The notes beneath the pieces are model-generated. The model was not told the origin of the DNA. It did no database searches and saw nothing but the letters and a program-made list of their open reading frames with translations. From Alkalitalea saponilacus (lineage in GTDB: Bacteria; Bacteroidota; Bacteroidia; Bacteroidales; Marinilabiliaceae): a DNA stretch of 64,000 nucleotides. Location: positions 62,001 to 126,000 of the forward strand of contig NZ_FUYV01000015.1 in the NCBI RefSeq assembly GCF_900168165.1. Reading direction: 5' to 3'. This document shows, piece by piece, positions 1 through 64,000 of this stretch. How positions within the stretch are numbered: the first letter of the stretch is position 1; each line of letters starts with the position of its first letter. A program made the position numbers and the translations under genes.

Positions 1-1495
1 AATTAAAAGCGTGCAAATAAGTTGCTGAAAAAATGGCATAATCCCAATTTTCAAAGCTGCGGTTATGCCAACTGGTTTGACGATGTTCTTTAACTCTGTC
101 GTTATGTCTGAAAAACCAGGCCGTTTCAAAGTTGGATGCAATAATCAGGTCTTCTTCCCCGGTTTCGTTTAAGTAGTCGTTTAGCCATTCTGCAGCCGGT
201 CTGATGGTATGAAAATAATAATCCGCTTCATATTTCCCGAAAGCTCCTTTATAGCCACCCGTAATCTGATTAAAATAAAGGTATTGAAATGGATGATTTA
301 TAATCATGAATTTTATGGGATGGATTATTGATATTAATAAAAGAACTGCCAGAACAGCTCTGGCTGTTATGGCTTTCCTAACCTTAAGGAATTGCCACAA
401 GCGGCTTATGCCGATGGCCGATAGAACAACCATAGGGGGGTAGATAAACAATACATGCCTCCAGCCTCCGTAAACATTCGATTCTTTAAAGATGATATAC
501 AGAAGGGGGAAGAAGATTGTAAATACAATGAATCCAAAAAACAATCGTTTTTTGGATGATTTCCAAAAACCTGTGAAAAAGAATAATAAAAAACCTACTA
601 AAACCGGCAGAGCGATGGTTATCATCATCATCCATGGAAGATAGAACCAGGGCAGCATATCAGACCACATCAGTTCTCCCATAAAAAGTTGCCGGATGGT
701 AACCGGATAAGCTTCCATCAGCTGATGTGAAATAATCGGGTGCTTAATTGGATTCAGCAAAGCAAAAGGCCAAAAAACTAATCCCAGTAAATACCCTGAT
801 ATGGCAACCCATAGTGTTTTAAGCCAGATTGGATGGCGAAAGTCAGGCGTTGTTCGGTTTAATAAATAGTCATTGATCAACAACAGCACTGTAATGATAA
901 AAAGCCAACCAATCAGAATCAGGCCGGGAGGTCTGATGCTGATGGTAAATGCAATGACGAGGGTCATTGCGATCATGGTTTTCCTCGAAATTAAAGGCCA
1001 TTCCCTCATCCATTTTACCAAAAACCAGATGCCGGCTATATAACCCAACGCAAATGGAATATCTTTCAGGTTATTAAAACTGTGCCCAATTAACCTGGGA
1101 GATAATATGCAGAGGATGATAGAGAAAAATGCAGCACGCCACCCGCCAAGATTAAAAGCCAAAAGAACTATAAAAAGAAAAATCAGCCAACCAGCCAAAG
1201 CGTTCATTAAGTGCCTGAGAGTGAAAATATCTTCAATATTAAATACTCTGGCGATAAGAGATGCCGCATTATCAAATCCCTGCCCGTAGTATTTCAGATT
1301 TGTTTGCGGCGTATGAAGGGCAGAGGTGTCGCTCCCAAAAGAGTAATACCAATTTACCACAGCTTCGGCTTGATTGAGATGGAAATATTCATCGCCGGAT
1401 ATGCCCGCATCCATTGCCATAACAAGCATTACAGGCAATGTAATTGCCAGCAATGCTTTGGTAAGGTACTTGAATATTTTATCCTCATTTATCAT
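1..1495 (-). CDS. GT-C (PMT/GT39-like) membrane glycosyltransferase, 3' part cut by window edge
   Basis: Translating the minus strand from the ATG at 1495 gives an uninterrupted frame of about 498 residues that runs off the left edge. It starts MINEDKIFKYLTKALL and contains many hydrophobic segments separated by short loops, the layout of GT-C glycosyltransferases that use polyprenyl-phosphate sugars. The first extracytoplasmic loop carries a GDE acidic pair (about residues 34-36) and a later loop has FNNLKDIPF, both typical of the GT39/ArnT-like group. The end of the visible part looks like a soluble periplasmic tail. The start lies 11 bases after the stop of the GT2 gene, so the two are probably co-transcribed, the GT2 making the lipid-linked sugar that this enzyme would transfer. 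Acceptor and sugar are unknown. Confidence 0.75.
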   Translation of the reverse strand, partial: MINEDKIFKYLTKALLAITLPVMLVMAMDAGISGDEYFHLNQAEAVVNWYYSFGSDTSALHTPQTNLKYYGQGFDNAASLIARVFNIEDIFTLRHLMNALAGWLIFLFIVLLAFNLGGWRAAFFSIILCILSPRLIGHSFNNLKDIPFALGYIAGIWFLVKWMREWPLISRKTMIAMTLVIAFTISIRPPGLILIGWLFIITVLLLINDYLLNRTTPDFRHPIWLKTLWVAISGYLLGLVFWPFALLNPIKHPIISHQLMEAYPVTIRQLFMGELMWSDMLPWFYLPWMMMITIALPVLVGFLLFFFTGFWKSSKKRLFFGFIVFTIFFPLLYIIFKESNVYGGWRHVLFIYPPMVVLSAIGISRLWQFLKVRKAITARAVLAVLLLISIIHPIKFMIINHPFQYLYFNQITGGYKGAFGKYEADYYFHTIRPAAEWLNDYLNETGEEDLIIASNFETAWFFRHNDRVKEHRQTSWHNRSFENWDYAIFSATYLHAFN

Positions 1496-1506
1496 TCTTT
1501 TCTCAA

Positions 1507-2421
1507 TCAGAAATACTTTTTACGGATGAAATATATGGGCCTGTCCTGACTCTCTTTATAGGTTCTGTAAATATATTCGCCTAAAACGCCTAAGAACGTT
1601 AGTTGTATGGATCCTAAAAAATAGATGCTTATCATGGTGGAAGACCATCCCAATGGCGCCCATCCGGTTATTTTTGATACCAGAACATGAATTCCTGCCA
1701 ACAGAAAAATAAAAACACCGGTTAAACCCAACCATAAACAGGCCCTTAATGGAAATTTTGAGAAAGAAAAGACTGCATCAGCTGCCAGTCCGAACAGGTC
1801 TGTTAGCGACATTTTTGATTCTCCTGAAGCCCGCTCCTGTCGTTCATAACTGATGCTGGTTTGCCTGAAACCAATGTAGCTTCTGAGACCCGGTATATAT
1901 CGGGTTTTCTCTTTCATGGTGAGCAGGGCATCTAATGCCTGCCGGTTTATCATTGAAAAATGACCCGTGTTTTCAATTTGGCTTAATCCGCTTGCTTCAG
2001 TAAAAATACGGTGGAATAATTTGGTCATCCATCGTCTTCTTTTATCATCTTTTCTGGCATCGCGAAAGCCGTTAACCACATCAAACCGACCATCTTTTAA
2101 CTTTTCATACATCAAAGGAAGCAACTCGGGAGGATCCTGCAAATCAGAGTCCATCAACGCTATAAACTCACCTGAGGCATGCTCCAGCCCTGCTGTTATG
2201 GCTGCCTGATGACCAAAATTACGTGAAAATTCTATGATTTTTATTCTGGTTTCAGCAGTTCTTTGCTCATGAAGTATCTCCAAAGTTCTGTCCCTGCTGC
2301 CATCATCCACGAATATAATTTCATATGCCTGATCCATCTCCTGCATAGAAGATTTAATTCTGTCGAGTAGTTTCGGCAGAATCAGTTCTTCATTGTAAAC
2401 CGGAATAACTATTGAAATCAT
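1507..2421 (-). CDS. GtrB/DPM1-like polyprenyl-phosphate glycosyltransferase (GT2)
   Basis: 304 residues. The N-terminal GT-A domain begins MISIVIPVYNEE and has the nucleotide-binding VDDGSRD stretch and the metal-binding LMDSDLQDPP (D-x-D) motif. Two hydrophobic segments at about 228-258 and 268-290 anchor the C-terminus. This is the arrangement of GtrB, ArnC and dolichol-phosphate-mannose-synthase-like enzymes, which move a sugar from a nucleotide donor to undecaprenyl phosphate at the cytoplasmic face. The next gene, 11 bases downstream, is a GT-C enzyme that would use such a lipid-linked sugar. The sugar (glucose, mannose or aminoarabinose-like) cannot be read from the sequence. Confidence 0.85.
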   Translation of the reverse strand: MISIVIPVYNEELILPKLLDRIKSSMQEMDQAYEIIFVDDGSRDRTLEILHEQRTAETRIKIIEFSRNFGHQAAITAGLEHASGEFIALMDSDLQDPPELLPLMYEKLKDGRFDVVNGFRDARKDDKRRRWMTKLFHRIFTEASGLSQIENTGHFSMINRQALDALLTMKEKTRYIPGLRSYIGFRQTSISYERQERASGESKMSLTDLFGLAADAVFSFSKFPLRACLWLGLTGVFIFLLAGIHVLVSKITGWAPLGWSSTMISIYFLGSIQLTFLGVLGEYIYRTYKESQDRPIYFIRKKYF

Positions 2422-2503
2422 AGCAGTAAATTATATGTTATACTTTTGCGTTGGTCTTTAACTCTGAATTAATATCAGGATTGAGTATCAGTTTCAGGGT
2501 TTT

Positions 2504-3649
2504 TTAATTCTCAATATTTACCCATGTATTATTGGTTCGGTTCGATTTTATAACAGCATGGATAAACTGCATCCCTCTTACACCATCATGCACAGTTGGG
2601 AACTCTCCATGTGCAAATTGCTCTTTTCTTATGCTTTTTGCAATTCCTTTATAAATATTAGCAAGAGCTTCATAAATTCCTTCCGGGTGTCCGGCAGGCA
2701 TGGTTTGTCCCAGTTCACACAAATCAGAATTATAGCTGTTCCCGGGTTTGTAAATTCTGGCAGGTTCGTTATCTGTCAGCAGATAAAGATGGTTAGGATT
2801 TTCCTGACTCCACTTAAGTGAGGCTTTTGAGCCATATATTCCAATATTAAGATCGTTTTCTACTCCGCCTGCTACCTGAGTTGCCCGAATGACACCTTTT
2901 AGTTTCTCTGTAAAACGCAGCAAAACGGTACCGTCTAAATCCAGAGAAATATCTTCACGAATTGTATTAAGGTCGGCCAAGACTTCTTGAACATTTAAAC
3001 CAGTAATATATTCAATCAGGTTAAAGGCATGTACGCCAATATCTCCCATACAGCAACTTGCTCCGGCAACTTCCGGGTTCAGTCGCCACACGCCTTTTAT
3101 GCGTGTTTCGTTACCATGAATTATGCTGTTTATCCATCCCTGGTAATATTGTGCATCTATTCGTTGTATTTCTCCAAGTAATCCCTTCTCCACCAAAGCT
3201 CGCATTTGCCTTACCATGGGGTAACCGGTATAGGTATGTGCGAGTGCAAAGGTTATGTCATTATCTCTAACTAAATCCTCAATAACTTTGGCTTCATCAA
3301 CGTTAAGAGTCATTGGCTTTTCACACATCACATGAAACTGATGAGCAATGAGTTCTTTGATTATGGGGAAATGTGATGCATTAGGAGTCACCACCGCAAT
3401 GAGTTGCATTCTTTCCTCCTCGGATAAGGCTGTTTCACCAGCGATTAACTCCTCAACATTTTTATAGCACCTTTTTAAGTCGAACCCTTCTTTTCGGGCA
3501 AATTCCAGACTTCTGCTGTTGTCAGAACTGAAAATCCCTCCAATTAACTCAAATTGACCTGACGACAATGCTGATTTTCGGTGAGTATCACCAATAAAGG
3601 CTCCTGTACCACCGCCAATCATGCCCATTTTTATCTTTTGATTTGCCAT
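2504..3649 (-). CDS. Gfo/Idh/MocA family oxidoreductase, cytoplasmic
   Basis: 381 residues with no signal peptide, so probably cytoplasmic, unlike the two exported paralogues upstream. The N-terminal Rossmann fold has a glycine-rich MIGGGTGAFIGDTH loop, and the family EKP motif is in HVMCEKPMTL. The C-terminal alpha/beta domain is complete and the length is usual. Enzymes of this family oxidise or reduce a sugar or cyclitol hydroxyl with NAD(P). It is the last gene of the minus-strand cluster that begins at 9023 and is separated from the isomerase gene by about 200 bases holding a 98-base inverted repeat, so it may be expressed differently. A keto-sugar reductase or dehydrogenase acting on the imported product of the periplasmic genes is a reasonable inference. 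Confidence 0.85.
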   Translation of the reverse strand: MANQKIKMGMIGGGTGAFIGDTHRKSALSSGQFELIGGIFSSDNSRSLEFARKEGFDLKRCYKNVEELIAGETALSEEERMQLIAVVTPNASHFPIIKELIAHQFHVMCEKPMTLNVDEAKVIEDLVRDNDITFALAHTYTGYPMVRQMRALVEKGLLGEIQRIDAQYYQGWINSIIHGNETRIKGVWRLNPEVAGASCCMGDIGVHAFNLIEYITGLNVQEVLADLNTIREDISLDLDGTVLLRFTEKLKGVIRATQVAGGVENDLNIGIYGSKASLKWSQENPNHLYLLTDNEPARIYKPGNSYNSDLCELGQTMPAGHPEGIYEALANIYKGIAKSIRKEQFAHGEFPTVHDGVRGMQFIHAVIKSNRTNNTWVNIEN

Positions 3650-3692
3650 TTTTCAATACGATGAAAGTGAAGTAAATCCGTGTTTATAAAAT

Positions 3693-3790
3693 TGAGATGT
3701 CGCCCTGTTTCCTGAATTGTGATAGAACGATATTAACCAATACAAATTATGAATTGTAATAGACCCGGTTAAAACAGGGGCGACATCTCA
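3693..3790. repeat. 98-bp element with 18/19-bp terminal inverted repeats
   Basis: TGAGATGTCGCCCTGTTT at 3693-3710 is the reverse complement of AAACAGGGGCGACATCTCA at 3772-3790, apart from one extra C/G. The arms enclose about 61 AT-rich bases with no reading frame. It fills the 200-base gap between the isomerase (stop at 3851) and the cytoplasmic oxidoreductase (start at 3649). No clear target-site duplication is seen. It could be a tiny MITE remnant or a transcribed long hairpin that separates expression of the two genes. Confidence 0.6.
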
Positions 3791-3850
3791 TTTGAAACAG
3801 TCCAGGTTTCAAATACTTGTTTATATATTAGCTTTGAAATAGTCCCATTG

Positions 3851-4696
3851 CTAAAGATCTCTCGATATTTCTCTTAAATGTTCGATGGATTTGGCAACTT
3901 TTGGTGCCGGATTTTCCCAGTCCCATTCATGCTCAATGGTAATAACCCCCTTAAAACCGGTCTCTTTAAGCACCTGAAGAGCTTCTCTCATATTAAAAAC
4001 GCCAGTGCCAAAAGGAACAGTGTATGCTTCCATATCATCAAATGCTGTCATGTCTTTGAGATGCAGATATTTGATACGACCTTCCAACATTTTATATACA
4101 TCAATTGGATTTAGTCCCGAACGCATCCAGTGTCCGTTGTCTGCACTCACACCAATTCTGGAATCCCTTCCCTCTATAACATCCAGAACTGTTTGAGGAT
4201 TCCAATAACGAGTGGGAGGGGGGTGATTATGAATCGCCAGTTGAACATCATATTTCTTCACGAGGCTTTCTATTAAATCCATCCAGATTGGATCTGGCTC
4301 GCTTCCTATGGTTTTGATTCCCATATCGGCTGCAAAGGCGAACAACTGTTCCCACTCTTCTTCTGAACCTGCAGCCACAATTCCGTAATTGATAATTTTT
4401 ATATCATGTTTATTTGTCAATTCGCGCATCAGGTTTTTGGTCTCCGCGTTCATGCTGAAATGAGTGGTTGCATCGCTTTCTTCAGTGATTTTCTGTCCGG
4501 GATACGCTTCAATATACTTAAGCCCCAGATTGCTTGCTGTTTCCAGCGCTTCTTCAAAGGTGAATCGATTAAAGGTCCACGCTTGTACAGCCAGTTTCCA
4601 GCCGTGATCCTCCCAAGGATGGAGATTTTCTTCGGCTTCTTTGCACGAAATGTTCATGAGCATGAGTAGCGCTAAAAACAATGATGTTGGTTTCAT
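3851..4696 (-). CDS. Lipoprotein TIM-barrel sugar isomerase/epimerase-like (AP-endonuclease 2 fold)
   Basis: 281 residues. A short hydrophobic leader ends in a lipobox-like MNISC, predicting an exported lipoprotein. The rest is a xylose-isomerase-like TIM barrel: WKLAVQAWTFNRFTFEEAL at the first strand, HNHPPP, GVSADNGHWMRSG (metal-ligand Asp and His) and a final VITIEHEWDWEN strand with Glu. The family is usually called sugar phosphate isomerase/epimerase, but an exported member will not see phosphorylated sugars. Exported members beside Gfo/Idh/MocA genes are known in Bacteroides clusters that act on 3-keto-glycosides, where they work as lyases or hydratases. The gene follows the 4755-6104 oxidoreductase by 58 bases and is probably in its operon. 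Substrate is inferred, not seen. Confidence 0.8.
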   Translation of the reverse strand: MKPTSLFLALLMLMNISCKEAEENLHPWEDHGWKLAVQAWTFNRFTFEEALETASNLGLKYIEAYPGQKITEESDATTHFSMNAETKNLMRELTNKHDIKIINYGIVAAGSEEEWEQLFAFAADMGIKTIGSEPDPIWMDLIESLVKKYDVQLAIHNHPPPTRYWNPQTVLDVIEGRDSRIGVSADNGHWMRSGLNPIDVYKMLEGRIKYLHLKDMTAFDDMEAYTVPFGTGVFNMREALQVLKETGFKGVITIEHEWDWENPAPKVAKSIEHLREISRDL

Positions 4697-4754
4697 AGAT
4701 GTGATTTAAGGTTATTATTTGTAGTCCTCCGATTGAGCCCTGGATTTTTAATGC

Positions 4755-6104
4755 TTAAACCTTTGGGAGTTCCCAAGGTTTTCTGTAAACCGGCCAAATA
4801 AGATCATTCGCTTTATTATTGTTGACAAACTCCTTCTTATTGTCGTCCCAGTAAAGTTTTTCTCCAACGCGGTGTGCAATGTTCCCCATATGAGAAACAA
4901 TGGCAATCTCCTTACCAACGTCAATTGAGCCCCTTGGGGTTTTCCTGGTTCTCATGCAGTCCAGAAAATCTCTGACATGATTGGCAGCATCTTTTCCGTC
5001 TCCAGTTTGTCTTGGAACCTCAGCAATGGAACCTTCTTGTCCGGGTTTCTCAGGAAGGACTTCCCATCCACCTCGATCAACCACCAAAGTCCCATTGTCG
5101 CCAATAAATGCAACTCCATGTCCGCGATTATATGGCCCCCGATCAATTCCAATGGCATGTTCCCATTGTAAAATGAAATCATCAAATTCGTATATGGCAG
5201 TTTGCGTGTCCGGAGTTTCCATGGCAGCTTTATCGATGCTGAAATTCCCACCTACAGACATAATGCTATTCGGCATAGAAGCTTTCATTCCATACAGGGC
5301 AAAATCAATAAGATGCGCTCCCCAATCGGTCATCAAACCTCCTCCGTAATCCCAGAACCATCTGAAATGGAAATGAAATCTGTTTCCATTAAAAGGGCGT
5401 TTTGGTGCGGGACCGAGCCAAAAATCATAATCCACTCCGGCCGGGGGATTTCCGTCAGGTCTTGGAACTGGTTTTAACCATGAAAGATAGGCCCAGGTTT
5501 TAACTTTGCGAATGTTTCCAAGTTTACCTGAATGAACGTAGGCCATGGCATCCTGCCAGTGGTCTCCGCTACGCTGCCATTGTCCAACCTGCACCACCCG
5601 GTTGTATTGTTTGGCGTACTTTTCCATTATCAGGCATTCGCCAATGGTGTTGGCCAATGGCTTTTCCACATAAATGTCTTTTCCCGCTTTGCAGGCATCA
5701 ATAAATGGTAAACAGTGCCAATGATCAGGTGTTGCGATAATAACGGCGTCAATATCATCACGTGCAATAAGATCTCGATAGTCGTTATACTCTGCTATTT
5801 CGGGTGGCTGAACTTCTCCCTGCCCAGTTTTTTCTCTGGTTTTTAGGTAGTAGTCGCGGGCATCATGTACCCGTCTGGTCAGTATGTTTTGATCTACATC
5901 ACACATGGCTACCAACTCAGTGTCGGGCTGCTCCATAAAACGCATGATGTTTGTTAGTCCCATTCCGTTAACCCCAATGACTCCATACCTGATTTTTGGC
6001 CCTTTACTGGAACAACCTGTCATGCCGGGCAAGGCTGAAGCCAGACTTGCCCCCGCTATTACTGCGGCACTGTTTTTGCAAAATGATCTTCTTGTTTGTG
6101 TCAT
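4755..6104 (-). CDS. Tat-exported lipoprotein Gfo/Idh/MocA oxidoreductase
   Basis: 449 residues. The start is a twin-arginine signal ([18 protein letters not shown]) whose end has a lipobox-like GMTGC, so the folded, cofactor-loaded enzyme should be exported and lipid-anchored. The mature part has the Rossmann loop [12 protein letters not shown], the EKP motif in [10 protein letters not shown], and the long C-terminal domain with [20 protein letters not shown] typical of the exported subfamily. Related proteins carry tightly bound NAD and oxidise or reduce sugar hydroxyls without cytoplasmic cofactor exchange. It starts 25 bases after the stop of a second such enzyme and precedes the lipoprotein TIM barrel, so the three form a likely operon. 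The substrate is probably a glycoside or amino-sugar glycoside, by analogy only. Confidence 0.88.
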
Positions 6105-6129
6105 ATTCCCCTGATTATTATTCTTTTAT

Positions 6130-7455
6130 TTACGACCTCACTGGGGTTCCCGGTATGGGAACCTCGAATTTCATATCAACATTACCCTTTGTTATGTCTT
6201 CCGGCCCCAGTTTTAGATTGGAGTTATATATTTCATCCCACGTTATTCTTCTCCCCGTATAGGCTGATTCTCTTCCCATGATAGCTGCAAGATTGGACAA
6301 TGCCGTACGCTCTCCTTCATTGATGTAATAACCGGTTCTGATGGCTGTTACCAGATGGATATGTTCCTGTATATAGGGTGAAATTTTTGGTGTATTCATT
6401 GGATTACCCTGTTCATCATTTGGGTATTGATATTGCCATTTGATGCTGCCATCTAAGTTGTAAATGGTATTGAGACAGTTGGTGTATCCTTTTGTTCCCA
6501 TTACAATTTCGCCAACCCCGTTGGCGCAATTGTCAATCTGTCGGCACATACTGTGAGAAGAAACCCCGTTTCCAAAAGAAAAGTCAATGCTGAAAAAGTC
6601 AAACTGATCACCCGTTACTCTTCGATGACGACCTCCGTAACCAATTGCTGCCACCGGATACTTTTCCATAAACCAGTTAACCACATCAATATTATGAATG
6701 TGTGTGTCCAGAATGTGGTCACCACTGAGCCATGTGTAGTTATTCCAGTTTCGCAACATGTATTCCATGTCAGTCCAGCCTTCCTGGCGGCGTCTGAACC
6801 ATACGTGTTCCTGATTCCAGAAAGCTTTGGCAGCCACAGGTTGCCCAATGGCGCCGTTGGCTACTCGTTCGAATGTTGCCAGATAGTCGTGCTGGTGTCT
6901 TCTCTGTGTCCCTGTTACTACATTTAATCCCAAGGTTTTTGCCATTCGTGAGGTGGCAATAACCGAACGAATCCCTACCGGATCAACGGCAACAGGTTTC
7001 TCCATGAAAACATGTTTTTTTGCTTCAATAGCAGTTCTGAAATGATCAGGCCTGAAGAATGGTGGAGTAACAAGTAGAACCACATCAACATCTGTCTGCA
7101 TTACTTTTTTGTAAGCATCAAGCCCTGAGAAGCATCTGTCGTCAGGTACTTCGATGTTAAATCTGCCCAAACGTTCTCTAACTTCTGTTATTTTATCGGG
7201 AAATACATCTGCTAATGCTCCCACTTCAACCCCCGGGCCTGTACTCAAAAAGTTAAGCAAAGCTCCAGTACCTCTGTGTCCGCAGCCAATCAGTCCGGCC
7301 TTCAATCTTTTTCCGGCAGGAGCCCTCTCATTTAAAGGCGGGATTCCCAGCTCTTCAGATCTTCTTTTTTTTGAACAACCTGCCAGCATTGATACTCCCA
7401 TTATTCCAATGGTGCCAGCCAATGCGGTGTTTTCAAGAAATTTTCGCCTGTTCAT
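6130..7455 (-). CDS. Second Tat-exported lipoprotein Gfo/Idh/MocA oxidoreductase
   Basis: 441 residues from the ATG at 7455, chosen because the protein then begins MNRRKFLENTALAG, a good twin-arginine signal ending in the lipobox MLAGC. An upstream ATG at 7485 overlaps the previous stop as TAATG and is a possible coupled start. Longer frames extend into the preceding gene and lack sense. The mature enzyme has the Rossmann loop AGLIGCGHRGTGAL, the EKP motif in HVFMEKPVAVD, and the RRRQEGWTDMEYMLRNWNNYTWLSGDHI segment characteristic of large exported members. It is only a distant paralogue of the following gene, suggesting different steps (for example oxidation and reduction) of one pathway. 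It sits directly after the cytochrome-FGE fusion gene. Confidence 0.87.
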   Translation of the reverse strand: MNRRKFLENTALAGTIGIMGVSMLAGCSKKRRSEELGIPPLNERAPAGKRLKAGLIGCGHRGTGALLNFLSTGPGVEVGALADVFPDKITEVRERLGRFNIEVPDDRCFSGLDAYKKVMQTDVDVVLLVTPPFFRPDHFRTAIEAKKHVFMEKPVAVDPVGIRSVIATSRMAKTLGLNVVTGTQRRHQHDYLATFERVANGAIGQPVAAKAFWNQEHVWFRRRQEGWTDMEYMLRNWNNYTWLSGDHILDTHIHNIDVVNWFMEKYPVAAIGYGGRHRRVTGDQFDFFSIDFSFGNGVSSHSMCRQIDNCANGVGEIVMGTKGYTNCLNTIYNLDGSIKWQYQYPNDEQGNPMNTPKISPYIQEHIHLVTAIRTGYYINEGERTALSNLAAIMGRESAYTGRRITWDEIYNSNLKLGPEDITKGNVDMKFEVPIPGTPVRS

Positions 7456-7484
7456 ATTTTTGTTTTTCTGCATCTTGTTTCTCA

Positions 7485-9023
7485 TTAATTGTTTGTATCT
7501 GACTGAGGCACGTGAACAACTCTGAAGCCCACATGGTTTGCATCGGAATACCACCATCTGCTTTTGGGTATTTGCGGGTCTGTTCTCAGCCATAAATCGG
7601 TGCGTGTATGGTCTCGTGCAGCCACGCGCAAATCTGCTGCGTCGCTCCTGAAAGAACCTCCTCGAATGACTCTTTCCTGTCCGGTTGCAGGGCCTCTGGG
7701 ATTTCGGACAACTCCTTCCGGATAGGATGAATATGTGTTTGGTGCGTACCAGTCAAGACAGAATTCAGCCACATTCCCCAGCATGTTAACCAATCCAAAA
7801 GGATTTTCAAATACATTACCCGGTTCGGAAGTCCTGTTGCTGCTGTTTTGATTGTAAATTGCATAATTTGAAATGACATCAGTGGATGGGCCAAAGATTC
7901 TGTTCCACCATGTTTGTGACGAGAACCTTCTGGGGTTGCCTTCAAAAAAATATGGTGTTTGCGTGTCGCCACGGGCAGCATATTCCCATTCGGCTTCGGT
8001 TGGTAGCCGATAATGTTTTCCGGTTACAGCAGATAACCATCTGCAATACTCCATGGCTGCATGATGTGTCATGGTAATGGCCGGTCTCTGTCCTGTTCCC
8101 CATCCCTGGTCGGGTGCTCCCCAGGGTGGTGTGGCTCCTGAAAAGCCGTCCACTTGTGCTTGTTCTTCAGCAGTGAGCCGGCCTTCTGAGGATGTGGCAT
8201 TAAACCAGGCAAGGAATTCATTCCATGTAACCTCTATTTTGGCCATGAAAAAGTCATCTAAATACACTTCTCTCTGAGGTCCTTCATCTTCCCGGCGGAA
8301 TGGCTCATTTTTTGGACTTCCCATTAGGAATGTACCACCGGGTATTGCTACCATTTCAAACGAAACGGTCGTCCCGGGTATGAATTCAGTATAGTTTTCA
8401 AATGCTTTTATTTTTGCAGGTGCGGTAAATGTCTCACCCTCCTCCTCTTCTTTTTGTCCAAATGCCAAATTTTGTGCATGCACATAATCCGGGTTGTAGT
8501 GGCCTGTATGTATGTGGCAGTTTAGGCAACTCAGATCATCTTTGTTTCTTTCGTAGTGAAGATGACTGTCAACACCTTCTGTACTTAATCCTACAGGAAA
8601 AAGATTGTCGTGACATCTGATGCAAGATGATTCGTAAGTGAAATTAATAGCAACCTCCGGCGAGCGCTTTGCTTCCCAGTTATAATCGGCGGAGTCTTTG
8701 AACAAAAAACCGTAAATATCATTGGCTCCATGTTTTATTTTGGACCACAAACGGTTCTCTCCATGAGGGGGGAGGTGACAATCGACACAATTTACTGTAA
8801 TTCCTGCTTTATTGTTAACGTGAGGCGATAAGCGCCAGGCATCTTCTGCATGGCCATGCACATGACATGAAAAACAATATTCGTTCGTTTCTGTGAAACG
8901 AACAGCCTTGTTGAATGGATAGATCAAAAGAAGAACGGTCACTACTCCGGCTGCAAACAACAGAAAGTTTTTTCGTCGATAAATAAAATTCCGGAAGGAA
9001 TTTTTTATTTGACCCAAATTCAT
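7485..9023 (-). CDS. NapC/NirT-type tetraheme cytochrome c fused to an FGE/SUMF1-like domain
   Basis: 512 residues. An uncleaved N-terminal helix (about 19-36) is followed by four CxxCH haem motifs at residues 50-54, 79-83, 134-138 and 166-170, spaced as in NapC/NirT/NrfH quinol-oxidising cytochromes. After a Glu-rich linker (about 190-200) comes a full SUMF1/FGE-type domain (about 218-505) with VAIPGGTFLMGS, RLPTEAEWEYAAR, NMLGNVAEFCLDWY and VIRGGSFRSDAADLRVAARD. In true formylglycine-generating enzymes the GGS stretch is followed by two copper-binding cysteines; here they are absent, so the domain is probably structural or binding, as in GldJ/GldK. It heads the oxidoreductase operon and could pass electrons between the quinone pool and the exported enzymes. 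The whole protein should face the periplasm. Confidence 0.85.
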   Translation of the reverse strand: MNLGQIKNSFRNFIYRRKNFLLFAAGVVTVLLLIYPFNKAVRFTETNEYCFSCHVHGHAEDAWRLSPHVNNKAGITVNCVDCHLPPHGENRLWSKIKHGANDIYGFLFKDSADYNWEAKRSPEVAINFTYESSCIRCHDNLFPVGLSTEGVDSHLHYERNKDDLSCLNCHIHTGHYNPDYVHAQNLAFGQKEEEEGETFTAPAKIKAFENYTEFIPGTTVSFEMVAIPGGTFLMGSPKNEPFRREDEGPQREVYLDDFFMAKIEVTWNEFLAWFNATSSEGRLTAEEQAQVDGFSGATPPWGAPDQGWGTGQRPAITMTHHAAMEYCRWLSAVTGKHYRLPTEAEWEYAARGDTQTPYFFEGNPRRFSSQTWWNRIFGPSTDVISNYAIYNQNSSNRTSEPGNVFENPFGLVNMLGNVAEFCLDWYAPNTYSSYPEGVVRNPRGPATGQERVIRGGSFRSDAADLRVAARDHTRTDLWLRTDPQIPKSRWWYSDANHVGFRVVHVPQSDTNN

Positions 9024-9343
9024 AATACTAACGTGTTAATCAAATTATTTTACACTGCCAGTTACAAATTTATTTTTGTTCGCATGCTTTTTTGTTAAAA
9101 AATGCTTACAGATCCCTTATGGTGATATTAATGAGATATTAATATTAGAAAGTCACACACTATAACAATCAGGTATTCAGCCAAAAACACACAGACAACC
9201 TTGCTGTTTAGATTTTATCTAAATTAAGTAGTTAAAATGATTAGTATTATGAATAGATGAACTGTTCCGCTTTCAAACAAGGGATGCTGGTTTTATCTTT
9301 TGCCTCAAACTAAGCTCTAAACATATAAATTGATTTGAATTAT
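9024..9343. other. Intergenic gap, no gene seen
   Basis: About 320 AT-rich bases between the regulator stop (9344) and the cytochrome-FGE start (9023). Apart from the candidate promoter at 9065-9072 I see no coding frame, RNA gene or strong terminator. Confidence 0.6.
9065..9072 (-). promoter_or_regulatory. Candidate -7 box for the cytochrome-FGE operon
   Basis: TAAATTTG on the minus strand matches the Bacteroidota -7 consensus TAnnTTTG. It lies 42 bases upstream of the ATG at 9023. No good -33 TTG is seen at the usual spacing. Confidence 0.4.
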
Positions 9344-11950
9344 TTATAGTTGGTCTTTTTTCTCAACAAATGATTCAAATGTATGACAAAATGGTTCCCC
9401 AAAGCTTTTTTCATAATTATCAGAAAACCATTGATAGGTATACTTCGCCTGATTAAAATGACGCTGTTTAATCAGTGCATTAATCTTAAGTTTAAGGGCT
9501 TCCTCACTATACGGATCTCCAATAAACACACGGTCGCAAATCTTAATAATCATGTCATGGTTTCCGGTGAGGAATGGTTGTTGAGCACATTTTAAAAGAG
9601 TATCTACTATTTCTGATGCTGTATGACCTTTGAATTCATCCAGCCACTCTTCTTCCATGTCAATTAGCAGAGCGCCAGTTTCCACAGTTGAAAAGAATTC
9701 GATAAATCCTTCAGGGTTATCAATCAGGGATCGATTGCGCAACATGGCCTGAACCTCAACATAATCGCAAAACAACTGTTCTCTGTTAATATTTATCATC
9801 CAGTTTTCCATCTGGCTATCAATGCGAATACCATCAAGGAACGTCAAAACCTGGCGCAGTTTACTCATATTAACACCCCTGTTGTTGGTCGCATTCTTTC
9901 GGCTTAGTCCATACCATAAAATTTGGTTGATGTCATCAGAAGAGATTCCTCTTCGTGGCTTTTGACTGTATAGCAGAAGTAGCACAAGTAATTGCCTTAT
10001 TTTTGGTGTGAATTGCAAGGAGATATCGTTGCCTTCACGATCTATTACCTGAAATTCACCAAATAAACATATTGAATTTGGTCTGGATTTCTCCAATGCA
10101 GGCATATTGATAACCGGAACATCCTGCGCTTCACCATTCAGAGATGTTTTTTGACGATTCCTTCGCGTATAGAGTAGAATAATTAGATAAACCACCAGTA
10201 AAATTCCTGCAGCAAGGAAAACAATCAGATTCCAGTTTGTTTTTTTAGATTGGTAAAGAGGAACCACATCCTGATAGAGCTTCCATATCTCCTCGTTACC
10301 TAGCGGTCTGTCCCAGATTGCCAAATCGTCGATATAACCATTCATGTAATTATACATTTGTATGGCACGGCCAATATTTACCGTTCCGCGCCCCATAAAG
10401 GAGGGGTGCTTTTGAGATATTCCATCAGGTCGTCCATTAACAAAAATGGCTTGTTCTCCAGTTCGTTTCGTGTATCTCCAAACAACATGCACCCATTCAT
10501 TGGGTCGTATTTCGCTGTTCCCTGTGATGTCATTTGCAAAAAAGCCAAAATAGGGTCGCGCATTTCGGAGTTGAAGATGAAGTCCCTGGCGGTAAGTCGC
10601 CTCTTCAGTTCCAAGTATTGTGATATCCCTTCTCTCCTCTTGCAATGGAGATATCCTTAACCATGCACTAACGGTGAAATCATTGTTGTGCAACCCCAAA
10701 GTTTCGGCATCGGGTAGTTCTATAAAGGTGTCATCGGTTAAATATGCAACAGAACCTCGTATGGGATCTTCCGCAAAACGAACACCGTGATTTTTACCAT
10801 GATTTCTATTTGCCGAGGCGTCACGTGTGCTGTTCTCAAAAGGGAAATATGCCTTTAACCGATGATGCAGGTCAAGCGGACTGGCTAAAAAGTTTTGTGT
10901 TATATCTTCCCGCACATTGCTCAGATTTACTCTCTCAGGAGTAAAGCTGTAACCGGGCCTAAATGGTTGTAAAAAAACATCCTCACCGGCAAGAAATGGA
11001 AAGGAGTAGTGACCGCTGGTAAGCGCCTGAGTTGAACCTTCCCAACTGACATCCGTGAGTGGCTGGAGGTTGTAGGTTATATTTCCGCTTATGGTGTTAT
11101 GTGAATTTAAATTTTCAATAACGCCCAAAATGACATAATGATACCTGTTACGAACAATAAAATTAGGCCTTTTGCCGGTTTTCTTCCATAAATTTATTAA
11201 ATGGGAAATGAGAAAAGGATTCTCGTTAATGTTCATCATAAGAAAGGGGATCTCAATTCCTGTTGTATCCCGGGGAAGATTGTAGCCGGTGAAAAACATG
11301 AATGGATTACTGGGTCTTCCCCTTGCAAAACTACCATGAAACTCAGGCTCCAAAACGGTAGAAAAATTAGGCTCAACAGCGTAGTCCCATAGATGATAAA
11401 ATCCGGGAGGCGTATCTTGATTCCGTTGAAGGGTAAAACAGACCAACTGATGCCCCCTCTCTGCCATTATTTTGGTTGAAGGCCATAAATCATCAGTCTC
11501 TGATACAAATATTTTATTGTATAGATGATGTGATTTTAAAGCTGTTTCGAGATAGAAAAACGGAAAATTATAATCAATAAAAAGAGTTAGAACTTCACCG
11601 GGGTTCTGATTTAAAAAGATGCTTATTTCATCAAGAAAATATGAAAAAGGTTCCTCATTCTTCTGAGGAGTTATCATTCGGATGATGGCCGAATCGGCAT
11701 CTACTTCAAGGCGGATTTGAAAACCTCTCACATTTGCCTGAAGCAATTCCCTGATGGTCATTGTTTCAGGCTCCAGATGGTTGTTTAAATCAGAATAATT
11801 TGAAACAAGAAAAAACTGATCAACAAAAGCGTTTGAGGCAGCACGTCGTCTTTGTGCATCGGAATGATGCACAAAGAGGAACAGAAAGAAGATCATGAGC
11901 ACAAATTGCAACGATGAATGCCCAACACTATTGATTTTACAGTAATTCAT
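9344..11950 (-). CDS. Transmembrane one-component regulator: PLC-like + LamG outside, SARP/BTAD-like DNA-binding domain inside
   Basis: 868 residues. Signal-like helix at 14-32. Residues about 40-280 resemble the phospholipase C X-domain fold (TIRELLQANVRGFQIRLEVD; FSYFLDEISIFLNQNPGEVLTLFIDY), but the two catalytic histidine motifs are missing. Residues about 364-560 are a LamG/concanavalin-like domain (AYFPFENSTRDASANRNHGKN; NGYIDDLAIWDRPL). One TM helix at 573-594 (WNLIVFLAAGILLVVYLIILLY) is followed by RRNRQK. The cytoplasmic part has a SARP-type winged helix at 625-725 (ICLFGEFQVIDREGN; FTPKIRQLLVLLLLY; MSKLRQVLTFL) and a helical BTAD-like region to the end. This predicts a membrane-tethered transcription factor sensing a glycan or lipid ligand with a dead enzyme. 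It follows nagB by 56 bases and may share its transcript. Target genes are unknown. Confidence 0.72.
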   Translation of the reverse strand: MNYCKINSVGHSSLQFVLMIFFLFLFVHHSDAQRRRAASNAFVDQFFLVSNYSDLNNHLEPETMTIRELLQANVRGFQIRLEVDADSAIIRMITPQKNEEPFSYFLDEISIFLNQNPGEVLTLFIDYNFPFFYLETALKSHHLYNKIFVSETDDLWPSTKIMAERGHQLVCFTLQRNQDTPPGFYHLWDYAVEPNFSTVLEPEFHGSFARGRPSNPFMFFTGYNLPRDTTGIEIPFLMMNINENPFLISHLINLWKKTGKRPNFIVRNRYHYVILGVIENLNSHNTISGNITYNLQPLTDVSWEGSTQALTSGHYSFPFLAGEDVFLQPFRPGYSFTPERVNLSNVREDITQNFLASPLDLHHRLKAYFPFENSTRDASANRNHGKNHGVRFAEDPIRGSVAYLTDDTFIELPDAETLGLHNNDFTVSAWLRISPLQEERRDITILGTEEATYRQGLHLQLRNARPYFGFFANDITGNSEIRPNEWVHVVWRYTKRTGEQAIFVNGRPDGISQKHPSFMGRGTVNIGRAIQMYNYMNGYIDDLAIWDRPLGNEEIWKLYQDVVPLYQSKKTNWNLIVFLAAGILLVVYLIILLYTRRNRQKTSLNGEAQDVPVINMPALEKSRPNSICLFGEFQVIDREGNDISLQFTPKIRQLLVLLLLYSQKPRRGISSDDINQILWYGLSRKNATNNRGVNMSKLRQVLTFLDGIRIDSQMENWMININREQLFCDYVEVQAMLRNRSLIDNPEGFIEFFSTVETGALLIDMEEEWLDEFKGHTASEIVDTLLKCAQQPFLTGNHDMIIKICDRVFIGDPYSEEALKLKINALIKQRHFNQAKYTYQWFSDNYEKSFGEPFCHTFESFVEKKDQL

Positions 11951-12006
11951 ACCCTGAATGTAGTGATTCGTGCTTTATTTTCCAACCCCACTAAAAAGAA
12001 AACAAA

Positions 12007-12798
12007 TTACGTTGTTAAGCTTTCCTTTTCAATGTCTTTAAAATATTTATAAGTCCCAACCCGCAATTCGCTGGTTGCATCTTCGTCACACACAATGATC
12101 CCTTTCGGATGAAGTTGCAATGCACTAATGGTCCACATATGATTTACCCCCTCCTCAACCGCATGTCGTAAGGCTCTGGCTTTATTATGTCCATTTACAA
12201 TAATCACAACTTCCCTGGCATCCATAACTGTTCCCACGCCAACGGTGATAGCTGTTTTTGGAACTTTGGACAAGTTGTTCCCAAAAAATCTGGAGTTCGC
12301 AATGATGGTATCTTGTGTTAGAGTTTTCACACGCGTGCGCGAATGCAAGGATGATCCGGGTTCATTAAAAGCAATGTGTCCATCAGGCCCGATTCCTCCC
12401 AAAAAAAGATCGATGCCGCCTGCCTCTTTAATGCGCTCCTCATAATTCGAGCACTCTGCATCGATATCTTGTGCTGAGCCGTTTGGAATATTTACATTCT
12501 CAGGGTTTACATCAATATGTTTAAAGAAATTGTCCCACATAAAAGAATGATAACTCTGGGAATTTTCTTTTGGAATACCTATATACTCATCCATATTAAA
12601 TGTAATCACATTTTTAAATGAGACCTCTCCATTTCGGCACATTTCAATCAGAGCCTTATAAGTACCCAAAGGTGAAGATCCTGTTGGTAACCCTAACACA
12701 AATGGGCGTTTGCTTTGATGTTCTTTAATTTTTGAAGCAATATATCTGGCAGTCCAGATTGAAGCTGCCTCATAATCTGAATGAATCAATAATCGCAT
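12007..12798 (-). CDS. nagB: Glucosamine-6-phosphate deaminase
   Basis: 263 residues, the usual length. It converts glucosamine-6-phosphate to fructose-6-phosphate and ammonia in amino-sugar catabolism in the cytoplasm. The phosphate loop is [14 protein letters not shown]; the catalytic Asp is in NMDEY (D70), and [16 protein letters not shown] supplies D139, H141 and E146, equivalent to E. coli D141, H143 and E148. No nagA or transporter is adjacent; the next gene downstream on the same strand is the transmembrane regulator. A palindrome at 12890-12916, about 95 bases upstream, could be an operator. Confidence 0.95.
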
Positions 12799-12889
12799 AG
12801 TTTACCTGGTTTTTAAAAAATTGAATAAATATACTTAAACAATTTATTTTAACAATCAATTTTTCGAATGCGATTAGGTAGAAACAGCA

Positions 12890-12916
12890 CTAAAATTTGC
12901 CTCCGGTAAATTTTAG
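12890..12916. promoter_or_regulatory. Palindrome upstream of nagB, possible operator
   Basis: CTAAAATTTGCC and GGTAAATTTTAG are 12-base arms separated by TCC, with one imperfect position. It lies 92-118 bases before the nagB ATG. There is no T-tract, so a regulator site is likelier than a terminator; this is inference. Confidence 0.4.
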
Positions 12917-12970
12917 CAATTTGGAGCAATTAACATGAATGTGATTTATATTGACCTTAAACAAAATCAT

Positions 12971-13018
12971 GTCAAACAAAAAGGGCAAAAGCATTCTTGT
13001 AAAAATGCTTGTGCCCTT
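12971..13018 (-). terminator. Intrinsic terminator of the DUF4270 gene
   Basis: AAGGGCAAAAGCATT (12981-12995) pairs with AATGCTTGTGCCCTT (13004-13018) with one mismatch; on the minus strand the stem is followed by TTTGTTTG. It lies about 70 bases after the stop at 13090. Confidence 0.7.
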
Positions 13019-13089
13019 TAAACTTTTCGTTACTTAATGACTGTCCCTATAGCAATGCTCTTGTTTAGCAGATCAATAACCAATAACGG

Positions 13090-14520
13090 TTATTTATATT
13101 TTATATATCGAACTTTCATTTGCGGTGCAAACTCATCATGCTGATTGAATAGAACCGTTCTTCTGAAATTGAATTGTGGAGATGGGATTGTGAGAAATAA
13201 TGACTCCAATTCTGCATCGCCTCTTGCCACATCCATAAAGAAATCAGGATGCATTCTGAACCTGAAATGATTCTGGGTGCTGTTATAATCTGACACACTC
13301 CTGGTAAAAGCCTCTACGGTTTGCCCTCGTTTATCTGTAAATAATAAAGGGACAAACCTTCCATTGGCATCTTTCGCAACCAATGAAACAAGTTGATTCA
13401 TGGGCATATACAAATTATCCCAACCATTCATCAGCGCAGTATCGGGATAAAAGAAGAAATCCACACCACTGATGCTGTAATTGACATCTCTCATTGAACT
13501 AACAGAAAGAGAGTCGCTCCATTGCTTGATGATATCTGAAAACGAAACTTCGGGATATAATCCGGCCATTCCTTGCAGATACAAATGATCTGTTCCTATA
13601 TCATTCTTTATTACATCCTCATTATAATCATGCTGATACCTGTTGAAAAATCTTGTCTCCGTTGTAATCGGAAAAATATAGTTTTTCCTGTCGATCTGAA
13701 GTATTTCATCGTTATTCTCTGCATCATATATGATATGCCTGTACAACATTTCAAGATTTGTTTTCTCGTTCCAGATGTCAAATTTCATGAGGGAACCAAT
13801 GGCCTCCGGGTTATCTGGCTGCTTTACTGTGACATATAACCCATTTAACACCTCTTTGAAAGCATCTCGGTTCTCCATCTCAGCAGCAGTCAAATTAATC
13901 AATCGGTTAGCCAGCTCATCGCTCAACCTGATACTGATCTGATGTACGTAATTTTGTTGCTGCCAAACAGAGTCAGAAACATTACCTTTAATTGTAAACG
14001 TAGCTTCTCCAATCGGATCGGGATAGATAATACTTTCAATATCCTCATCGTTATAATAGACTTGCAAAGGCGCCGGTAAAAGGGTTTCACTCAATTCATA
14101 CACCTGTATTGTGAATGGCTCATTCACATTTCCATACCAGTTTTGATATCTGTAGGCAATATTTAAAACAACAGAATCGACAAAAACATCTCCAACCAGC
14201 ATATAAAAACTGTCCATTTGAGTCGAATAAGTAACCTCAGTCACTACATCAGCCCTTGTGACTCCCAGAACAGGATCGTTAAAATAACCTAATATTCCGG
14301 CTGCATTGGCAAAACTTGACTGCCCATCTGTTCTGATTCTTTCAGGCTGAATATTTTTCCCACTAAAACTTTGGGCAACTGTCCCGGCATTCAATAAGTC
14401 AGACTCGGGTAAAGTTTCAACACCAATTGTCAGGGGATCATTGTCACAACTTAACAAAAGTCCGGAAAGTAAAACCGCTGCTGTAAAAAAAAGTGATGCT
14501 TTCGTTTTAAATAAATGCAT
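13090..14520 (-). CDS. DUF4270 family lipoprotein
   Basis: 476 residues with a lipoprotein signal ending LLLSCDND. The mature start (DPLTIGVETLPESDLLN) and the later ADVVTEVTYS region are typical of DUF4270, a Bacteroidota-only family of surface or periplasmic lipoproteins of unknown function. It lies 91 bases after the GT5 glycogen synthase stop, in the same orientation, with panC-panD divergent beyond; this neighbourhood is conserved in Bacteroidia. A strong hairpin terminator follows. Function is unknown; a link to cell-surface polymer or glycogen metabolism rests on neighbourhood only. Confidence 0.8.
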   Translation of the reverse strand: MHLFKTKASLFFTAAVLLSGLLLSCDNDPLTIGVETLPESDLLNAGTVAQSFSGKNIQPERIRTDGQSSFANAAGILGYFNDPVLGVTRADVVTEVTYSTQMDSFYMLVGDVFVDSVVLNIAYRYQNWYGNVNEPFTIQVYELSETLLPAPLQVYYNDEDIESIIYPDPIGEATFTIKGNVSDSVWQQQNYVHQISIRLSDELANRLINLTAAEMENRDAFKEVLNGLYVTVKQPDNPEAIGSLMKFDIWNEKTNLEMLYRHIIYDAENNDEILQIDRKNYIFPITTETRFFNRYQHDYNEDVIKNDIGTDHLYLQGMAGLYPEVSFSDIIKQWSDSLSVSSMRDVNYSISGVDFFFYPDTALMNGWDNLYMPMNQLVSLVAKDANGRFVPLLFTDKRGQTVEAFTRSVSDYNSTQNHFRFRMHPDFFMDVARGDAELESLFLTIPSPQFNFRRTVLFNQHDEFAPQMKVRYIKYK

Positions 14521-14611
14521 ATTGCAATATTGATTGAATGATTGATTTCTTAATATTTATGGCATGACTCGCTGCAAAAACCCTGCCGCCTTTTAATTTT
14601 CCCATCTGGTA

Positions 14612-15412
14612 TTACAACGATTCATAAAACTCGTTATAAGCATCAATGTATTCATCCTCGTTTTTGTAGTCAAGGAAAGGTTTTCCTGAATCCTGCGAAT
14701 ATTTCTTAACCTCATCATTAATGGTTGGACTTCCTTGAATAACGGCATCAGACATGTTTATTGCCAATTTGGTTAGGCTTACCCATGTTGGATCTTCAAG
14801 AATTTTTATTTCCTTCTCACTTACACCCAATGCCTTTATTTTTTGTATTACTTTCGGATCAAGTGGGTTCTGAAACTCGTCATCGTATATGGTATATACG
14901 ACCTTTGCATTGGCGAAAAATGGATCATCGTTCATGATTTTTTTAATCAGCAATGGAGCCAAAGCTGTAAACCATCCCTGACAATGAACCACATCCGGAG
15001 CCCATCGCAGTTTTTTTGTGGTTTCTAAAACACCTCTTGCAAAGAAAATGGCACGCTCATCATTATCCGGGAATTCTGTTCCATCATCATCGGCAACAGT
15101 CGCTTTCCTTGAAAAATAATCCTCGTTGTCAATAAAATAAACCTGCATACGAGCAGCCTGGATAGAAGCCACTTTAATGATTAACGGGTGATCGGTATCA
15201 TTAATGATTAAATTCATCCCTGATAAACGAATGACTTCGTGCAACTGATTACGACGTTCGTTTATGGTTCCAAACCTCGGCATAAAAGTTCTGATTTCCC
15301 TGCCACGTTCCTGAATTCCCTGGGGTAAGTTCCGGGCAATTACCGACATTTCACTTTCGGGAAGATAAGGTGTTATTTCCTGAGAGATAAACAAGACTTT
15401 GGTATTTTCCAT
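14612..15412 (-). CDS. Short GT5 glycogen/starch synthase-type protein
   Basis: 266 residues from the ATG at 15412; this start gives MENTKVLFISQEITPYLPES, the typical first strand and GT5 donor-side opening, whereas the longer frame adds 27 unconvincing residues. Only the N-terminal starch-synthase catalytic domain is present (DVVHCQGWFTALAPLLIKK; KVVYTIYDDEFQNPL); the C-terminal GT-B half carrying the ADP-glucose site is absent. This truncated form is normal for a Bacteroidota family annotated as glycogen synthase, so it is not a broken gene. Whether it makes glycogen alone is doubtful. A good promoter -7 box lies at 15678-15685, implying a leader of roughly 260 bases. DUF4270 follows on the same strand. 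Confidence 0.8.
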   Translation of the reverse strand: MENTKVLFISQEITPYLPESEMSVIARNLPQGIQERGREIRTFMPRFGTINERRNQLHEVIRLSGMNLIINDTDHPLIIKVASIQAARMQVYFIDNEDYFSRKATVADDDGTEFPDNDERAIFFARGVLETTKKLRWAPDVVHCQGWFTALAPLLIKKIMNDDPFFANAKVVYTIYDDEFQNPLDPKVIQKIKALGVSEKEIKILEDPTWVSLTKLAINMSDAVIQGSPTINDEVKKYSQDSGKPFLDYKNEDEYIDAYNEFYESL

Positions 15413-15677
15413 TTTTCTTGAAAAATTTGAAATTAATTTACAACCAAGCGATGATATACGCTTGGCTGAAATGTACGTGAGCCTATTGCTCACAAAATTG
15501 AATATATTCTTAGCTCATTCAAATCACATCCTGCCAAAGGCTTAATATGTATAAAGATGAATATGAAGAGTAGTTTATTTTGATATATCCTGATTGCTTT
15601 AGTGTGATACATTTCCTGACATTGCAAATCAGGACTTGTAAACGCCATGCAAAATTACAAAAAATATGGTTCTAAAG

Positions 15678-15685
15678 CAAAGTTA
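15678..15685 (-). promoter_or_regulatory. -7 box for the GT5-DUF4270 genes
   Basis: Minus-strand TAACTTTG matches TAnnTTTG exactly and is followed by C, with a TTG about 16 bases upstream (15702-15704). The start codon is 266 bases away, so the leader is long. Confidence 0.5.
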
Positions 15686-15845
15686 CTTAACAGTCAAAAA
15701 CCAAGAAGCATGGGATAATGATCGTAAACATCATAACTTCTTAACAAGGAACCCGTAATAAATTAAAAACATTGACACAATTTGCATTTAACGTGTCAAT
15801 AAGTTTTTTTATGAAATTCTTTTTTATTGTTTGATTTTATTTCCT

Positions 15846-15853
15846 TTAATTTG
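15846..15853 (+). promoter_or_regulatory. Candidate -7 box for panC-panD
   Basis: TTAATTTG differs from TAnnTTTG at one base and lies 22 bases before the panC ATG. TTGTTTG upstream could act as the -33 element. Confidence 0.35.
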
Positions 15854-15875
15854 CCGCGTTTTTTATTTTTAAACA

Positions 15876-16733
15876 ATGATGGAAATTGTTGAATCGTCGG
15901 AGCAGCTGTCCGGAATTATTAACAATGTGAAAGCTCAGGGTAAAACTGTAGGCTTTGTGCCAACTATGGGAGCCTTGCATCAGGGACACATATCGTTGGT
16001 GAATAAAGCCGCTGAAACTTGCGACTTTGTATTGGTGAGCGTATTTGTTAATCCAACGCAGTTCAATAATCCGGATGATTTGGAACGCTATCCGCGTGAT
16101 TTGGCAAAGGATTTGCACTTACTTAAAGATACTGGTTGTGAACTTGTTTTCGCACCAACTGTTAAAGAGATATATCCCAAACCCGATACCAGGATTTTTG
16201 ATTTTGGGAATCTTGATAAAGTCATGGAAGGGGAACATCGACCCGGCCATTTTAACGGAGTGGCCCAGGTTGTAAGCCGATTGTTTGATATTACGCAACC
16301 GGATTATGCATTTTTTGGAGAAAAAGATTTTCAACAACTGGCGGTAATAAGAGCAATGGTTCGTCAGGAGAATTTTGATGTAAAAATTGTGCCATGCCCC
16401 ACCATCCGTGAGGAAGACGGACTTGCAATGAGCTCAAGAAACCTGCTGTTAACCCCGCAACAACGAAAAAAAGCACCAATTATAGCACGTACATTGTTTG
16501 AATCTTGTAATTTTGTCAACGCAAAGAGTATTGACAAAACCATAGAATATGTCATAAATTCCATTAACAGAGAAGAAGAGCTGAAGGTGGAATATTTCGA
16601 AATAGCCGATGCAGATACGCTGCTACCCATAAAAAACTGGAAGGAGAGTGAACACATCGTTGGATGCATTGCAGTTTTTGCCGGTGAAATACGATTGATT
16701 GATAATGTGATTTACAAAAAAGGTATATCATGA
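15876..16733 (+). CDS. panC: Pantothenate synthetase (pantoate--beta-alanine ligase)
   Basis: 285 residues, standard length. It joins pantoate and beta-alanine with ATP in coenzyme A synthesis. Visible motifs are [16 protein letters not shown] (the HxGH nucleotide-binding signature), [20 protein letters not shown], the pantoate-binding [14 protein letters not shown]-type stretch (here [14 protein letters not shown]) and GLAMSSRN at the flexible ATP loop. The gene overlaps panD by four bases (ATGA), so the pair is translationally coupled and supplies both ligase and beta-alanine. The ATG at 15876 is preferred over one codon earlier or later because it follows the AT-rich leader directly and keeps full homology. 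Confidence 0.96.
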
Positions 16734-17080
16734 ACATTCATGTTGTGAAGTCGAAGTTACACAACGTAACGGTTACAGAAGCCAACCTGAACTATGTGGG
16801 AAGCATCACCATTGACGAAGAGTTAATGGAAGCGGCCAATATAATGGAGAACGAGAAAGTTCAGGTGGTTAACAACAACAACGGAGAGCGAATTGAAACC
16901 TATGTTATTACTGGTGAAAGAGGCTCCGGTGTTATTTGTCTGAATGGCGCAGCTGCCCGAAAAGTAGCCGTTGGTGATGTGGTTATCATCATCACTTACG
17001 CCATCATGTCCCAGGAAGAGGCAAAAAGTTTTAAACCGATTTTTATTTTTCCGGATACCGAAACAAACAAGTTGGTATAG
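16730..17080 (+). CDS. panD: Aspartate 1-decarboxylase
   Basis: 116 residues, a pyruvoyl enzyme making beta-alanine from aspartate for the adjacent PanC. The self-cleavage site is G24-S25 in [14 protein letters not shown]; Ser25 becomes the pyruvoyl group. [31 protein letters not shown] and the DVVIIITYA strand are typical. It starts within the panC stop codon. A strong hairpin terminator closes the operon 26 bases after the stop. Confidence 0.96.
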
Positions 17081-17105
17081 GAAATTTAAAATCATAAACC
17101 GAAAC

Positions 17106-17142
17106 AAAACCAGACTTTGTGATTACAAAGTCTGGTTTTTTC
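17106..17142 (+). terminator. Intrinsic terminator of panC-panD
   Basis: AAAACCAGACTTTGT (17106-17120) and ACAAAGTCTGGTTTT (17125-17139) form a perfect 15-base stem with a GATT loop, running into TTT-C on the plus strand. Confidence 0.9.
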
Positions 17143-17188
17143 TTATCCATTTTCCCATTTTTGTATTCTCAGCAGTTAATTTCGAAAT

Positions 17189-18562
17189 ATGGCCAAAACC
17201 AAATCAGTTTTTGTTTGCCAGAATTGTGGCAGCGAATCACCCAAGTGGATTGGGAAATGCTATTCGTGTGGCGAATGGAACACTTTCGTGGAAGAGAAAG
17301 TGATGACTGGCAAACCCAAAGGGGAATCGGCTGTTTTCGTTTCCGAAAACAGCATGAGACAAAAACCTCAGCCGGTAAATTCGGTAAACGTAGAACAACT
17401 TCCCCGCATCAATACAAATATTGATGAGTTTAACCGTGTGCTGGGAGGTGGCATGGTTCCGGGCTCCATTGTTCTCCTGGGAGGCGAGCCGGGAATTGGA
17501 AAATCCACCTTGGTGCTTCAAATGGCTTTAAAGCTCACAAGTCAAAAAATACTTTATGTTTCGGGTGAAGAGAGTCCCCAACAGATAAAACTCCGTGCCG
17601 ACCGTCTTGCCCCGGGTGAGGGTGAGCATTGCCTGGTGGTAAACGAAACGGCACTGGAAAGAATCGTAAACCACATTGATAACACTGCACCCGAGTTGGT
17701 GATTATTGATTCGGTACAAACCATGGAACGCGAAGATATAGAATCTGCCCCGGGGAGTGTTTCGCAAATTCGGGAATGTACCGCGACCATACTGCGTATT
17801 GCCAAGGAACGTTCATTGCCTGTTCTATTAATTGGGCACATTAACAAAGAGGGCAGTCTGGCCGGGCCAAAAGTACTGGAACACATGGTGGATGTAGTTC
17901 TTCAGTTTGAAGGTGATCGCCATTATATGTATCGGATTCTTCGCTCCATAAAAAACCGGTTTGGTTCTACTTCCGAAATCGGGATTTTTGAAATGCTTTC
18001 AAACGGTCTTCGGGAGGTTTCCAACCCCAGCGAATTGCTTCTTTCTCACCAAAACGAAGAGATGAGTGGCATTTCCATTGCCGCTGCCATTGAAGGAATG
18101 CGACCATTTCTGATTGAAGTGCAGGCACTGGCCAGCACGGCAGCCTACGGCACACCTCAACGCTCATCCACAGGATTCGATTTGCGAAGACTTAACATGT
18201 TACTGGCCGTTTTGGAAAAACGAGCCGGTTTCAAACTGGCCGCAAAAGATGTCTTTCTCAACATTGCAGGAGGACTCAAAGTGAGTGATCCGGCCATTGA
18301 TTTGGCTGTGGTGAGTGCAGTTTTGTCATCCAATACCGATCTGGCCATTCCAAAAACCATCTGCTTAACCGGTGAAGTAGGGTTGTCAGGCGAAATTCGT
18401 CCGGTAACAAGAATCGAGCAACGCATCAGCGAAGCAGAAAAGCTGGGGTTTAAAACCATTGTAGTACCCCGGTACAACAAAGGCATTGACTTTTCAAAAT
18501 TTAACATTAATGTATTCCAGGCAGGGAAAATCGAAGAGGCTTTCAGGCAACTGTTTTCATGA
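17189..18562 (+). CDS. radA: DNA repair protein RadA
   Basis: 457 residues. N-terminal C4 zinc finger (CQNCGSESPKWIGKCYSCG, residues 10-28), RecA-like ATPase with Walker A GGEPGIGKST (98-107) and the RadA-specific KNRFGST motif, and a C-terminal Lon-like domain (LNIAGGLKVSDPAIDLAVVSAVLSS). RadA is a branch-migration helicase that helps RecA in recombinational repair. It is transcribed alone after the panCD terminator and ends two bases from the convergent PBP gene. Confidence 0.96.
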   Translation: MAKTKSVFVCQNCGSESPKWIGKCYSCGEWNTFVEEKVMTGKPKGESAVFVSENSMRQKPQPVNSVNVEQLPRINTNIDEFNRVLGGGMVPGSIVLLGGEPGIGKSTLVLQMALKLTSQKILYVSGEESPQQIKLRADRLAPGEGEHCLVVNETALERIVNHIDNTAPELVIIDSVQTMEREDIESAPGSVSQIRECTATILRIAKERSLPVLLIGHINKEGSLAGPKVLEHMVDVVLQFEGDRHYMYRILRSIKNRFGSTSEIGIFEMLSNGLREVSNPSELLLSHQNEEMSGISIAAAIEGMRPFLIEVQALASTAAYGTPQRSSTGFDLRRLNMLLAVLEKRAGFKLAAKDVFLNIAGGLKVSDPAIDLAVVSAVLSSNTDLAIPKTICLTGEVGLSGEIRPVTRIEQRISEAEKLGFKTIVVPRYNKGIDFSKFNINVFQAGKIEEAFRQLFS

Positions 18563-18564
18563 CA

Positions 18565-20919
18565 CTAAAACAATTCATCCCGTTGCCATCTTCCCCAGCC
18601 CACTTCAATTTCATCGGCCGAATCAGGAGTAACCTCATCGGGACATGTCAGATCCAAATCAAAATTCAATGGCTTCTCAAACACATCCTCTTCAGTAACA
18701 CCTGTCTCTGGGTGATCATAAACACCTTGCATATAGAGTGCCCAGATGGGCAATCCAGTATTTGCCCCCTGACCGTGATACAGATTATCAAAGTGAATAT
18801 CCCTCACTTCTCCTCCAACCCAAACACCAGAAACCAAATTTGGAGTCACTCCAATATACCACCCATCAGAATTATTCTGGGTTGTTCCAGTTTTGCCTCC
18901 CATTTGTCCTTTAAACCCATACCTAAAACGCAACCGGTATCCACTTCCGGTATTTACGACTCCCTCCAGTAGGTTCAACATTAAATATGCACTCTCTTCA
19001 TTGATGGCTTCATTGCGTCGTGGACTAAAGGTAGATATAACGTTACCATACCTGTCTTCAATTCTTGTGACAAATAAAGGCTTTGTATGCACACCCTTAT
19101 TGGCATAAGTTGAATATGCAGCAACCATCTCACTGAGCGAAAAATCCGGAGTCCCCAATGACAAAGCCGGAACCGGATCCATGGGACTTCGGATACCCAG
19201 GGTGCGAATCATTCTTGCAACTGCTTCCGGATTGAACTGTCGCATAATCCACGCGGTTATGTTGTTGTTTGATTGTGCCAGGCCCCACTTTAATGAGACC
19301 ATTTCTCCTGCTCTTCTTTCACTTGTGGTACGAGGTGTCCAGGTTTGTCCAGTTGGCAGGTAAAATGTTTGTGGGATATTGGGCACCATATCACAGGGAG
19401 TGAGCCCTTCCTGCATGGCAAGAGTATAGACAAATGGTTTTATAGTTGATCCCACCTGACGTTTTCCTTGCACAGCCATGTCATATTTAAAGTGGCGGTA
19501 ACTCGGTCCCCCAACGTAGGCCTTAACATGGCCTGATTGCGGATCCATTGAAAAGAGACTGGCTCGTAAAATCGATTTATAATAATGGATAGAATCCATT
19601 GGTGTCATAATGGTATCCACATCACCCTGATAAGTGAAAACCCTCATTGAAACGGGCTGATTAAATATTTGTCTGATGCTGTCTGCAGAAACACCAGCAG
19701 AGCTTAAGGTGCGGTATCTTTCCGTTTGACGCATAGCTCGATGGATAATCGACTCATACTGTTCCTGGGTAATGTTTCTTGAGAATGGCGACCTCGGACG
19801 ACCTCTTTTTTCTCTCCAGAATTGAGGTTGCAGGGTTTCTCCAAGATGCTTTGTTAAAGCAGCTTCAGCCGAGCGTTGCATTCGTGAATCGATGGTTGTA
19901 TATATTTTTAATCCATCGTTGTAAATGCTGTAGCGACTTCCATCTGCCTTCAGGTTTTTATGTACCCATCCATACAATGGATTGGTATTCCATTCAATGC
20001 TATCTTCAATAAATCGCGGAGTATCCCAGGAGGCATAATTCTCCCTTAGAGGCTGGCGTGCTGTTAATGTTGTTCTTAAATACTCTCTGAAATATGGAGC
20101 CAGTCCACCAATGTGATCAGTCCTATTGAATTCCAAATATAACGGCAAATGACGTAAAGAGTCAAATTCCTCCCTGGTAATGTATTTTGCTTTTAGCATC
20201 TGCCCCAATACCACGTTCCGGCGAGACGTTACCAATTCCGGACGACGAACCGGATTAAATAATGAGGGATTCTTAAGCATACCAACAAGAACGGCTGCCT
20301 CTTCAACTTTTAAAGAATCCTGAGTCGTACTAAAAAAAGTAGCGGCAGCAGATCTGATTCCATAAGCATCGTAAATAAACGGTGCTTTATTCAAGTACAT
20401 GGTTAGAATTTCTTCTTTTGTATAGCTTCTCTCAAGCTTTACGGCAATGATCCACTCCTTTAATTTCTGTGCACTTCTGTCCCAGATATTTCTTGCAGGA
20501 TCATGAAAAAGAAGTTTGGCCAACTGTTGGGTAATGGTACTTCCCCCACCTGCTCCCTGATCGCGCATCAGGATGGTGCGCACTAAAACCCGGGCCAAAC
20601 CCCGCGCATCAATTCCGGAGTGATCATAAAAACGGACATCTTCGGTTGCTACCAAAGCGTTTATTACATTTGGAGATATCTCATGAAATTCAACAGGTGT
20701 TCGGTTCTCAAGAAAGAAAGTGCTTAACAATACATTGTCTGCTGAATATATTTCTGTAGCAAGGTTGCTGTGTGGATTCTCCAACTCCTCGAACCCGGGC
20801 ATAAACCCAAGAGCTCCGGAAGAAAGCAAAGAAAACAAAAGTACTATAAGCAATATTGCTCCGGCGAAGATGCCGTACATCCACAATACAATTTTTTTTA
20901 TCGTTGTTTTTTGTTCCAT
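18565..20919 (-). CDS. Class A penicillin-binding protein (PBP1A type), copy 1
   Basis: 784 residues. Cytoplasmic N-terminus, one TM helix at about 9-32, GT51 transglycosylase (EDVRFYDHSGID, GGSTITQQLAKLLF) and transpeptidase with the three active motifs GSTIKPF (SxxK), SNN (SxN) and KTGTTQ. It polymerises and crosslinks peptidoglycan at the outer face of the inner membrane. A short acidic tail follows the transpeptidase. A second protein of the same build lies at 37723-40071, so the window carries two paralogues. It is convergent with radA (two-base gap) and faces a 510-base divergent region shared with the large sensor kinase. Confidence 0.93.
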   Translation of the reverse strand: MEQKTTIKKIVLWMYGIFAGAILLIVLLFSLLSSGALGFMPGFEELENPHSNLATEIYSADNVLLSTFFLENRTPVEFHEISPNVINALVATEDVRFYDHSGIDARGLARVLVRTILMRDQGAGGGSTITQQLAKLLFHDPARNIWDRSAQKLKEWIIAVKLERSYTKEEILTMYLNKAPFIYDAYGIRSAAATFFSTTQDSLKVEEAAVLVGMLKNPSLFNPVRRPELVTSRRNVVLGQMLKAKYITREEFDSLRHLPLYLEFNRTDHIGGLAPYFREYLRTTLTARQPLRENYASWDTPRFIEDSIEWNTNPLYGWVHKNLKADGSRYSIYNDGLKIYTTIDSRMQRSAEAALTKHLGETLQPQFWREKRGRPRSPFSRNITQEQYESIIHRAMRQTERYRTLSSAGVSADSIRQIFNQPVSMRVFTYQGDVDTIMTPMDSIHYYKSILRASLFSMDPQSGHVKAYVGGPSYRHFKYDMAVQGKRQVGSTIKPFVYTLAMQEGLTPCDMVPNIPQTFYLPTGQTWTPRTTSERRAGEMVSLKWGLAQSNNNITAWIMRQFNPEAVARMIRTLGIRSPMDPVPALSLGTPDFSLSEMVAAYSTYANKGVHTKPLFVTRIEDRYGNVISTFSPRRNEAINEESAYLMLNLLEGVVNTGSGYRLRFRYGFKGQMGGKTGTTQNNSDGWYIGVTPNLVSGVWVGGEVRDIHFDNLYHGQGANTGLPIWALYMQGVYDHPETGVTEEDVFEKPLNFDLDLTCPDEVTPDSADEIEVGWGRWQRDELF

Positions 20920-21429
20920 TTCTTAAAATATCAAGATCTCATTACCGGGTAAAATTAGAAAAAAAATACCGCTCTACCTTCAAAATAGACACAATATCAA
21001 AAAACATTCCATTAAATAGAAAACTTCAATTATTCTAAACTCCATGATTACCCTATAATGTTGATTATTTATAGCATAGATACAGATATTAATCACCAGA
21101 AAACTTTATCAAAATTAAATCTGATTGATGCAATATAGTCCATCCTATTCGTAAAAGGAGAATTCTATAGTTTAGCTAATTCATGAATAATAAACAAAAC
21201 AGGAAATCCTGTTTTGTTTATCCTACTGCGAATGTGTTTTATCAACTTTTTTAATCATATCATCAAAAAAACGCAACATTGATTAATGCTCTCATCCAAA
21301 GAATTACTAATTTTAAACTTTAGACAAAACAGATATAGTCGTTAAACCCTTAAAATGTTGCCTATTACATCAATAACAAATCAAGGTTAATGTAAACCTA
21401 AAGAGCTTATAACCACCCAAAACAGCCTA
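20920..21429. other. Divergent intergenic region, no gene seen
   Basis: 510 AT-rich bases between the PBP and the sensor kinase. I see no coding frame or exact -7 box, but a perfect palindrome with terminator-like ends lies at 21191-21220 (separate entry). Confidence 0.5.
21191..21220. terminator. Perfect palindrome with A-rich/T-rich ends; possible terminator of an unseen transcript
   Basis: TAAACAAAACAGGA and TCCTGTTTTGTTTA are 14-base perfect arms separated by AA. Both strands end the stem in a T-rich tract. It sits between two divergent genes, so it cannot terminate either neighbour; it could end a small RNA or be a protein-binding site. Confidence 0.4.
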
Positions 21430-24400
21430 ATGAATTTAAAGGAGATAGTAAATAGATTCCTTCCCGGTCAAACTTCTGCAATCAGTGGAAATTTGTCAGA
21501 AACAACGAATACTGTATGTGCCTACAAAACTGCTCATTCTGCAATATCGGGCAATTCAGTACCAGGTCACCTACCTCTTACCATCTCAAATATTCTCTCT
21601 TCTTCAGGCTCTTTTGATGCAAAATTACAGAAGGTTGTTAATTATCTTGGGTTATACACAAACGTATGCCGGGTGTATATATTTGAGAATTCATCCGATG
21701 GTGAAACCTGTAGCAACCGTTATGAATGGTGCAACGAAGATGTGATTTCGCAAAAGGAGAACTTACAAAACATCTCATTCAAATCCGTTCCTTCATGGAT
21801 GAAGTTACTTAAAGAAGAAGGTCAGATTGAAGCGGTAAGCGTTGAAAGAGAGTTGCCAGCAGACATTTCGTCTGTTTTAACTCAACAGGATATTAAATCG
21901 ATATTGGTTTTCCCAATTCAAATTGGGAAAAAAATCACTGGCTTTGCTGGTTACGATGAGTGCAAACAACATCGCCATTGGAGCGATTTAGACAAATCAC
22001 TCTTAGCAACCGTTTCAAAACTTCTGAGTAACGCCTACCAACAAGAGCACTCCATCAGATTCATCAGAAAGAGTCTACAGAAACAGCAATTCCTTTTTGA
22101 TATTGCGTCTTTGATAAATCAAGCTAAAACCCTTGATGAACCTCTTGGAAAAATTGCTGAGAAAATTTCTACAACATGGGGGCTTTCCGGCTTTGCTTTA
22201 TATTCAGTTAATGAGCAGTATTCTAAACAATTTCGACTGGCTACCGCGTACTCTGATACAAGCCAGGATGTCAGTTTTCCGGAACAGGTATTGCTTCCTG
22301 ACTCAGGTTCTATTATCACAATCCCGAGCCACAGGGATGAATCACAAAACAAACAGGAATACTCCACAATAACGAAGGAATTAGGGTTTACCACTTCTCT
22401 GAACACATTTATTCGGGGCATCAGAACTTTTAATGGGGCAAATGGACTTATCTTTTTATGCTGGACTGAAGCTAACAAGGAATGCCCTATTGAGTACTCA
22501 GTACTTGAAACTCTTGCAGGGATGCTGGCAAGGCAAATTGATCATATTAAAACAGAAGAAAAGATTCTTCAAAATCATCAACACATCATCCGGATAAACG
22601 AACGGTTGCAAGAAAAGGAGTCGTTTTTGAACAACATCATTTTGGCAGCACCTGTTGGCGTAATCATTGTTAAAGATTATCTTATAAAATATGTAAATCA
22701 GCAGGTTTGCGAATCGTTGGGATACAGTAGAGAGGAATTGCTGGAAAAATCAATTGCCGACTTCTACACAAACAATGAAGAGGTTGAAAAATTAACCAAA
22801 AAATTCTTCCGGGAAATTGAGGTTAAGGGAATTTCTTCAATGGATTTGCATTTAAGAAAGAAAGACGGAACTCCACTTTTCTATCAAATTACAGGAACAC
22901 CTGGCCCTGAAACCAAAAACGAAGATCTTTTCCTGTTAATAGGGCAAGACCTTACAGAGATAAAAACCATCGAAAACAGCCTAATCGAAAGCGAACAACG
23001 CAACAGTAGAATTATTGAGGCTAATATTGATGGCATTTTTATAATGAGTGAACCCGGAAAACTCGTATATGTCAACAAATCTGCGTGCGATCAAACTGGA
23101 TATAACAAGGAAGAACTGACAAAACTAAGTCTTAGCGAATTGTTCCCAGATAAAAACGGAATCAGGGATTATCTTAAAATCATCAATCAGTTACGCCAAG
23201 GTTTTGACTACCGTGGAGACAGTCAAATCAGACATAAAAATGGCTCAACTCTATACGTAGAAATACATGGCACCAGTATCATCCTTGCAGGAGAACCACA
23301 TTTCTATTTTAGCATACACGATATTACCAAACGAAAACAAAACGAGGCAGCTTTAAGACTGAGCGAGAAAAAATTTCGGAGCCTCTCTGAAAACATTCCT
23401 GATTGTGTTGTAAGAATTAACAAAAACGGCCTAATTCTTTTTGGAAACACCTTATTTCTTGATTTATATAAATTGTCGGAGAAATTTACAAAGGAGTCCT
23501 TATTCCTTTCGGAAGCCCTTCCTGAAGATTTTTCTGACTATTTTACGCCTGCTGTTAATTATGTTTTCAAACAAAAAAAGATCGTTCAACTGGAAATTGA
23601 TCTTTCACGAAATGGAGAGAAGCAAACATTTGAATGGTCATTGTCTCCCGAGATGGATGATCATGGAAATTGCATTTCTGTATTAGGGATTGGCCGGAAT
23701 ATTACCCCCCGAAAGAAAGTAGAAAAGGAACTACTTCTGGCAAAAGAGAAAGCGGAAGCAGCAGACAAATTAAAATCGGCATTTTTGGCAAATATGAGCC
23801 ATGAAATACGCACCCCGTTAAATGCCATTGTCGGGTTTTCCAATTTGCTTGAACAAACAGACCCTGAAAGCAGTGACAGAGACGAGTTCATTAAATTAAT
23901 AAATGATAATGCAGACCAACTCATGTCTCTGATCACAGATATTGTTGACATTTCCAAACTGGAAAGTGGTCATCTGGAGATAAAACGCGAACCGGTTGAA
24001 GTTGATCAATATCTTGAATCAATTTATCGTACTTATTTAAAACGAATTTCACTTCAGTTTAAAGAAAAGGTGAATCTGAAATATTCACCTCCTGTTCAAC
24101 CAAAAGTTAAAACTGCTATAATAGCCGATCCAAACCGGTTTATTCAAACCGTTAATAATCTGCTTGACAATGCCATAAAATTCACTCACCAAGGGACTAT
24201 TGAGTTTGGATACAACATAGAAGATAAAAAAGTTCGTTTTTTTATCAGAGATACCGGAATAGGCATATCCAAAGAGCACCAACATGTTGTTTTCGATGCT
24301 TTTAGGCAAGAGGACGAAACCAATGCCCGAAAATATGGGGGAACGGGTCTAGGCCTAACGTTATGCCGAAAATTAATTGAGGCCATGAATGGACAAATAG

Positions 24401-24885
24401 GGCTCATCTCTGAGAAAGGAAAAGGATCTGAATTCTATTTCTACCTCGACAGATTTAAAGAGGAAAAGCAAAAAGCAAAAAGCATAAATGATTTCCAAAT
24501 AGAACAATTTAGAAACGAGCCACCTTATTGGGAAGGCAAAATAGTGCTTTTGGTTAGCTTTAACAGCAATACACACATCCGAGCCAAGAACATCCTGAAT
24601 AAAACGGGAATAACAATCCTTTCAGCCCGTTCGCTAGCTGCACTCTACAAACTTATGGATATAAGAGAGGATATAGACCTTGTTCTTATTGATGAAGAGT
24701 TTGAACGAAATAAGGACATTGTGAAGCCACATGATGATTTCAGTCTCCTCCTGCTAAGACATGGTAACAAACACCACTCCAGCCCTGTTCCTGAGAAGTT
24801 TGATGGGAGTGTTATTTTAAACGGAAATGAAGCAGAATTTATTAATCGCTTGAAGATTTTTCTTAACCCGGTAATTACTCCCTGA
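21430..24885 (+). CDS. Soluble multi-domain sensor histidine kinase (2x GAF, 3x PAS, HisKA, HATPase, pseudo-receiver)
   Basis: 1151 residues, no TM helix, so cytoplasmic. Two GAF-like regions at about 55-205 and 215-375, PAS domains at about 395-510, 520-635 and 640-765, HisKA with [16 protein letters not shown] (His791), and HATPase with [17 protein letters not shown] and [10 protein letters not shown]. After the kinase core, about 1040-1150 has the length and strand pattern of a receiver ([19 protein letters not shown]), but it lacks the opening acidic pair and the conserved Lys-Pro, so it is probably a degenerate receiver. No response regulator gene is adjacent. Several cysteines in the first GAF could bind a ligand, but no heme or flavin signature is clear. 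The 3' end overlaps convergent dxs by 11 bases. Confidence 0.88.
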
Positions 24886-26809
24886 TACAACGTAAAGTAC
24901 ACTGTTCATTCAGCAAATCAGCTTGTCTGCGCATATTATCCATATCGAGTCCAATCTCACGATACAGTTCCATTTGCGAGCCATGTTCGACAAATCGATC
25001 TGGCACACCAAGTCGCTTAACAAGGATGTTATCATAACCTTTCTCTGCCATAAACTCCAAAACAGCACTCCCTAATCCTCCAATTATGGTACCGTCCTCT
25101 ACTGTTATTAAACCTTTATATTTTTGACAGACGGATTTCAACAGTTCTTCATCAATTGGTTTTATGAAGCGCATATCGTAATGCCCTACTAACAGCCCTT
25201 CTTTTTCAAGCTGATTGCAAACTCGTGCCACTTTAGCTCCAATGGGACCGACAGAAATAAATGCGATCTGGTTGCCTTCTTTCAGTTTACGACCACTTCC
25301 AATCTTTATCTCTTCAAATGGTTTTTGCCACTCAACAATAGAACCAATCCCCCTTGGATAGCGGATGGCAAATGGCCCCTGATTTGGCAACTGAGCTGTA
25401 TACATCAGATTTCTTAATTCCAATTCATCCATGGGTGATGCGAGGATAAGGTTTGGTACAGACCTTAGAAAGGACAAATCATAAACACCATGATGAGTCG
25501 CTCCGTCGGCACCCACAAGACCTCCTCTATCCAGGCAAAATACCACATTCAGATTTTGAAGTGCTACATCATGAATCACCTGATCAAATGCCCTTTGCAT
25601 GAATGATGAGTAGATATTACAAAATGGTACCATACCGGAAATGGCCAGGCCTGCAGAGAAAGTAACGGCGTGCTGTTCGGCAATTCCCACATCGAAAGCG
25701 CGGTCGGGCATCTCTTCCATCATGATATTCAGACTGCAACCGGTTGGCATTGCAGGTGTGATACCAACAATTTTTTCATTGAGGCGTGCAAGTTCCACGA
25801 TGGTATGCCCAAACACATCCTGAAACCTGGGCGGTTTTGGATGAAGTGAAGGAATGTCGATCATCTGACCTGTAGTTTTGTCAAACTTGCCTCCAGGAGC
25901 ATGCCAGGCTGTTTGATTTTCTTCAGCCAACTTAAAACCTTTACCCTTTTTTGTGATCACATGAAGCACTTTTGGTCCCGGCAGTGCTTTAAGGTCCGAC
26001 AGAATTGAAGTGAGGTGCATCACATCATGTCCATCCACCGGACCAAAATAACGTACATTAAGACCTTCAAAAATATTGGTTTGTCGTGTAAGGAGTGCTT
26101 TAATGCTGTTGTTAATCTTAACAATCATCTCCCGCGAGCGGGGGCCGGTAATCTTGAGTTTACCTAATCCTTTAAGCAATTCCCGACGCACTCTATTGTA
26201 TGTTTTGCTCGTGGCAATATCCACCAGATATTCACTTAATCCACCCACATTTGGATCGATGGCCATGTTGTTATCGTTAAGAATGACCAACACATTGGCC
26301 TGCGAAGCTGCCAGATTATTTAATCCTTCAAAAGCCAGACCGGCTGTCATAGCGCCGTCACCAATTACAGCAACCGCGTGACGATTCGTAAAACCTTGCT
26401 TTTTAAAAGCAATGGCCATTCCTAAAGCTGCGGAAATAGAAGTGGATGAGTGCCCTACAGTAAAGGCATCGTATTCACTTTCAAAAATATTGGGAAACCC
26501 ACTGATGCCTTTGTATTTTCGATTGGTATGAAAACTGTCCCTGCGTCCGGTCAATATTTTGTGCCCATAGGCCTGATGGCCTACATCCCACACCAGTTTG
26601 TCATCAGGTGTATTAAAGATATAATGAAGAGCTACGGTAAGTTCAACAACCCCCAAACTGGCACCAAAATGCGCAGGATTACATGACACTGCGTCAATAA
26701 TAAAATCACGCAACTCCTGACATACCTGCGTCAGTTCGTTTTCACTTAACCGGCGCAAATCATGCGGTGAATTTATTTTACTCAAAAGGGGGTATGCGGC
26801 CTCTTCCAT
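24875..26809 (-). CDS. dxs: 1-deoxy-D-xylulose-5-phosphate synthase
   Basis: 644 residues, normal length. It condenses pyruvate and glyceraldehyde-3-phosphate with thiamine diphosphate in the first step of the MEP isoprenoid pathway. Motifs: [34 protein letters not shown], the thiamine diphosphate motif [16 protein letters not shown]...NDNNMAI, and the transketolase-like second half ([17 protein letters not shown], catalytic Glu; [18 protein letters not shown]). It has its own promoter box at 26832-26839, divergent from the radical SAM gene, and overlaps the kinase gene at its 3' end. Confidence 0.97.
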
Positions 26810-26831
26810 TCCTGATTGTTAACTTATGCTG

Positions 26832-26839
26832 CAAAGATA
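26832..26839 (-). promoter_or_regulatory. -7 box for dxs
   Basis: Minus-strand TATCTTTG followed by C matches TAnnTTTG exactly. It lies 23 bases before the dxs ATG. No clear -33 element is present. Confidence 0.5.
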
Positions 26840-26901
26840 ACACTTTGTTAATATTTATCTTAACTTTCAGTGCAATTGAGAATGATTTTAACTTTATTAG
26901 A

Positions 26902-27936
26902 ATGTGGCTGAATATCAATCGTAAAATATCACACGGGTTATATTTTTTGAATCTGCTTTCCATTAAACGAATTGTTAACTTATTAAAGCTAACAACCTCA
27001 TTTTTTCTGTCAAGATTAATTAGGAAACCTATGGTTAAAGGAAAACCATGGACGATTTCTGTGGAACCTTCGGGACAATGTAATCTACAATGTCCCGAAT
27101 GTCCGGTAGGAGCAGCTGTCTTAAACCGAAAAGGAGGATTTATGACTACTGAACTGTTTCAAAAAACAGTTCAGCAAGCCGGAAAATCTTTGTTCTATAT
27201 CAATTTTTTCTTTCAGGGCGAACCAACTCTAAATCCACATATAGCACAGATGTTAACGATAGCCACAGAAAACCGAATCTATTCAAACATGAGTACCAAT
27301 GGGCATTTACTTACCCCGGAAAGGAGTCGTGCATTGGTTCAATCCGGTCTGAGTCGGGTTATTGTTTCCGTTGATGGATTAACAAGTGAAACCTACGCCA
27401 TATACAGGCGAGGGGGCTCCCTTTTTAAAACAGACACAGGTATTCGCAACCTGATTTCTGCCCGAAACAGCTTGAAATCAAAAACACCATTTATTACCGT
27501 TCAGTTTTTGGTCTTCAGACACAATGAACATGAAATACCTTTGCTTAAAAATTGGTGCAAAACCGTTGGTGCCGACCAGCTGGAAATTAAAACAGCTCAG
27601 TTTAACGATTATGGTGATGGCAGTGTAAAACCTCCGGTGAACTCAAAATACTCTCGCTACAATTTAGCCAAAGATGGCTCCTTGCAACATAAAGGACGTA
27701 TCTATAACCACTGTTTTAAACAGTGGGGAGGAATGGTGGTTTCCTGGGACGGACAAAGTGCTCCCTGCTGTTATGATAAAAACCTGGATTTTTCGGCGGG
27801 AAACATCAAGGATATTTCATTTAACGGAATATGGGACAGCGATAAAATGAAAGATTTCCGCAACCAAATACTAAACAACAAGAAAGCGATTGATATGTGC
27901 AGAAACTGCCCCGAAGGAAGAAACCCATTGCTTTAA
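26902..27936 (+). CDS. Radical SAM protein with SPASM-type C-terminus
   Basis: 344 residues from the ATG at 26902; a longer frame back to 26767 would overlap dxs and cross its promoter. The CxxxCxxC cluster is CNLQCPEC in SVEPSGQCNLQCPECPVG, followed by GG and glycine/serine SAM-binding stretches (NFFFQGEPTLNPH, MSTNGHLL). The C-terminus has HCFKQWGGMVVSWDGQSAPCCYDKN and CRNCPEG, a SPASM-like set of cysteines for an auxiliary Fe-S cluster. Such enzymes modify peptides, sugars or cofactors. No precursor peptide or obvious substrate gene is beside it. The N-terminal 40 residues are basic and hydrophobic and may attach to the membrane. It ends with a four-base overlap with the convergent antiporter. 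Confidence 0.88.
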   Translation: MWLNINRKISHGLYFLNLLSIKRIVNLLKLTTSFFLSRLIRKPMVKGKPWTISVEPSGQCNLQCPECPVGAAVLNRKGGFMTTELFQKTVQQAGKSLFYINFFFQGEPTLNPHIAQMLTIATENRIYSNMSTNGHLLTPERSRALVQSGLSRVIVSVDGLTSETYAIYRRGGSLFKTDTGIRNLISARNSLKSKTPFITVQFLVFRHNEHEIPLLKNWCKTVGADQLEIKTAQFNDYGDGSVKPPVNSKYSRYNLAKDGSLQHKGRIYNHCFKQWGGMVVSWDGQSAPCCYDKNLDFSAGNIKDISFNGIWDSDKMKDFRNQILNNKKAIDMCRNCPEGRNPLL

Positions 27937-29414
27937 TTAGGCTCAGTAGATGGAAAAGGACAAACCAGCTCCAATGCCTTGGAAAGGCTGTCAGAAGTCT
28001 CGGCCAACACCATGAGTTTATCTCCGGGGTAGATAAACGTGTTTCCGTTGGGCGTTAGAAACTTATTGTGTCTTTTAATCATCACAATAAGTGCTGTCTT
28101 AGGAAATCCAAGGTCAACAATCTTTTTACCGGCTGCCGGACTGTCTTCTTCTATATCCACTTCGATTAATTCTGATTTAACCGTGTCGGATAATTCAATA
28201 TCGGCAGGCGTTCTGCGTCTGAGTTTGTGCGGCAATGCCACACGAAGTAGTTTTGAGACCAATGGTAAGGAGGTTCCCTGAACTATAACCGATATAATGG
28301 TAATGAAGAATACCAGATTAAAAATAATTTGTGCCTTTTCCAACCCGATAAGGGTTGGATAGGTGGCAAATACAATGGGAACAGCTCCACGTAATCCAAC
28401 CCATGAGATAAAAAGACGGTCACGCATGTGCATTTTAAACACACTGAGAGATAACATGACGGCCACAGGTCTTGCAAAAAAGATTAAGAACAACGAGATT
28501 AAAACACCTGGAATTATCAATGGTATCATTTGCGATGGATAAACCAATAATCCCAAGGTGAGAAATAGAATTATCTGCATAAGCCAAGCAATTCCATCGA
28601 AGAACTTGATGAGTGACTTTTTGTGTATCAGTTCCCGGTTTCCTAAAAATACACCACAAATATAAACAGCCAGAAATCCGTTTCCGTTAAGAAACTGTGT
28701 GGCCGAAAATGTCAGAATGACCAAAGCCAAAGCCAATACAGGATAGAGTCCTTCGTAGTCGAGTTTTATTCGGTTTATGACGAGTTGCCCTAACTTCCCC
28801 AATCCAAATCCCATCACTGCACCAATGGAAAACTGTAGAAAAAATAGAGGGATAATACTCAATAAAGTTTTATCAGGTGCCTGAATAATAGAAATAAGAG
28901 ATACGGTGAGGAAATATGCCATGGGGTCGTTACTCCCACTTTCGAGTTCCAGGGTAGGACGTAATTGGCCTTTTAAACTCACGCTTTTAGAACGCAAGAT
29001 GGAGAATACCGCGGCGGCATCGGTTGAGGAGACTATTGCCCCCAATAATAGTGACTCCAGGAATGAGAATGAAGTAAAATGCCATACAGGCAAAGCCACC
29101 AACAAAGCTGTAAATACAACGCCAAAAGTTGAAAGCATCACTCCTTTTCCGATTACCGGCCGAATACTTTTCCAACTTGTATCAAAACCTCCGGAAAAAA
29201 GAATATAATTCAGTGCTATAATTCCGATGGCCTTTGCTGTTCCCGGGTCGTCAAATGGGATTCTTCCGAGCCCCTCTGACCCTGCCAGCATTCCTATCAA
29301 TAAAAACAACAAAAGTGTGGGTATTCCTAATCGGTAAGATGTTTTACCGGCCAGAATACTGATAAATAGAAGTAACGATATTACCAATAAAAGTTGTTCA
29401 ATGGGAATGCTCAT
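27933..29414 (-). CDS. CPA1-family cation/proton antiporter (NhaP2/CvrA-like) with TrkA-C domain
   Basis: 493 residues. About 12 TM helices in the Na+/H+ exchanger fold, opening with LLLVISLLLFISILAGKTSYRLGIPTLLLFLLIGMLAGSEG-type sequence and containing GAIVSSTDAAAVFSILR and LELESGSNDPMAYFLT (the ND pair of CPA1 ion sites). The C-terminal about 80 residues (SELIEVDIEEDSPAAGKKIVDLGFP; NTFIYPGDKLMVLAE) form a TrkA-C/RCK-C regulatory domain. This build is that of NhaP2/CvrA, which exports K+ or Na+ for protons. It has its own promoter box at 29443-29450. Confidence 0.92.
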   Translation of the reverse strand: MSIPIEQLLLVISLLLFISILAGKTSYRLGIPTLLLFLLIGMLAGSEGLGRIPFDDPGTAKAIGIIALNYILFSGGFDTSWKSIRPVIGKGVMLSTFGVVFTALLVALPVWHFTSFSFLESLLLGAIVSSTDAAAVFSILRSKSVSLKGQLRPTLELESGSNDPMAYFLTVSLISIIQAPDKTLLSIIPLFFLQFSIGAVMGFGLGKLGQLVINRIKLDYEGLYPVLALALVILTFSATQFLNGNGFLAVYICGVFLGNRELIHKKSLIKFFDGIAWLMQIILFLTLGLLVYPSQMIPLIIPGVLISLFLIFFARPVAVMLSLSVFKMHMRDRLFISWVGLRGAVPIVFATYPTLIGLEKAQIIFNLVFFITIISVIVQGTSLPLVSKLLRVALPHKLRRRTPADIELSDTVKSELIEVDIEEDSPAAGKKIVDLGFPKTALIVMIKRHNKFLTPNGNTFIYPGDKLMVLAETSDSLSKALELVCPFPSTEPN

Positions 29415-29442
29415 AGGTACAAGATGGCATGAATCTAAGAAA

Positions 29443-29475
29443 CAAATATAATGATAATACTTGTGAGAGGAACAA
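29443..29475 (-). promoter_or_regulatory. Promoter of the antiporter gene
   Basis: Minus-strand TATATTTG (29443-29450) is an exact -7 match, with TTG at 29473-29475 about 22 bases upstream. The start codon is 29 bases downstream. Confidence 0.5.
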
Positions 29476-29492
29476 TCAAATTTGACAGTGGT

Positions 29493-29523
29493 TCAAAAAA
29501 ATTGCCGGCCTTCGGCCGGCAAT
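29493..29523 (-). terminator. Intrinsic terminator of glyS
   Basis: ATTGCCGGCC (29501-29510) and GGCCGGCAAT (29514-29523) form a GC-rich perfect stem with a three-base loop; on the minus strand it runs into a tract of T residues. It begins seven bases after the glyS stop. Confidence 0.92.
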
Positions 29524-29530
29524 AAATATG

Positions 29531-31081
29531 CTACAAATTCTTAAAGAGTTCGGTCATACTAACTTTCTCGGAAATTATTCCTTTTAATTCGGAAATGCTG
29601 ACCCGCTCTTGTTTCATGGTATCGCGATGACGGATGGTCACTGTTTTGTCCTCCAACGACTGATGGTCGATGGTGATACAGAACGGTGTTCCAATGGCAT
29701 CTTGTCGACGGTAACGTTTTCCAATGGAGTCTTTCTCATCGTACTGGCAATTGAAATGGAATTTGAGGTCGTTTACAATTTCTTTGGCCATTTCAGGAAG
29801 CCCGTCTTTTTTCACCAGTGGTAAAACGGCCAGTTTTACCGGTGCAATGACCGGTGGCAGTTTTAATACCACGCGAGACTCTTTTTTCCCGTCTTTTCCT
29901 TCTACCTCTTCCTCGCAATAAGCTCCTGCCAGCATACTCAGGAACATTCTGTCAACACCTATTGAAGTCTCTACCACATAAGGTACGTAACTTTCACCTT
30001 TTTCAGGATCATAATAAGTTATTTTTCGACCGGAATACTCCTGGTGCTGCGTTAGGTCAAAATCTGTGCGGGAGTGAATTCCTTCCACCTCTTTGAAACC
30101 GAAAGGCATTTCAAACTCAATATCGGTGGCGGCGTTGGCATAGTGAGCCAGTTTGTCGTGGTCGTGGAAGCGATATTTATGCTCACCCATGCCGAGCGAC
30201 TGGTGCCATTTCATTCGTACTTCCTTCCACTTTTCAAACCACTTTAGTTCTTCGCCAGGCGCAACAAAGAATTGCATCTCCATCTGCTCAAATTCACGCA
30301 TGCGGAAAATGAATTGGCGAGCCACGATCTCATTTCGGAAGGCTTTTCCGATTTGAGCTATCCCGAATGGGATTTTCATACGTCCGGTTTTCTGAACATT
30401 CAGGAAATTAACAAAAATCCCCTGAGCAGTTTCCGGACGCAGAAAAACTTTTAAAGCGCCATCTGCAGTAGAGCCCATTTCGGTAGAAAACATCAGGTTG
30501 AACTGACGAACATCGGTCCAGTTTTTTGTGCCTGAAATGGGGCAAACCACATCGTAATCTTCTATGATTTTTTTCAGCTCAGCAAGGTCATTGTCGTGAA
30601 GAGCTTTTACAAAACGGCTGTGTATTTCTTCTTTCTTTTTGAGGTTTTCCTGCACCCGTGGGTTGGTTTCACGAAACATGGCCTCGTCGAAACTATCGCC
30701 AAACCTTTTGGCAGCTTTTTCAACCTCTTTATCCATTTTCGCGTCAAATTTGGCCATTAAATCCTCAATCAACACATCGGCACGGTAACGCTTTTTGCTG
30801 TCTTTATTATCAATCAGCGGATCGTTAAATGCATCCACATGGCCTGATGCTTTCCAGACTGTGGGGTGCATGAAAATGGCAGAATCCAGTCCTACCACGT
30901 TGTCGTTCAACAACACCATGGAGTCCCACCAATATTTTTTTATATTGTTCTTTAGTTCAACTCCGTACTGCCCGTAATCATAAACCGCAGCCAATCCATC
31001 GTATATTTCGCTGCTTTGAAATACAAATCCATACTCTTTACAGTGTGCAACCAGTTTCTTAAACACATCTTCCTGAGCCAT
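29531..31081 (-). CDS. glyS: Glycine--tRNA ligase, homodimeric class II type
   Basis: 516 residues, the alpha2 (eukaryote-like) GlyRS used by Bacteroidota. Evidence: AHCKEYGFVFQSSEIYDGLAAVYDYGQYG at the N-terminus, FRPETAQGIFVNFLNV and GKAFRNEIVARQFIFRMREFEQMEMQFF (motif 2 region), and the C-terminal anticodon-binding domain (VKLAVLPLVKKDGLPEMA; DAIGTPFCITID). It charges tRNA-Gly in the cytoplasm. The leader contains a 9-base-arm hairpin at 31133-31155. A strong terminator follows. Confidence 0.95.
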   Translation of the reverse strand: MAQEDVFKKLVAHCKEYGFVFQSSEIYDGLAAVYDYGQYGVELKNNIKKYWWDSMVLLNDNVVGLDSAIFMHPTVWKASGHVDAFNDPLIDNKDSKKRYRADVLIEDLMAKFDAKMDKEVEKAAKRFGDSFDEAMFRETNPRVQENLKKKEEIHSRFVKALHDNDLAELKKIIEDYDVVCPISGTKNWTDVRQFNLMFSTEMGSTADGALKVFLRPETAQGIFVNFLNVQKTGRMKIPFGIAQIGKAFRNEIVARQFIFRMREFEQMEMQFFVAPGEELKWFEKWKEVRMKWHQSLGMGEHKYRFHDHDKLAHYANAATDIEFEMPFGFKEVEGIHSRTDFDLTQHQEYSGRKITYYDPEKGESYVPYVVETSIGVDRMFLSMLAGAYCEEEVEGKDGKKESRVVLKLPPVIAPVKLAVLPLVKKDGLPEMAKEIVNDLKFHFNCQYDEKDSIGKRYRRQDAIGTPFCITIDHQSLEDKTVTIRHRDTMKQERVSISELKGIISEKVSMTELFKNL

Positions 31082-31443
31082 AATAAAAACTTTAAGCTGT
31101 TATTTTTATAATTTATTGTTTGCAAAACATAGAAAATTCCGCGTGACGGAATTTTAAGGCTATAGCCTGCCATTTTAAACCACAAAAATAACTCAAAATT
31201 TGAGTTTTACAGCATTTTAGGGAGAATTAACTAATTGGGTCTATTAATAAAACATCAATTTATAAGTATTTTATTGAATTGAAAAAACAATATAACTCAC
31301 AAAGCCTTTCAGACAGTTTTGCTTAAATGAATTCAGGCAAATTAAAATAAATTACAAACACACCTTCCAGATTACCTTCTGATATTGTTAACTTAAACTA
31401 AATGACTGTTTCGTCCTTTTAAAACAAGTAACTTTGCATAATC
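31082..31443. other. Divergent intergenic region between glyS and an MFS gene
   Basis: 362 bases. It contains a hairpin AAAATTCCG/CGGAATTTT (31133-31155) and a 10-base palindrome GGCTATAGCC (31157-31166) on the glyS side, and the MFS promoter at 31429-31436. No gene or known RNA is visible. Confidence 0.5.
31429..31436 (+). promoter_or_regulatory. -7 box very close to the MFS start codon
   Basis: TAACTTTG followed by C is an exact match to the Bacteroidota -7 box. It ends only seven bases before the ATG at 31444, so transcription would start at or just before the start codon, predicting a leaderless or nearly leaderless mRNA. Confidence 0.5.
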
Positions 31444-32754
31444 ATGAATAAAGTTAGTTTCAACATCATAAATCCTTCGCGATTTCCGTTTTTCTATGGC
31501 TATGTGGTAATGGTGATGGGCACACTTGGCGTTTGGGCAAGTTTGCCGGGGCAAACGGTGGGGGTTTCAATTTTTACCGATCCGGGAAAGGAGGCCGTTG
31601 GCTTAAGTCGCGACCAGTTCAGCACAGCTTATATGATTGGGACGCTTATGAGTTCATTCTTCATAAGCGCAGCTGGAAGGTGGTTCGACAGATACGGGGC
31701 ACGAATTGTGGCTGCGGCATCGGCATTGGTGCTTGCTGCATCCCTTTTACTGGCATCCATCGCGCATAAGTTGACTGCAGGAATAGAGTCCCTTTTTTCT
31801 TTTAACCATTGGGTTATTCCCTTTGTTGTAATGGTTTTGCTTTTTTTTATGTTTCGATTCTCGGGGCAAGGTGTTCTTACCATGTCATCCAGAAACATGG
31901 TAATGAAGTGGTTTGAGCGTTACCGTGGAAGAGTTAACGCGTTTAGCGCGTTGAGTATTTCACTGGGTTTTTCAATAGCTCCTGTAATACTGGATCGATT
32001 AATTACAACCTTCCAATGGGATGGAGCCTGGCGTGTAATGGGCTTTTCCTTGTTGCTGATGACCATCCTTATAATTCTCACTTTTCGGGATAATCCCGAA
32101 AAATATGGACTTATTCCCGATGGGAGAAAGGCCAAAAAAGGTAGCAAGGCCATTGAGAGCAAACCACTACGCAGTTTTGAGCCGAAAGAAGCATTCCAAA
32201 CAAGGGCATTCTGGATGTATGCATTGATGCTCTCCTTCAACTCTTTTTTTATTACCGGTTTTACATTTCACGTCATCTCAATTTTTGAAACTTCGGGCTA
32301 CGCGCGAAGTGAAGCCGTTGCTATTTTTATTCCCATAGCCGTGGTTTCGGTGGCAATATCTCTCATATTTAACTTTATTTCGGACTGGATACGATTAAAA
32401 GTTCTGTTATACATTATGATTGGCGGAGGACTGCTGGCTTCTCTGGGCATGGGGATGATTTCATCAACAACAGGAGTTTATCTGATTGTTGCAGGTCAGG
32501 GCATTATGGGCGGAATGTTTTCTGTATTGAATGCGGTAACATGGCCGCGACTTTTTGGGAGGAAATACATCGGTACCATTTCAGGAAAAGCTATGGCTAT
32601 GATTGTTTTTGCCAGTGCATTGGCTCCGGTTCTATTCAGCCTCTCGCATACTCGGTTGGGAAATTACGAGTACATTGCCATTCCCTCAGTTCTGTTCGTT
32701 ATTTTTGTCGCTCTGGCATCAATAAAAGCGAATAACCCAAGATTGCCTGCCTAA
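31444..32754 (+). CDS. MFS transporter
   Basis: 436 residues with about 12 hydrophobic segments and the MFS loop signature in GRWFDRYGARIV between helices 2 and 3. FFYGYVVMVMGTLGVWASLPGQTVGVSIFTDP and FRFSGQGVLTMSSRNMVMKWFERYRGR place it among MFS carriers related to the monocarboxylate/oxalate-formate group. Substrate cannot be assigned. A central cytoplasmic loop (about 225-245) is Lys-rich. The -7 box lies seven bases before the ATG, so its mRNA may be leaderless. Confidence 0.88.
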   Translation: MNKVSFNIINPSRFPFFYGYVVMVMGTLGVWASLPGQTVGVSIFTDPGKEAVGLSRDQFSTAYMIGTLMSSFFISAAGRWFDRYGARIVAAASALVLAASLLLASIAHKLTAGIESLFSFNHWVIPFVVMVLLFFMFRFSGQGVLTMSSRNMVMKWFERYRGRVNAFSALSISLGFSIAPVILDRLITTFQWDGAWRVMGFSLLLMTILIILTFRDNPEKYGLIPDGRKAKKGSKAIESKPLRSFEPKEAFQTRAFWMYALMLSFNSFFITGFTFHVISIFETSGYARSEAVAIFIPIAVVSVAISLIFNFISDWIRLKVLLYIMIGGGLLASLGMGMISSTTGVYLIVAGQGIMGGMFSVLNAVTWPRLFGRKYIGTISGKAMAMIVFASALAPVLFSLSHTRLGNYEYIAIPSVLFVIFVALASIKANNPRLPA

Positions 32755-32985
32755 TTTTTGGCACTGAAATTGATTAAAAAAATCAAACGCAGAGACACAA
32801 AGACGCAAAGCAATTTATTATTATGCATAGGAGACCAACGTCCTTTATGCCAACTCAATTTCACATTATCCCAATTTACCCCCCCCTGGCCACCAAGGTT
32901 AACGAGTCTTTGCATGGCTAGCCTGACAGCAAGCTTTAAAAACAATTTATTTTCAAACATTAAACAACATATCGAAAAATTATAC
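32755..32985. other. Non-coding stretch with a CGCAGAGACACAAAGACG-type dispersed motif
   Basis: Between the MFS stop and the CAP-protein ATG. An open frame is present but its composition (many Leu, Pro, Thr, Ser) and lack of signal suggest it is not translated. Bases 32788-32810 have the AGACACAAAGACGCAAAG pattern seen as a dispersed low-complexity motif in many genomes, followed by CCCCCCTGGCCACCAAGG. It looks like a degenerate repeat inserted between two genes. Confidence 0.4.
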
Positions 32986-33468
32986 ATGATGACGAGGATA
33001 CTATTTTTAGTGGGGTTCGCGATGATGGGATTATCCGTGACTGCCCAAGGAAGAATGGATAGTGAAGAGATGTTGAAACACGTAAATGAAGCAAGAGCGA
33101 ATGACTGTTTATGTGGTGATGAAGAAATGAGTGCTGTTGGACCACTCCAATGGGATGATAAACTGGCAAGAGCGGCACAAAGACATGCAAACGATATGGC
33201 TCGTCGTAATTTTTTCAGCCACACCGGATCTGACAGGTCGTCGGTAAGTGACCGTGTGGAACGTCAAAGGTTTGACTGGCAAAGGGTGGGTGAAAATCTG
33301 GCAGAGGGTTTTCATGATGTAGCAACTGTTGTTCAAGGTTGGATCAATAGTCCGGGTCATTGTAAAAATATTATGAACGGAAATTTCACCCATATAGGAG
33401 CCGCTGTTAGCCGTGATGGTAAATACTGGGTACAGGTGTTTGCTACACCAATGCCGGGGACAGAATAA
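32986..33468 (+). CDS. Secreted CAP/SCP-domain protein
   Basis: 160 residues from ATG 32986 (a second ATG follows at once); this start gives MMTRILFLVGFAMMGLSVTAQG, a good signal peptide, while a longer frame adds 76 residues of low-quality sequence. The mature part is a CAP domain: LQWDDKLARAAQRHANDMARRNFFSHTGSD, RVGENLAEGF and VQGWINSPGHCKNIMNGNFTHIGAAVSRDGKYWVQVFA, with the conserved His, Glu and His. Bacterial CAP proteins are extracellular and mostly of unknown role. It may have its own promoter within the preceding repeat-like stretch. A strong bidirectional terminator follows. Confidence 0.88.
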   Translation: MMTRILFLVGFAMMGLSVTAQGRMDSEEMLKHVNEARANDCLCGDEEMSAVGPLQWDDKLARAAQRHANDMARRNFFSHTGSDRSSVSDRVERQRFDWQRVGENLAEGFHDVATVVQGWINSPGHCKNIMNGNFTHIGAAVSRDGKYWVQVFATPMPGTE

Positions 33469-33469
33469 T

Positions 33470-33515
33470 AAAACCCCTGAATTAAACCATATGGTTTAAT
33501 TCAGGGGTTTTTTAT
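33470..33515. terminator. Bidirectional intrinsic terminator
   Basis: A perfect 21-base-arm palindrome with no real loop (33470-33490 / 33491-33511), containing AACCCCTGAATTAAACCAT and its complement, running into T residues on the plus strand and T-rich sequence on the minus strand. It serves both convergent genes. Confidence 0.92.
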
Positions 33516-33530
33516 AAAGATTATGATTTC

Positions 33531-34865
33531 TTACGGCAATATAACACCGTCAATCACATGAATTACTCCATTTGACGTTTGAACATCCGCCAAAACTACA
33601 TTTATACTACCATCAATAGTTACTGCTCCATCCACAACAATCTCAAGTGACTTTTCCTCGTTTAAAGTTGGAACGCTACCACTTGACAGGTCGCCGGAAC
33701 CTACGTTTCCACTAACCACATGAGCCAGGAGAACAGAAGTGAGCAACTCAACATCCAAATCATCAATTCCATCAACTTCAAGAACTTCAAACAGGGCTTC
33801 AAACGCGGCATTGGTAGGGGCAAAAACAGTCAGTGGCCCATCACCGGATAATGCTTCAACCAATTCTGCTTTTACAACTGCTTCAACTAAAATAGAAAAG
33901 AGTGGATTGCCCAAAGCTGCATCAACAATGTTTGGTTGAGTTAGCACCTCGTCAATGGCATGAATGACACCGTTGGTGGCAACAACATCAACCACCACCA
34001 CATTGGATGAACCATTCAACACAACGCCGTTATCAACAGAAATTCCAAGTGAAACATTATTGTCAAAAGCAGTGGCCAGAGTTGGGAAATAACCACTCGT
34101 TACAGCACTTGAAGGTACTACGCCATCAAGAACATGATATAAGAGAATTGGGGTTAAATCTTCGGCAGTTAAATCATCCAGAGTAACGCCTAAATCACTT
34201 AGCAATTGACCAAAAGCTGCATTTACAGGAGCAAAAACAGTTAATGAAACATCATCAGAATCCAGTGTTCCGGCCAGTTCTGCCTTTTCTACGGCCGCGA
34301 CCAATGAGCTAAATGCATCATTCGCCACAGCATGTCCTGTAATGGAAAGGGGCAAAATCACCTTATTAATTACATGAATGATCCCATTATCGGCCATAAC
34401 ATCTGTAGCAGTGATATTTGCGCGGTTATTTAATTTTGTCCCACTCTTATAAAGAGAAAGATTCAGATTCTCAGCCGGGCCGGCAGAAAGAGTGCTGTAA
34501 TAACCATCGGTTAATTGAGCTGCTGTCTTTTGTTCACCTAACACATGGTATAGCAGAACCGAAGTAAGTAAGTCATTAGGAATATCTTCAAGAGAGGAAG
34601 CACCAAGTTCCTCTAAAAGAGATGCAAAAGCTGCATTTGTAGGGGCAAATACTGTTAGTGAGGCATTTCTATCTGCTAATGCATTAGCCAGGCCTGCTTT
34701 GGTAACAGCGTCCACCAAAATAGAAAAATCATCGTTTTCTAAGGCAACATCAACAATGGTTTTTGATGTGGCCATTTTTTCATCTTTGTCGTCATCACTA
34801 CAGGCATAAAATAAAAAGCCTGACAACAGAATTGCAAGAACCGGAAATCTCAAATACTTTTTCAT
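33531..34865 (-). CDS. Lipoprotein with three FAS1 (fasciclin) domains
   Basis: 444 residues. Lipoprotein signal ending LFYACSDDDKDEK, then three tandem FAS1 repeats at about 38-170, 175-305 and 310-444. Each has the H1 motif (LTVFAPTNAAF or close: SLTVFAPTNAAFASLL, SLTVFAPVNAAFGQLL, PLTVFAPTNAAFEALF) and the H2 region ending NGVIHVIDxVILP or NGVIHAIDEVL. FAS1 proteins mediate adhesion or matrix contacts at the cell surface. The repeats are diverged from each other, so the triplication is old. The protein is very acidic. It ends on the shared terminator with the CAP gene. Confidence 0.93.
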   Translation of the reverse strand: MKKYLRFPVLAILLSGFLFYACSDDDKDEKMATSKTIVDVALENDDFSILVDAVTKAGLANALADRNASLTVFAPTNAAFASLLEELGASSLEDIPNDLLTSVLLYHVLGEQKTAAQLTDGYYSTLSAGPAENLNLSLYKSGTKLNNRANITATDVMADNGIIHVINKVILPLSITGHAVANDAFSSLVAAVEKAELAGTLDSDDVSLTVFAPVNAAFGQLLSDLGVTLDDLTAEDLTPILLYHVLDGVVPSSAVTSGYFPTLATAFDNNVSLGISVDNGVVLNGSSNVVVVDVVATNGVIHAIDEVLTQPNIVDAALGNPLFSILVEAVVKAELVEALSGDGPLTVFAPTNAAFEALFEVLEVDGIDDLDVELLTSVLLAHVVSGNVGSGDLSSGSVPTLNEEKSLEIVVDGAVTIDGSINVVLADVQTSNGVIHVIDGVILP

Positions 34866-35274
34866 AATTGTAAGTTTTAAATAAATTTTTAGTTAATTCT
34901 TTTTTAATTTTAGTAATACATTATTTTTTATAAATTTCTCATAAACATATACTATCAATGTATTCAATATTTACAGGTTAAACAGACGACAATCTTTTTT
35001 GTTTAATCTTTATCATTTTTTGTTGCACACTAATTTATTCCTAATTCGTCACAATTAGTCTTTACAACTGTTCTCACAATTAGAAAAAAGAGATTTTTTA
35101 ACAGCTAATCAATTGAGAAATTTTTCAACTTATTATCATAAGCGAACATGACTTGCTTGCTTTAAGCAATAGTAAAAAGGATACGGGTCTTCATAATTTT
35201 AAAGAGAGCTAATAATGAAAACCAGCACAAAGGAGAATTTTGATAGAGTTTTTAAAACGAAAAGGGGGGAATGC
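34866..35274. other. Long AT-rich gap, no gene seen
   Basis: About 410 bases upstream of the FAS1 lipoprotein. The composition is very AT-rich. I find no exact TAnnTTTG box facing the lipoprotein and no RNA gene; a short plus-strand frame at 35215 starts before the OsmC terminator and is not credible. Confidence 0.5.
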
Positions 35275-35304
35275 AAAAAAGCCCGGGAGCTATGCTTCCG
35301 GGCT
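35275..35304 (-). terminator. Intrinsic terminator of the OsmC gene
   Basis: AGCCCGG (35280-35286) and CCGGGCT (35298-35304) close a stem that on the minus strand runs into TTTTTT. It lies ten bases after the OsmC stop. Confidence 0.85.
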
Positions 35305-35313
35305 TCTATCTTT

Positions 35314-35748
35314 TTAGGCAATTACCACTTTTACAGGGGTTATATTCTGGATATTATCACTTACCGGACAACGAGCCTCTACTTCGTGGAGCCATTTATC
35401 AAGAGTATCTTTATCTGCATCGCAATCGGGTTGCATTGAAACCGTAATTTCTTTATATCCGGCACGTTCGGCATTGCTTTTTCCAAAAAGCTTATCTGGA
35501 TTCAGCGTACCTTCAATATCAATTTTGAGTCCTCGCAATTCAAAACCCATCTCTTTTGCAATCAGATGACCCATTACATTCAGACATCCGGAAAAAGCAG
35601 CCAAGACATACTCTACAGGATTTGCTGCCTGATTGCTTCCCCCAAGCTCCTGAGGTTCATCAACTATAATCTCAAAATTTCTGGCTTGAACTTTTGTTCT
35701 GGCCGCAGTTTCACTTTGCGCGCTAATCTTAAATTTTAAGTCTGCCAT
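35314..35748 (-). CDS. OsmC-family peroxide reductase-like protein
   Basis: 144 residues. The fold signature is NPVEYVLAAFSGCLNVMGHLIAKEMG, with the first redox Cys in SGCLN and the second in EARCPVSDNIQN, as in OsmC/YhfA proteins that reduce organic hydroperoxides. GGSNQAANP and GLKIDIEGTLNPDKLFG are also typical. It is cytoplasmic. Single-gene unit with its own terminator; a stress role is likely but not shown here. Confidence 0.88.
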   Translation of the reverse strand: MADLKFKISAQSETAARTKVQARNFEIIVDEPQELGGSNQAANPVEYVLAAFSGCLNVMGHLIAKEMGFELRGLKIDIEGTLNPDKLFGKSNAERAGYKEITVSMQPDCDADKDTLDKWLHEVEARCPVSDNIQNITPVKVVIA

Positions 35749-35892
35749 TTCTATATAATTTTTAAATGTTTAAAATCATATAGTAACACTCAAAAAGCAG
35801 GCCACAAAGAGATATCTGGACAAAACCAAGAGAAGAGAAACTACGAACAGGAAAAGTTTCCAATCCAAACATCAAAATAATGGATTCAAACG

Positions 35893-36501
35893 TTATGCTT
35901 CTTTTAAAGCCATCATCTTGCTGATATACTTTCCAATAATATCAAACTCCAAATTGACTATGGTTCCCGGCTTTATCTGGTGAAAATTGGTATATTCGTA
36001 TGTATAAGGTATAATGGCCACTGAAAATCGGTCGTCACGGCTGTTCACTACTGTCAGACTTACTCCGTTGACACAAACTGAGCCTTTTTCCACAGTCATA
36101 TATCCCTGTGCCGCCATTTTTTTGTCAATGTCGTAACGGAATGTAAAATACCAGCTGCCATCGGACTCTTTCACCTCAACACATTCTGCTGTCTGGTCAA
36201 CATGTCCCTGCACAATGTGGCCGTCCAAACGGCCATTCATCAACATGCTGCGCTCCAGGTTGACCTTGTCGCCAACCTTTAGCAAACCCAAGTTTGATTT
36301 TTCAAGCGTTTCCTGAATGGCAGTTACTGTGTAGGTGTCGCCATCTTTTTTCACCACAGTAAGACAAACCCCGTTGTGTGAAATGCTTTGGTCAACCTTC
36401 AATTCATTGGTGAATGAGCACTTCATGGTGATGTGCACATTGCTTTTTTCCTTTTCAACAGCCACTACCGTGGCGGCTTCTTCTACAATACCTGAAAACA
36501 T
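35893..36501 (-). CDS. ribE: Riboflavin synthase, alpha subunit type
   Basis: 202 residues, usual length. It dismutates two 6,7-dimethyl-8-ribityllumazines to riboflavin. It starts MFSGIVEEAA and has two related beta-barrel halves (SISHNGVCLTVVKKD with NLERSMLMNGRLDGHIVQGHVD, and SVCVNGVSLTVVN with the second barrel's NLEFDIIGKYISKMM). No other rib genes and no recognisable FMN riboswitch are adjacent. It is divergent from the epimerase gene. Confidence 0.95.
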   Translation of the reverse strand: MFSGIVEEAATVVAVEKEKSNVHITMKCSFTNELKVDQSISHNGVCLTVVKKDGDTYTVTAIQETLEKSNLGLLKVGDKVNLERSMLMNGRLDGHIVQGHVDQTAECVEVKESDGSWYFTFRYDIDKKMAAQGYMTVEKGSVCVNGVSLTVVNSRDDRFSVAIIPYTYEYTNFHQIKPGTIVNLEFDIIGKYISKMMALKEA

Positions 36502-36710
36502 ATATTTTATATTAAGATTATCGGATAATTTAATTATTCCTCTCCTACAGTTTTGAGAACTTCTCGTTTTAATTTCTCACTAATCCAAACAACTGACATC
36601 TCAATAAGCCATCTATCATCGCCCCAATATTTAAAATATCAGTTACAATTCTGCGTTATTTCTACGAATGTGCTAATTTAGTAACATTTTCTATTCAATA
36701 AAACCAGATT

Positions 36711-37748
36711 ATGATTTTAGTTACAGGCGGCACGGGGCTGGTCGGTTCACATTTGCTTTATCACCTTACCAATGAAGGGTTGCAGGTTAAAGCCATTTAC
36801 CGGAAACAAAGCAATCTTGAGGAGGTAAAACAAATTTTCGCATTCTATAACCAGAACTGGGAACAACTCTTCAATCGCATCCAGTGGGTTGAGGCCGACC
36901 TTTCGGATTACTATGCTCTGGAAGACGCACTGCAGGGTGTTAAACAGGTTTATCATGCGGCTGCCAAAGTTTCTTTCAACCCGGGCGAGTCTGATAAAAT
37001 GCTTAAAACAAATACAGAAGGTACTGCCAATCTTATGAATGCCTGTTTGAAACAAAATGTGGAAAAAGTGTGCTATGTCAGTTCCATATCGTCTCTGGGC
37101 AAGCAAATAGACGGTGGCCTTATTACCGAAGAAGTTGAGTGGCAGCCGGATGATTACCGTTCTGCCTATTCGTACAGTAAGTTTAGGGCCGAAATGGAAG
37201 TGTGGCGTGCATCAAAAGAAGGATTGAACGTGGTCATTGTAAACCCATCGGTCATCATTGGGCCGGTTAACTGGTTACGCAGCAGTGGTCGCCTATTCTA
37301 TTCGGTAAAAAGAGGCATGCCGTTTTATACATACGGGGCAACCGGATTTGTGGATGTTAGAGATGTTGCAAAAGCCATATATTTGCTCATGAACAGCGAT
37401 GCGGTGAATGAACGCTTTATTCTGAATGGTGAAAATTTACCTTTTAGCGATTTCTTTAAAATGGTGGCCAAAGTGATGAACAAAAAGCCTCCATTTATTA
37501 AGGTATCAAAATGCATTACAGAAATCGGTTGGAGAGTAAATCTTATGCTCTGTTTTCTTGTCGGAAAATCACCTGCCATTACCAAGGATTCAGCACGTGC
37601 AGCTCAATCGGTTTCCAAATATTCTGCCGACAAATTCTCCAAAAGGTATGATTTTACGTTCATGTCCATCGATGAGTCGGTCAAAAATGCGGCCAAATGG
37701 TTTAAAATAATTGAAGCAAACAATGGTAAAATCCCAAAAATCTGCTAA
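36711..37748 (+). CDS. NAD-dependent epimerase/dehydratase family protein
   Basis: 345 residues, extended short-chain dehydrogenase fold. The N-terminal dinucleotide motif is ILVTGGTGLVGSHLL; the active-site YSYSKFRAEMEVW gives the Tyr-x-x-x-Lys pair, and VNPSVIIGPVNW is the typical following strand. The sequence is closest in feel to dihydroflavonol-reductase-like members (VYHAAAKVSFNPGESDKMLKTNTEGTANLMNAC), whose bacterial substrates are mostly unknown. The next gene, a class A PBP, starts inside its 3' end, so the two are co-transcribed. Confidence 0.88.
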   Translation: MILVTGGTGLVGSHLLYHLTNEGLQVKAIYRKQSNLEEVKQIFAFYNQNWEQLFNRIQWVEADLSDYYALEDALQGVKQVYHAAAKVSFNPGESDKMLKTNTEGTANLMNACLKQNVEKVCYVSSISSLGKQIDGGLITEEVEWQPDDYRSAYSYSKFRAEMEVWRASKEGLNVVIVNPSVIIGPVNWLRSSGRLFYSVKRGMPFYTYGATGFVDVRDVAKAIYLLMNSDAVNERFILNGENLPFSDFFKMVAKVMNKKPPFIKVSKCITEIGWRVNLMLCFLVGKSPAITKDSARAAQSVSKYSADKFSKRYDFTFMSIDESVKNAAKWFKIIEANNGKIPKIC

Positions 37749-40071
37749 AAGAAACACGTCTGAACCAACATACGGGAAAAAGATTTTTCTATGGGGACTA
37801 AGAATTTCCGGCTTTATTCTGAGCTTTGTCCTGATATTTATTATGCTAATTTATGCCGGACTTTTTGGCAGACTTCCTTCAAAAACAGATATCGGCAACA
37901 TAAAAAACCATACTGCATCGGTGGTGTACTCTGCCGATGGGCAGATGATTGGAACATACTTTCTGCAAAACCGATTAACCATCGATAACGATATCATTTC
38001 AGAGCATGTTAAAAATGCTCTGATTTCAACCGAAGACAGTCGCTTCTTTGAACACAAGGGACTTGATTTAAAAAGCATGGGGCGTGTTTTGTTCAAAAAC
38101 ATCATTCTTGGCGACAGAAGTCAGGGTGGCGGAAGCACCATCAGCCAACAATTGGCAAAAAACCTCTACCCTCGCTCTTCAAAAGGAGTATTTGGACTGT
38201 TCATTGACAAAACACGGGAGATGATTATTGCACATCGCCTGGAGTCGGTTTTTTCGAAAAATGAAATTCTAAATCTGTATCTCAACACCGTTCCTTTTGG
38301 CGAAGAGGTTTTTGGAATTGAAGTGGCGGCACGCCGCTTTTTTGGCAAATCGTCATCGTCACTGACATTGCCTGAGTCGGCTACTTTAGTGGGGATGTTG
38401 GCGGCTAACACCGCTTTCAATCCACGTCGAAACCCCGACAGGTCGGTGGCCCGACGGAACATCGTAATTGACAGGATGGCCGCTAACGGATACATTTCGG
38501 CCGAAGAGGCAGAAAAACAAAAAACCGTTCCTTTAAGAACATCCTATTCGCGCATTGACTATAACCATGGCCCTGCGCCCTGGTTTATTGAACATGTAAG
38601 AACAGAGGCGGCCAATATTCTGAAGCAGGAATATGGAAATCAGTACAATATTTTCACCGACGGTCTGAAAATCCATACCACACTGGATGCTTCACTTCAA
38701 ATTCATGCTGTGGCAGCAGTAAAAAGTCATATGGCATACCTCCAAAGGACATTCGACAACCATTGGGGGAACCGCGATCCATGGCATGAAAATCCCGGAG
38801 TTTTTGAGAATGCTCTAAGACGAACCGAACGCTACAGAGATCTGGAAAGAAAAGGGCTGGATAGAGCCTCCATTATAAAAGAGTTAGAAAAGCCGTTTAA
38901 CATGACCATTTTCACCCATGAAGGAGAGAAAAATGCCCAAATGTCGCCCATCGACTCTGTGAAACACTCACTTCGGACTCTGCATACTGGTTTTTTGGCG
39001 ATGAATCCCACCACAGGGCATGTTTTGGCCTGGGTTGGAGGTGTGGATTTTAAATTCTATAGATACGACCATGTGAAAGCACGCCGTCAGGCAGGCTCAA
39101 CATTCAAACCCTTTGTTTATGCTTCAGCCATTCACAAGGGGTTTAACCCTTGTGAATTCATCTCCAACGAGCAAAAAACCTACGCGAGATATAACGACTG
39201 GACTCCGGCCAACGCCGATGGAAAACACGAAGGATATTACTCCATGAAAGGTGGCCTGATTCACTCTGCAAACACCATTGCAGCCGATGTTATTCACCGC
39301 AGTGGCATTAATGAAACCATCCAAATGGCCAGAAAGCTCGGGATTGAGTCTGATATTCCAAATGTGCCATCTATTGCACTGGGAACAGCCGAAATTTCTC
39401 TTCTGGAAATGGTTTCGGCATATACCGCCTTCCCAAATTACGGACGAGCCATAAAACCCCTATCTGTATTGCGCATTGAAAACAACCGGGGTGAAATATT
39501 ATACGAAGCCCCTCGTCAATTCATGCTTGATGAAGCATTTAATGAAGAAACTGCCCGAATCATGATTCAGGTGATGAAAGAGGTGATTGAAAAAGGAACC
39601 GGGCGTGCCCTATATAGCCGTTACCAGTTAAGAGGAGAGTATGGCGGTAAAACCGGAACAACTCAAAACAATGCCGATGGTTGGTTTATTGGTTATACAC
39701 CTACAATGGTTGCAGGAGCATGGGTTGGAGCCGAAAATCCGGCCATCAGTTTCAGGACTCTCGCTTTGGGACAGGGAGCGCATACGGCGCTTCCCATTTT
39801 TGGGCGATTCATGCAACAGGCAGAGCAGCATCCTGACTATGCTCATGTCCGAACTTCCAGATTCTATCCGCTTCCGGAAGATTTAATGGCTTATCTCGAT
39901 TGCGATGATTTCGTAGAGCATCTGCATCAGGACGATGACAGGAATTTTTTCCAGAGACTATTTGGCGGATCATCATCTCGTGAACAGGATGACGAAAAAG
40001 AACCGGACGAAGAGGTAAAAGACAAAAACCTGATTAACCGGATGCGGGGCATTTTCAGAAGAGATGATTAA
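37723..40071 (+). CDS. Class A penicillin-binding protein (PBP1A type), copy 2
   Basis: 782 residues from the ATG at 37723, 26 bases inside the epimerase gene; an in-frame TTG at 37711 is possible but less likely. Basic N-terminus, one TM helix at about 22-45, GT51 domain (EDSRFFEHKGLD, GGGSTISQQLAKNLYP) and transpeptidase motifs GSTFKPF (SxxK), SAN (SxN) and KTGTTQNNADGWF. It builds peptidoglycan like the copy at 18565-20919 but has an acidic tail with a basic end (RMRGIFRRDD). Coupling with an epimerase gene is unusual for a PBP and may just reflect shared transcription. It ends eight bases from the convergent GH16 gene. Confidence 0.93.
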   Translation: MVKSQKSAKRNTSEPTYGKKIFLWGLRISGFILSFVLIFIMLIYAGLFGRLPSKTDIGNIKNHTASVVYSADGQMIGTYFLQNRLTIDNDIISEHVKNALISTEDSRFFEHKGLDLKSMGRVLFKNIILGDRSQGGGSTISQQLAKNLYPRSSKGVFGLFIDKTREMIIAHRLESVFSKNEILNLYLNTVPFGEEVFGIEVAARRFFGKSSSSLTLPESATLVGMLAANTAFNPRRNPDRSVARRNIVIDRMAANGYISAEEAEKQKTVPLRTSYSRIDYNHGPAPWFIEHVRTEAANILKQEYGNQYNIFTDGLKIHTTLDASLQIHAVAAVKSHMAYLQRTFDNHWGNRDPWHENPGVFENALRRTERYRDLERKGLDRASIIKELEKPFNMTIFTHEGEKNAQMSPIDSVKHSLRTLHTGFLAMNPTTGHVLAWVGGVDFKFYRYDHVKARRQAGSTFKPFVYASAIHKGFNPCEFISNEQKTYARYNDWTPANADGKHEGYYSMKGGLIHSANTIAADVIHRSGINETIQMARKLGIESDIPNVPSIALGTAEISLLEMVSAYTAFPNYGRAIKPLSVLRIENNRGEILYEAPRQFMLDEAFNEETARIMIQVMKEVIEKGTGRALYSRYQLRGEYGGKTGTTQNNADGWFIGYTPTMVAGAWVGAENPAISFRTLALGQGAHTALPIFGRFMQQAEQHPDYAHVRTSRFYPLPEDLMAYLDCDDFVEHLHQDDDRNFFQRLFGGSSSREQDDEKEPDEEVKDKNLINRMRGIFRRDD

Positions 40072-40078
40072 TGATGGT

Positions 40079-41542
40079 CTATCTGACCAAAACTTTTCCG
40101 GAAACATTAACAGTGTCACCTATAACATTTACGATATAAAGACCTTTCGAAATATTTTCTGGAAGTTGAATGGTTGTCTCCAGCGCAGAAATTTTCTTTT
40201 GAAAAACAATTTGTCCATCTATTCCAACGACAGAAACAACTGCACTGTTAAAAGCTCGTTCTGCCAGTTGCAATTCAAAAGCTCCATCACGAACAGGGTT
40301 TGGCGAGATTATTAATTTTGCTGTATAAAAATCGTTACTATTAATCATAGAAGCCTCAAGAGGGGTAAGCTTGATCCAATCAAGATAATAACTACCTGAG
40401 GCCGAATTAAACCCAAAATAATAGGTTGCAGCGTTTAGATCAATTTCGCTGCTGATGATGGTCCATTCACCGATTCCTCCCGTGGAAGGCACATCCAGTA
40501 TGTCAAAAAGGATATTACCCGAATTGGCTTCCAACCTGATTTGGCCTCCTTCCTGTTCTGCAGCCATCCGAAGTTCCATGAGGTATTTGCCGGCCTGGGT
40601 GATGTTGGACGGCGGATACGCCGCCCAACTTCCACTACTATTAAATCTTATATATTGGCCATCAGTATCCTGAAAATTAAAAACTGAAGTGTTATTTTCA
40701 TAGCTGTGGTCTTCTGCCTCAATGATAAAAGATTCCATCGGGACTTCAGGATCCTCCTGCTCATCATAACCCGGAATTTGATAAACCCTTACATAATCCA
40801 CATACATCTTAGCGGGCAAGGCAGAGTCATCGACTTCAAAGCCGGGCCAATTACCGCCAATTGCCATATTGAGAATGATGAAATGAGGTTTATGAAATGC
40901 ATGGGTGTTGTTTATTCCATTTGTGATATTAATGGAGTAGAATTCCTGATCGTTTACAAACCACCTGATTGAATTTCTGTCCCACTCAATGGCGTAAACA
41001 TTGAAATCAGTAACATCAACTTCAAAGCCTGTGGCACTACCCTGATAGTGGTGACCGTTGCCCGCATTCCAGTGTAAAGTGCCATGGGTATCCATGTCGG
41101 TATTAACCTGCTCCATAATATCAATTTCACCACACTGGGGCCATCCAACCGATGTAATGTTTTCTCCCAGCATCCAGAATGCAGGCCATGATCCTTGAAA
41201 AGCTGGAAGTTTTATTCGCGCCTCAACCCGGCCGTAACGAAAAAAAGCATTTCCTCTTGTAATCATACGAGCAGATGTATACTCACGATTGTCGTAATTC
41301 TCCTTTTTCGCAGTAATCACCAGCAGACCATCTTCAACTGTGGCATTTTCTCTTTTATAGGATTGTAATTCATTGTTCCCCCATCCACAAAGGTTGGGGC
41401 ATCCATTTCCAATTTCAAATATCCAGTCCTGACTGACTTCAGTATCAAATTCATCAGACCAGACCAACTCCCATTGTGGCTCCTCTTGAGAAAAAACACT
41501 CATCGAGAACATGATGACAATGATCAATGTAACTATCTTCAT
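40079..41542 (-). CDS. Secreted GH16 beta-glucanase with CBM6 and type IX sorting domain
   Basis: 487 residues. Signal peptide (to about FSQE19), GH16 catalytic domain at about 22-257 with the active-site GEIDIMEQV (nucleophile E139, D141, acid/base E144) and WVELQ-type laminarinase features (GNNELQSYKREN, SARMITRGNAFFRYGRVEARIKLP), CBM6-like beta-sandwich at about 270-395 (IIEAEDHSYENN; YYLDWIKL), and a C-terminal T9SS sorting domain at about 408-487 (ISPNPVRDG; KGLYIVNVIG; GKVLVR). It most resembles laminarinases cutting beta-1,3-glucans; exact specificity is inferred. It would be exported through Sec and then T9SS to the surface or medium. The promoter at 41581-41610 is close to consensus. 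Confidence 0.93.
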   Translation of the reverse strand: MKIVTLIIVIMFSMSVFSQEEPQWELVWSDEFDTEVSQDWIFEIGNGCPNLCGWGNNELQSYKRENATVEDGLLVITAKKENYDNREYTSARMITRGNAFFRYGRVEARIKLPAFQGSWPAFWMLGENITSVGWPQCGEIDIMEQVNTDMDTHGTLHWNAGNGHHYQGSATGFEVDVTDFNVYAIEWDRNSIRWFVNDQEFYSINITNGINNTHAFHKPHFIILNMAIGGNWPGFEVDDSALPAKMYVDYVRVYQIPGYDEQEDPEVPMESFIIEAEDHSYENNTSVFNFQDTDGQYIRFNSSGSWAAYPPSNITQAGKYLMELRMAAEQEGGQIRLEANSGNILFDILDVPSTGGIGEWTIISSEIDLNAATYYFGFNSASGSYYLDWIKLTPLEASMINSNDFYTAKLIISPNPVRDGAFELQLAERAFNSAVVSVVGIDGQIVFQKKISALETTIQLPENISKGLYIVNVIGDTVNVSGKVLVR

Positions 41543-41580
41543 TTTATATCAATTTTAATGAAACCATCTTCTATGTGATA

Positions 41581-41610
41581 CAAAGATACTTGATAACAAA
41601 AGGGAGCAAA
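41581..41610 (-). promoter_or_regulatory. Near-consensus promoter of the GH16 gene
   Basis: Minus-strand TATCTTTG (41581-41588) with TTTG (41607-41610) 18 bases upstream. The ATG is 39 bases downstream of the box. Confidence 0.65.
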
Positions 41611-41613
41611 ATA

Positions 41614-41666
41614 AAACACCTCACAATTAACTCACTCCTTAGAAGGGAGTTAATTGTGAGGTGTTT
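41614..41666 (-). terminator. Long-stem terminator of the agarase-like gene
   Basis: Twenty-base perfect arms (41614-41633 and 41647-41666) around a 13-base loop; on the minus strand the stem runs into TTTTATTTTG. It follows the stop at 41697 by 30 bases and abuts the GH16 promoter. Confidence 0.85.
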
Positions 41667-41696
41667 GCCAGGTATGTAATTTTGTGTCGTTTGGTT

Positions 41697-43637
41697 TTAT
41701 TCATTCCAGAGATCAGGGATACGTTCGTATCCTCTTGCTCTCTCAACGATCGTGTTAAAAGGAGCTTTCTCACCTTTATGAACCTGGTATAGTCGTTTTG
41801 ATGTTTCTGAAATGGCATTCACCAGATGTTGATATGGACGATCAGTTACATCTATAATTCCGCAGTTAAGATTTTCTCCGTCGTACCCACGACCGGTTAA
41901 ATCCTGATCACCCCATTGAAAATATCCCGTTCCAATAAGTGCAGGATGAGAAAAAGCTTGTTCAGTGTAGTAGCGATATGCTATTCCACGCTCCTCTTGT
42001 GTATCAACCTGCCATAACGATTGTGACATGCCTCTGTCAACTGTCCCAAAATGATATTCTCCAATCAGAAGAGGCATCCCCGTTCCATTTACAAGTGAAT
42101 CCATCATCGCATGTTCTGGTGTTAAGGTATAGGAGTTGAAACTGAACACATCAAAAATTCCTTTACATAAATCCAAGATCTCTGTCCTGAAATTCCCTCC
42201 TCCAAACCTGATTCCTAGATTTAAATGGCCAGGGCTATGGCGTTTTAGTGATTTGTCGACAGTCTTAATGAAGGTTCTGAATGTCTCATGTACAAACTTC
42301 ACTCTTCGCTCAGGAGAATCTTTTTCAGATAAATATTCAACCAACGCCTTCTTAATTGGACGATCGTCTTCCAGTTCATGAATTATATCAACCACTCTTA
42401 ATTCCAAGCCTTGCCATGAAGGCTCATTTCCGGTAAAATATCCAATCAGCCAGGGATTTCCGGCAAACGGCGCAGTAGAGCGTTTTACTGCTTCATCAAT
42501 CTTTTGATTGAAGTCCGGATCATAAACATCAACCAACCCCATTAAAGTTCCATCTATGCCTAATCCGCCAAGTTGAGTCATGAACGGAACTCTATTTTGC
42601 ATCATCACTTCACGATCAGACCAGTTGGCAATTGTGTTAAGCCCCCACCTGTTCATCCTTTTAAAAATGTTCTCTATGGCTGGTTCCCGAAAGTCTTTTC
42701 CATATCGCCGAACCAGATTCCAGGTTCCAAATGATGCATAATCTGGTTGATCCGGACTATATCCTTTCCCTTCGGGGGGAAGCTCTTTATATAAATTGGG
42801 TCTGTGGTTTATTCTTACAGCATTCCCTCCAGCACCAGGAGTTACACAATCCACTCCATGCGAAAGGAATAAATAACCTTCAGGGTCTACAAACCACCAA
42901 CGTCCATCTGTCTCTACAACCCTGAAAAAACCTGTTCCATTGTCATATCGTGCATTTAAATACCCTCCAAATTTGGAGTAGTTGAATTCTTCAACATTTG
43001 TTGCAAGGAGGGCCTCTGCTTCCCACTCCTCACGAAGCTGTTCCAAAGAGTATATTTTATCATCCCAGTCTCCCAGATTCCATTGTCCAAACTGGTCAAC
43101 GACTGGTGTCTCGCCTAAATAAACATCTCCCGGATCATCAACAGACAATGAAACTGAACGAATTTTAAATACCGGATCTCCAATTGGTACTCTCATTCTG
43201 ATCCCAATAGAATCTACACCCTGTAACGAACCACGATCACCCTCCCCAAGATTAATCCATCCTGTATATCTGGGTTGATTATACATCCCGGCTAGATCAT
43301 GCCAAGCTCCGGGCAGTTCCCTGTAAAATTTTAAAGGGATCGCAAGTCTGTTCCAGCCGTTGGGGGTATAACTCATAACCCGCAACTCGTTATACCCGCT
43401 ATTAGTTGTGAACCCCACATTAAATCGCTGCGGTGTGGTAATCATAAATTCCAGAATGACATAATTGTACTCATCCCAATTCTCAGGTAAACCGGGAGAG
43501 ATATCCTTTAACGCAAACATCTTTCCGGAAACCTCTTTACTGCTATCGAATCTGATTTCATGATAGCCTTTTTCACAACAGGAAAAAAGGAGGAGTCCTC
43601 CTCCACAAACAGAAAACAGCAAACTTCTCAATTTCAT
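41697..43637 (-). CDS. Agarase-like clan GH-A glycoside hydrolase, lipoprotein
   Basis: 646 residues from ATG 43637; the longer frame from 43673 would begin inside the asd terminator. Lipoprotein signal ends GLLLFSCCEKG. Residues about 25-180 form a beta-sandwich carbohydrate-binding-like domain; the rest is a TIM barrel with GRWWFVDPEGYLFLSHGVDCV, acid/base Glu in IGYFTGNEPSW (about E405) and nucleophile Glu in LLIGEYHFGT (about E527). This pattern is that of beta-agarases of the GH50-related group, but a different galactan or unrelated polysaccharide target is possible. It lies next to the GH16 gene on the same strand with a terminator between, so the two are separate units. No SusC/SusD genes are nearby. 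Confidence 0.8.
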   Translation of the reverse strand: MKLRSLLFSVCGGGLLLFSCCEKGYHEIRFDSSKEVSGKMFALKDISPGLPENWDEYNYVILEFMITTPQRFNVGFTTNSGYNELRVMSYTPNGWNRLAIPLKFYRELPGAWHDLAGMYNQPRYTGWINLGEGDRGSLQGVDSIGIRMRVPIGDPVFKIRSVSLSVDDPGDVYLGETPVVDQFGQWNLGDWDDKIYSLEQLREEWEAEALLATNVEEFNYSKFGGYLNARYDNGTGFFRVVETDGRWWFVDPEGYLFLSHGVDCVTPGAGGNAVRINHRPNLYKELPPEGKGYSPDQPDYASFGTWNLVRRYGKDFREPAIENIFKRMNRWGLNTIANWSDREVMMQNRVPFMTQLGGLGIDGTLMGLVDVYDPDFNQKIDEAVKRSTAPFAGNPWLIGYFTGNEPSWQGLELRVVDIIHELEDDRPIKKALVEYLSEKDSPERRVKFVHETFRTFIKTVDKSLKRHSPGHLNLGIRFGGGNFRTEILDLCKGIFDVFSFNSYTLTPEHAMMDSLVNGTGMPLLIGEYHFGTVDRGMSQSLWQVDTQEERGIAYRYYTEQAFSHPALIGTGYFQWGDQDLTGRGYDGENLNCGIIDVTDRPYQHLVNAISETSKRLYQVHKGEKAPFNTIVERARGYERIPDLWNE

Positions 43638-43650
43638 AAAAAAGGAATTT

Positions 43651-43700
43651 TGATAAAAAAAGGTTGTAATCAAATTTCTACAAAAAAATGATTACAACCT
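43651..43700 (-). terminator. Intrinsic terminator of asd
   Basis: AGGTTGTAATCA (43661-43672) and TGATTACAACCT (43689-43700) pair perfectly; on the minus strand the stem runs into TTTTTT. Its position shows the following gene starts at 43637 rather than 43673. Confidence 0.88.
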
Positions 43701-43734
43701 AAATATGTTCTAAAAAGTCTATGTATAATAGGGC

Positions 43735-44745
43735 TTATTTAATCAACCCTGCCTTAATCATATATTCAGCAATTTGAACCGCATTAAGGGCTGCTCCTTT
43801 TTTAATCTGATCCGAAACTGTCCAGAATGTCAACCCGTTGGGGTTTGACAAATCCTTGCGGATACGACCCACAAACACCTCATCCTTACCGGCTAAGAAC
43901 AGTGGCATGGGATACTCATTGGCCGATGGATTATCAATCACCTTAATACCTTGAGCTTTCTCAAACGCTTCCCTTGCCTGCTCCACACTGATTGGCGATT
44001 CAGTTTCCACCCAAATGGTTTCAGAATGCGCTCTCATCACGGGGATACGCACACAAGTTGCACTTACTTCAATGTCGGTTCCCATGATTTTCCGGCTCTC
44101 GTTGTACATTTTCATCTCCTCTTTAGTGTATCCGTTGTCGGTAAACACATCTACGTGAGGAATGATGTTCATGGCCAACTGGTGCTGAAATTTTTTCACA
44201 GTGGGCTGTTCACCATTTACCACCTGTTTCACCTGTACTTCTAGTTCTTCCATGCCGCTGGCTCCGGCACCGCTAGCAGCCTGGTATGTAGAAACATGCA
44301 CACGTTTAATATGTGAAACATCCTCAATGGCTTTTAAAGCAACTACCATTTGGATGGTAGTACAGTTGGGATTGGCAATGATGTTACGTGGCAAATTTGC
44401 ACACGCTTTGGCATTCACTTCAGGCACCACCAATGGGACATCGTCGTCCATTCTGAATGCACTGGAGTTATCAATCATTACGGCACCATATTTTGTTATG
44501 GTTTCGGCATATTCCTTTGATGTGGATGCACCTGCCGATGTAAATGCTATATCAATGTTCTTAAAATCGTCGTTGTGCTGAAGTTCCTTAACAGTTAGCT
44601 CTTTTCCCTTAAACTGATATTTTTGACCGGCACTTCTTGACGAGCCAAAAAGAACCAATTCATCCATCGGGAAATCTCTCTCTTCTAAAATACGCAGGAA
44701 CTCCTGGCCTACAGCGCCACTGGTTCCAACAATTGCTACTTTCAT
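43735..44745 (-). CDS. asd: Aspartate-semialdehyde dehydrogenase
   Basis: 336 residues, normal length. It reduces aspartyl phosphate to aspartate semialdehyde with NADPH for lysine, threonine, methionine and diaminopimelate synthesis. Motifs: [19 protein letters not shown] (NADP loop), [11 protein letters not shown], catalytic Cys in [13 protein letters not shown], and catalytic His in [17 protein letters not shown]. Single gene with its own terminator, divergent from the lamin-tail protein gene. Confidence 0.97.
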
Positions 44746-44865
44746 TTTCTCGGTTTATTAATTCTACAATCGAACAATGGTGTCAACTCTCATTTTTCCG
44801 AAAAAAAATTTCGGCACTTTACTTTTTTTAAAATTCTGTGTAATTTGAGAACCAAATCCTATTAT

Positions 44866-44895
44866 TTATCTGAAAACTGTTTGTTTATCAGATAA
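44866..44895. promoter_or_regulatory. Short inverted repeat in the leader of the lamin-tail gene
   Basis: TTATCTGA (44866-44873) and TCAGATAA (44888-44895) are perfect 8-base arms separated by 14 bases, 35 bases before the ATG at 44930. It could be a regulator site or a weak hairpin; no T-tract follows. Confidence 0.3.
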
Positions 44896-44929
44896 AAAAC
44901 AAAAATAACCATTTAATCCTAACATCACA

Positions 44930-47797
44930 ATGGCGCGCCTGTTTATTTTATTACTGCTCCCCCTGCAAGTTTTAAATGCACAGTTTGTTGATGATTTTTC
45001 CGATGGAGATTTTACTTCCAACCCCGAATGGACGGGTTTAATACCCTGGTTCAGAATTGACCCACAAAGGGAATCACTCCAACTCAACGCTCCTGCCGAA
45101 CCCGGTTCGGCATGGCTTTTCACCCGCTCTGCTGCCATGGAAGAAGCTTCCTGGCAATTCAATTTTCGATTGGGGTTTAATCCTTCATCTGCCAACTTTG
45201 CGGAAGTTTTTCTGGCTTCCGACTCCAACAATCCTGAAAACATCAGTACTGCCTACTACCTTGTCATTGGCACCACAGCCGACAACATTTCACTTTGGGA
45301 AAGGCGCGGAGGCAAAAACACCCGACTGATAGAGGGACAACACAAACGCATTGATTTTAATCTGGTTGAGGCAGACATTAGGGTTACACGCAAAAAAGGC
45401 GGGGAGTTCATTCTTGAAGTAAAATTAGAGGATGATTGGATTGAGGAAGGACGAGCTTCTGAATCGCGCGGATTCAGTTCAGAATGGTTTGGTGTTGCTT
45501 GCCACTATACAGCCACGCGCAGCACACTCTTTTGGTTCGACGATTTTGTTGTTACCGGAGACCCTTTCAGAGACACCATCCCTTTAATTGTGGAGGATTT
45601 TAAAGCCATTAACAGATATTTATTTGAAATCTCTTTTAATAAACCTATAGAGAACCTCAATTATTCGCTGCAAAATTTTGTTGCCCGCCCGGGCAACAAA
45701 ACCCCTGAAAAGGTTACACCGGGAGCTCTCCCGAATGCTCTCAATCTTCATTTCCCAAGCGGGATTCCGGTTAATGCGGAATCAAGCCTGCAAATCACAT
45801 CCATTTCAGACATGAATGATAACATCCTCAGCGACACCACCATATTTTACGATTACAAACCAGCCGCGATTCAGTCGTTTATGATGCTGAGTCCAAAACA
45901 GGCAAAACTTTGCGTCAGCAAACCTCTTCAATCTGATTTACAGGCGATTTATTTTGACTGGCTAAACTCCGGCCCGGCATTGCAGAGTATGGTTCCGGAT
46001 GGCAACAATTGCCTGTTGCTTACTTTTTCAGAAGCTCTCCCCGATGGCGATGCATTGGAAATTTACGTGAATAATCTGCTATCGGTAAATGGTGATACCG
46101 TGGATTCCGGCCCGTTCACCTTAGTCTATTATCTCACCAAACGTAACGACATTGTCGTTACCGAAATAATGAACAACCCCTCCCCGGTTGTTCATTTACC
46201 CGATTCAGAGTACATTGAACTGTTTAACAGGGGGGATTTTCCCATAGAACTTAATGATTTCAGGCTCACTGTTGGTTCTCGAATAGCCAGACTTTCTTCA
46301 AGGCTCATTTTTCCCGGTGAATATCTGCTGCTTGTTCCTTCAACACGAGTGCAACTTTGGGAGAACATCTCAAACAAAATGGCGGTTACAAGCTGGCCTC
46401 TTTTACCCGTAACAGGGGGACAAATTATCCTTACCGACAAATACAACCGTGTTATTACGTCGGTTGAATACAGCAGAGATATGGGAGAGGCGGGATTTAA
46501 ACAAAACGGGGGTTGGTCGCTGGAAGTCAAAGACCCCGATAACCTCTCATTTGGCTACGGAAATTGGGCTTTCTCTGTCAACCCGGACGGAGGGACACCG
46601 GGCGTAGAGAATTCCATCAACCAAAAACTGGCTGATGACGCCATACCGGAAATTACAGGCCTTTATCTCTTGTCCGATTCCTGTATAGCCATAGAGTATT
46701 CAAAACCCATGGAGCCGAACCATCTCATTACACCAGAGAACCTGCTGTTTACCCCATCCATGTTGCCGGATTTTGATTCTGTTTATCAGGAGCCGCTGTT
46801 TTTGAGGGAAACACACATCTGTTTAACAGATAAAATTCCTGCACAGCAGGAATTTGAAGCCGTTTTCTATGATGCGCCATTCGATTTATCAGGTAACCCA
46901 TTGCATTCATCTTCCAAAGTTCGATTTGGGTTACCGGTTGGTGCCACTGAACAGGACATTGTCATCAACGAATTGCTATACGACCCGCCTACAGGTGGCG
47001 AAGACTTTGTAGAACTTTACAATCGCTCAGATAAGATCATTGACATCAGCTCTTTGTACTTAGCAAGGGATAATGCCGATGGCATTCCCGACAGGCTAAT
47101 AAGACTTGTGAGTCAGCGGAGGCCATTTTTTCCGGATGAATACCTGGTCTTCACATCTGATAAACAGTGGCTGGTAAATTACTACCAGGTAAAGAACCCT
47201 TTAAATATCCGGGAGGTCAGTAATCTTCCAAACTATGTGAACGATGGCGGCATTGTTTTTCTGACCAATGTACAAGGCGAATCCATTGACCGGTTTGATT
47301 ATCACCCGCGACTCCATTTCGCGCTTCTCTCTTCAACCAAAGGCGTATCATTGGAAAGAATTAACACGGAACTACCAACCAACGACGCATCCAACTGGCA
47401 TTCGGCGTCGGCAAATGAAGACTATGCCACTCCAGGGCGAAAGAACTCTCAGGCTGTCACTCAAATGGGAAATGCTCCAAAAAGCCGCATTACCCTTGAA
47501 CCGGAAATATTCATCCCCAATCAAAATGGGATGGATGATTATCTGCTGATTCATTATGCTTTCGCTGAACCGGGTTACACCTGCAACGTAACCATTTATA
47601 ACCGTGCAGGACAACCCGTGCGCCATCTGATTAACAACCAACTTGCAGGCACCAACGGGTTTTACAAATGGGATGGAACCAATGACAATGGCCGTTTATG
47701 CAACACCGGGATTTACATTGTTGCCATTCGTTACTTTAACCTGCAAGGCAAGGTTAGAGAGGAGAAAAAAGTGGTGGTTTTAGGAGCGGGGAGATAG
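44930..47797 (+). CDS. Secreted surface protein with lamin-tail domains and FlgD-like C-terminal domain
   Basis: 955 residues. Signal peptide MARLFILLLLPLQVLNAQF. The N-terminal part (about 20-215) is a beta-sandwich, followed by Ig-like stretches. Two lamin-tail (LTD) domains are visible at about 405-520 (DIVVTEIMNNPSP...SEYIELFNRGDFPIELNDF) and 655-790 (DIVINELLYDPPTGGEDFVELYNRSDKIIDIS). The last 90 residues (YTCNVTIYNRAGQPVRHL; GFYKWDGTNDNGRLCNTGIYIVAI) form a FlgD/CHU_C-like domain of the type found at the ends of secreted Bacteroidota proteins, possibly a T9SS cargo signal. Role is unknown; LTD proteins are often tied to surface structure, nucleases or adhesion. Confidence 0.85.
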   Translation: MARLFILLLLPLQVLNAQFVDDFSDGDFTSNPEWTGLIPWFRIDPQRESLQLNAPAEPGSAWLFTRSAAMEEASWQFNFRLGFNPSSANFAEVFLASDSNNPENISTAYYLVIGTTADNISLWERRGGKNTRLIEGQHKRIDFNLVEADIRVTRKKGGEFILEVKLEDDWIEEGRASESRGFSSEWFGVACHYTATRSTLFWFDDFVVTGDPFRDTIPLIVEDFKAINRYLFEISFNKPIENLNYSLQNFVARPGNKTPEKVTPGALPNALNLHFPSGIPVNAESSLQITSISDMNDNILSDTTIFYDYKPAAIQSFMMLSPKQAKLCVSKPLQSDLQAIYFDWLNSGPALQSMVPDGNNCLLLTFSEALPDGDALEIYVNNLLSVNGDTVDSGPFTLVYYLTKRNDIVVTEIMNNPSPVVHLPDSEYIELFNRGDFPIELNDFRLTVGSRIARLSSRLIFPGEYLLLVPSTRVQLWENISNKMAVTSWPLLPVTGGQIILTDKYNRVITSVEYSRDMGEAGFKQNGGWSLEVKDPDNLSFGYGNWAFSVNPDGGTPGVENSINQKLADDAIPEITGLYLLSDSCIAIEYSKPMEPNHLITPENLLFTPSMLPDFDSVYQEPLFLRETHICLTDKIPAQQEFEAVFYDAPFDLSGNPLHSSSKVRFGLPVGATEQDIVINELLYDPPTGGEDFVELYNRSDKIIDISSLYLARDNADGIPDRLIRLVSQRRPFFPDEYLVFTSDKQWLVNYYQVKNPLNIREVSNLPNYVNDGGIVFLTNVQGESIDRFDYHPRLHFALLSSTKGVSLERINTELPTNDASNWHSASANEDYATPGRKNSQAVTQMGNAPKSRITLEPEIFIPNQNGMDDYLLIHYAFAEPGYTCNVTIYNRAGQPVRHLINNQLAGTNGFYKWDGTNDNGRLCNTGIYIVAIRYFNLQGKVREEKKVVVLGAGR

Positions 47798-47998
47798 CAG
47801 CACTAAAAAACCACCAGGTTTTTTAGAACTATTGGTGTACAAAAAAAGTTCGTTCCCCGAACAATATGGATAATCAATCAAAACTTCAACAACAAAATAT
47901 TTTTTATGTAGGATATTTTTAAAAAAAAATGTAAAATTTGCTATCAAGACAGAAGCACCACAAAATGTCCAACTAGACCAAAACAAATCCAGAACGCT

Positions 47999-49279
47999 AT
48001 GAATTTTTTTTTAAGTAATTTCATTAGTATTACTCTTGCATGTATTGTTGCAACAATATTAATTAAAAAGTTTTTCAAGAAAACTGCCTTTATAAAAGTT
48101 GGGCTTATTTGGCTTTTCAACTTGCTTTTTTTAATGTTTACCGTTGGTTTAAGATATAAGTTTTTTGAATACAACACCCCGATAAACTTAAGTATAACCG
48201 CCATTAACATTATTGTTAGCTCGCTTTGTTTTTACTATGCAGCAATAGCCTTAGTTCGCCCATTGGCTGATGCAATAAATAAATTGAACCAGTTGGTGGA
48301 GGGAAATCTTGATGTTGATACTAATTTCAAAAACATGACCGACAAAAACGATCTTGGAGTTTTATTAATCTCAATAAACAAACTTAAGATTAGCCTAACA
48401 GAAATTATTGCAAATGTTAACCTCAAGTCTGATCATCTGGCAATTTCGGGAAAAGCTTTAAACTCTATATCACAGCAGATGTCGCACGGAGCCAATGAAC
48501 AAGCTTCCAGCGCAGAGGAAGCAAGCAGCTCTATGCAAGAGATGGTAGCTAACATACACCAGAATACAGAAAATGCACAACACACACACTCCATTTCAGA
48601 AAAAGTTCAAAACGGCATTAAGGAGGTAAACACTGCATCGCGAAGAAACCTTGAATTAATACGCGCCATTAACGATAAAATAAGAGTTGTTAATGACATT
48701 GCTTTTCAAACAAACATTCTCGCACTTAATGCATCTGTAGAAGCTGCTCGAGCCGGTGAACATGGAAAAGGATTTTCTGTGGTTGCGCAGGAGGTACGAA
48801 AACTCGCCGAGTTGAGTAAAACTGCCGCCGACCAAATTGTTAGTATGACCACAGAAACACTGAAATCAACTGAGGGTTCTGCTAAAGAGATGGAAACTTT
48901 ATTTTCAGAAATTGAAAAAACCGGTGTTTTAGTACAAGAAATTGCCGCTGCCAGTATGGAACAGCAAATTGGAGCCGATCAAATAAACACATCCTTTCAA
49001 CATTTTAATCACGTTACTCAGCAAAATGCTGCTGCCAGTGAAGAGATGGCCTCTAGCGCCGAAGAACTAAGCAACCACGCCCGAGAGCTAAAAGAGATAA
49101 TATCTTTCTTTAGGCTAGAGACAAATTTAAAGCCTCAGCAAAGTATTAACCCGAAATCCGTTACTCTTTCTCCCAAAAAAACAAAAATAAATGAGGTTCA
49201 ACCTTTGAAGCATGAGATTTCTATTGAAGACTTTAAAGTAAACGATTTAGTTGATGTTAGAGAATACGAGAAATTCTAA
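47999..49279 (+). CDS. Methyl-accepting chemotaxis protein without a periplasmic ligand domain
   Basis: 426 residues. Three hydrophobic segments (about 5-22, 31-50, 62-82) with loops of only a few residues, a HAMP-like region (about 86-140) and a full MCP signalling domain with the conserved hairpin tip [42 protein letters not shown] and the methylation helices ([31 protein letters not shown]). With no periplasmic domain it may sense through the membrane, HAMP or internal state. No CheA, CheW, CheB or CheR gene is nearby and there is no CheR-binding pentapeptide at the end. A short hairpin follows the stop. Confidence 0.9.
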
Positions 49280-49299
49280 AAAAATATTGAAGCATATAG

Positions 49300-49324
49300 C
49301 AACAAAGGGCAATGCCCTTTGTTG
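49300..49324 (+). terminator. Hairpin after the MCP gene, probable terminator
   Basis: CAACAAAGGGC and GCCCTTTGTTG (11-base arms, three-base loop) lie 20 bases after the stop; the 3' flank TTGATTG is only moderately T-rich. Confidence 0.65.
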
Positions 49325-49435
49325 TTGATTGCGCCTCTTTGGAGCGATACAGAATTCACTTTTGAGCGAATGGATATTTCCTATGCAATCCTTAAATCTT
49401 TTGAATCATATCTATCTTAATCAGTCAAAGCAGAA

Positions 49436-50248
49436 TTAGATATCCTTAATAAGTTCAGTTATCAGTTTGGTCATTTTAGGTTCAGCTTCTGCTGCAACTT
49501 GCTGAACTTCCTCGTGACTGATTTCAACAATTTTACCGGGAACTCCCAGGTCTGTGATGATAGAGAAACCAAAACAGGTCATTCCCATGTGCCGGGCAAC
49601 AATCACTTCAGGCACAGTAGACATCCCAACGGTATCACCTCCAATGGCTCTGAAATATTTATACTCCGCAGGCGTTTCGAATGTGGGGCCTGAAGTTCCT
49701 ACGTAAACTCCCTGCTTTACCCGGATGCCGGCATCTGCGGCAATTTTTTTTGCTTTTTCTATCAACTCAAGACTGTAAGGCTGGCTCATATCGGGGAAAC
49801 GGGGGCCAAGCTCATCTATGTTTTTACCCAGCAGCGGATTAACTCCAAACAGGTTGATGTGGTCGTCAATAATCATGATTTCACCCAGTTCAAACTCCGG
49901 ATTCATACCACCGCTTGCATTTGATACTATCAGGTGAGTTATGCCAATGAGTTTCATCACTCTGATGGGGAAAGTTACCTCCTGCATGGAGTATCCTTCG
50001 TAGTAATGAAAACGTCCCTGCATAGCCAGAACGGGAACGTCTTTAATGGTTCCAAAAATCAAGCGACCCTGATGCCCTTCCACCGTGGAAACCGGAAAAT
50101 TAGGTATTTCTGCATAGGGGATGCTCTTTTCCACCTTGATTTCCTTAACCAGGCCACCCAATCCTGTTCCTAAAATAATCGCAATGCGAGGGTTTAGGGA
50201 TTGTAAGTTACTGAGGTATTCTGCCGTCTCTTTAATTTTTTCCAACAT
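49436..50248 (-). CDS. punA: Purine-nucleoside phosphorylase (trimeric type)
   Basis: 270 residues from ATG 50248, preferred because it gives MLEKIKETAEYLSNL; a longer frame overlaps lpxK further. It cleaves purine nucleosides with phosphate in salvage. Motifs: IILGTGLGGLVKEI, the phosphate-site GHQGRLIFG, GRFHYYEGYSMQEVTFPIRVMKLIG, VSNASGGMNPEF and GPTFETPAEYKYFRAIGGDTVGMSTVPE, all typical of the trimeric PNP family. The start overlaps the end of lpxK by 17 bases, so translation is coupled. Confidence 0.94.
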   Translation of the reverse strand: MLEKIKETAEYLSNLQSLNPRIAIILGTGLGGLVKEIKVEKSIPYAEIPNFPVSTVEGHQGRLIFGTIKDVPVLAMQGRFHYYEGYSMQEVTFPIRVMKLIGITHLIVSNASGGMNPEFELGEIMIIDDHINLFGVNPLLGKNIDELGPRFPDMSQPYSLELIEKAKKIAADAGIRVKQGVYVGTSGPTFETPAEYKYFRAIGGDTVGMSTVPEVIVARHMGMTCFGFSIITDLGVPGKIVEISHEEVQQVAAEAEPKMTKLITELIKDI

Positions 50249-51302
50249 AATCTTTAATTTTTTTATCGAATATAACTTGTTCACCAAATAAAAACTCTAA
50301 TTCAATAGGAATGTACCATATTCTGGATTTCATCTGCTCACTTACATGTTTATTTGAGTCCAGCCTGATGGCATCCTTTTCGGTGGTTAATATCAGAGGT
50401 TCGGGCATCCCTTCTTTCCTCCCCTTTTCTTCAATATTCAGAATGTCCTGTTTTGAAAAATCATGGTGGTCGGGAAATCTGATGGTCGAAACAGAAACCC
50501 CGAACTCGCGAGCCATTTTAAAAAATGGCTCAGGATTTCCAATTCCCGCAATGGCTATCAAAGGCATGTTTGTCTCATCTAAAATCTTCTGAAAAGATTT
50601 ATCCTGTGCATTGTTCTTCAGCAAAGGTTCCGGATTCTTATAAACAACAGAGGTGAAAAAAACCTGTTGCGAATCACTTTTTTTAAGCTTTTTGCGAATG
50701 GCGTCTGCTTCATCTAAAGAGAGATTGCTTGGTACTTTGTTAACCACAATCAAATTGGCTCTTTTAATTCCGCTTAACGGCTCCCTGAGATTCCCTGCCG
50801 GAAAACAAAAATCCTTCCACATGGGGCGATGATAATCCATAACCAGTATGGAAAATCCGGGTTTTACGTAACGATGCTGATAGGCATCGTCCAATACCAC
50901 TACCTCAGGAGGTTCTTTTTTACTGAGCAACAATTCCATTCCTGCCTGACGCTTTTCTGCCACCACCACAGTAAGGTCTTTAAATTTACTTTGCATTTGC
51001 ATGGGCTCATCTCCAATGGTCATATAATCTGAAGAATCATCAGCAAGAAAAACCCCACGGGTTTTTCTTCCGTAACCTCTGCTCAGCATGGCACAACGCT
51101 GGTTGGGCAACAGCAAACGGATTACATGTTCGGTTAATGGCGTTTTTCCGGTTCCTCCCACTGTAATATTTCCAACGGAAATAACCGGCAACTTGTAACT
51201 TTTGGATGATAAAATTCCTTTGTCGAACATGAAATTGCGTGTATGCATTACAAATGCATACAACCACGAAAAGGGAAGCAACAATTTTCGCAAAGACTTC
51301 AT
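50232..51302 (-). CDS. lpxK: Tetraacyldisaccharide 4'-kinase
   Basis: 356 residues. It phosphorylates the 4' position of the lipid A precursor at the inner membrane. N-terminal membrane-associated helix, Walker A in VISVGNITVGGTGKTPLTEHVI, VVVLDDAYQHRYVKPGFSILVMDYHRP (the LpxK DDAYQHR motif) and the C-terminal ILTTEKDAIRL. Gene order sppA-lpxK-punA is usual in Bacteroidia, though here a hairpin terminator lies between sppA and lpxK. Confidence 0.95.
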   Translation of the reverse strand: MKSLRKLLLPFSWLYAFVMHTRNFMFDKGILSSKSYKLPVISVGNITVGGTGKTPLTEHVIRLLLPNQRCAMLSRGYGRKTRGVFLADDSSDYMTIGDEPMQMQSKFKDLTVVVAEKRQAGMELLLSKKEPPEVVVLDDAYQHRYVKPGFSILVMDYHRPMWKDFCFPAGNLREPLSGIKRANLIVVNKVPSNLSLDEADAIRKKLKKSDSQQVFFTSVVYKNPEPLLKNNAQDKSFQKILDETNMPLIAIAGIGNPEPFFKMAREFGVSVSTIRFPDHHDFSKQDILNIEEKGRKEGMPEPLILTTEKDAIRLDSNKHVSEQMKSRIWYIPIELEFLFGEQVIFDKKIKDYVGKN

Positions 51303-51318
51303 GCCACAATTCTAAATT

Positions 51319-51362
51319 AAAAAAAGGCACAAAAACCAGAACTGAATCATGGCTTTTGTGCC
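51319..51362 (-). terminator. Terminator between sppA and lpxK
   Basis: GGCACAAAA (51326-51334) and TTTTGTGCC (51354-51362) pair; on the minus strand the stem is followed by a run of T. It may reduce rather than block read-through into lpxK. Confidence 0.7.
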
Positions 51363-51390
51363 AAATTATGTTTTCCTTTTCAGGATTTTT

Positions 51391-53151
51391 TTAGTTTACG
51401 CTTATCTCATAAGGAATACGTGCCTGCACCGGATAGGCCGTTTTCAAATCCTGAATGGTTTGAAATATCTGGTATTCCTCACCAAAAAAGATTCTTCCAA
51501 CACGGGCTCTGGCATCTCCGCCTAATCCCTTCATAATTTGTTCAATTGGCGATAAAACTTCGGGTAGTTCAACCACACGATAGGTTTCTATTTCGGCCAT
51601 ACGGGCAGCCACTGCCACGGCATCACTCACGCCTCCAAGCTTGTCCACCAAATCCAGCCCCAATGCATTTTCACCACTCCAAACCCGACCTTCTCCAACT
51701 ATGTTGATGGCATCGGTTGTGGTGTCGCGACCATCGGCGCACCGTTGTAAAAACACGTTATAAAAACGTTCGATATATGCCTGCATCAGTTCTTTTTCTT
51801 CTCGTGTAAAAGGACGGTCGAGAGAAGGCATGTCGGCAAATGTGTTGGTTTTAACACGGTCGGTAGTAATTCCCATTTTGCGTAACAACTCCTGGGTGTT
51901 TGGAATCAGACCAAAGACGCCGATGCTTCCGGTCAGCGTTGTAGGATGTGCAATAATGGTATCGGCGGCACATGCGATGTAGTAACCTCCTGATGCTGCC
52001 AAATCTCCCATGGATACCACCACCGGTTTTACCTCCTGAGCCAGTTTAACTTCCCTCCAGATGATTTCAGAACCAAGTCCTGAACCACCGGGTGAATTAA
52101 TTCTAAGTACAATGGCTTTGATGGTGCTGTCGCGCCGTGCCTGACGAATGGTTCGTGAAAGTTTCTCTGAATTAATGCCGCCTGATGTCCCATCAATTTC
52201 ACCTATGGCGTAGACAACCGCAATTTTATTTTTCTCCAAGCCCTTACGTTTTCCCGGAAGATAAACGTCTGCGTATTTCATTACACCAATGGCGTTCAGA
52301 TCTTTCTCTTCTTCTATTCCGGTTAATTTTTTAAGCTCACTAAGCACCTCATCCTTGTATTTGAATCCGTCAATTAATCCGGAGGATATCAGCAAAGTAT
52401 CCTCTCTAAAAGTCGGAAAAAGCTCCGCTGTTGCGCGAACCGATTCAACGTCCAGATTGCGGGATTGTGCTATCTGAGATGTGATGTGACCCCACATGGA
52501 ATTAAGATAAGTCTCAGTCTGAAGCCTTGCCTCATCGCTCATTGACTCCAATATGAATGGCTCCACGGCCGATTTGAACTCTCCATGTTTAAACACCTGC
52601 ATTTCAACTCCCAGCTTTTCTAAAGTACCTTTAAAAAAGGTGTATGCAGAACTTAGTCCTTTAAACTCAAGCATTCCTGTTGGGTTGAGATAAACCCGAT
52701 CTGCAGCGGATGCAAGGTAATATGCTCTTTGTGAATAAATAGGCGCATAGCTGTGAACGAATTTTCCCGATTCACGAAAATCAATCAAGGCATTACGAAT
52801 CTCCTCAATAGAAGCGTATCCGGTAGATATCATTCCGGCTTCCATATAAATACCCCTGATGCGATCATCCTCTTTGGCCTTCTTTATAGAAGCCAATATT
52901 TGGTTGAGGCCTTTGGGCGATTTTTGTCCGGACAACTGAGAAAGCATCATTTCAAACGGATCACTGGTTGTTCTCTCCACAACGGGTCCATTTAAATCGA
53001 GCACCAAAATGGAATCATCTTTAACGGTGACGTCCTTGGATGCCGTTGATGCAAGAATTGTGATAAACATGACAATTCCAACAATAAAGAAAAAGGCTGA
53101 AACCATGGATCCCAGCACTACGGCGAGAAAATACTTAAAAAACTTGTTCAT
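51391..53151 (-). CDS. sppA: Signal peptide peptidase SppA, 67-kDa type
   Basis: 586 residues, the double-domain form. One N-terminal TM helix, then two S49 peptidase halves. The catalytic Lys is in FKHGEFKSAVEPF (first half) and the Ser in VVSMGDLAASGGYYIACAAD (second half), as in E. coli SppA. It digests cleaved signal peptides in the membrane. It has its own promoter (53238-53270) and terminator and is the first gene of the sppA-lpxK-punA group. Confidence 0.94.
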   Translation of the reverse strand: MNKFFKYFLAVVLGSMVSAFFFIVGIVMFITILASTASKDVTVKDDSILVLDLNGPVVERTTSDPFEMMLSQLSGQKSPKGLNQILASIKKAKEDDRIRGIYMEAGMISTGYASIEEIRNALIDFRESGKFVHSYAPIYSQRAYYLASAADRVYLNPTGMLEFKGLSSAYTFFKGTLEKLGVEMQVFKHGEFKSAVEPFILESMSDEARLQTETYLNSMWGHITSQIAQSRNLDVESVRATAELFPTFREDTLLISSGLIDGFKYKDEVLSELKKLTGIEEEKDLNAIGVMKYADVYLPGKRKGLEKNKIAVVYAIGEIDGTSGGINSEKLSRTIRQARRDSTIKAIVLRINSPGGSGLGSEIIWREVKLAQEVKPVVVSMGDLAASGGYYIACAADTIIAHPTTLTGSIGVFGLIPNTQELLRKMGITTDRVKTNTFADMPSLDRPFTREEKELMQAYIERFYNVFLQRCADGRDTTTDAINIVGEGRVWSGENALGLDLVDKLGGVSDAVAVAARMAEIETYRVVELPEVLSPIEQIMKGLGGDARARVGRIFFGEEYQIFQTIQDLKTAYPVQARIPYEISVN

Positions 53152-53237
53152 AATTTACTTTTTGTCAGAGTTAATACCTTAAGTAATGACAGTATTTTAA
53201 TAATATCAAATATTCAGGCTCCATTTGCTAAAAAGGC

Positions 53238-53270
53238 CAAAACTATAGACTTCGGTACGATTCCATGCAA
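53238..53270 (-). promoter_or_regulatory. Promoter of sppA
   Basis: Minus-strand TAGTTTTG (53238-53245) matches TAnnTTTG, with TTG at 53268-53270, 22 bases upstream. The leader would be about 80 bases. Confidence 0.45.
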
Positions 53271-53365
53271 TTATTTGAAAACTCAGAAGCGCATGATACA
53301 TATTAAATAATAATGTTTGGCTAATTTATAAAAATTAATGATGAGGCATGTCTCAATTATTCAAT

Positions 53366-53373
53366 TAATTTTG
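53366..53373 (+). promoter_or_regulatory. -7 box for folK
   Basis: TAATTTTG, an exact TAnnTTTG match, 30 bases before the folK ATG. No clear -33 element. Confidence 0.45.
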
Positions 53374-53403
53374 TGAGATTAATCATTTCAGTTCATTAGA
53401 TAA

Positions 53404-53913
53404 ATGTCGAATCATAGAGCCATTCTTCTATTAGGTGGAAATAAAGCAGATACCCGGGGACTTATAACACAAGCTTTAAAACAGATTCAGAATCTCGCCG
53501 GAGAGATCATTTGTCTCTCCTTTGGTTATGAGAGTCCGTCTTGGGGGTTTCAGTCCAACCACCATTTCACCAATTTAGTGATAGAAATATCTACATCCAA
53601 AAATCCAGAAGAGCTTCTGATCACAACTCAACAAATTGAGAAAAGCCTTGGCCGAATTCGACAATCCGGCAGAGGTTACGCCGACAGGGGGATTGATATC
53701 GACATCCTTTTTTTTGACGATGTTTCAATAACATCCCCCACACTGACAATCCCACACCCCAGGCTTCATTTACGAAGGTTCACTCTAATTCCACTATGCG
53801 AACATTGGGGAGAGTTAATCCATCCCATTTTCAAAAAAACAATGAACGAGCTACTAAGCGAGTGTCCTGACGATGGAATCTGTAAAAAAACAGATTACAG
53901 TTTTGAACCATAA
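53404..53913 (+). CDS. folK: 2-amino-4-hydroxy-6-hydroxymethyldihydropteridine diphosphokinase
   Basis: 169 residues. It transfers pyrophosphate to the pterin in folate synthesis. Motifs: ILLLGGNKADTRGLITQAL, SFGYESPSWGF, NLVIEISTSKNPEELL and the HPPK signature YADRGIDIDILFFDD followed by IPHPRLHLRRFTLIPL. The protein stands alone, not fused to FolP or FolB. It ends with a 19-base tail-to-tail overlap with upp. Confidence 0.95.
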   Translation: MSNHRAILLLGGNKADTRGLITQALKQIQNLAGEIICLSFGYESPSWGFQSNHHFTNLVIEISTSKNPEELLITTQQIEKSLGRIRQSGRGYADRGIDIDILFFDDVSITSPTLTIPHPRLHLRRFTLIPLCEHWGELIHPIFKKTMNELLSECPDDGICKKTDYSFEP

Positions 53914-54548
53914 GCCAAATCCCCGGCATCACCCAAACCCGGAATAATGTATGATTTAGCATTCAGCTCTTCATCCACAACCCCAAGCCACAATGTAACG
54001 GGCTCTCCTGCCAGCATGTTTCTGACATAATCAACACCTGCCTGGCTGGCAATAATGCTTACTATGTGTATGTGCGCTGGCTTTCCGTTCTTTTGTAATG
54101 CTTTATAAGACAATTCAATGGATGAGCCTGTGGCGAGCATGGGGTCTGTCAGTATCAAAACCTTGTTGTTCAAATCGGGAGCAGAAATATATTCAATATG
54201 AATATCAAATTCTCCATCCTCTGTATACTTGCGATAGGCCGATATAAAAGCATTCTCTGCCCGATCAAAATAATTCAGCAATCCGTTATGCATAGGTATT
54301 CCGGCTCTTAAAATTGAAGCCAGTACAATCTCCTCTTCATGTAAAAATTCTGTGGCCACACCAAGAGGGGTCTTTACCTCCTGTTCTTTAAAAGTAAATG
54401 TTTTGCTTATTTCATAAGCAAAAATTTCGCCGATGCGTTCAAGGTTTCGTCTGAACCTTAAAGGATCTTTTTGTATGTGAATATCCCGAAGTTCAGCAAT
54501 ATAACGGTTTAGGATGGTAGGTGGATGATTGATGTGTTTAATTTCCAT
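53895..54548 (-). CDS. upp: Uracil phosphoribosyltransferase-family protein
   Basis: 217 residues. It makes UMP from uracil and PRPP. The PRPP loop is LILTDPMLATGSSIELSYKAL, GIPMHNGLLNYF and the C-terminal GLGDAGDLAYGSKL fits the Upp end (usual GDAGDRxFGT), with a somewhat diverged N-terminus (FLHEEEIVLASILRAG). A PyrR-like role is less likely given the Upp-type ending. It follows the FemAB-like gene by 38 bases and shares its strand with radC, so a three-gene transcript is likely. Confidence 0.88.
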   Translation of the reverse strand: MEIKHINHPPTILNRYIAELRDIHIQKDPLRFRRNLERIGEIFAYEISKTFTFKEQEVKTPLGVATEFLHEEEIVLASILRAGIPMHNGLLNYFDRAENAFISAYRKYTEDGEFDIHIEYISAPDLNNKVLILTDPMLATGSSIELSYKALQKNGKPAHIHIVSIIASQAGVDYVRNMLAGEPVTLWLGVVDEELNAKSYIIPGLGDAGDLAYGSKL

Positions 54549-54586
54549 AATGCTTTTTTGTTTTCAGAAGTTGGCCGGACTCACAG

Positions 54587-55492
54587 TCACATAAATTTAA
54601 GAAAAAATCGCAATAAAAAGTGCTCATACGCAAAATATGGTTCGCTTTTACTCCCAAATCCCTTATAGAACCTTGCCACGTTTCTGTTCTCAGAACCTTC
54701 AAAATCCAATTTCAGATTACTCTGGGCGAATTTCCGAATCACCTCATCCATCAATAAGAACATGCTTTTCTTTTGAAACCCTTCTGCTGAGGATGCACCG
54801 GATAAGAATGTAACTGAATGATTAGTTTTAACAAAAAAACCGACTGCAAACAGATCTCCTTCCCTGCTACATACAGTTTCAATGAATGCTTTTCCTGTAT
54901 CGATGGATTTAGTTACAATCCTTTTAATTGTTTCGCGATAACCCTTCTCAAACGGATAGTTGGAGTTTTTAAATAGAAAGTCGAGAAACTCATTCACCGT
55001 AATTTGTGGGCCTCCAGACATCTGATCTTCTCTTAATGCCTGTTTAATATTTCTTTTGCAGTTGGATTTGTAAAGACTATAAAGATCGGTATAATCATGC
55101 CTGAGATATAAAATGTAATTATCTTTTTTCTTCTTCAGGAATTTCACCGGAATATCCTCACAACCGGGATGTGAATTCATGGTAAGAAGTAATGCCGGAA
55201 TGGCTTTATATATCAATCCTATCTGCTCTTTGGACAATTCGGATTTCCGAAACAGACCCAATTGTTGACAATAGGGAGGTTGCATAACATACCGAATTCC
55301 CATTTTCGTCTTTATATAAAGCGGTAATACCGCTTTATAGTCCCCTAAAATAATGGCAGACCAATCCGGAGCAACCAAATCAAGATACCAACTGTAACCA
55401 TACACCAATGGATTTTGAGAATTGCTTATACAATCGTCCCATTTTTGGCGGTTGATTTCTTGATTTTTAAGATAATAAGGTTGTTCCGTCAT
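54587..55492 (-). CDS. GNAT/FemAB-like acyltransferase, substrate unknown
   Basis: 301 residues, soluble. The layout is that of FemAB/GNAT-fold proteins of about 300 residues: an N-terminal half ending in a YSLYKSNCKRNIKQALRED helix and a C-terminal half with GDLFAVGFFVKTNHSVTFLSGASSAEGFQKKSMFLLMDEVIR and LDFEGSENRNVARFYKGFGSKSEPYFAYE. The SGA...KKSMFLLMDEVIR and FYKGFG stretches resemble acyl-CoA or aminoacyl-tRNA transfer sites. Bacteroidota carry many such genes of unknown role. It lies between radC and upp with short gaps. Confidence 0.7.
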   Translation of the reverse strand: MTEQPYYLKNQEINRQKWDDCISNSQNPLVYGYSWYLDLVAPDWSAIILGDYKAVLPLYIKTKMGIRYVMQPPYCQQLGLFRKSELSKEQIGLIYKAIPALLLTMNSHPGCEDIPVKFLKKKKDNYILYLRHDYTDLYSLYKSNCKRNIKQALREDQMSGGPQITVNEFLDFLFKNSNYPFEKGYRETIKRIVTKSIDTGKAFIETVCSREGDLFAVGFFVKTNHSVTFLSGASSAEGFQKKSMFLLMDEVIRKFAQSNLKLDFEGSENRNVARFYKGFGSKSEPYFAYEHFLLRFFLKFM

Positions 55493-55536
55493 AAAATAAA
55501 ATGATTAAACACCACATTCCCCGTTACAATGTCGCA

Positions 55537-56235
55537 TTACATGCGACCTTCATCGGCGAAGCTAAAATAACCATTATCTGTAACAATAACATGATCTAAA
55601 ACGGGAATGTCAAGAATTTTCCCGGCATCGTAAAGTTTTGCGGTGATGTTTTTGTCGGCCTCGCTTGGTTGAATGTTTCCTGAAGGATGATTGTGACAAA
55701 GGATAATAGAGGCAGCGCGGGTTTCCAGAGCTTTCTTCATGATCAAACGAACATCAATAACGGTTCCGGTAAGGCCGCCTTTGCTTAAATGATATCGATG
55801 AATGACTTTATTTGAACGACTCAACATTAAAACCCAAAACTCTTCATGAGGCAAATCGCCAATGACCGGTTGCATCAACCTGTAAACATCCGAACTTGAT
55901 TTGATGGAGGGATATTCCGGAACTTCATGAAGCAATCGTCTACGGCCTAATTCCATAGCCGCAACAATGGTAATGGCCTTTGCTTCGCCAACACCGTGGA
56001 AGTTGTTTTTTAACTGTTCGATGTCGGCTTTGCCAAGTTCTTTGAGGTTGTTTTGAAATCCGGCCATGATTTTTCTCGCCAATTCTACTGCCGACTCTTT
56101 TGTGCTTCCAGAGCCGATAAGTATGGCGATGAGTTCGGCATCGGAAAGGGATGCCATTCCCTTTTGAAGAAGCTTCTCTCTGGGGCGATCCTCTGCCGCC
56201 AATTGTTTAATGCCTAGTTTTGGGTATTGGGTCAT
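55537..56235 (-). CDS. radC: RadC-family JAB-domain protein
   Basis: 232 residues. N-terminal helix-hairpin-helix region (LSDAELIAILIGSGS; LKNNFHGVGEAKAITI) and a C-terminal JAB/MPN+ metal-binding domain with ILCHNHPSGNIQPSEAD (HxH...D). The family name comes from a repair phenotype later reassigned; the function is unknown. Probably first gene of a radC-FemAB-upp unit, starting just after the tRNA-Glu operon terminator. Confidence 0.92.
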   Translation of the reverse strand: MTQYPKLGIKQLAAEDRPREKLLQKGMASLSDAELIAILIGSGSTKESAVELARKIMAGFQNNLKELGKADIEQLKNNFHGVGEAKAITIVAAMELGRRRLLHEVPEYPSIKSSSDVYRLMQPVIGDLPHEEFWVLMLSRSNKVIHRYHLSKGGLTGTVIDVRLIMKKALETRAASIILCHNHPSGNIQPSEADKNITAKLYDAGKILDIPVLDHVIVTDNGYFSFADEGRM

Positions 56236-56280
56236 GAATCTTTTTTGTACGGAAACTACAAAAAGATTTCGATAAAGTAA

Positions 56281-56314
56281 AGCAAAAAAACCTCTTCGCG
56301 TTGCGAAGAGGTTT
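56281..56314 (-). terminator. Terminator of the tRNA-Glu/rpsT operon
   Basis: AAACCTCTTCGC (56288-56299) and GCGAAGAGGTTT (56303-56314) form a perfect stem with a GTT loop, running into TTTTTTT on the minus strand. It begins four bases after the second tRNA. Confidence 0.92.
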
Positions 56315-56317
56315 CAG

Positions 56318-56389
56318 CAGTCCCTAGGGGAATCGAACCCCTGTTTCCAGAATGAAAATCTGGCGTCCTAACCCCTAGACGAAGGGACC
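56318..56389 (-). tRNA. tRNA-Glu (anticodon UUC), second copy
   Basis: Minus-strand GGTCCCT acceptor arm, anticodon arm CCAGATTTTCATTCTGG with TTC in the loop, T arm AGGGGTTCGATTCCCCT and 3' AGGGACT with discriminator G. The 1-72 pair is G-T. No CCA is encoded. It is identical to the copy at 56691-56762, 300 bases upstream. Confidence 0.93.
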
Positions 56390-56400
56390 GTATTTAATCT

Positions 56401-56655
56401 TTATGAAAGATTATTAATGTGCAGTGCAAGGCTTGACTTTAAGTTTGAAGCCTTGTTCTTATGAATGATATTCTTTTTTGCCAGTTTATCAATCATAGAA
56501 ACCACCTTGGGATAAAGAGCAGTTGCTGCTTCTTTATCTGTTGCATGACGCAAAGACTTAATTGCATTACGGGTAGTTTTTGCATAATACTTGTTATGCT
56601 CTTTTTTCGCCGCGTCTTGTCTTGCTCTCTTCTTTGCTGACTGATGATTTGCCAT
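56401..56655 (-). CDS. rpsT: 30S ribosomal protein S20
   Basis: 84 residues from ATG 56655. It starts [33 protein letters not shown], the normal S20 N-terminus, and is Lys/Arg/Ala-rich throughout; the length is usual. A longer open frame would read through the upstream tRNA gene and is not used. It lies between two identical tRNA-Glu genes, 35 bases after the first and 11 bases before the second, so all three are probably made as one precursor RNA and need tRNA processing to release the mRNA. Confidence 0.97.
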
Positions 56656-56690
56656 CTTAGTATAAATATAAGTTCTTAATTCCGTTTTAG

Positions 56691-56762
56691 CAGTCCCTAG
56701 GGGAATCGAACCCCTGTTTCCAGAATGAAAATCTGGCGTCCTAACCCCTAGACGAAGGGACC
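56691..56762 (-). tRNA. tRNA-Glu (anticodon UUC), first copy
   Basis: Identical in sequence to the copy at 56318-56389, with TTC anticodon in CCAGATTTTCATTCTGG. It is the promoter-proximal gene of the operon, about 38 bases after a consensus -7 box. Confidence 0.93.
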
Positions 56763-56800
56763 GTGATATTTGCAATGAATTTTTCTTTCATTTGCGGATG

Positions 56801-56831
56801 CAAAGATATACCAATTTTATATTCTTCCAAA
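56801..56831 (-). promoter_or_regulatory. Consensus promoter of the tRNA-Glu/rpsT operon
   Basis: Minus-strand TATCTTTG (56801-56808) followed by C, with TTTG (56828-56831) 19 bases upstream: both elements of the Bacteroidota housekeeping promoter. Confidence 0.75.
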
Positions 56832-56950
56832 TATCTATATTGAAAAAAATGCTAAAAGATTAAATTCTAATTTTGAAATTGATCAAAAGAGGGTTGGTCT
56901 TCTGTGTAAACACTGATAAGATCAGGCATTGCAGTATTATGTCTGGGCGC

Positions 56951-57961
56951 CTATTCATTTAATTTGTCAGCCACTCTTTCAACCCGTTTCAGTTCGGAAC
57001 GAACTGAAGAGATGGTGTCGTAATAGGCTCCGGTTACTTCATCTACTGTAAGTCTGGAGGCTTCCATCTTTTGAAACGATTTCTGAAGCATTTCCATGGT
57101 ATTGGTGATTTTTGACGCATGCCGTCTGGTCTCTTCAGAGAAATTTATGATCTCACCGGAGATTACCCGAAAGCCGTTACTTTTCACCATGCTGCCATTA
57201 GTCCCAACAAAATTGGATGCTTCAATCGAAGCATTCAACCCTAAAATTTTAACCTGGTAAGAGATGTCATTAATAAATTTGATAACCTGTCCGGAGTCCT
57301 CCAAAAGCTTGCCTGCATCTATAATGCTTTCCATCATGGCTGCAGTTTGAGCCTTCATCTGCGTCTCTTTTTGAGAAAGGCTGCTTATGCGTGTGGAAAG
57401 ATTATGTATGGCATCCACCAACTCATCGCCGGCTTCTCTTCTTCTTGATATATCGGAATCAATTGCCGCTAGATATGTCACTTCGTGATTGTCATTGTAA
57501 ATGGGTGTGAGTGAAGTGTGGGTCCACAATCTCTCTCCGTCTCTTGTAATATTAAGCGCTTCATATGTGACAGGTTCCCCCAATTTTGTACATTTATACA
57601 AGCGCTCTTCAATTTCATTGCTAAAACTGGTTTGTCGAATATTACTTCCCAGTGTATTTATGAACTCCTCATAAGTATATCCATACATTCGGGTAAAACC
57701 ATCATTAACCCACTCTATATTTCCATCCGGGTCCATAATCATTATGGCATTTTCGGTTTGTCGGGCTACAATGGAGAGGCGCTCCATCTCTTTTGAAACT
57801 CCGTTTGAAGATATTCTGGAAGTGCGTTTATTTTCATTTAAGATAGAAATTGTCTCTTCATATTTATGGGATATGTCCTTAAGCTTCTTTCTTTCAAATA
57901 AAAACAGAAACCAACCTGCGAAAAATAAAACCAATAATAGGGCTAACACACCAATCAACAT
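56951..57961 (-). CDS. Membrane PAS protein with a short, altered MCP-like domain
   Basis: 336 residues. One N-terminal TM helix (about 3-22), a coiled linker, a PAS/PAC domain at about 65-180 (NAIMIMDPDGNIEWVNDGFTRMYGY; VTYLAAIDSDISRRRE) and a C-terminal MCP-like helical region from about 185 with ISYQVKILGLNASIEASN and GFRVISGEIINFSEETRRHASKI. Compared with true MCPs the hairpin tip has about six extra residues between EAS and GF, and the signalling domain is much shortened. It may act on a partner other than CheA/CheW, or be inactive. It has its own -7 box at 57990. Confidence 0.83.
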   Translation of the reverse strand: MLIGVLALLLVLFFAGWFLFLFERKKLKDISHKYEETISILNENKRTSRISSNGVSKEMERLSIVARQTENAIMIMDPDGNIEWVNDGFTRMYGYTYEEFINTLGSNIRQTSFSNEIEERLYKCTKLGEPVTYEALNITRDGERLWTHTSLTPIYNDNHEVTYLAAIDSDISRRREAGDELVDAIHNLSTRISSLSQKETQMKAQTAAMMESIIDAGKLLEDSGQVIKFINDISYQVKILGLNASIEASNFVGTNGSMVKSNGFRVISGEIINFSEETRRHASKITNTMEMLQKSFQKMEASRLTVDEVTGAYYDTISSVRSELKRVERVADKLNE

Positions 57962-57989
57962 AAAATACCTGTTTGTAATTAATATTTCG

Positions 57990-57997
57990 CAAATATA
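57990..57997 (-). promoter_or_regulatory. -7 box for the PAS-MCP-like gene
   Basis: Minus-strand TATATTTG followed by C, 29 bases before the ATG. No -33 element at normal spacing. Confidence 0.45.
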
Positions 57998-58136
57998 ATC
58001 ATTTTGATGTTTTTTCAGGCATTTTATCGCAATACAATAATTCTAAAGGTGGTTTTTAGTTACGTTTATTAATTTTGCATTTAAATTAAAATTTTACCAA
58101 TAAATATTTCTGATGCCAAAACTGATTGTTTTATCA

Positions 58137-58166
58137 AAAAAAAGCTGCCCATGAGGACAGCTTTTT
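58137..58166 (-). terminator. Terminator of the small cysteine-heptad gene
   Basis: AAAAAGCTG and CAGCTTTTT arms with CC/GG inside and one bulge; on the minus strand the stem runs into TTTTTTTT. It lies about 28 bases after the stop at 58194. Confidence 0.85.
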
Positions 58167-58193
58167 AATTCGAGATTTTGGATTGCTTCAAAA

Positions 58194-58397
58194 TTATTTC
58201 TTATCGCATCCTGATTTCTTTTCTTTGCATTCAGCTTTTTTCTCTTTACACTCAGCTTTCTTTTCTTTATCGCACTCCTTTTTGGCCTCACATTGTTCTT
58301 TTTTCTCGGCTTCTTGTGGTGCTGTATTTGCGAAAACTGGGGCTGCCATTGCAAAAGTAAAAGCAAACATGCATGCTAAAGCGATTCTTCTTTTCAT
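58194..58397 (-). CDS. Small secreted Lys/Glu/Cys protein with heptad-spaced cysteines
   Basis: 67 residues. A clear signal peptide (MKRRIALACMFAFTFAMAAPVFA) leaves a mature chain of about 43 residues made almost only of Lys, Glu, Cys, Ala and Asp. After the signal, cysteines are at 36, 42, 50, 57 and 64, and the last part is three heptads (KKAECKE, KKAECKE, KKSGCDK), so on a helix the cysteines would line one face. It has its own promoter with both elements and its own terminator, so it is a real gene. A metal-binding, redox or crosslinked periplasmic role is possible; I recognise no family. Confidence 0.8.
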   Translation of the reverse strand: MKRRIALACMFAFTFAMAAPVFANTAPQEAEKKEQCEAKKECDKEKKAECKEKKAECKEKKSGCDKK

Positions 58398-58434
58398 AAT
58401 TTTATTCTTTTAGTGATTAACTTTAATATCAACA

Positions 58435-58464
58435 CAAATTTAGAATCTTTCCAGATTAAAGCAA
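58435..58464 (-). promoter_or_regulatory. Consensus promoter of the small cysteine gene
   Basis: Minus-strand TAAATTTG (58435-58442) with TTG (58462-58464) 19 bases upstream. The ATG is 37 bases downstream. Confidence 0.7.
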
Positions 58465-58632
58465 GTTACATTGCTGTTAAAGGCCGTTAATGTAATGTTA
58501 ACGTTGCTATTATGGATATTCTTTTGGCTAAATTTGCCGTAAATACCAGACATAGAGAAAGCAGATCACATTAAGATTTATATATTTAACCTACCTGCTA
58601 AACAGGGAGTCTTTTTATATAACATTTCATGA

Positions 58633-58676
58633 AACGAGTCCCGAATCCTCGGGACTCGTTCTCACGAGGACTCGGG
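58633..58676 (+). promoter_or_regulatory. Leader with two mutually exclusive hairpins before a sensor kinase
   Basis: AACGAGTCCCGA (58633-58644) pairs perfectly with TCGGGACTCGTT (58649-58660). CCCGAATCCTCG (58640-58651) can instead pair with CGAGGACTCGGG (58665-58676), 11 of 12 positions. The two stems share bases and cannot form together. The ATG at 58703 is 26 bases further on. No T-tract is present, so if functional it would act on translation or RNA stability. It could also be a repetitive palindrome family member. Confidence 0.45.
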
Positions 58677-58702
58677 AACCAATAAAAACAAATTAGAGCC
58701 AC

Positions 58703-59953
58703 ATGAATAGAAACAAAGCAGAATTCGACAAACAAACCATTCTGGCTGTTATTACCTTCTCCCTTCTGACCTTCCTGATAATAATTCAGGTAAGTTGGAT
58801 ATATCGGGCGGCGCTGTTAGAGGAACAAAACTTCAATCATCGTGTGGCAATGGCATTAAAATATGCCAAAATTGAATTGGGCAACAGGGCTCCATATTGT
58901 GAAGAGATGACCAATTTCCTTTGCGGTAGAGGACACGAAGAAAAAAAACATGTAAAAAAGTATTGGGAAGTTGACAGCATCATACGTTCAAGTCTGAATG
59001 CGCATAAAATTGAACTTCCGTTTACATTTGAACTTACAGATACTCTATTACATTACAGCAAAGGACGCTTATTTACCCCGCCATCATACACTCAGAATCT
59101 AAACGGATTAACTGATCAAAGCGGATTCCAGATTAAAGTTGAATTTCCTACCCGAAATCAATTCCTGATAGGACAGATAATGAGTCAATTGGGACTCTCC
59201 ATTATTTTTATCCTTTTTGTGATGTATGCTTTTCTGGTATCCAGAAATCTTTACAAGCGGGAAAAAGCTCTGTTGTTGCGAACAACAGACTTTATTAACA
59301 ACATGGTTCATGAGTTTCAAACCCCCATTGCCAATGTTCGTTTTGCCACTAATCTTATTAAAAAACAAAAAGATATATCAGTAAAAACCAATGAGTATTC
59401 TGAAGTAATTCTGGAAGAAACTAAGCGGCTTCAGCATCATGTTGAAGAAATCTTGCGTGTAGGATGCTCAGAGCACAATGATTGCGACCTTGATGACCTG
59501 GATATGCATGAGTTGATAGAAAACGTGATACAATCATTCAAGGTAAGGCTTACACATTCAAATGCTACCATCAGATTTAATCCAGATGCTGAAAACGCTC
59601 TCATTAAGGGAGAATACGGACCTGTATCGCTCATCATTTCAAACCTGATAGACAATGCTCTGAAATATGTTGCAAAGAAGCCAATCATTGAAATCAATAC
59701 CACCAATAAGGATTCCAATTTAATTATAAAGATTACTGACAACGGTATTGGAATAAAAAAAGAAGACCAACAACAGGTTTTTGAAAAGTTCTACAGAGTT
59801 TCCACAGGAAATGTGCACAATGTTAAAGGATTTGGAATGGGTCTTACCTATGCAAAGAAAGTAACTGATGACTGTGGTGGCAACATTGAACTGGAAAGTA
59901 ACCCTGGAAAAGGGAGTGTTTTCACCTTAACATTTCCTGTAATCCGACTTTAA
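58703..59953 (+). CDS. Sensor histidine kinase, RprX-like
   Basis: 416 residues. TM helices at about 13-35 and 160-181 bracket a periplasmic sensor region of about 125 residues with a Cys-containing patch (CEEMTNFLCGRGHEEKKH). The HisKA site is NNMVHEFQTPIANVRF (His203), followed by the HATPase with NLIDNALKYV, DNGIGI and GFGMGLTYAKK. It is followed after 110 bases by an RprY-like response regulator and resembles the RprX/RprY pair of Bacteroides. The signal is unknown; the Cys/His patch near the membrane could bind a metal. Its 5' leader has two competing hairpins. Confidence 0.9.
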   Translation: MNRNKAEFDKQTILAVITFSLLTFLIIIQVSWIYRAALLEEQNFNHRVAMALKYAKIELGNRAPYCEEMTNFLCGRGHEEKKHVKKYWEVDSIIRSSLNAHKIELPFTFELTDTLLHYSKGRLFTPPSYTQNLNGLTDQSGFQIKVEFPTRNQFLIGQIMSQLGLSIIFILFVMYAFLVSRNLYKREKALLLRTTDFINNMVHEFQTPIANVRFATNLIKKQKDISVKTNEYSEVILEETKRLQHHVEEILRVGCSEHNDCDLDDLDMHELIENVIQSFKVRLTHSNATIRFNPDAENALIKGEYGPVSLIISNLIDNALKYVAKKPIIEINTTNKDSNLIIKITDNGIGIKKEDQQQVFEKFYRVSTGNVHNVKGFGMGLTYAKKVTDDCGGNIELESNPGKGSVFTLTFPVIRL

Positions 59954-60063
59954 TTTTTTTTGCCATATGCTGTCTTTATACAAAATATTTGATAAATTTC
60001 ACGAAGCAGCAGAGGAAAATCATAGATTTAACTTTTGATTCGCACCATATAAATATGCACCAC

Positions 60064-60759
60064 ATGACCAATCAGAAAAAAATACTGATCATTGAGGACG
60101 ATGCCAACATGGGCTTTCTATTGAAAGAATTTCTAACCACTTCAGGTTTTCTGGTTGAACTGGCAACAGATGGGGATGCTGGATTGAACGCTTTTCTTAA
60201 AAACGGTGCTGATTTTTGCATCATTGATGTAATGCTTCCCGGTATAGATGGGTTCACTTTAATGGAGCGAATCAGAAAGGAAGACCCGGAAATTCCTGTG
60301 ATTTTTCTAACAGCTAGATCTATGAAGCAGGACAAACTTAAAGGATTTAACCTGGGCGGAGACGATTACATTACCAAACCGTTCGATGAAGATGAACTAC
60401 TTTGCCGCATCAATGCCATCCTTAATCGTTATCAGAAAAATGATTCCACAGAAAGCGAGCCGGAAATCAGCTGTAATATAGGAAAATACCTCTTTGAAAC
60501 ACAAAACCAGGCACTAATCTTTGAAAATGAGATTCAAAGGTTAACATACAGAGAGTGTGATGTGTTGCGAATGCTGTGCTCTAACAAAAACAACATCGTT
60601 CGTCGCAGCGATTTACTCAATGCGTATTGGGGTAGAGATGACTACTTTAACGGGCGTAGTCTGGATGTTTTTATTACACGATTGAGAAAACGTCTTGCAA
60701 ACGACCCCAATGTATCAATAGAGAACATCCCTAAGGTAGGGTATGTTCTTAAAGATTAG
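60064..60759 (+). CDS. OmpR/RprY-like response regulator
   Basis: 231 residues from ATG 60064 (MTNQKKILIIEDDANMG); in-frame ATGs at 60055 and 59989 add unconserved residues. Receiver domain with acidic pocket EDD, phosphoacceptor D55 in FCIIDVMLPGIDGFTLMERI, Thr in IFLTAR, and Lys in DDYITKPFDEDEL; C-terminal winged helix (RLTYRECDVLRMLCSN; SLDVFITRLRKRLANDPNVSIENIPKVGYVLKD). Partner of the kinase just upstream. It ends with a four-base overlap with the convergent outer-membrane protein gene. Confidence 0.92.
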   Translation: MTNQKKILIIEDDANMGFLLKEFLTTSGFLVELATDGDAGLNAFLKNGADFCIIDVMLPGIDGFTLMERIRKEDPEIPVIFLTARSMKQDKLKGFNLGGDDYITKPFDEDELLCRINAILNRYQKNDSTESEPEISCNIGKYLFETQNQALIFENEIQRLTYRECDVLRMLCSNKNNIVRRSDLLNAYWGRDDYFNGRSLDVFITRLRKRLANDPNVSIENIPKVGYVLKD

Positions 60760-61415
60760 TTGATATACAAAGAGACCCCGAATGAAAGATTCCATATTTT
60801 ATCAATGGTAACATACTTCGTTCGAATGAATTCGAGGATGTAATTATCCAAAGTGCTCATTTCGGTATATAAACCAACCGCATTAAAGAAACCATCGCCT
60901 GACATGTTAATTTTCCATTCGCCTCCAAAAAATGGCGCCACATGAATCCGGTTCTGGAAATAGTAGTTACTCGGATAATGAGCAGGCAGTCTGTGAAAAG
61001 TATTATTGGTAAATCCCAGATTTACCGAAAAACCGGCTTTGGGGGTTATATCTCCGAGCAAACCCGGTCGAAAGAGTTTCCAGCTGTTTTTAAGGGATAT
61101 GGTATGAACAGTAACTGAACTCCCCCCAAAGTGCTCCGTTAACAATCCATAAAACAATGTTGGTTCATAACGATCTGTAATTTCATAACCTGCTCCAATC
61201 GACATAAATCCAATTAAACCGGCATACTGAAGTTTTAAATGATCTGGGATATACCAGCCTTTCCTTATCAGAATAGTATCGTACTGAACTGCAGGTTTTT
61301 CTTCTATTGATATACCTTGTCTGTATTGGTCTCCTGTCGATTGAGAAAATCCAATTTTTGTAATCAACAACAATGCAATCAACAAAATATGCTTAGTGGC
61401 TGTATTATATCTCAT
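60756..61415 (-). CDS. Probable outer-membrane beta-barrel protein, function unknown
   Basis: 219 residues. Signal peptide (HILLIALLLITKIGFSQ). The remainder alternates hydrophobic and polar residues with many aromatic strand ends (YAGLIGFMSIGAGYEI; FYGLLTEHFGG; WNLSFGVSLYIN, ending in an aromatic/hydrophobic strand), as in small outer-membrane barrels. I do not recognise a specific family; a lipid A deacylase-like fold is conceivable but the catalytic residues were not identified. It follows the metallophosphoesterase gene by 32 bases and is probably co-transcribed with it. Confidence 0.65.
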   Translation of the reverse strand: MRYNTATKHILLIALLLITKIGFSQSTGDQYRQGISIEEKPAVQYDTILIRKGWYIPDHLKLQYAGLIGFMSIGAGYEITDRYEPTLFYGLLTEHFGGSSVTVHTISLKNSWKLFRPGLLGDITPKAGFSVNLGFTNNTFHRLPAHYPSNYYFQNRIHVAPFFGGEWKINMSGDGFFNAVGLYTEMSTLDNYILEFIRTKYVTIDKIWNLSFGVSLYIN

Positions 61416-61447
61416 TCTGTTTTTTCAATGTTTAAACAAGAAACTCC

Positions 61448-62278
61448 TTAGTAATCCTCTCTTCCCGGATAGAAGCCATCCTCTTCCACATGAAGAAAAA
61501 ATATTTCCCCTTTTTGACTGCTTGAAACTACAAGATAAGGAGGGCCGGTATCATAAGGCTGTTTATATCTGTAGTTGTGTGTATGTCCGTGAATCGACAA
61601 ATCAACATTGTATTTATCCATTAACATGTTGAAGTAATATTCATTCCCGGTGTTGAATTGATCGCTCCATGGTGGTATATGAGAAAAGACAAAGCGGTAA
61701 CGATAATCCTGTCCCTCCTCTAGAACTGATTCTAACCAGTCAAAATCGGGGTCTTCCACGTTCTTTTCCCAAATAACATTGTCGAAAAACACAAGCAGGC
61801 AGTCGTTGTATACCATGGTGAAATTCAAAGGCCCAAACATCTCCTGATACATGTACTCCCCGTTTGATAAATAATCATGATTGCCGATGATGGTAATCAT
61901 CGGGTGATTTAACTTGGCCGTTATATCCCTGAACCAGATAAATTCCCGATAAATACCGCTGAGAGTGATGTCGCCCAGATGAACCACAAAATCAATATCA
62001 TCATGTTTATTGAGCTGCCTAATCTGCTTTTCATAATAATCGTAATAGGTGTGACTATCGCCCACCAATCCCAATTTGAAAGGACGAAACTCCGACTGAC
62101 TAAATTCAGAAATTTGTTCCATCGCCTTGATATTTAAATCTTCATCAGGTGATTTTACCCCGGCTTTATATGGACTGTACTCTATGATTTCATTACAGCC
62201 ACCAATTAGAAAAAGCAAAACGGCAGAGAAATGAACCTTATTTTTAAAGAGCCGCATAACAAAAGAATTTAGATTCAT
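61448..62278 (-). CDS. Calcineurin-like metallophosphoesterase, lipoprotein
   Basis: 276 residues; the ATG at 62257 (MRLFKNKVHFSAVLLFLIGGC) is an equally good start. Lipobox IGGC predicts a periplasmic or outer-membrane lipoprotein. The phosphoesterase motifs are complete: GLVGDSHTYYD (D-x-H), VVHLGDITLSG, IGNHDY, FSHIPPW and IHGHTHNYR. It should hydrolyse a phosphoester outside the cytoplasm; nucleotide, sugar-phosphate or lipid head-group substrates are all possible. It heads a two-gene unit with a predicted outer-membrane barrel. Confidence 0.88.
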   Translation of the reverse strand: MNLNSFVMRLFKNKVHFSAVLLFLIGGCNEIIEYSPYKAGVKSPDEDLNIKAMEQISEFSQSEFRPFKLGLVGDSHTYYDYYEKQIRQLNKHDDIDFVVHLGDITLSGIYREFIWFRDITAKLNHPMITIIGNHDYLSNGEYMYQEMFGPLNFTMVYNDCLLVFFDNVIWEKNVEDPDFDWLESVLEEGQDYRYRFVFSHIPPWSDQFNTGNEYYFNMLMDKYNVDLSIHGHTHNYRYKQPYDTGPPYLVVSSSQKGEIFFLHVEEDGFYPGREDY

Positions 62279-62339
62279 TATATATTATTCTTAAATCATT
62301 GGTTTGATTGTAAAAGGATTGTGATAGGAAAATGTTGTG

Positions 62340-62347
62340 CAAAGTTA
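62340..62347 (-). promoter_or_regulatory. -7 box for the metallophosphoesterase operon
   Basis: Minus-strand TAACTTTG followed by C, 62 bases before the ATG at 62278. Confidence 0.45.
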
Positions 62348-62511
62348 GAAAAATTAAGGTGATTACATCTTATTTTTTTCTAAACACGAGAGCAACAACC
62401 TTTACTAATGGCCTTTTTAACATACCATCTTTCATCGAATCATTAAAAAAATAAAAAAATATAGGTATTTTCACGACCGAAAAATTTAAACGCATCTAAA
62501 ACAAGATTTCG

Positions 62512-63711
62512 ATGAGTACACAAAAAAGCTCTACCGGTTGGATAGTTACTTTCGCCGCCACAGGGATCAACCTAATTCTTGGATTGCTATACTCCTGGAG
62601 TGTGATTGCCGCCGAACTGATTGAAAAGTGGGACTGGACCAACACTCAGGCTGCTTTGCCTTATACTGTTTGTGTCGCGCTTCTTTCGTTCATGACCATT
62701 TTTGGAGGGCGCTTGCAGGACAAGTATGGACCTCGCATCATCGCTCTGATTGGAGGCTCCCTGTTTGGCCTGGGAATTCTCCTATCCGCTTTTGCAACTA
62801 CGCCAGCTCTCATGGTTGGTACATTTGGTATCATAAGCGGTGTGGGGATGGGTTTTGGGTATGCCAGTGCCACTCCTTCTGCAATAAAATGGTTTGAACC
62901 GCGCAAAAAAGGTCTTATTGCTGGTATTGTTGTTGCCGGAATTGGTCTCTCATCGGTTTATATGGCTCCATTGGCCACTCGTCTTTTAAGACTCTATTCA
63001 ATTGAAAGTACATTTGTAATTCTTGGTATCATTGCAATTGTAGCCCTGGTTTCGTTTGCACTCATATTGAAAAATCCCCCGGCAGGTTTTGTTCCCAAAG
63101 CTAAGGCCGGACGTCCGGTAGTAGCTAACGCTGAAGACATGCCATGGAACCAAATGGTAAAGACTCCGGCTTTTGCGCTTCTTTGGTTGACCTATTTACT
63201 TAGTGCAACTGCGGGGTTGATGCTGATTGGACACATTGTAAGAATAGTGAGGGTTCAGACTGACTCAACCGAAGGATTTTACATTGTCATGGTTATGGCC
63301 ATATTTAACACCCTTGGACGTGTCATTGGCGGATATCTTTCTGACAGCATGGGAAGAACCACCGCGCTTCTGATTGTTTTCCTTATTCAGGCCGGAGTGA
63401 TGTTCTCATTCTCGTTCCTGGACACTATTTTCTTAATCGGTGCAGGGATTGCCGTTGCCGGTCTGGCTTACGGAGCTCTCTTTTCGTTGTACCCTGCAAC
63501 CACTGCCGACTTCTTCGGGCTTAAAAACCTTGGTGTAAATTATGGCCTGATTTTCACCAGCTGGGGTGTGGCAGGTATTATAGGACCCATTTTGGCCGGA
63601 CGTGTGGTTGATTTAACAGGAACCTATACATGGTCTTACATTGTTGCCGGTTCTATGTTATTGCTGGGAGCACTTTTGATTAAGTTTGTTAAAGCTCCAG
63701 CTGCGAAATAA
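62512..63711 (+). CDS. OFA-type MFS transporter (oxalate/formate antiporter-like)
   Basis: 399 residues, about 12 TM helices. The opening TGINLILGLLYSWSVIAAELIEKWDWTNTQAALPYTVCVALLSF-type segment, GGRLQDKYGPRIIALIGG (MFS loop 2-3) and GFGYASATPSAIKWFEPRKKGLIAGIVVAGIGLSSVYMAPLAT are the hallmarks of the oxalate/formate antiporter family, whose Bacteroidota members mostly have unknown carboxylate substrates. Transcribed alone, with a strong hairpin terminator. Confidence 0.9.
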   Translation: MSTQKSSTGWIVTFAATGINLILGLLYSWSVIAAELIEKWDWTNTQAALPYTVCVALLSFMTIFGGRLQDKYGPRIIALIGGSLFGLGILLSAFATTPALMVGTFGIISGVGMGFGYASATPSAIKWFEPRKKGLIAGIVVAGIGLSSVYMAPLATRLLRLYSIESTFVILGIIAIVALVSFALILKNPPAGFVPKAKAGRPVVANAEDMPWNQMVKTPAFALLWLTYLLSATAGLMLIGHIVRIVRVQTDSTEGFYIVMVMAIFNTLGRVIGGYLSDSMGRTTALLIVFLIQAGVMFSFSFLDTIFLIGAGIAVAGLAYGALFSLYPATTADFFGLKNLGVNYGLIFTSWGVAGIIGPILAGRVVDLTGTYTWSYIVAGSMLLLGALLIKFVKAPAAK

Positions 63712-63729
63712 GATATTGAACATAAAAAC

Positions 63730-63770
63730 AAACATAAAAAGCTGCCTAAGAGCAGCTTTTTATGTTTATA
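63730..63770 (+). terminator. Terminator of the OFA transporter gene
   Basis: A 16-base perfect stem (63730-63745 with 63752-63767, core AAAAAGCTGC/GCAGCTTTTT) with a six-base loop. The T-rich half of the stem supplies the U-tract on the plus strand. Confidence 0.88.
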
Positions 63771-63893
63771 GTCTTTTTAAATCCAGGTGAAATTATTAAC
63801 CTCGCAAGAATTTTCCGGAAATATAACGTGATTAAAGTTAGCAGTCGCCCACTGAAAAATTAGAGCGCTTTTCGCCTAAACGTTCTACCTTTA

Positions 63894-63901
63894 TATATTT
63901 G
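63894..63901 (+). promoter_or_regulatory. -7 box for the last, truncated gene
   Basis: TATATTTG followed by C, an exact match, ending 16 bases before the ATG at 63918, so the leader is only about 10 bases. Confidence 0.45.
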
Positions 63902-63917
63902 CAAAAAAAATATCAAT

Positions 63918-64000
63918 ATGGGCAATAGAGATAAAAAACAAAGAAGCAAAGGCTCTGCCGGAAACAACAGGAAATCAGGTGAAGATTTTCTATTGCAAAA
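63918..64000 (+). CDS. Start of an unidentified gene, cut by window edge
   Basis: 27 codons from the ATG at 63918: a very polar, basic start (MGNRDKKQRSKGSAGNNRKS) that continues in frame to the edge. The promoter box just upstream supports a real start. Too little is visible to name a family. Confidence 0.5.
   Translation, partial: MGNRDKKQRSKGSAGNNRKSGEDFLLQ

Follow-up and report, generated by a model that had tools for sequence, protein, structure and literature searches.

To our knowledge, it is not settled how exported Gfo/Idh/MocA nicotinamide enzymes, members of a very large family, dispose of their electrons outside the cytosol. The question is raised by a locus of Alkalitalea saponilacus in which genes for two such enzymes follow one for a tetraheme cytochrome, and which we examined within a stretch of 64,000 nucleotides (the window) and by comparison with other Bacteroidota. 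The reading that we favor, to which we give about an even chance, is that the cytochrome fusion (CytFGE) and one of the enzymes (GfoB) would make up one quinone-linked periplasmic oxidoreductase that passes electrons from a sugar to menaquinone.

The locus and its tetraheme cytochrome

An earlier note on this DNA had described a run of five same-strand genes with three lipobox-type signals, two of them accompanied by a twin-arginine motif. The genes were found at the coordinates it gave and the signals were recognized by eye; all features located below lie on the minus strand. The first gene, CytFGE (7485..9023), encodes a protein predicted to comprise an N-terminal membrane helix, a NapC/NrfH-type tetraheme domain and an FGE/PvdO-like domain. 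Its match to PF03264 (NapC/NirT/NrfH; 87.5 bits against a cut-off of 24.1), together with four CXXCH motifs, bears out its description as a NapC/NirT-type tetraheme cytochrome-FGE fusion. GfoB (6130..7473) and GfoA (4755..6104) are predicted Tat-exported lipoproteins of the Gfo/Idh/MocA oxidoreductases, each with RRxF and a lipobox-like Cys, and GfoA is distantly like the BT2158 glycoside 3-dehydrogenase. A xylose-isomerase-like TIM barrel lipoprotein (3851..4696, matching PF01261) carries a lipobox-like MNISC, and a third Gfo/Idh/MocA protein (2504..3649), weakly like levoglucosan and xylose dehydrogenases, is predicted to be cytosolic, with no export signal in its sequence when read by eye. 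The Gfo/Idh/MocA Pfam matches fall in the reading frames at 6130-7593, 4755-6104 and 2504-3649. The first of these is the frame listed for GfoB, whose true start is probably Met41, at about position 7473, because most relatives have 432-450 amino acids; the apparent overlap of CytFGE and GfoB therefore disappears. The operon may extend into genes for a GT2 glycosyltransferase (1507..2421) and a TPR membrane protein that is cut by the window edge.

The membrane helix of CytFGE spans residues 18-43 (hydropathy peak at 19) and is followed by the predicted sites of heme 1 (C50-H54; 8862..8876), heme 2 (C79-H83; 8775..8789), heme 3 (C134-H138; 8610..8624) and heme 4 (C166-H170; 8514..8528). Our named loci are the best 80 of 577 confirmed candidates and are therefore close relatives of the query; four CXXCH, no more and no fewer, are present in all 80 of their fusions. 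An alignment that included 53 of the 81 fusions shows K95 and D102 without variation; their counterparts in D. vulgaris NrfH (2j7a) are a K and a D, which we take to be the Lys and Asp of the NrfH quinone pocket, and the fuller pattern K...G..D.[YWF] occurs in 73 of the 80 named fusions (best 80 of 577). The retention of these NrfH-type positions supports the quinone-linked cytochrome that had been proposed. CytFGE shares the N-terminal membrane helix, the four CXXCH and the aligned K and D with the NrfH/NapC/CymA quinol dehydrogenases (PF03264), but differs from them in its heme-1 His, its fused FGE-like domain and its Gfo enzyme partner, and it falls under both the NrfH equivalog cut-off (TIGR03153, 72.1 against 134.2 bits) and that for NapC/NirT.

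The heme-1 His (H56) stands at the position of an NrfH Met that is presumably a heme ligand: CXXCHxH is found in all 80 named fusions (best 80 of 577), where the aligned NrfH 2j7a has CXXCHxM, and this is therefore not a plain NrfH site. The substitution also argues against a module that works in the reductive direction, in which the tetraheme domain would oxidize menaquinol and GfoB would reduce a periplasmic keto-sugar (for example a 3-keto sugar), much as NrfH feeds NrfA. The reduction of a sugar ketone with menaquinone would moreover probably be uphill. We regard the reductive direction as unlikely, but it has precedents, as passages in PMC9600427 describe quinol oxidation by CymA and by ImoA of an iron oxidizer, and the levoglucosan route via 3-keto sugars outlined in PMC7676230 ends in a reduction. 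Because CymA and ImoA, of the same superfamily as CytFGE, oxidize quinol, the oxidative direction in the form in which it was first stated is not supported.

Conservation of the CytFGE-GfoB pair

The conserved unit is CytFGE plus GfoB, which is smaller than the five-gene run. GfoB lies directly downstream of CytFGE in 76 of the 80 named loci (best 80 of 577) and the two occur together at 27 of 29 family loci, window included, while the remaining two (L059 and L060) have the fusion without an adjacent GfoB. At the level of genomes, the same 27 of 71 in the family hold both genes. As the earlier note had suggested, the fusion goes with an exported Gfo enzyme instead of lying mostly away from the oxidoreductases, which the note had named as a refuting outcome, and a CytFGE-GfoB partnership in Bacteroidota far beyond chance is strongly supported. 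Gfo/Idh/MocA genes are abundant (the A. saponilacus genome has 7 matches to one Gfo profile alone), so that one could imagine a common type of Gfo/TIM sugar gene cluster beside which an unrelated cytochrome gene lies by chance, but the co-occurrence counts refute such an arrangement and we give it next to no probability. In a tree of 57 fusions (40 of the 80 named, the window's and 16 more), 55 heme-free relatives and 11 control rows, computed by FastTree only and with long branches flagged, the fusions form one clade (support 100).

GfoB matched both the Rossmann and the C-terminal Gfo/Idh/MocA domains, and its fold resembles inositol and aldose oxidoreductases. The glycine loop for the nicotinamide, Lys199 of the EKP motif and the catalytic His300 are kept in an alignment that included 47 of 77 GfoB, RRxF is present in all 76 GfoB from the best 80 of 577 loci, and a loose lipobox pattern is found in 75 of these 76. 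The gene pair, the export signals, the heme motifs and the conserved sites are features read from the sequences themselves. A GH109-like glycosidase was considered for GfoB and rejected, as GfoB has no PF21252 match and keeps EKP; the PF21252 (GH109-type) protein at locus L050 has EVS there.

The remaining genes of the run, the cytosolic Gfo among them, vary between loci. GfoA and the TIM barrel had been included in the module, but neighborhood counts led us to reject them as core parts, and they are variable partners. The counts of same-strand runs that follow cover 64 loci, 16 of the 80 being excluded for a downstream flank that was too short. At least one of GfoA/GfoA2/GfoC, ThuA, DUF1080 or a known TIM barrel lies in the same-strand run at 31 of the 64 loci (from the best 80 of 577), and at the other 33 no 3-keto-type gene was recognized by BLAST, which overlooked a TIM barrel at one or more of them (L112). 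Neighbors in relatives include genes for PF06439 3-keto-disaccharide hydrolases, ThuA and Gfo proteins, and GH2 and GH109 genes and HTCS regulators lie near other loci. The proposed link to 3-keto-glycoside breakdown stands as far as these context genes carry it, but it does not extend to membership in the BT2158 family (NF058561, cut-off 750 bits), which we rejected for GfoA at 164.2 bits; the cytosolic Gfo and GfoB reached 28.3 and 24.5 bits, respectively. A gene elsewhere in the same genome does exceed this cut-off, with 873 bits.

Genes for GT2 and the TPR membrane protein share the run of the fusion at 33 of the 64 named loci (from the best 80 of 577), and in the window they come after the cytosolic Gfo. 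A glycan-building role is therefore possible, in which these two proteins would make a glycan, lipid-linked or at the surface, for GfoB to oxidize, and the two hydrophobic C-terminal segments of GT2 are consistent with it. Such envelope glycan modification nevertheless seems rather improbable to us, since the GT pair may be a neighboring unit and since DUF1080, ThuA, further Gfo, GH2 and GH109 genes and HTCS regulators surround other loci. On the upstream side lies the gene for a possible regulator (9344..11950), a protein that contains LamG and is predicted to have two hydrophobic segments, and a relative of it is found within four genes upstream at 26 of the 64 named loci (from the best 80 of 577).

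The FGE-like domain and its heme-free relatives

The FGE-like domain of CytFGE matched PF03781 with 148.9 bits (cut-off 23.3) and has the fold common to PvdO and formylglycine-generating enzyme (FGE). Its nearest solved structure by Foldseek is PvdO (5hha; TM 0.74 on target), and it scores below the PvdO equivalog cut-off (NF051459, 95.8 against 500 bits). True formylglycine generation was rejected for the window protein, which lacks an FGE-type Cys pair: the only cysteines of its FGE-like part are Cys327 and Cys422, and there is none in the stretch aligned with the C-terminal Cys pair of human FGE, which we take to be copper-binding. Two Cys occur elsewhere near the C-terminus in 41 of the 80 named fusions (best 80 of 577). 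PvdO itself, according to a passage in PMC6206403, was purified inactive and without detectable cofactor, and it may depend on a partner protein for electron transport.

Residues 292-298 of CytFGE, DGFSGAT (8130..8150), agree exactly with D-x-x-[ST]-G-A-[ST], the motif for flavinylation by ApbE, and are letter-identical to the NqrB site of the same genome, with Thr298 as the candidate point of FMN attachment. The exact motif occurs at 26 of 29 family loci but in just 25 of the 80 named fusions (best 80 of 577), the other 55 having Pro for Ala, and at least five changes between A and P are needed on the tree of 57 fusions. Because of this Pro, and because heme-free relatives carry D..[ST]xP[ST] at the same place, the motif was downgraded as a sharp signature. 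A loose form of it fits 54 of the 55 heme-free relatives; at residue 5, 37 of the 55 have Arg and a single one has Gly, and at residue 6, 52 have Pro. Two segments, D..[ST]x[PA][ST] and DPQxPKSxWW, set the domain apart from 11 control FGE-like proteins, in which neither was seen by eye. A TGAT in the glycine loop of GfoB at L149 and L158 belongs to the Rossmann loop and was rejected as an FMN site.

The earlier note mentions neither the FGE-like relatives that lack hemes nor their link to apbE. A profile search matched in 90 genomes, with three candidates scored per genome, so that a second copy could be missed. We read the neighborhoods in 55 of these genomes that lack the fusion and in 3 that have it. 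The remaining 32, mostly of family f19 and with matches ending near profile position 465, were excluded, but we took controls from 12 of their loci, 11 of which gave a row. In these other Bacteroidota a heme-less FGE-like protein adjoins a GfoB homolog in 44 of 55 loci, a count that excludes 3 of 58 loci without FGE by BLAST; the pair can exist without a cytochrome of its own. A gene for ApbE lies no more than 5 kb from the heme-free FGE gene in 25 of 55 genomes, where random placement, with rounded genome sizes and kinship ignored, predicts 0.3, and within 8 kb of the fusion in none of 29 fusion genomes. No ApbE motif naming another substrate was seen near the apbE-linked heme-free genes in the 20 loci scanned. 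Since ApbE is so often near the heme-free form, a covalent flavin on the FGE-like protein beside GfoB would probably replace the hemes in Bacteroidota without the fusion, and hemes and flavin would be alternative links of a periplasmic dehydrogenase module to respiration. Passages in PMC8238504 describe cytochrome and flavin forms of related extracytosolic systems that replace each other; the same paper co-expressed DUF2271 with its ApbE.

The 44 heme-less pairs would also suit an FGE-like domain that matures or anchors GfoB as a chaperone or docking module, with hemes that serve another acceptor and take no electrons from GfoB, and the presence of PorK/GldK among the FGE-fold matches indicates that such folds also act as structural parts. 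The constancy of GfoB as neighbor of the heme fusion speaks against this idea, as does the accumulation of apbE, which encodes a redox flavin transferase, at the heme-free form; the latter points to redox chemistry on both sides, and we consider a pure chaperone or docking role very unlikely.

Proposed electron path and known systems

In the quinone-linked oxidoreductase that we favor, GfoB would leave the cytosol through Tat, already folded around its nicotinamide cofactor, and be held as a lipoprotein, and it would oxidize a sugar or glycoside, most likely at C3 judging by context. The FGE/PvdO-like domain would dock GfoB and relay electrons to the four c-hemes, and these would hand them to menaquinone in the inner membrane, at a site like that of NrfH, while GfoA, the TIM barrel, DUF1080, ThuA and the cytosolic Gfo would process the product in a lineage-dependent manner. 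The co-occurrence, the single fusion clade and the apbE enrichment near the heme-free form are seen by sequence comparison, and we infer beyond them a physical complex, the flow and direction of its electrons, its substrate, the type of quinone and the flavin; such a module probably feeds electrons from a sugar reaction outside the inner membrane into respiration. Nicotinamide gives up a hydride whereas hemes take single electrons, and a direct transfer from GfoB to heme therefore needs a converter. A flavin could act as one, with the limited spread of the exact ApbE motif among the fusions kept in mind. More tentatively, and with considerable doubt on our part, the FGE/PvdO-like partner of GfoB may be a new class of ApbE-made covalent flavin carrier that splits the hydride of GfoB. 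The loop D-x-x-[ST]-x-[AP]-[ST] would receive FMN from ApbE on its final residue (Thr298 here), and the hydride would pass from GfoB-bound NAD(P)H to the flavin and leave it as single electrons, either to a generic envelope partner (in the apbE-linked form) or to the fused tetraheme cytochrome and on to menaquinone.

LacABC, the lactose/glucoside 3-dehydrogenase of Caulobacter, Pedobacter and others, uses FAD and cytochrome c and is likewise membrane-bound and periplasmic, but here the dehydrogenase is a Gfo/Idh/MocA protein and its partner a NapC-type fusion. We know of no cytochrome or FGE partner for the Bacteroides 3-keto-glycoside pathway BT2156-BT2160 (NF058561, NF058563), which also has an exported Gfo and a TIM barrel, with DUF1080 found in relatives of our locus; the window proteins score below its cut-offs, GfoA being a distant relative (164 bits). 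Membrane-bound periplasmic glycoside 3-oxidation by LacABC is linked to DUF1080 hydrolases in passages of PMC9007349. The DGFSGAT motif and the apbE genes near the heme-free form recall ApbE-flavinylated systems, flavinylation of the FGE-like domain being putative. Nothing on the CytFGE-GfoB gene pair was found among the top-ranked literature matches, and the terms gfo, sulfatase and formylglycine-generating are absent from the main text of both PMC8238504 and PMC11334425.

Neither of those two main texts names the fold of the FGE-like domain, here a candidate target of ApbE, and in CytFGE the PvdO-like fold is found naturally fused to a protein that carries electrons. If the partner of GfoB is indeed a flavin carrier, cytochrome and flavin would each make one and the same periplasmic nicotinamide enzyme respiratory. 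For one branch of the Gfo/Idh/MocA family, the module would offer a concrete answer to how electrons are disposed of outside the cytosol.

The conserved CytFGE-GfoB gene pair

The conserved unit consists of two genes, encoding CytFGE (a NapC/NrfH-type tetraheme cytochrome fused to an FGE/PvdO-like domain) and the Tat-lipoprotein Gfo/Idh/MocA protein GfoB. Gene calls and domain matches agree with all five minus-strand genes named in the earlier note: CytFGE (7485-9023), GfoB (listed open reading frame 6130-7593), a second Tat-lipoprotein Gfo protein, GfoA (4755-6104), a TIM barrel (3851-4696) and a cytosolic Gfo (2504-3649). Because its relatives mostly have 432-450 residues, GfoB most likely starts at Met41 (approximately 7473), 11 bases past the CytFGE stop. 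The run continues with a GT2 glycosyltransferase (1507-2421) and a TPR membrane protein cut by the left edge of the window, and CytFGE is preceded by a glucosamine-6-phosphate-isomerase-type gene and a LamG protein (9344-11950). The genome measures 4.56 Mb, and the fusion protein is 97% identical to that of Natronoflexus pectinivorans (Marinilabiliaceae, Bacteroidota).

The fusion is present in 27 of the 71 genomes of the family sample, with GfoB directly downstream in 27 of 29 loci, the window included. The two exceptions (L059 and L060) lack an adjoining GfoB, but both genomes carry GfoB on another contig; in L059, the gene after the fusion encodes an EcoRI-type methyltransferase. A GfoB profile at E <= 1e-90, the single threshold used, recovered the same 27 of 71 genomes and had no matches between 1e-90 and 1.8e-177, a cut-off that is partly circular since the profile was built from those very loci. 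Genome G034 holds a second GfoB copy with no adjoining fusion. A search that used the fusion as query gave 577 confirmed candidates, and of the loci of the best 80 (hereafter, the named fusions) 76 have GfoB next; three of the others stop at a contig end and one (L096) has a different gene there. The proposed co-occurrence of the fusion with an exported Gfo enzyme therefore holds for GfoB, but GfoA and the TIM barrel, which the earlier note had placed in the module, vary in presence between loci.

Anatomy of CytFGE, GfoB and heme-free relatives

Each of the 80 named fusions contains four CXXCH motifs and no more, the first always CXXCHxH. NrfH (2j7a) has Met at heme 1 whereas CytFGE has His56 (8856-8858), a replacement that should alter that heme's potential or reactivity. 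Across 53 aligned fusion rows K95 and D102 never vary; they match a K and a D in NrfH 2j7a, at positions that presumably line the quinone pocket; the pattern K...G..D.[YWF] occurs in 73 of the 80. In the predicted CytFGE structure (pLDDT 77.7, pTM 0.60), residues 18-43 form a helix; confidence falls below 50 over most of 290-311, though this loop is rich in invariant residues. Of solved structures, PvdO (5hha) comes closest in fold to the FGE-like part (TM 0.74 on the target). The window fusion lacks the FGE-type Cys pair, its FGE-like part containing only Cys327 and Cys422. Near residues 495/506, at the C-terminus, 41 of the named fusions have two Cys (SDC...GFRxxC), 34 have one and 5 have neither, as does the window protein; a redox or metal site here is possible, albeit not a conserved one.

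The GfoB model (pLDDT 81.9, pTM 0.80) resembles scyllo-inositol dehydrogenase and aldose-aldose oxidoreductase, and the glycine loop, Lys199 and His300 are kept across 47 aligned rows. All 76 GfoB proteins from the named loci have RRxF, and 75 of them fit a loose lipobox pattern.

In a sample of 392 genomes from the phylum, with three candidates scored per genome, the whole fusion matched in 3, the window's own genome included, and the FGE-like part alone matched in many. We read 58 loci from 55 genomes encoding such heme-free relatives (118-278 bits; open frames mostly 290-440 residues). BLAST recognised the FGE-like gene in 55 of these loci, and a GfoB homologue directly adjoins it in 44 of the 55, with 36-39% identity to the window GfoB where printed (46% in L162). 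Fusions and heme-free relatives share D..[ST]x[PA][ST] and DPQxPKSxWW, which, by eye, are absent from 11 other FGE-like proteins. In a FastTree phylogeny of the FGE-like part, 57 fusions form a single clade (support 100; heme-free grouping, 34), so that the heme domain would most simply have been gained or lost once, the tree being silent on which. In L143 (8198-14716) and L144 (8559-15427), a heme-free FGE-like gene without a close GfoB is followed by YceI, then by a PSCyt1/DUF1549/DUF1553 protein and a DUF1501 protein, with the flavin transferase gene apbE after YceI in L143; these are perhaps a different electron partner of the same FGE-like subfamily.

Neighbouring genes: catabolism or envelope

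GfoA, the TIM barrel, DUF1080 (3-keto-disaccharide hydrolase), ThuA and further Gfo genes are variable partners of the pair. Among the 64 named loci with enough flank (from the best 80 of 577), BLAST placed at least one of them within the same-strand run in 31, DUF1080 in 8 and ThuA in 16, all three counts being lower bounds; PF06439 and PF06283 matches were verified on example neighbours. The DUF1080, ThuA and Gfo genes near relatives' loci would give the module a 3-keto context. Periplasmic, membrane-bound glycoside oxidation with DUF1080 has a precedent in LacABC, as described in PMC9007349. The window's own run contains no DUF1080. Elsewhere the genome has four DUF1080 matches, three above the cut-off and one below, and at C49:26430-28689 (L221, L217, L229) a BT2158-family glycoside 3-dehydrogenase (873 bits; NCBIfam cut-off 750) adjoins one of the three, a 3-keto-disaccharide hydrolase. 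Therefore, the classic 3-keto route probably exists beside the CytFGE-GfoB module.

GT2 and the TPR protein both lie within the fusion's run in 33 of the 64 loci. With two hydrophobic C-terminal segments in GT2 and about nine hydrophobic segments in the TPR protein, they look like a periplasmic glycosylation pair. These neighbours would also fit a module that acts on envelope glycans rather than in sugar catabolism. The LamG protein (868 residues, two predicted hydrophobic segments, one LamG domain) has relatives lying upstream of the fusion gene at 26 of the 64 loci; its C-terminal part resembles, by eye, a DNA-binding regulator, and the protein may regulate the module from the membrane.

Possible flavinylation and proposed electron transfer

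A link to the flavin transferase appears among the heme-free relatives. In 25 of their 55 genomes apbE is no more than 5 kb from the FGE-like gene, and in 28 no more than 8 kb away, against 0.3 and 0.48 expected from random placement, uncorrected for kinship; the 25 span 19 of 32 genera (group codes, counted by eye). All 55 genomes, and 27 of 29 fusion genomes, have apbE somewhere, but it is within 8 kb of the fusion in none of the 29 (positions compared by eye; some contigs short), and BLAST found none across 108 fetched fusion loci. The window fusion carries DGFSGAT, an exact match to the ApbE motif D-x-x-[ST]-G-A-[ST], as given in PMC12052999. This motif occurs once in the 47 window genes (19,382 residues) and, outside fusions, six times in 2,149 fetched proteins (896,091 residues, partly redundant), including a heme-free FGE-like protein (L173) and the genome's own NqrB, with the identical seven letters in an nqr operon with its own apbE. 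The Ala form is found in 26 of 29 family fusion loci. Counting against an ApbE site, the named fusions have Ala in 25 and Pro in 55, and 53 of 54 heme-free proteins fitting the loop lack its Gly. Therefore, the loop, its D and final [ST] are old, with Gly nearly restricted to fusions and the exact ApbE-type sequence present in some. Scanning the neighbours of heme-free genes in 20 loci yielded no exact motif that would name a substrate. A second apbE-linked cluster, lacking FGE, lies on contig C52 of the same genome (L228:8569-14405; HTCS-like regulator, Tat Gfo, PF16490 oxidoreductase, TIM barrel, apbE, Tat Gfo), and suggests that flavinylation may be tied more widely to exported Gfo enzymes.

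We propose that GfoB would oxidise a sugar with tightly bound nicotinamide and that electrons would pass through the FGE-like domain and the hemes to menaquinone. The weak point is the hydride-to-single-electron step, a gap that flavin carried by the FGE-like domain would fill. One clade with fused hemes, and apbE frequently close by in the others, fit the interchange of cytochromes and flavinylated domains shown for extracytosolic systems in PMC8238504. Purified PvdO was inactive, with no detectable cofactor, and a review allows for its dependence on an electron transport partner (PMC6206403). Electrons may also run in reverse, with quinol oxidised, as was shown for ImoA, a NapC/NirT protein once proposed to reduce quinone (PMC9600427).

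The words gfo, sulfatase and formylglycine-generating are absent from the main text of the flavinylation papers PMC8238504 and PMC11334425. Among the highest-ranked open-access literature, nothing matches the CytFGE-GfoB pair. With electrons flowing from sugar to menaquinone, the module would be a modular periplasmic respiratory oxidoreductase, a kind already known, in which the Gfo enzyme family and an FGE-like relay domain would take on a role for which we know of no precedent.
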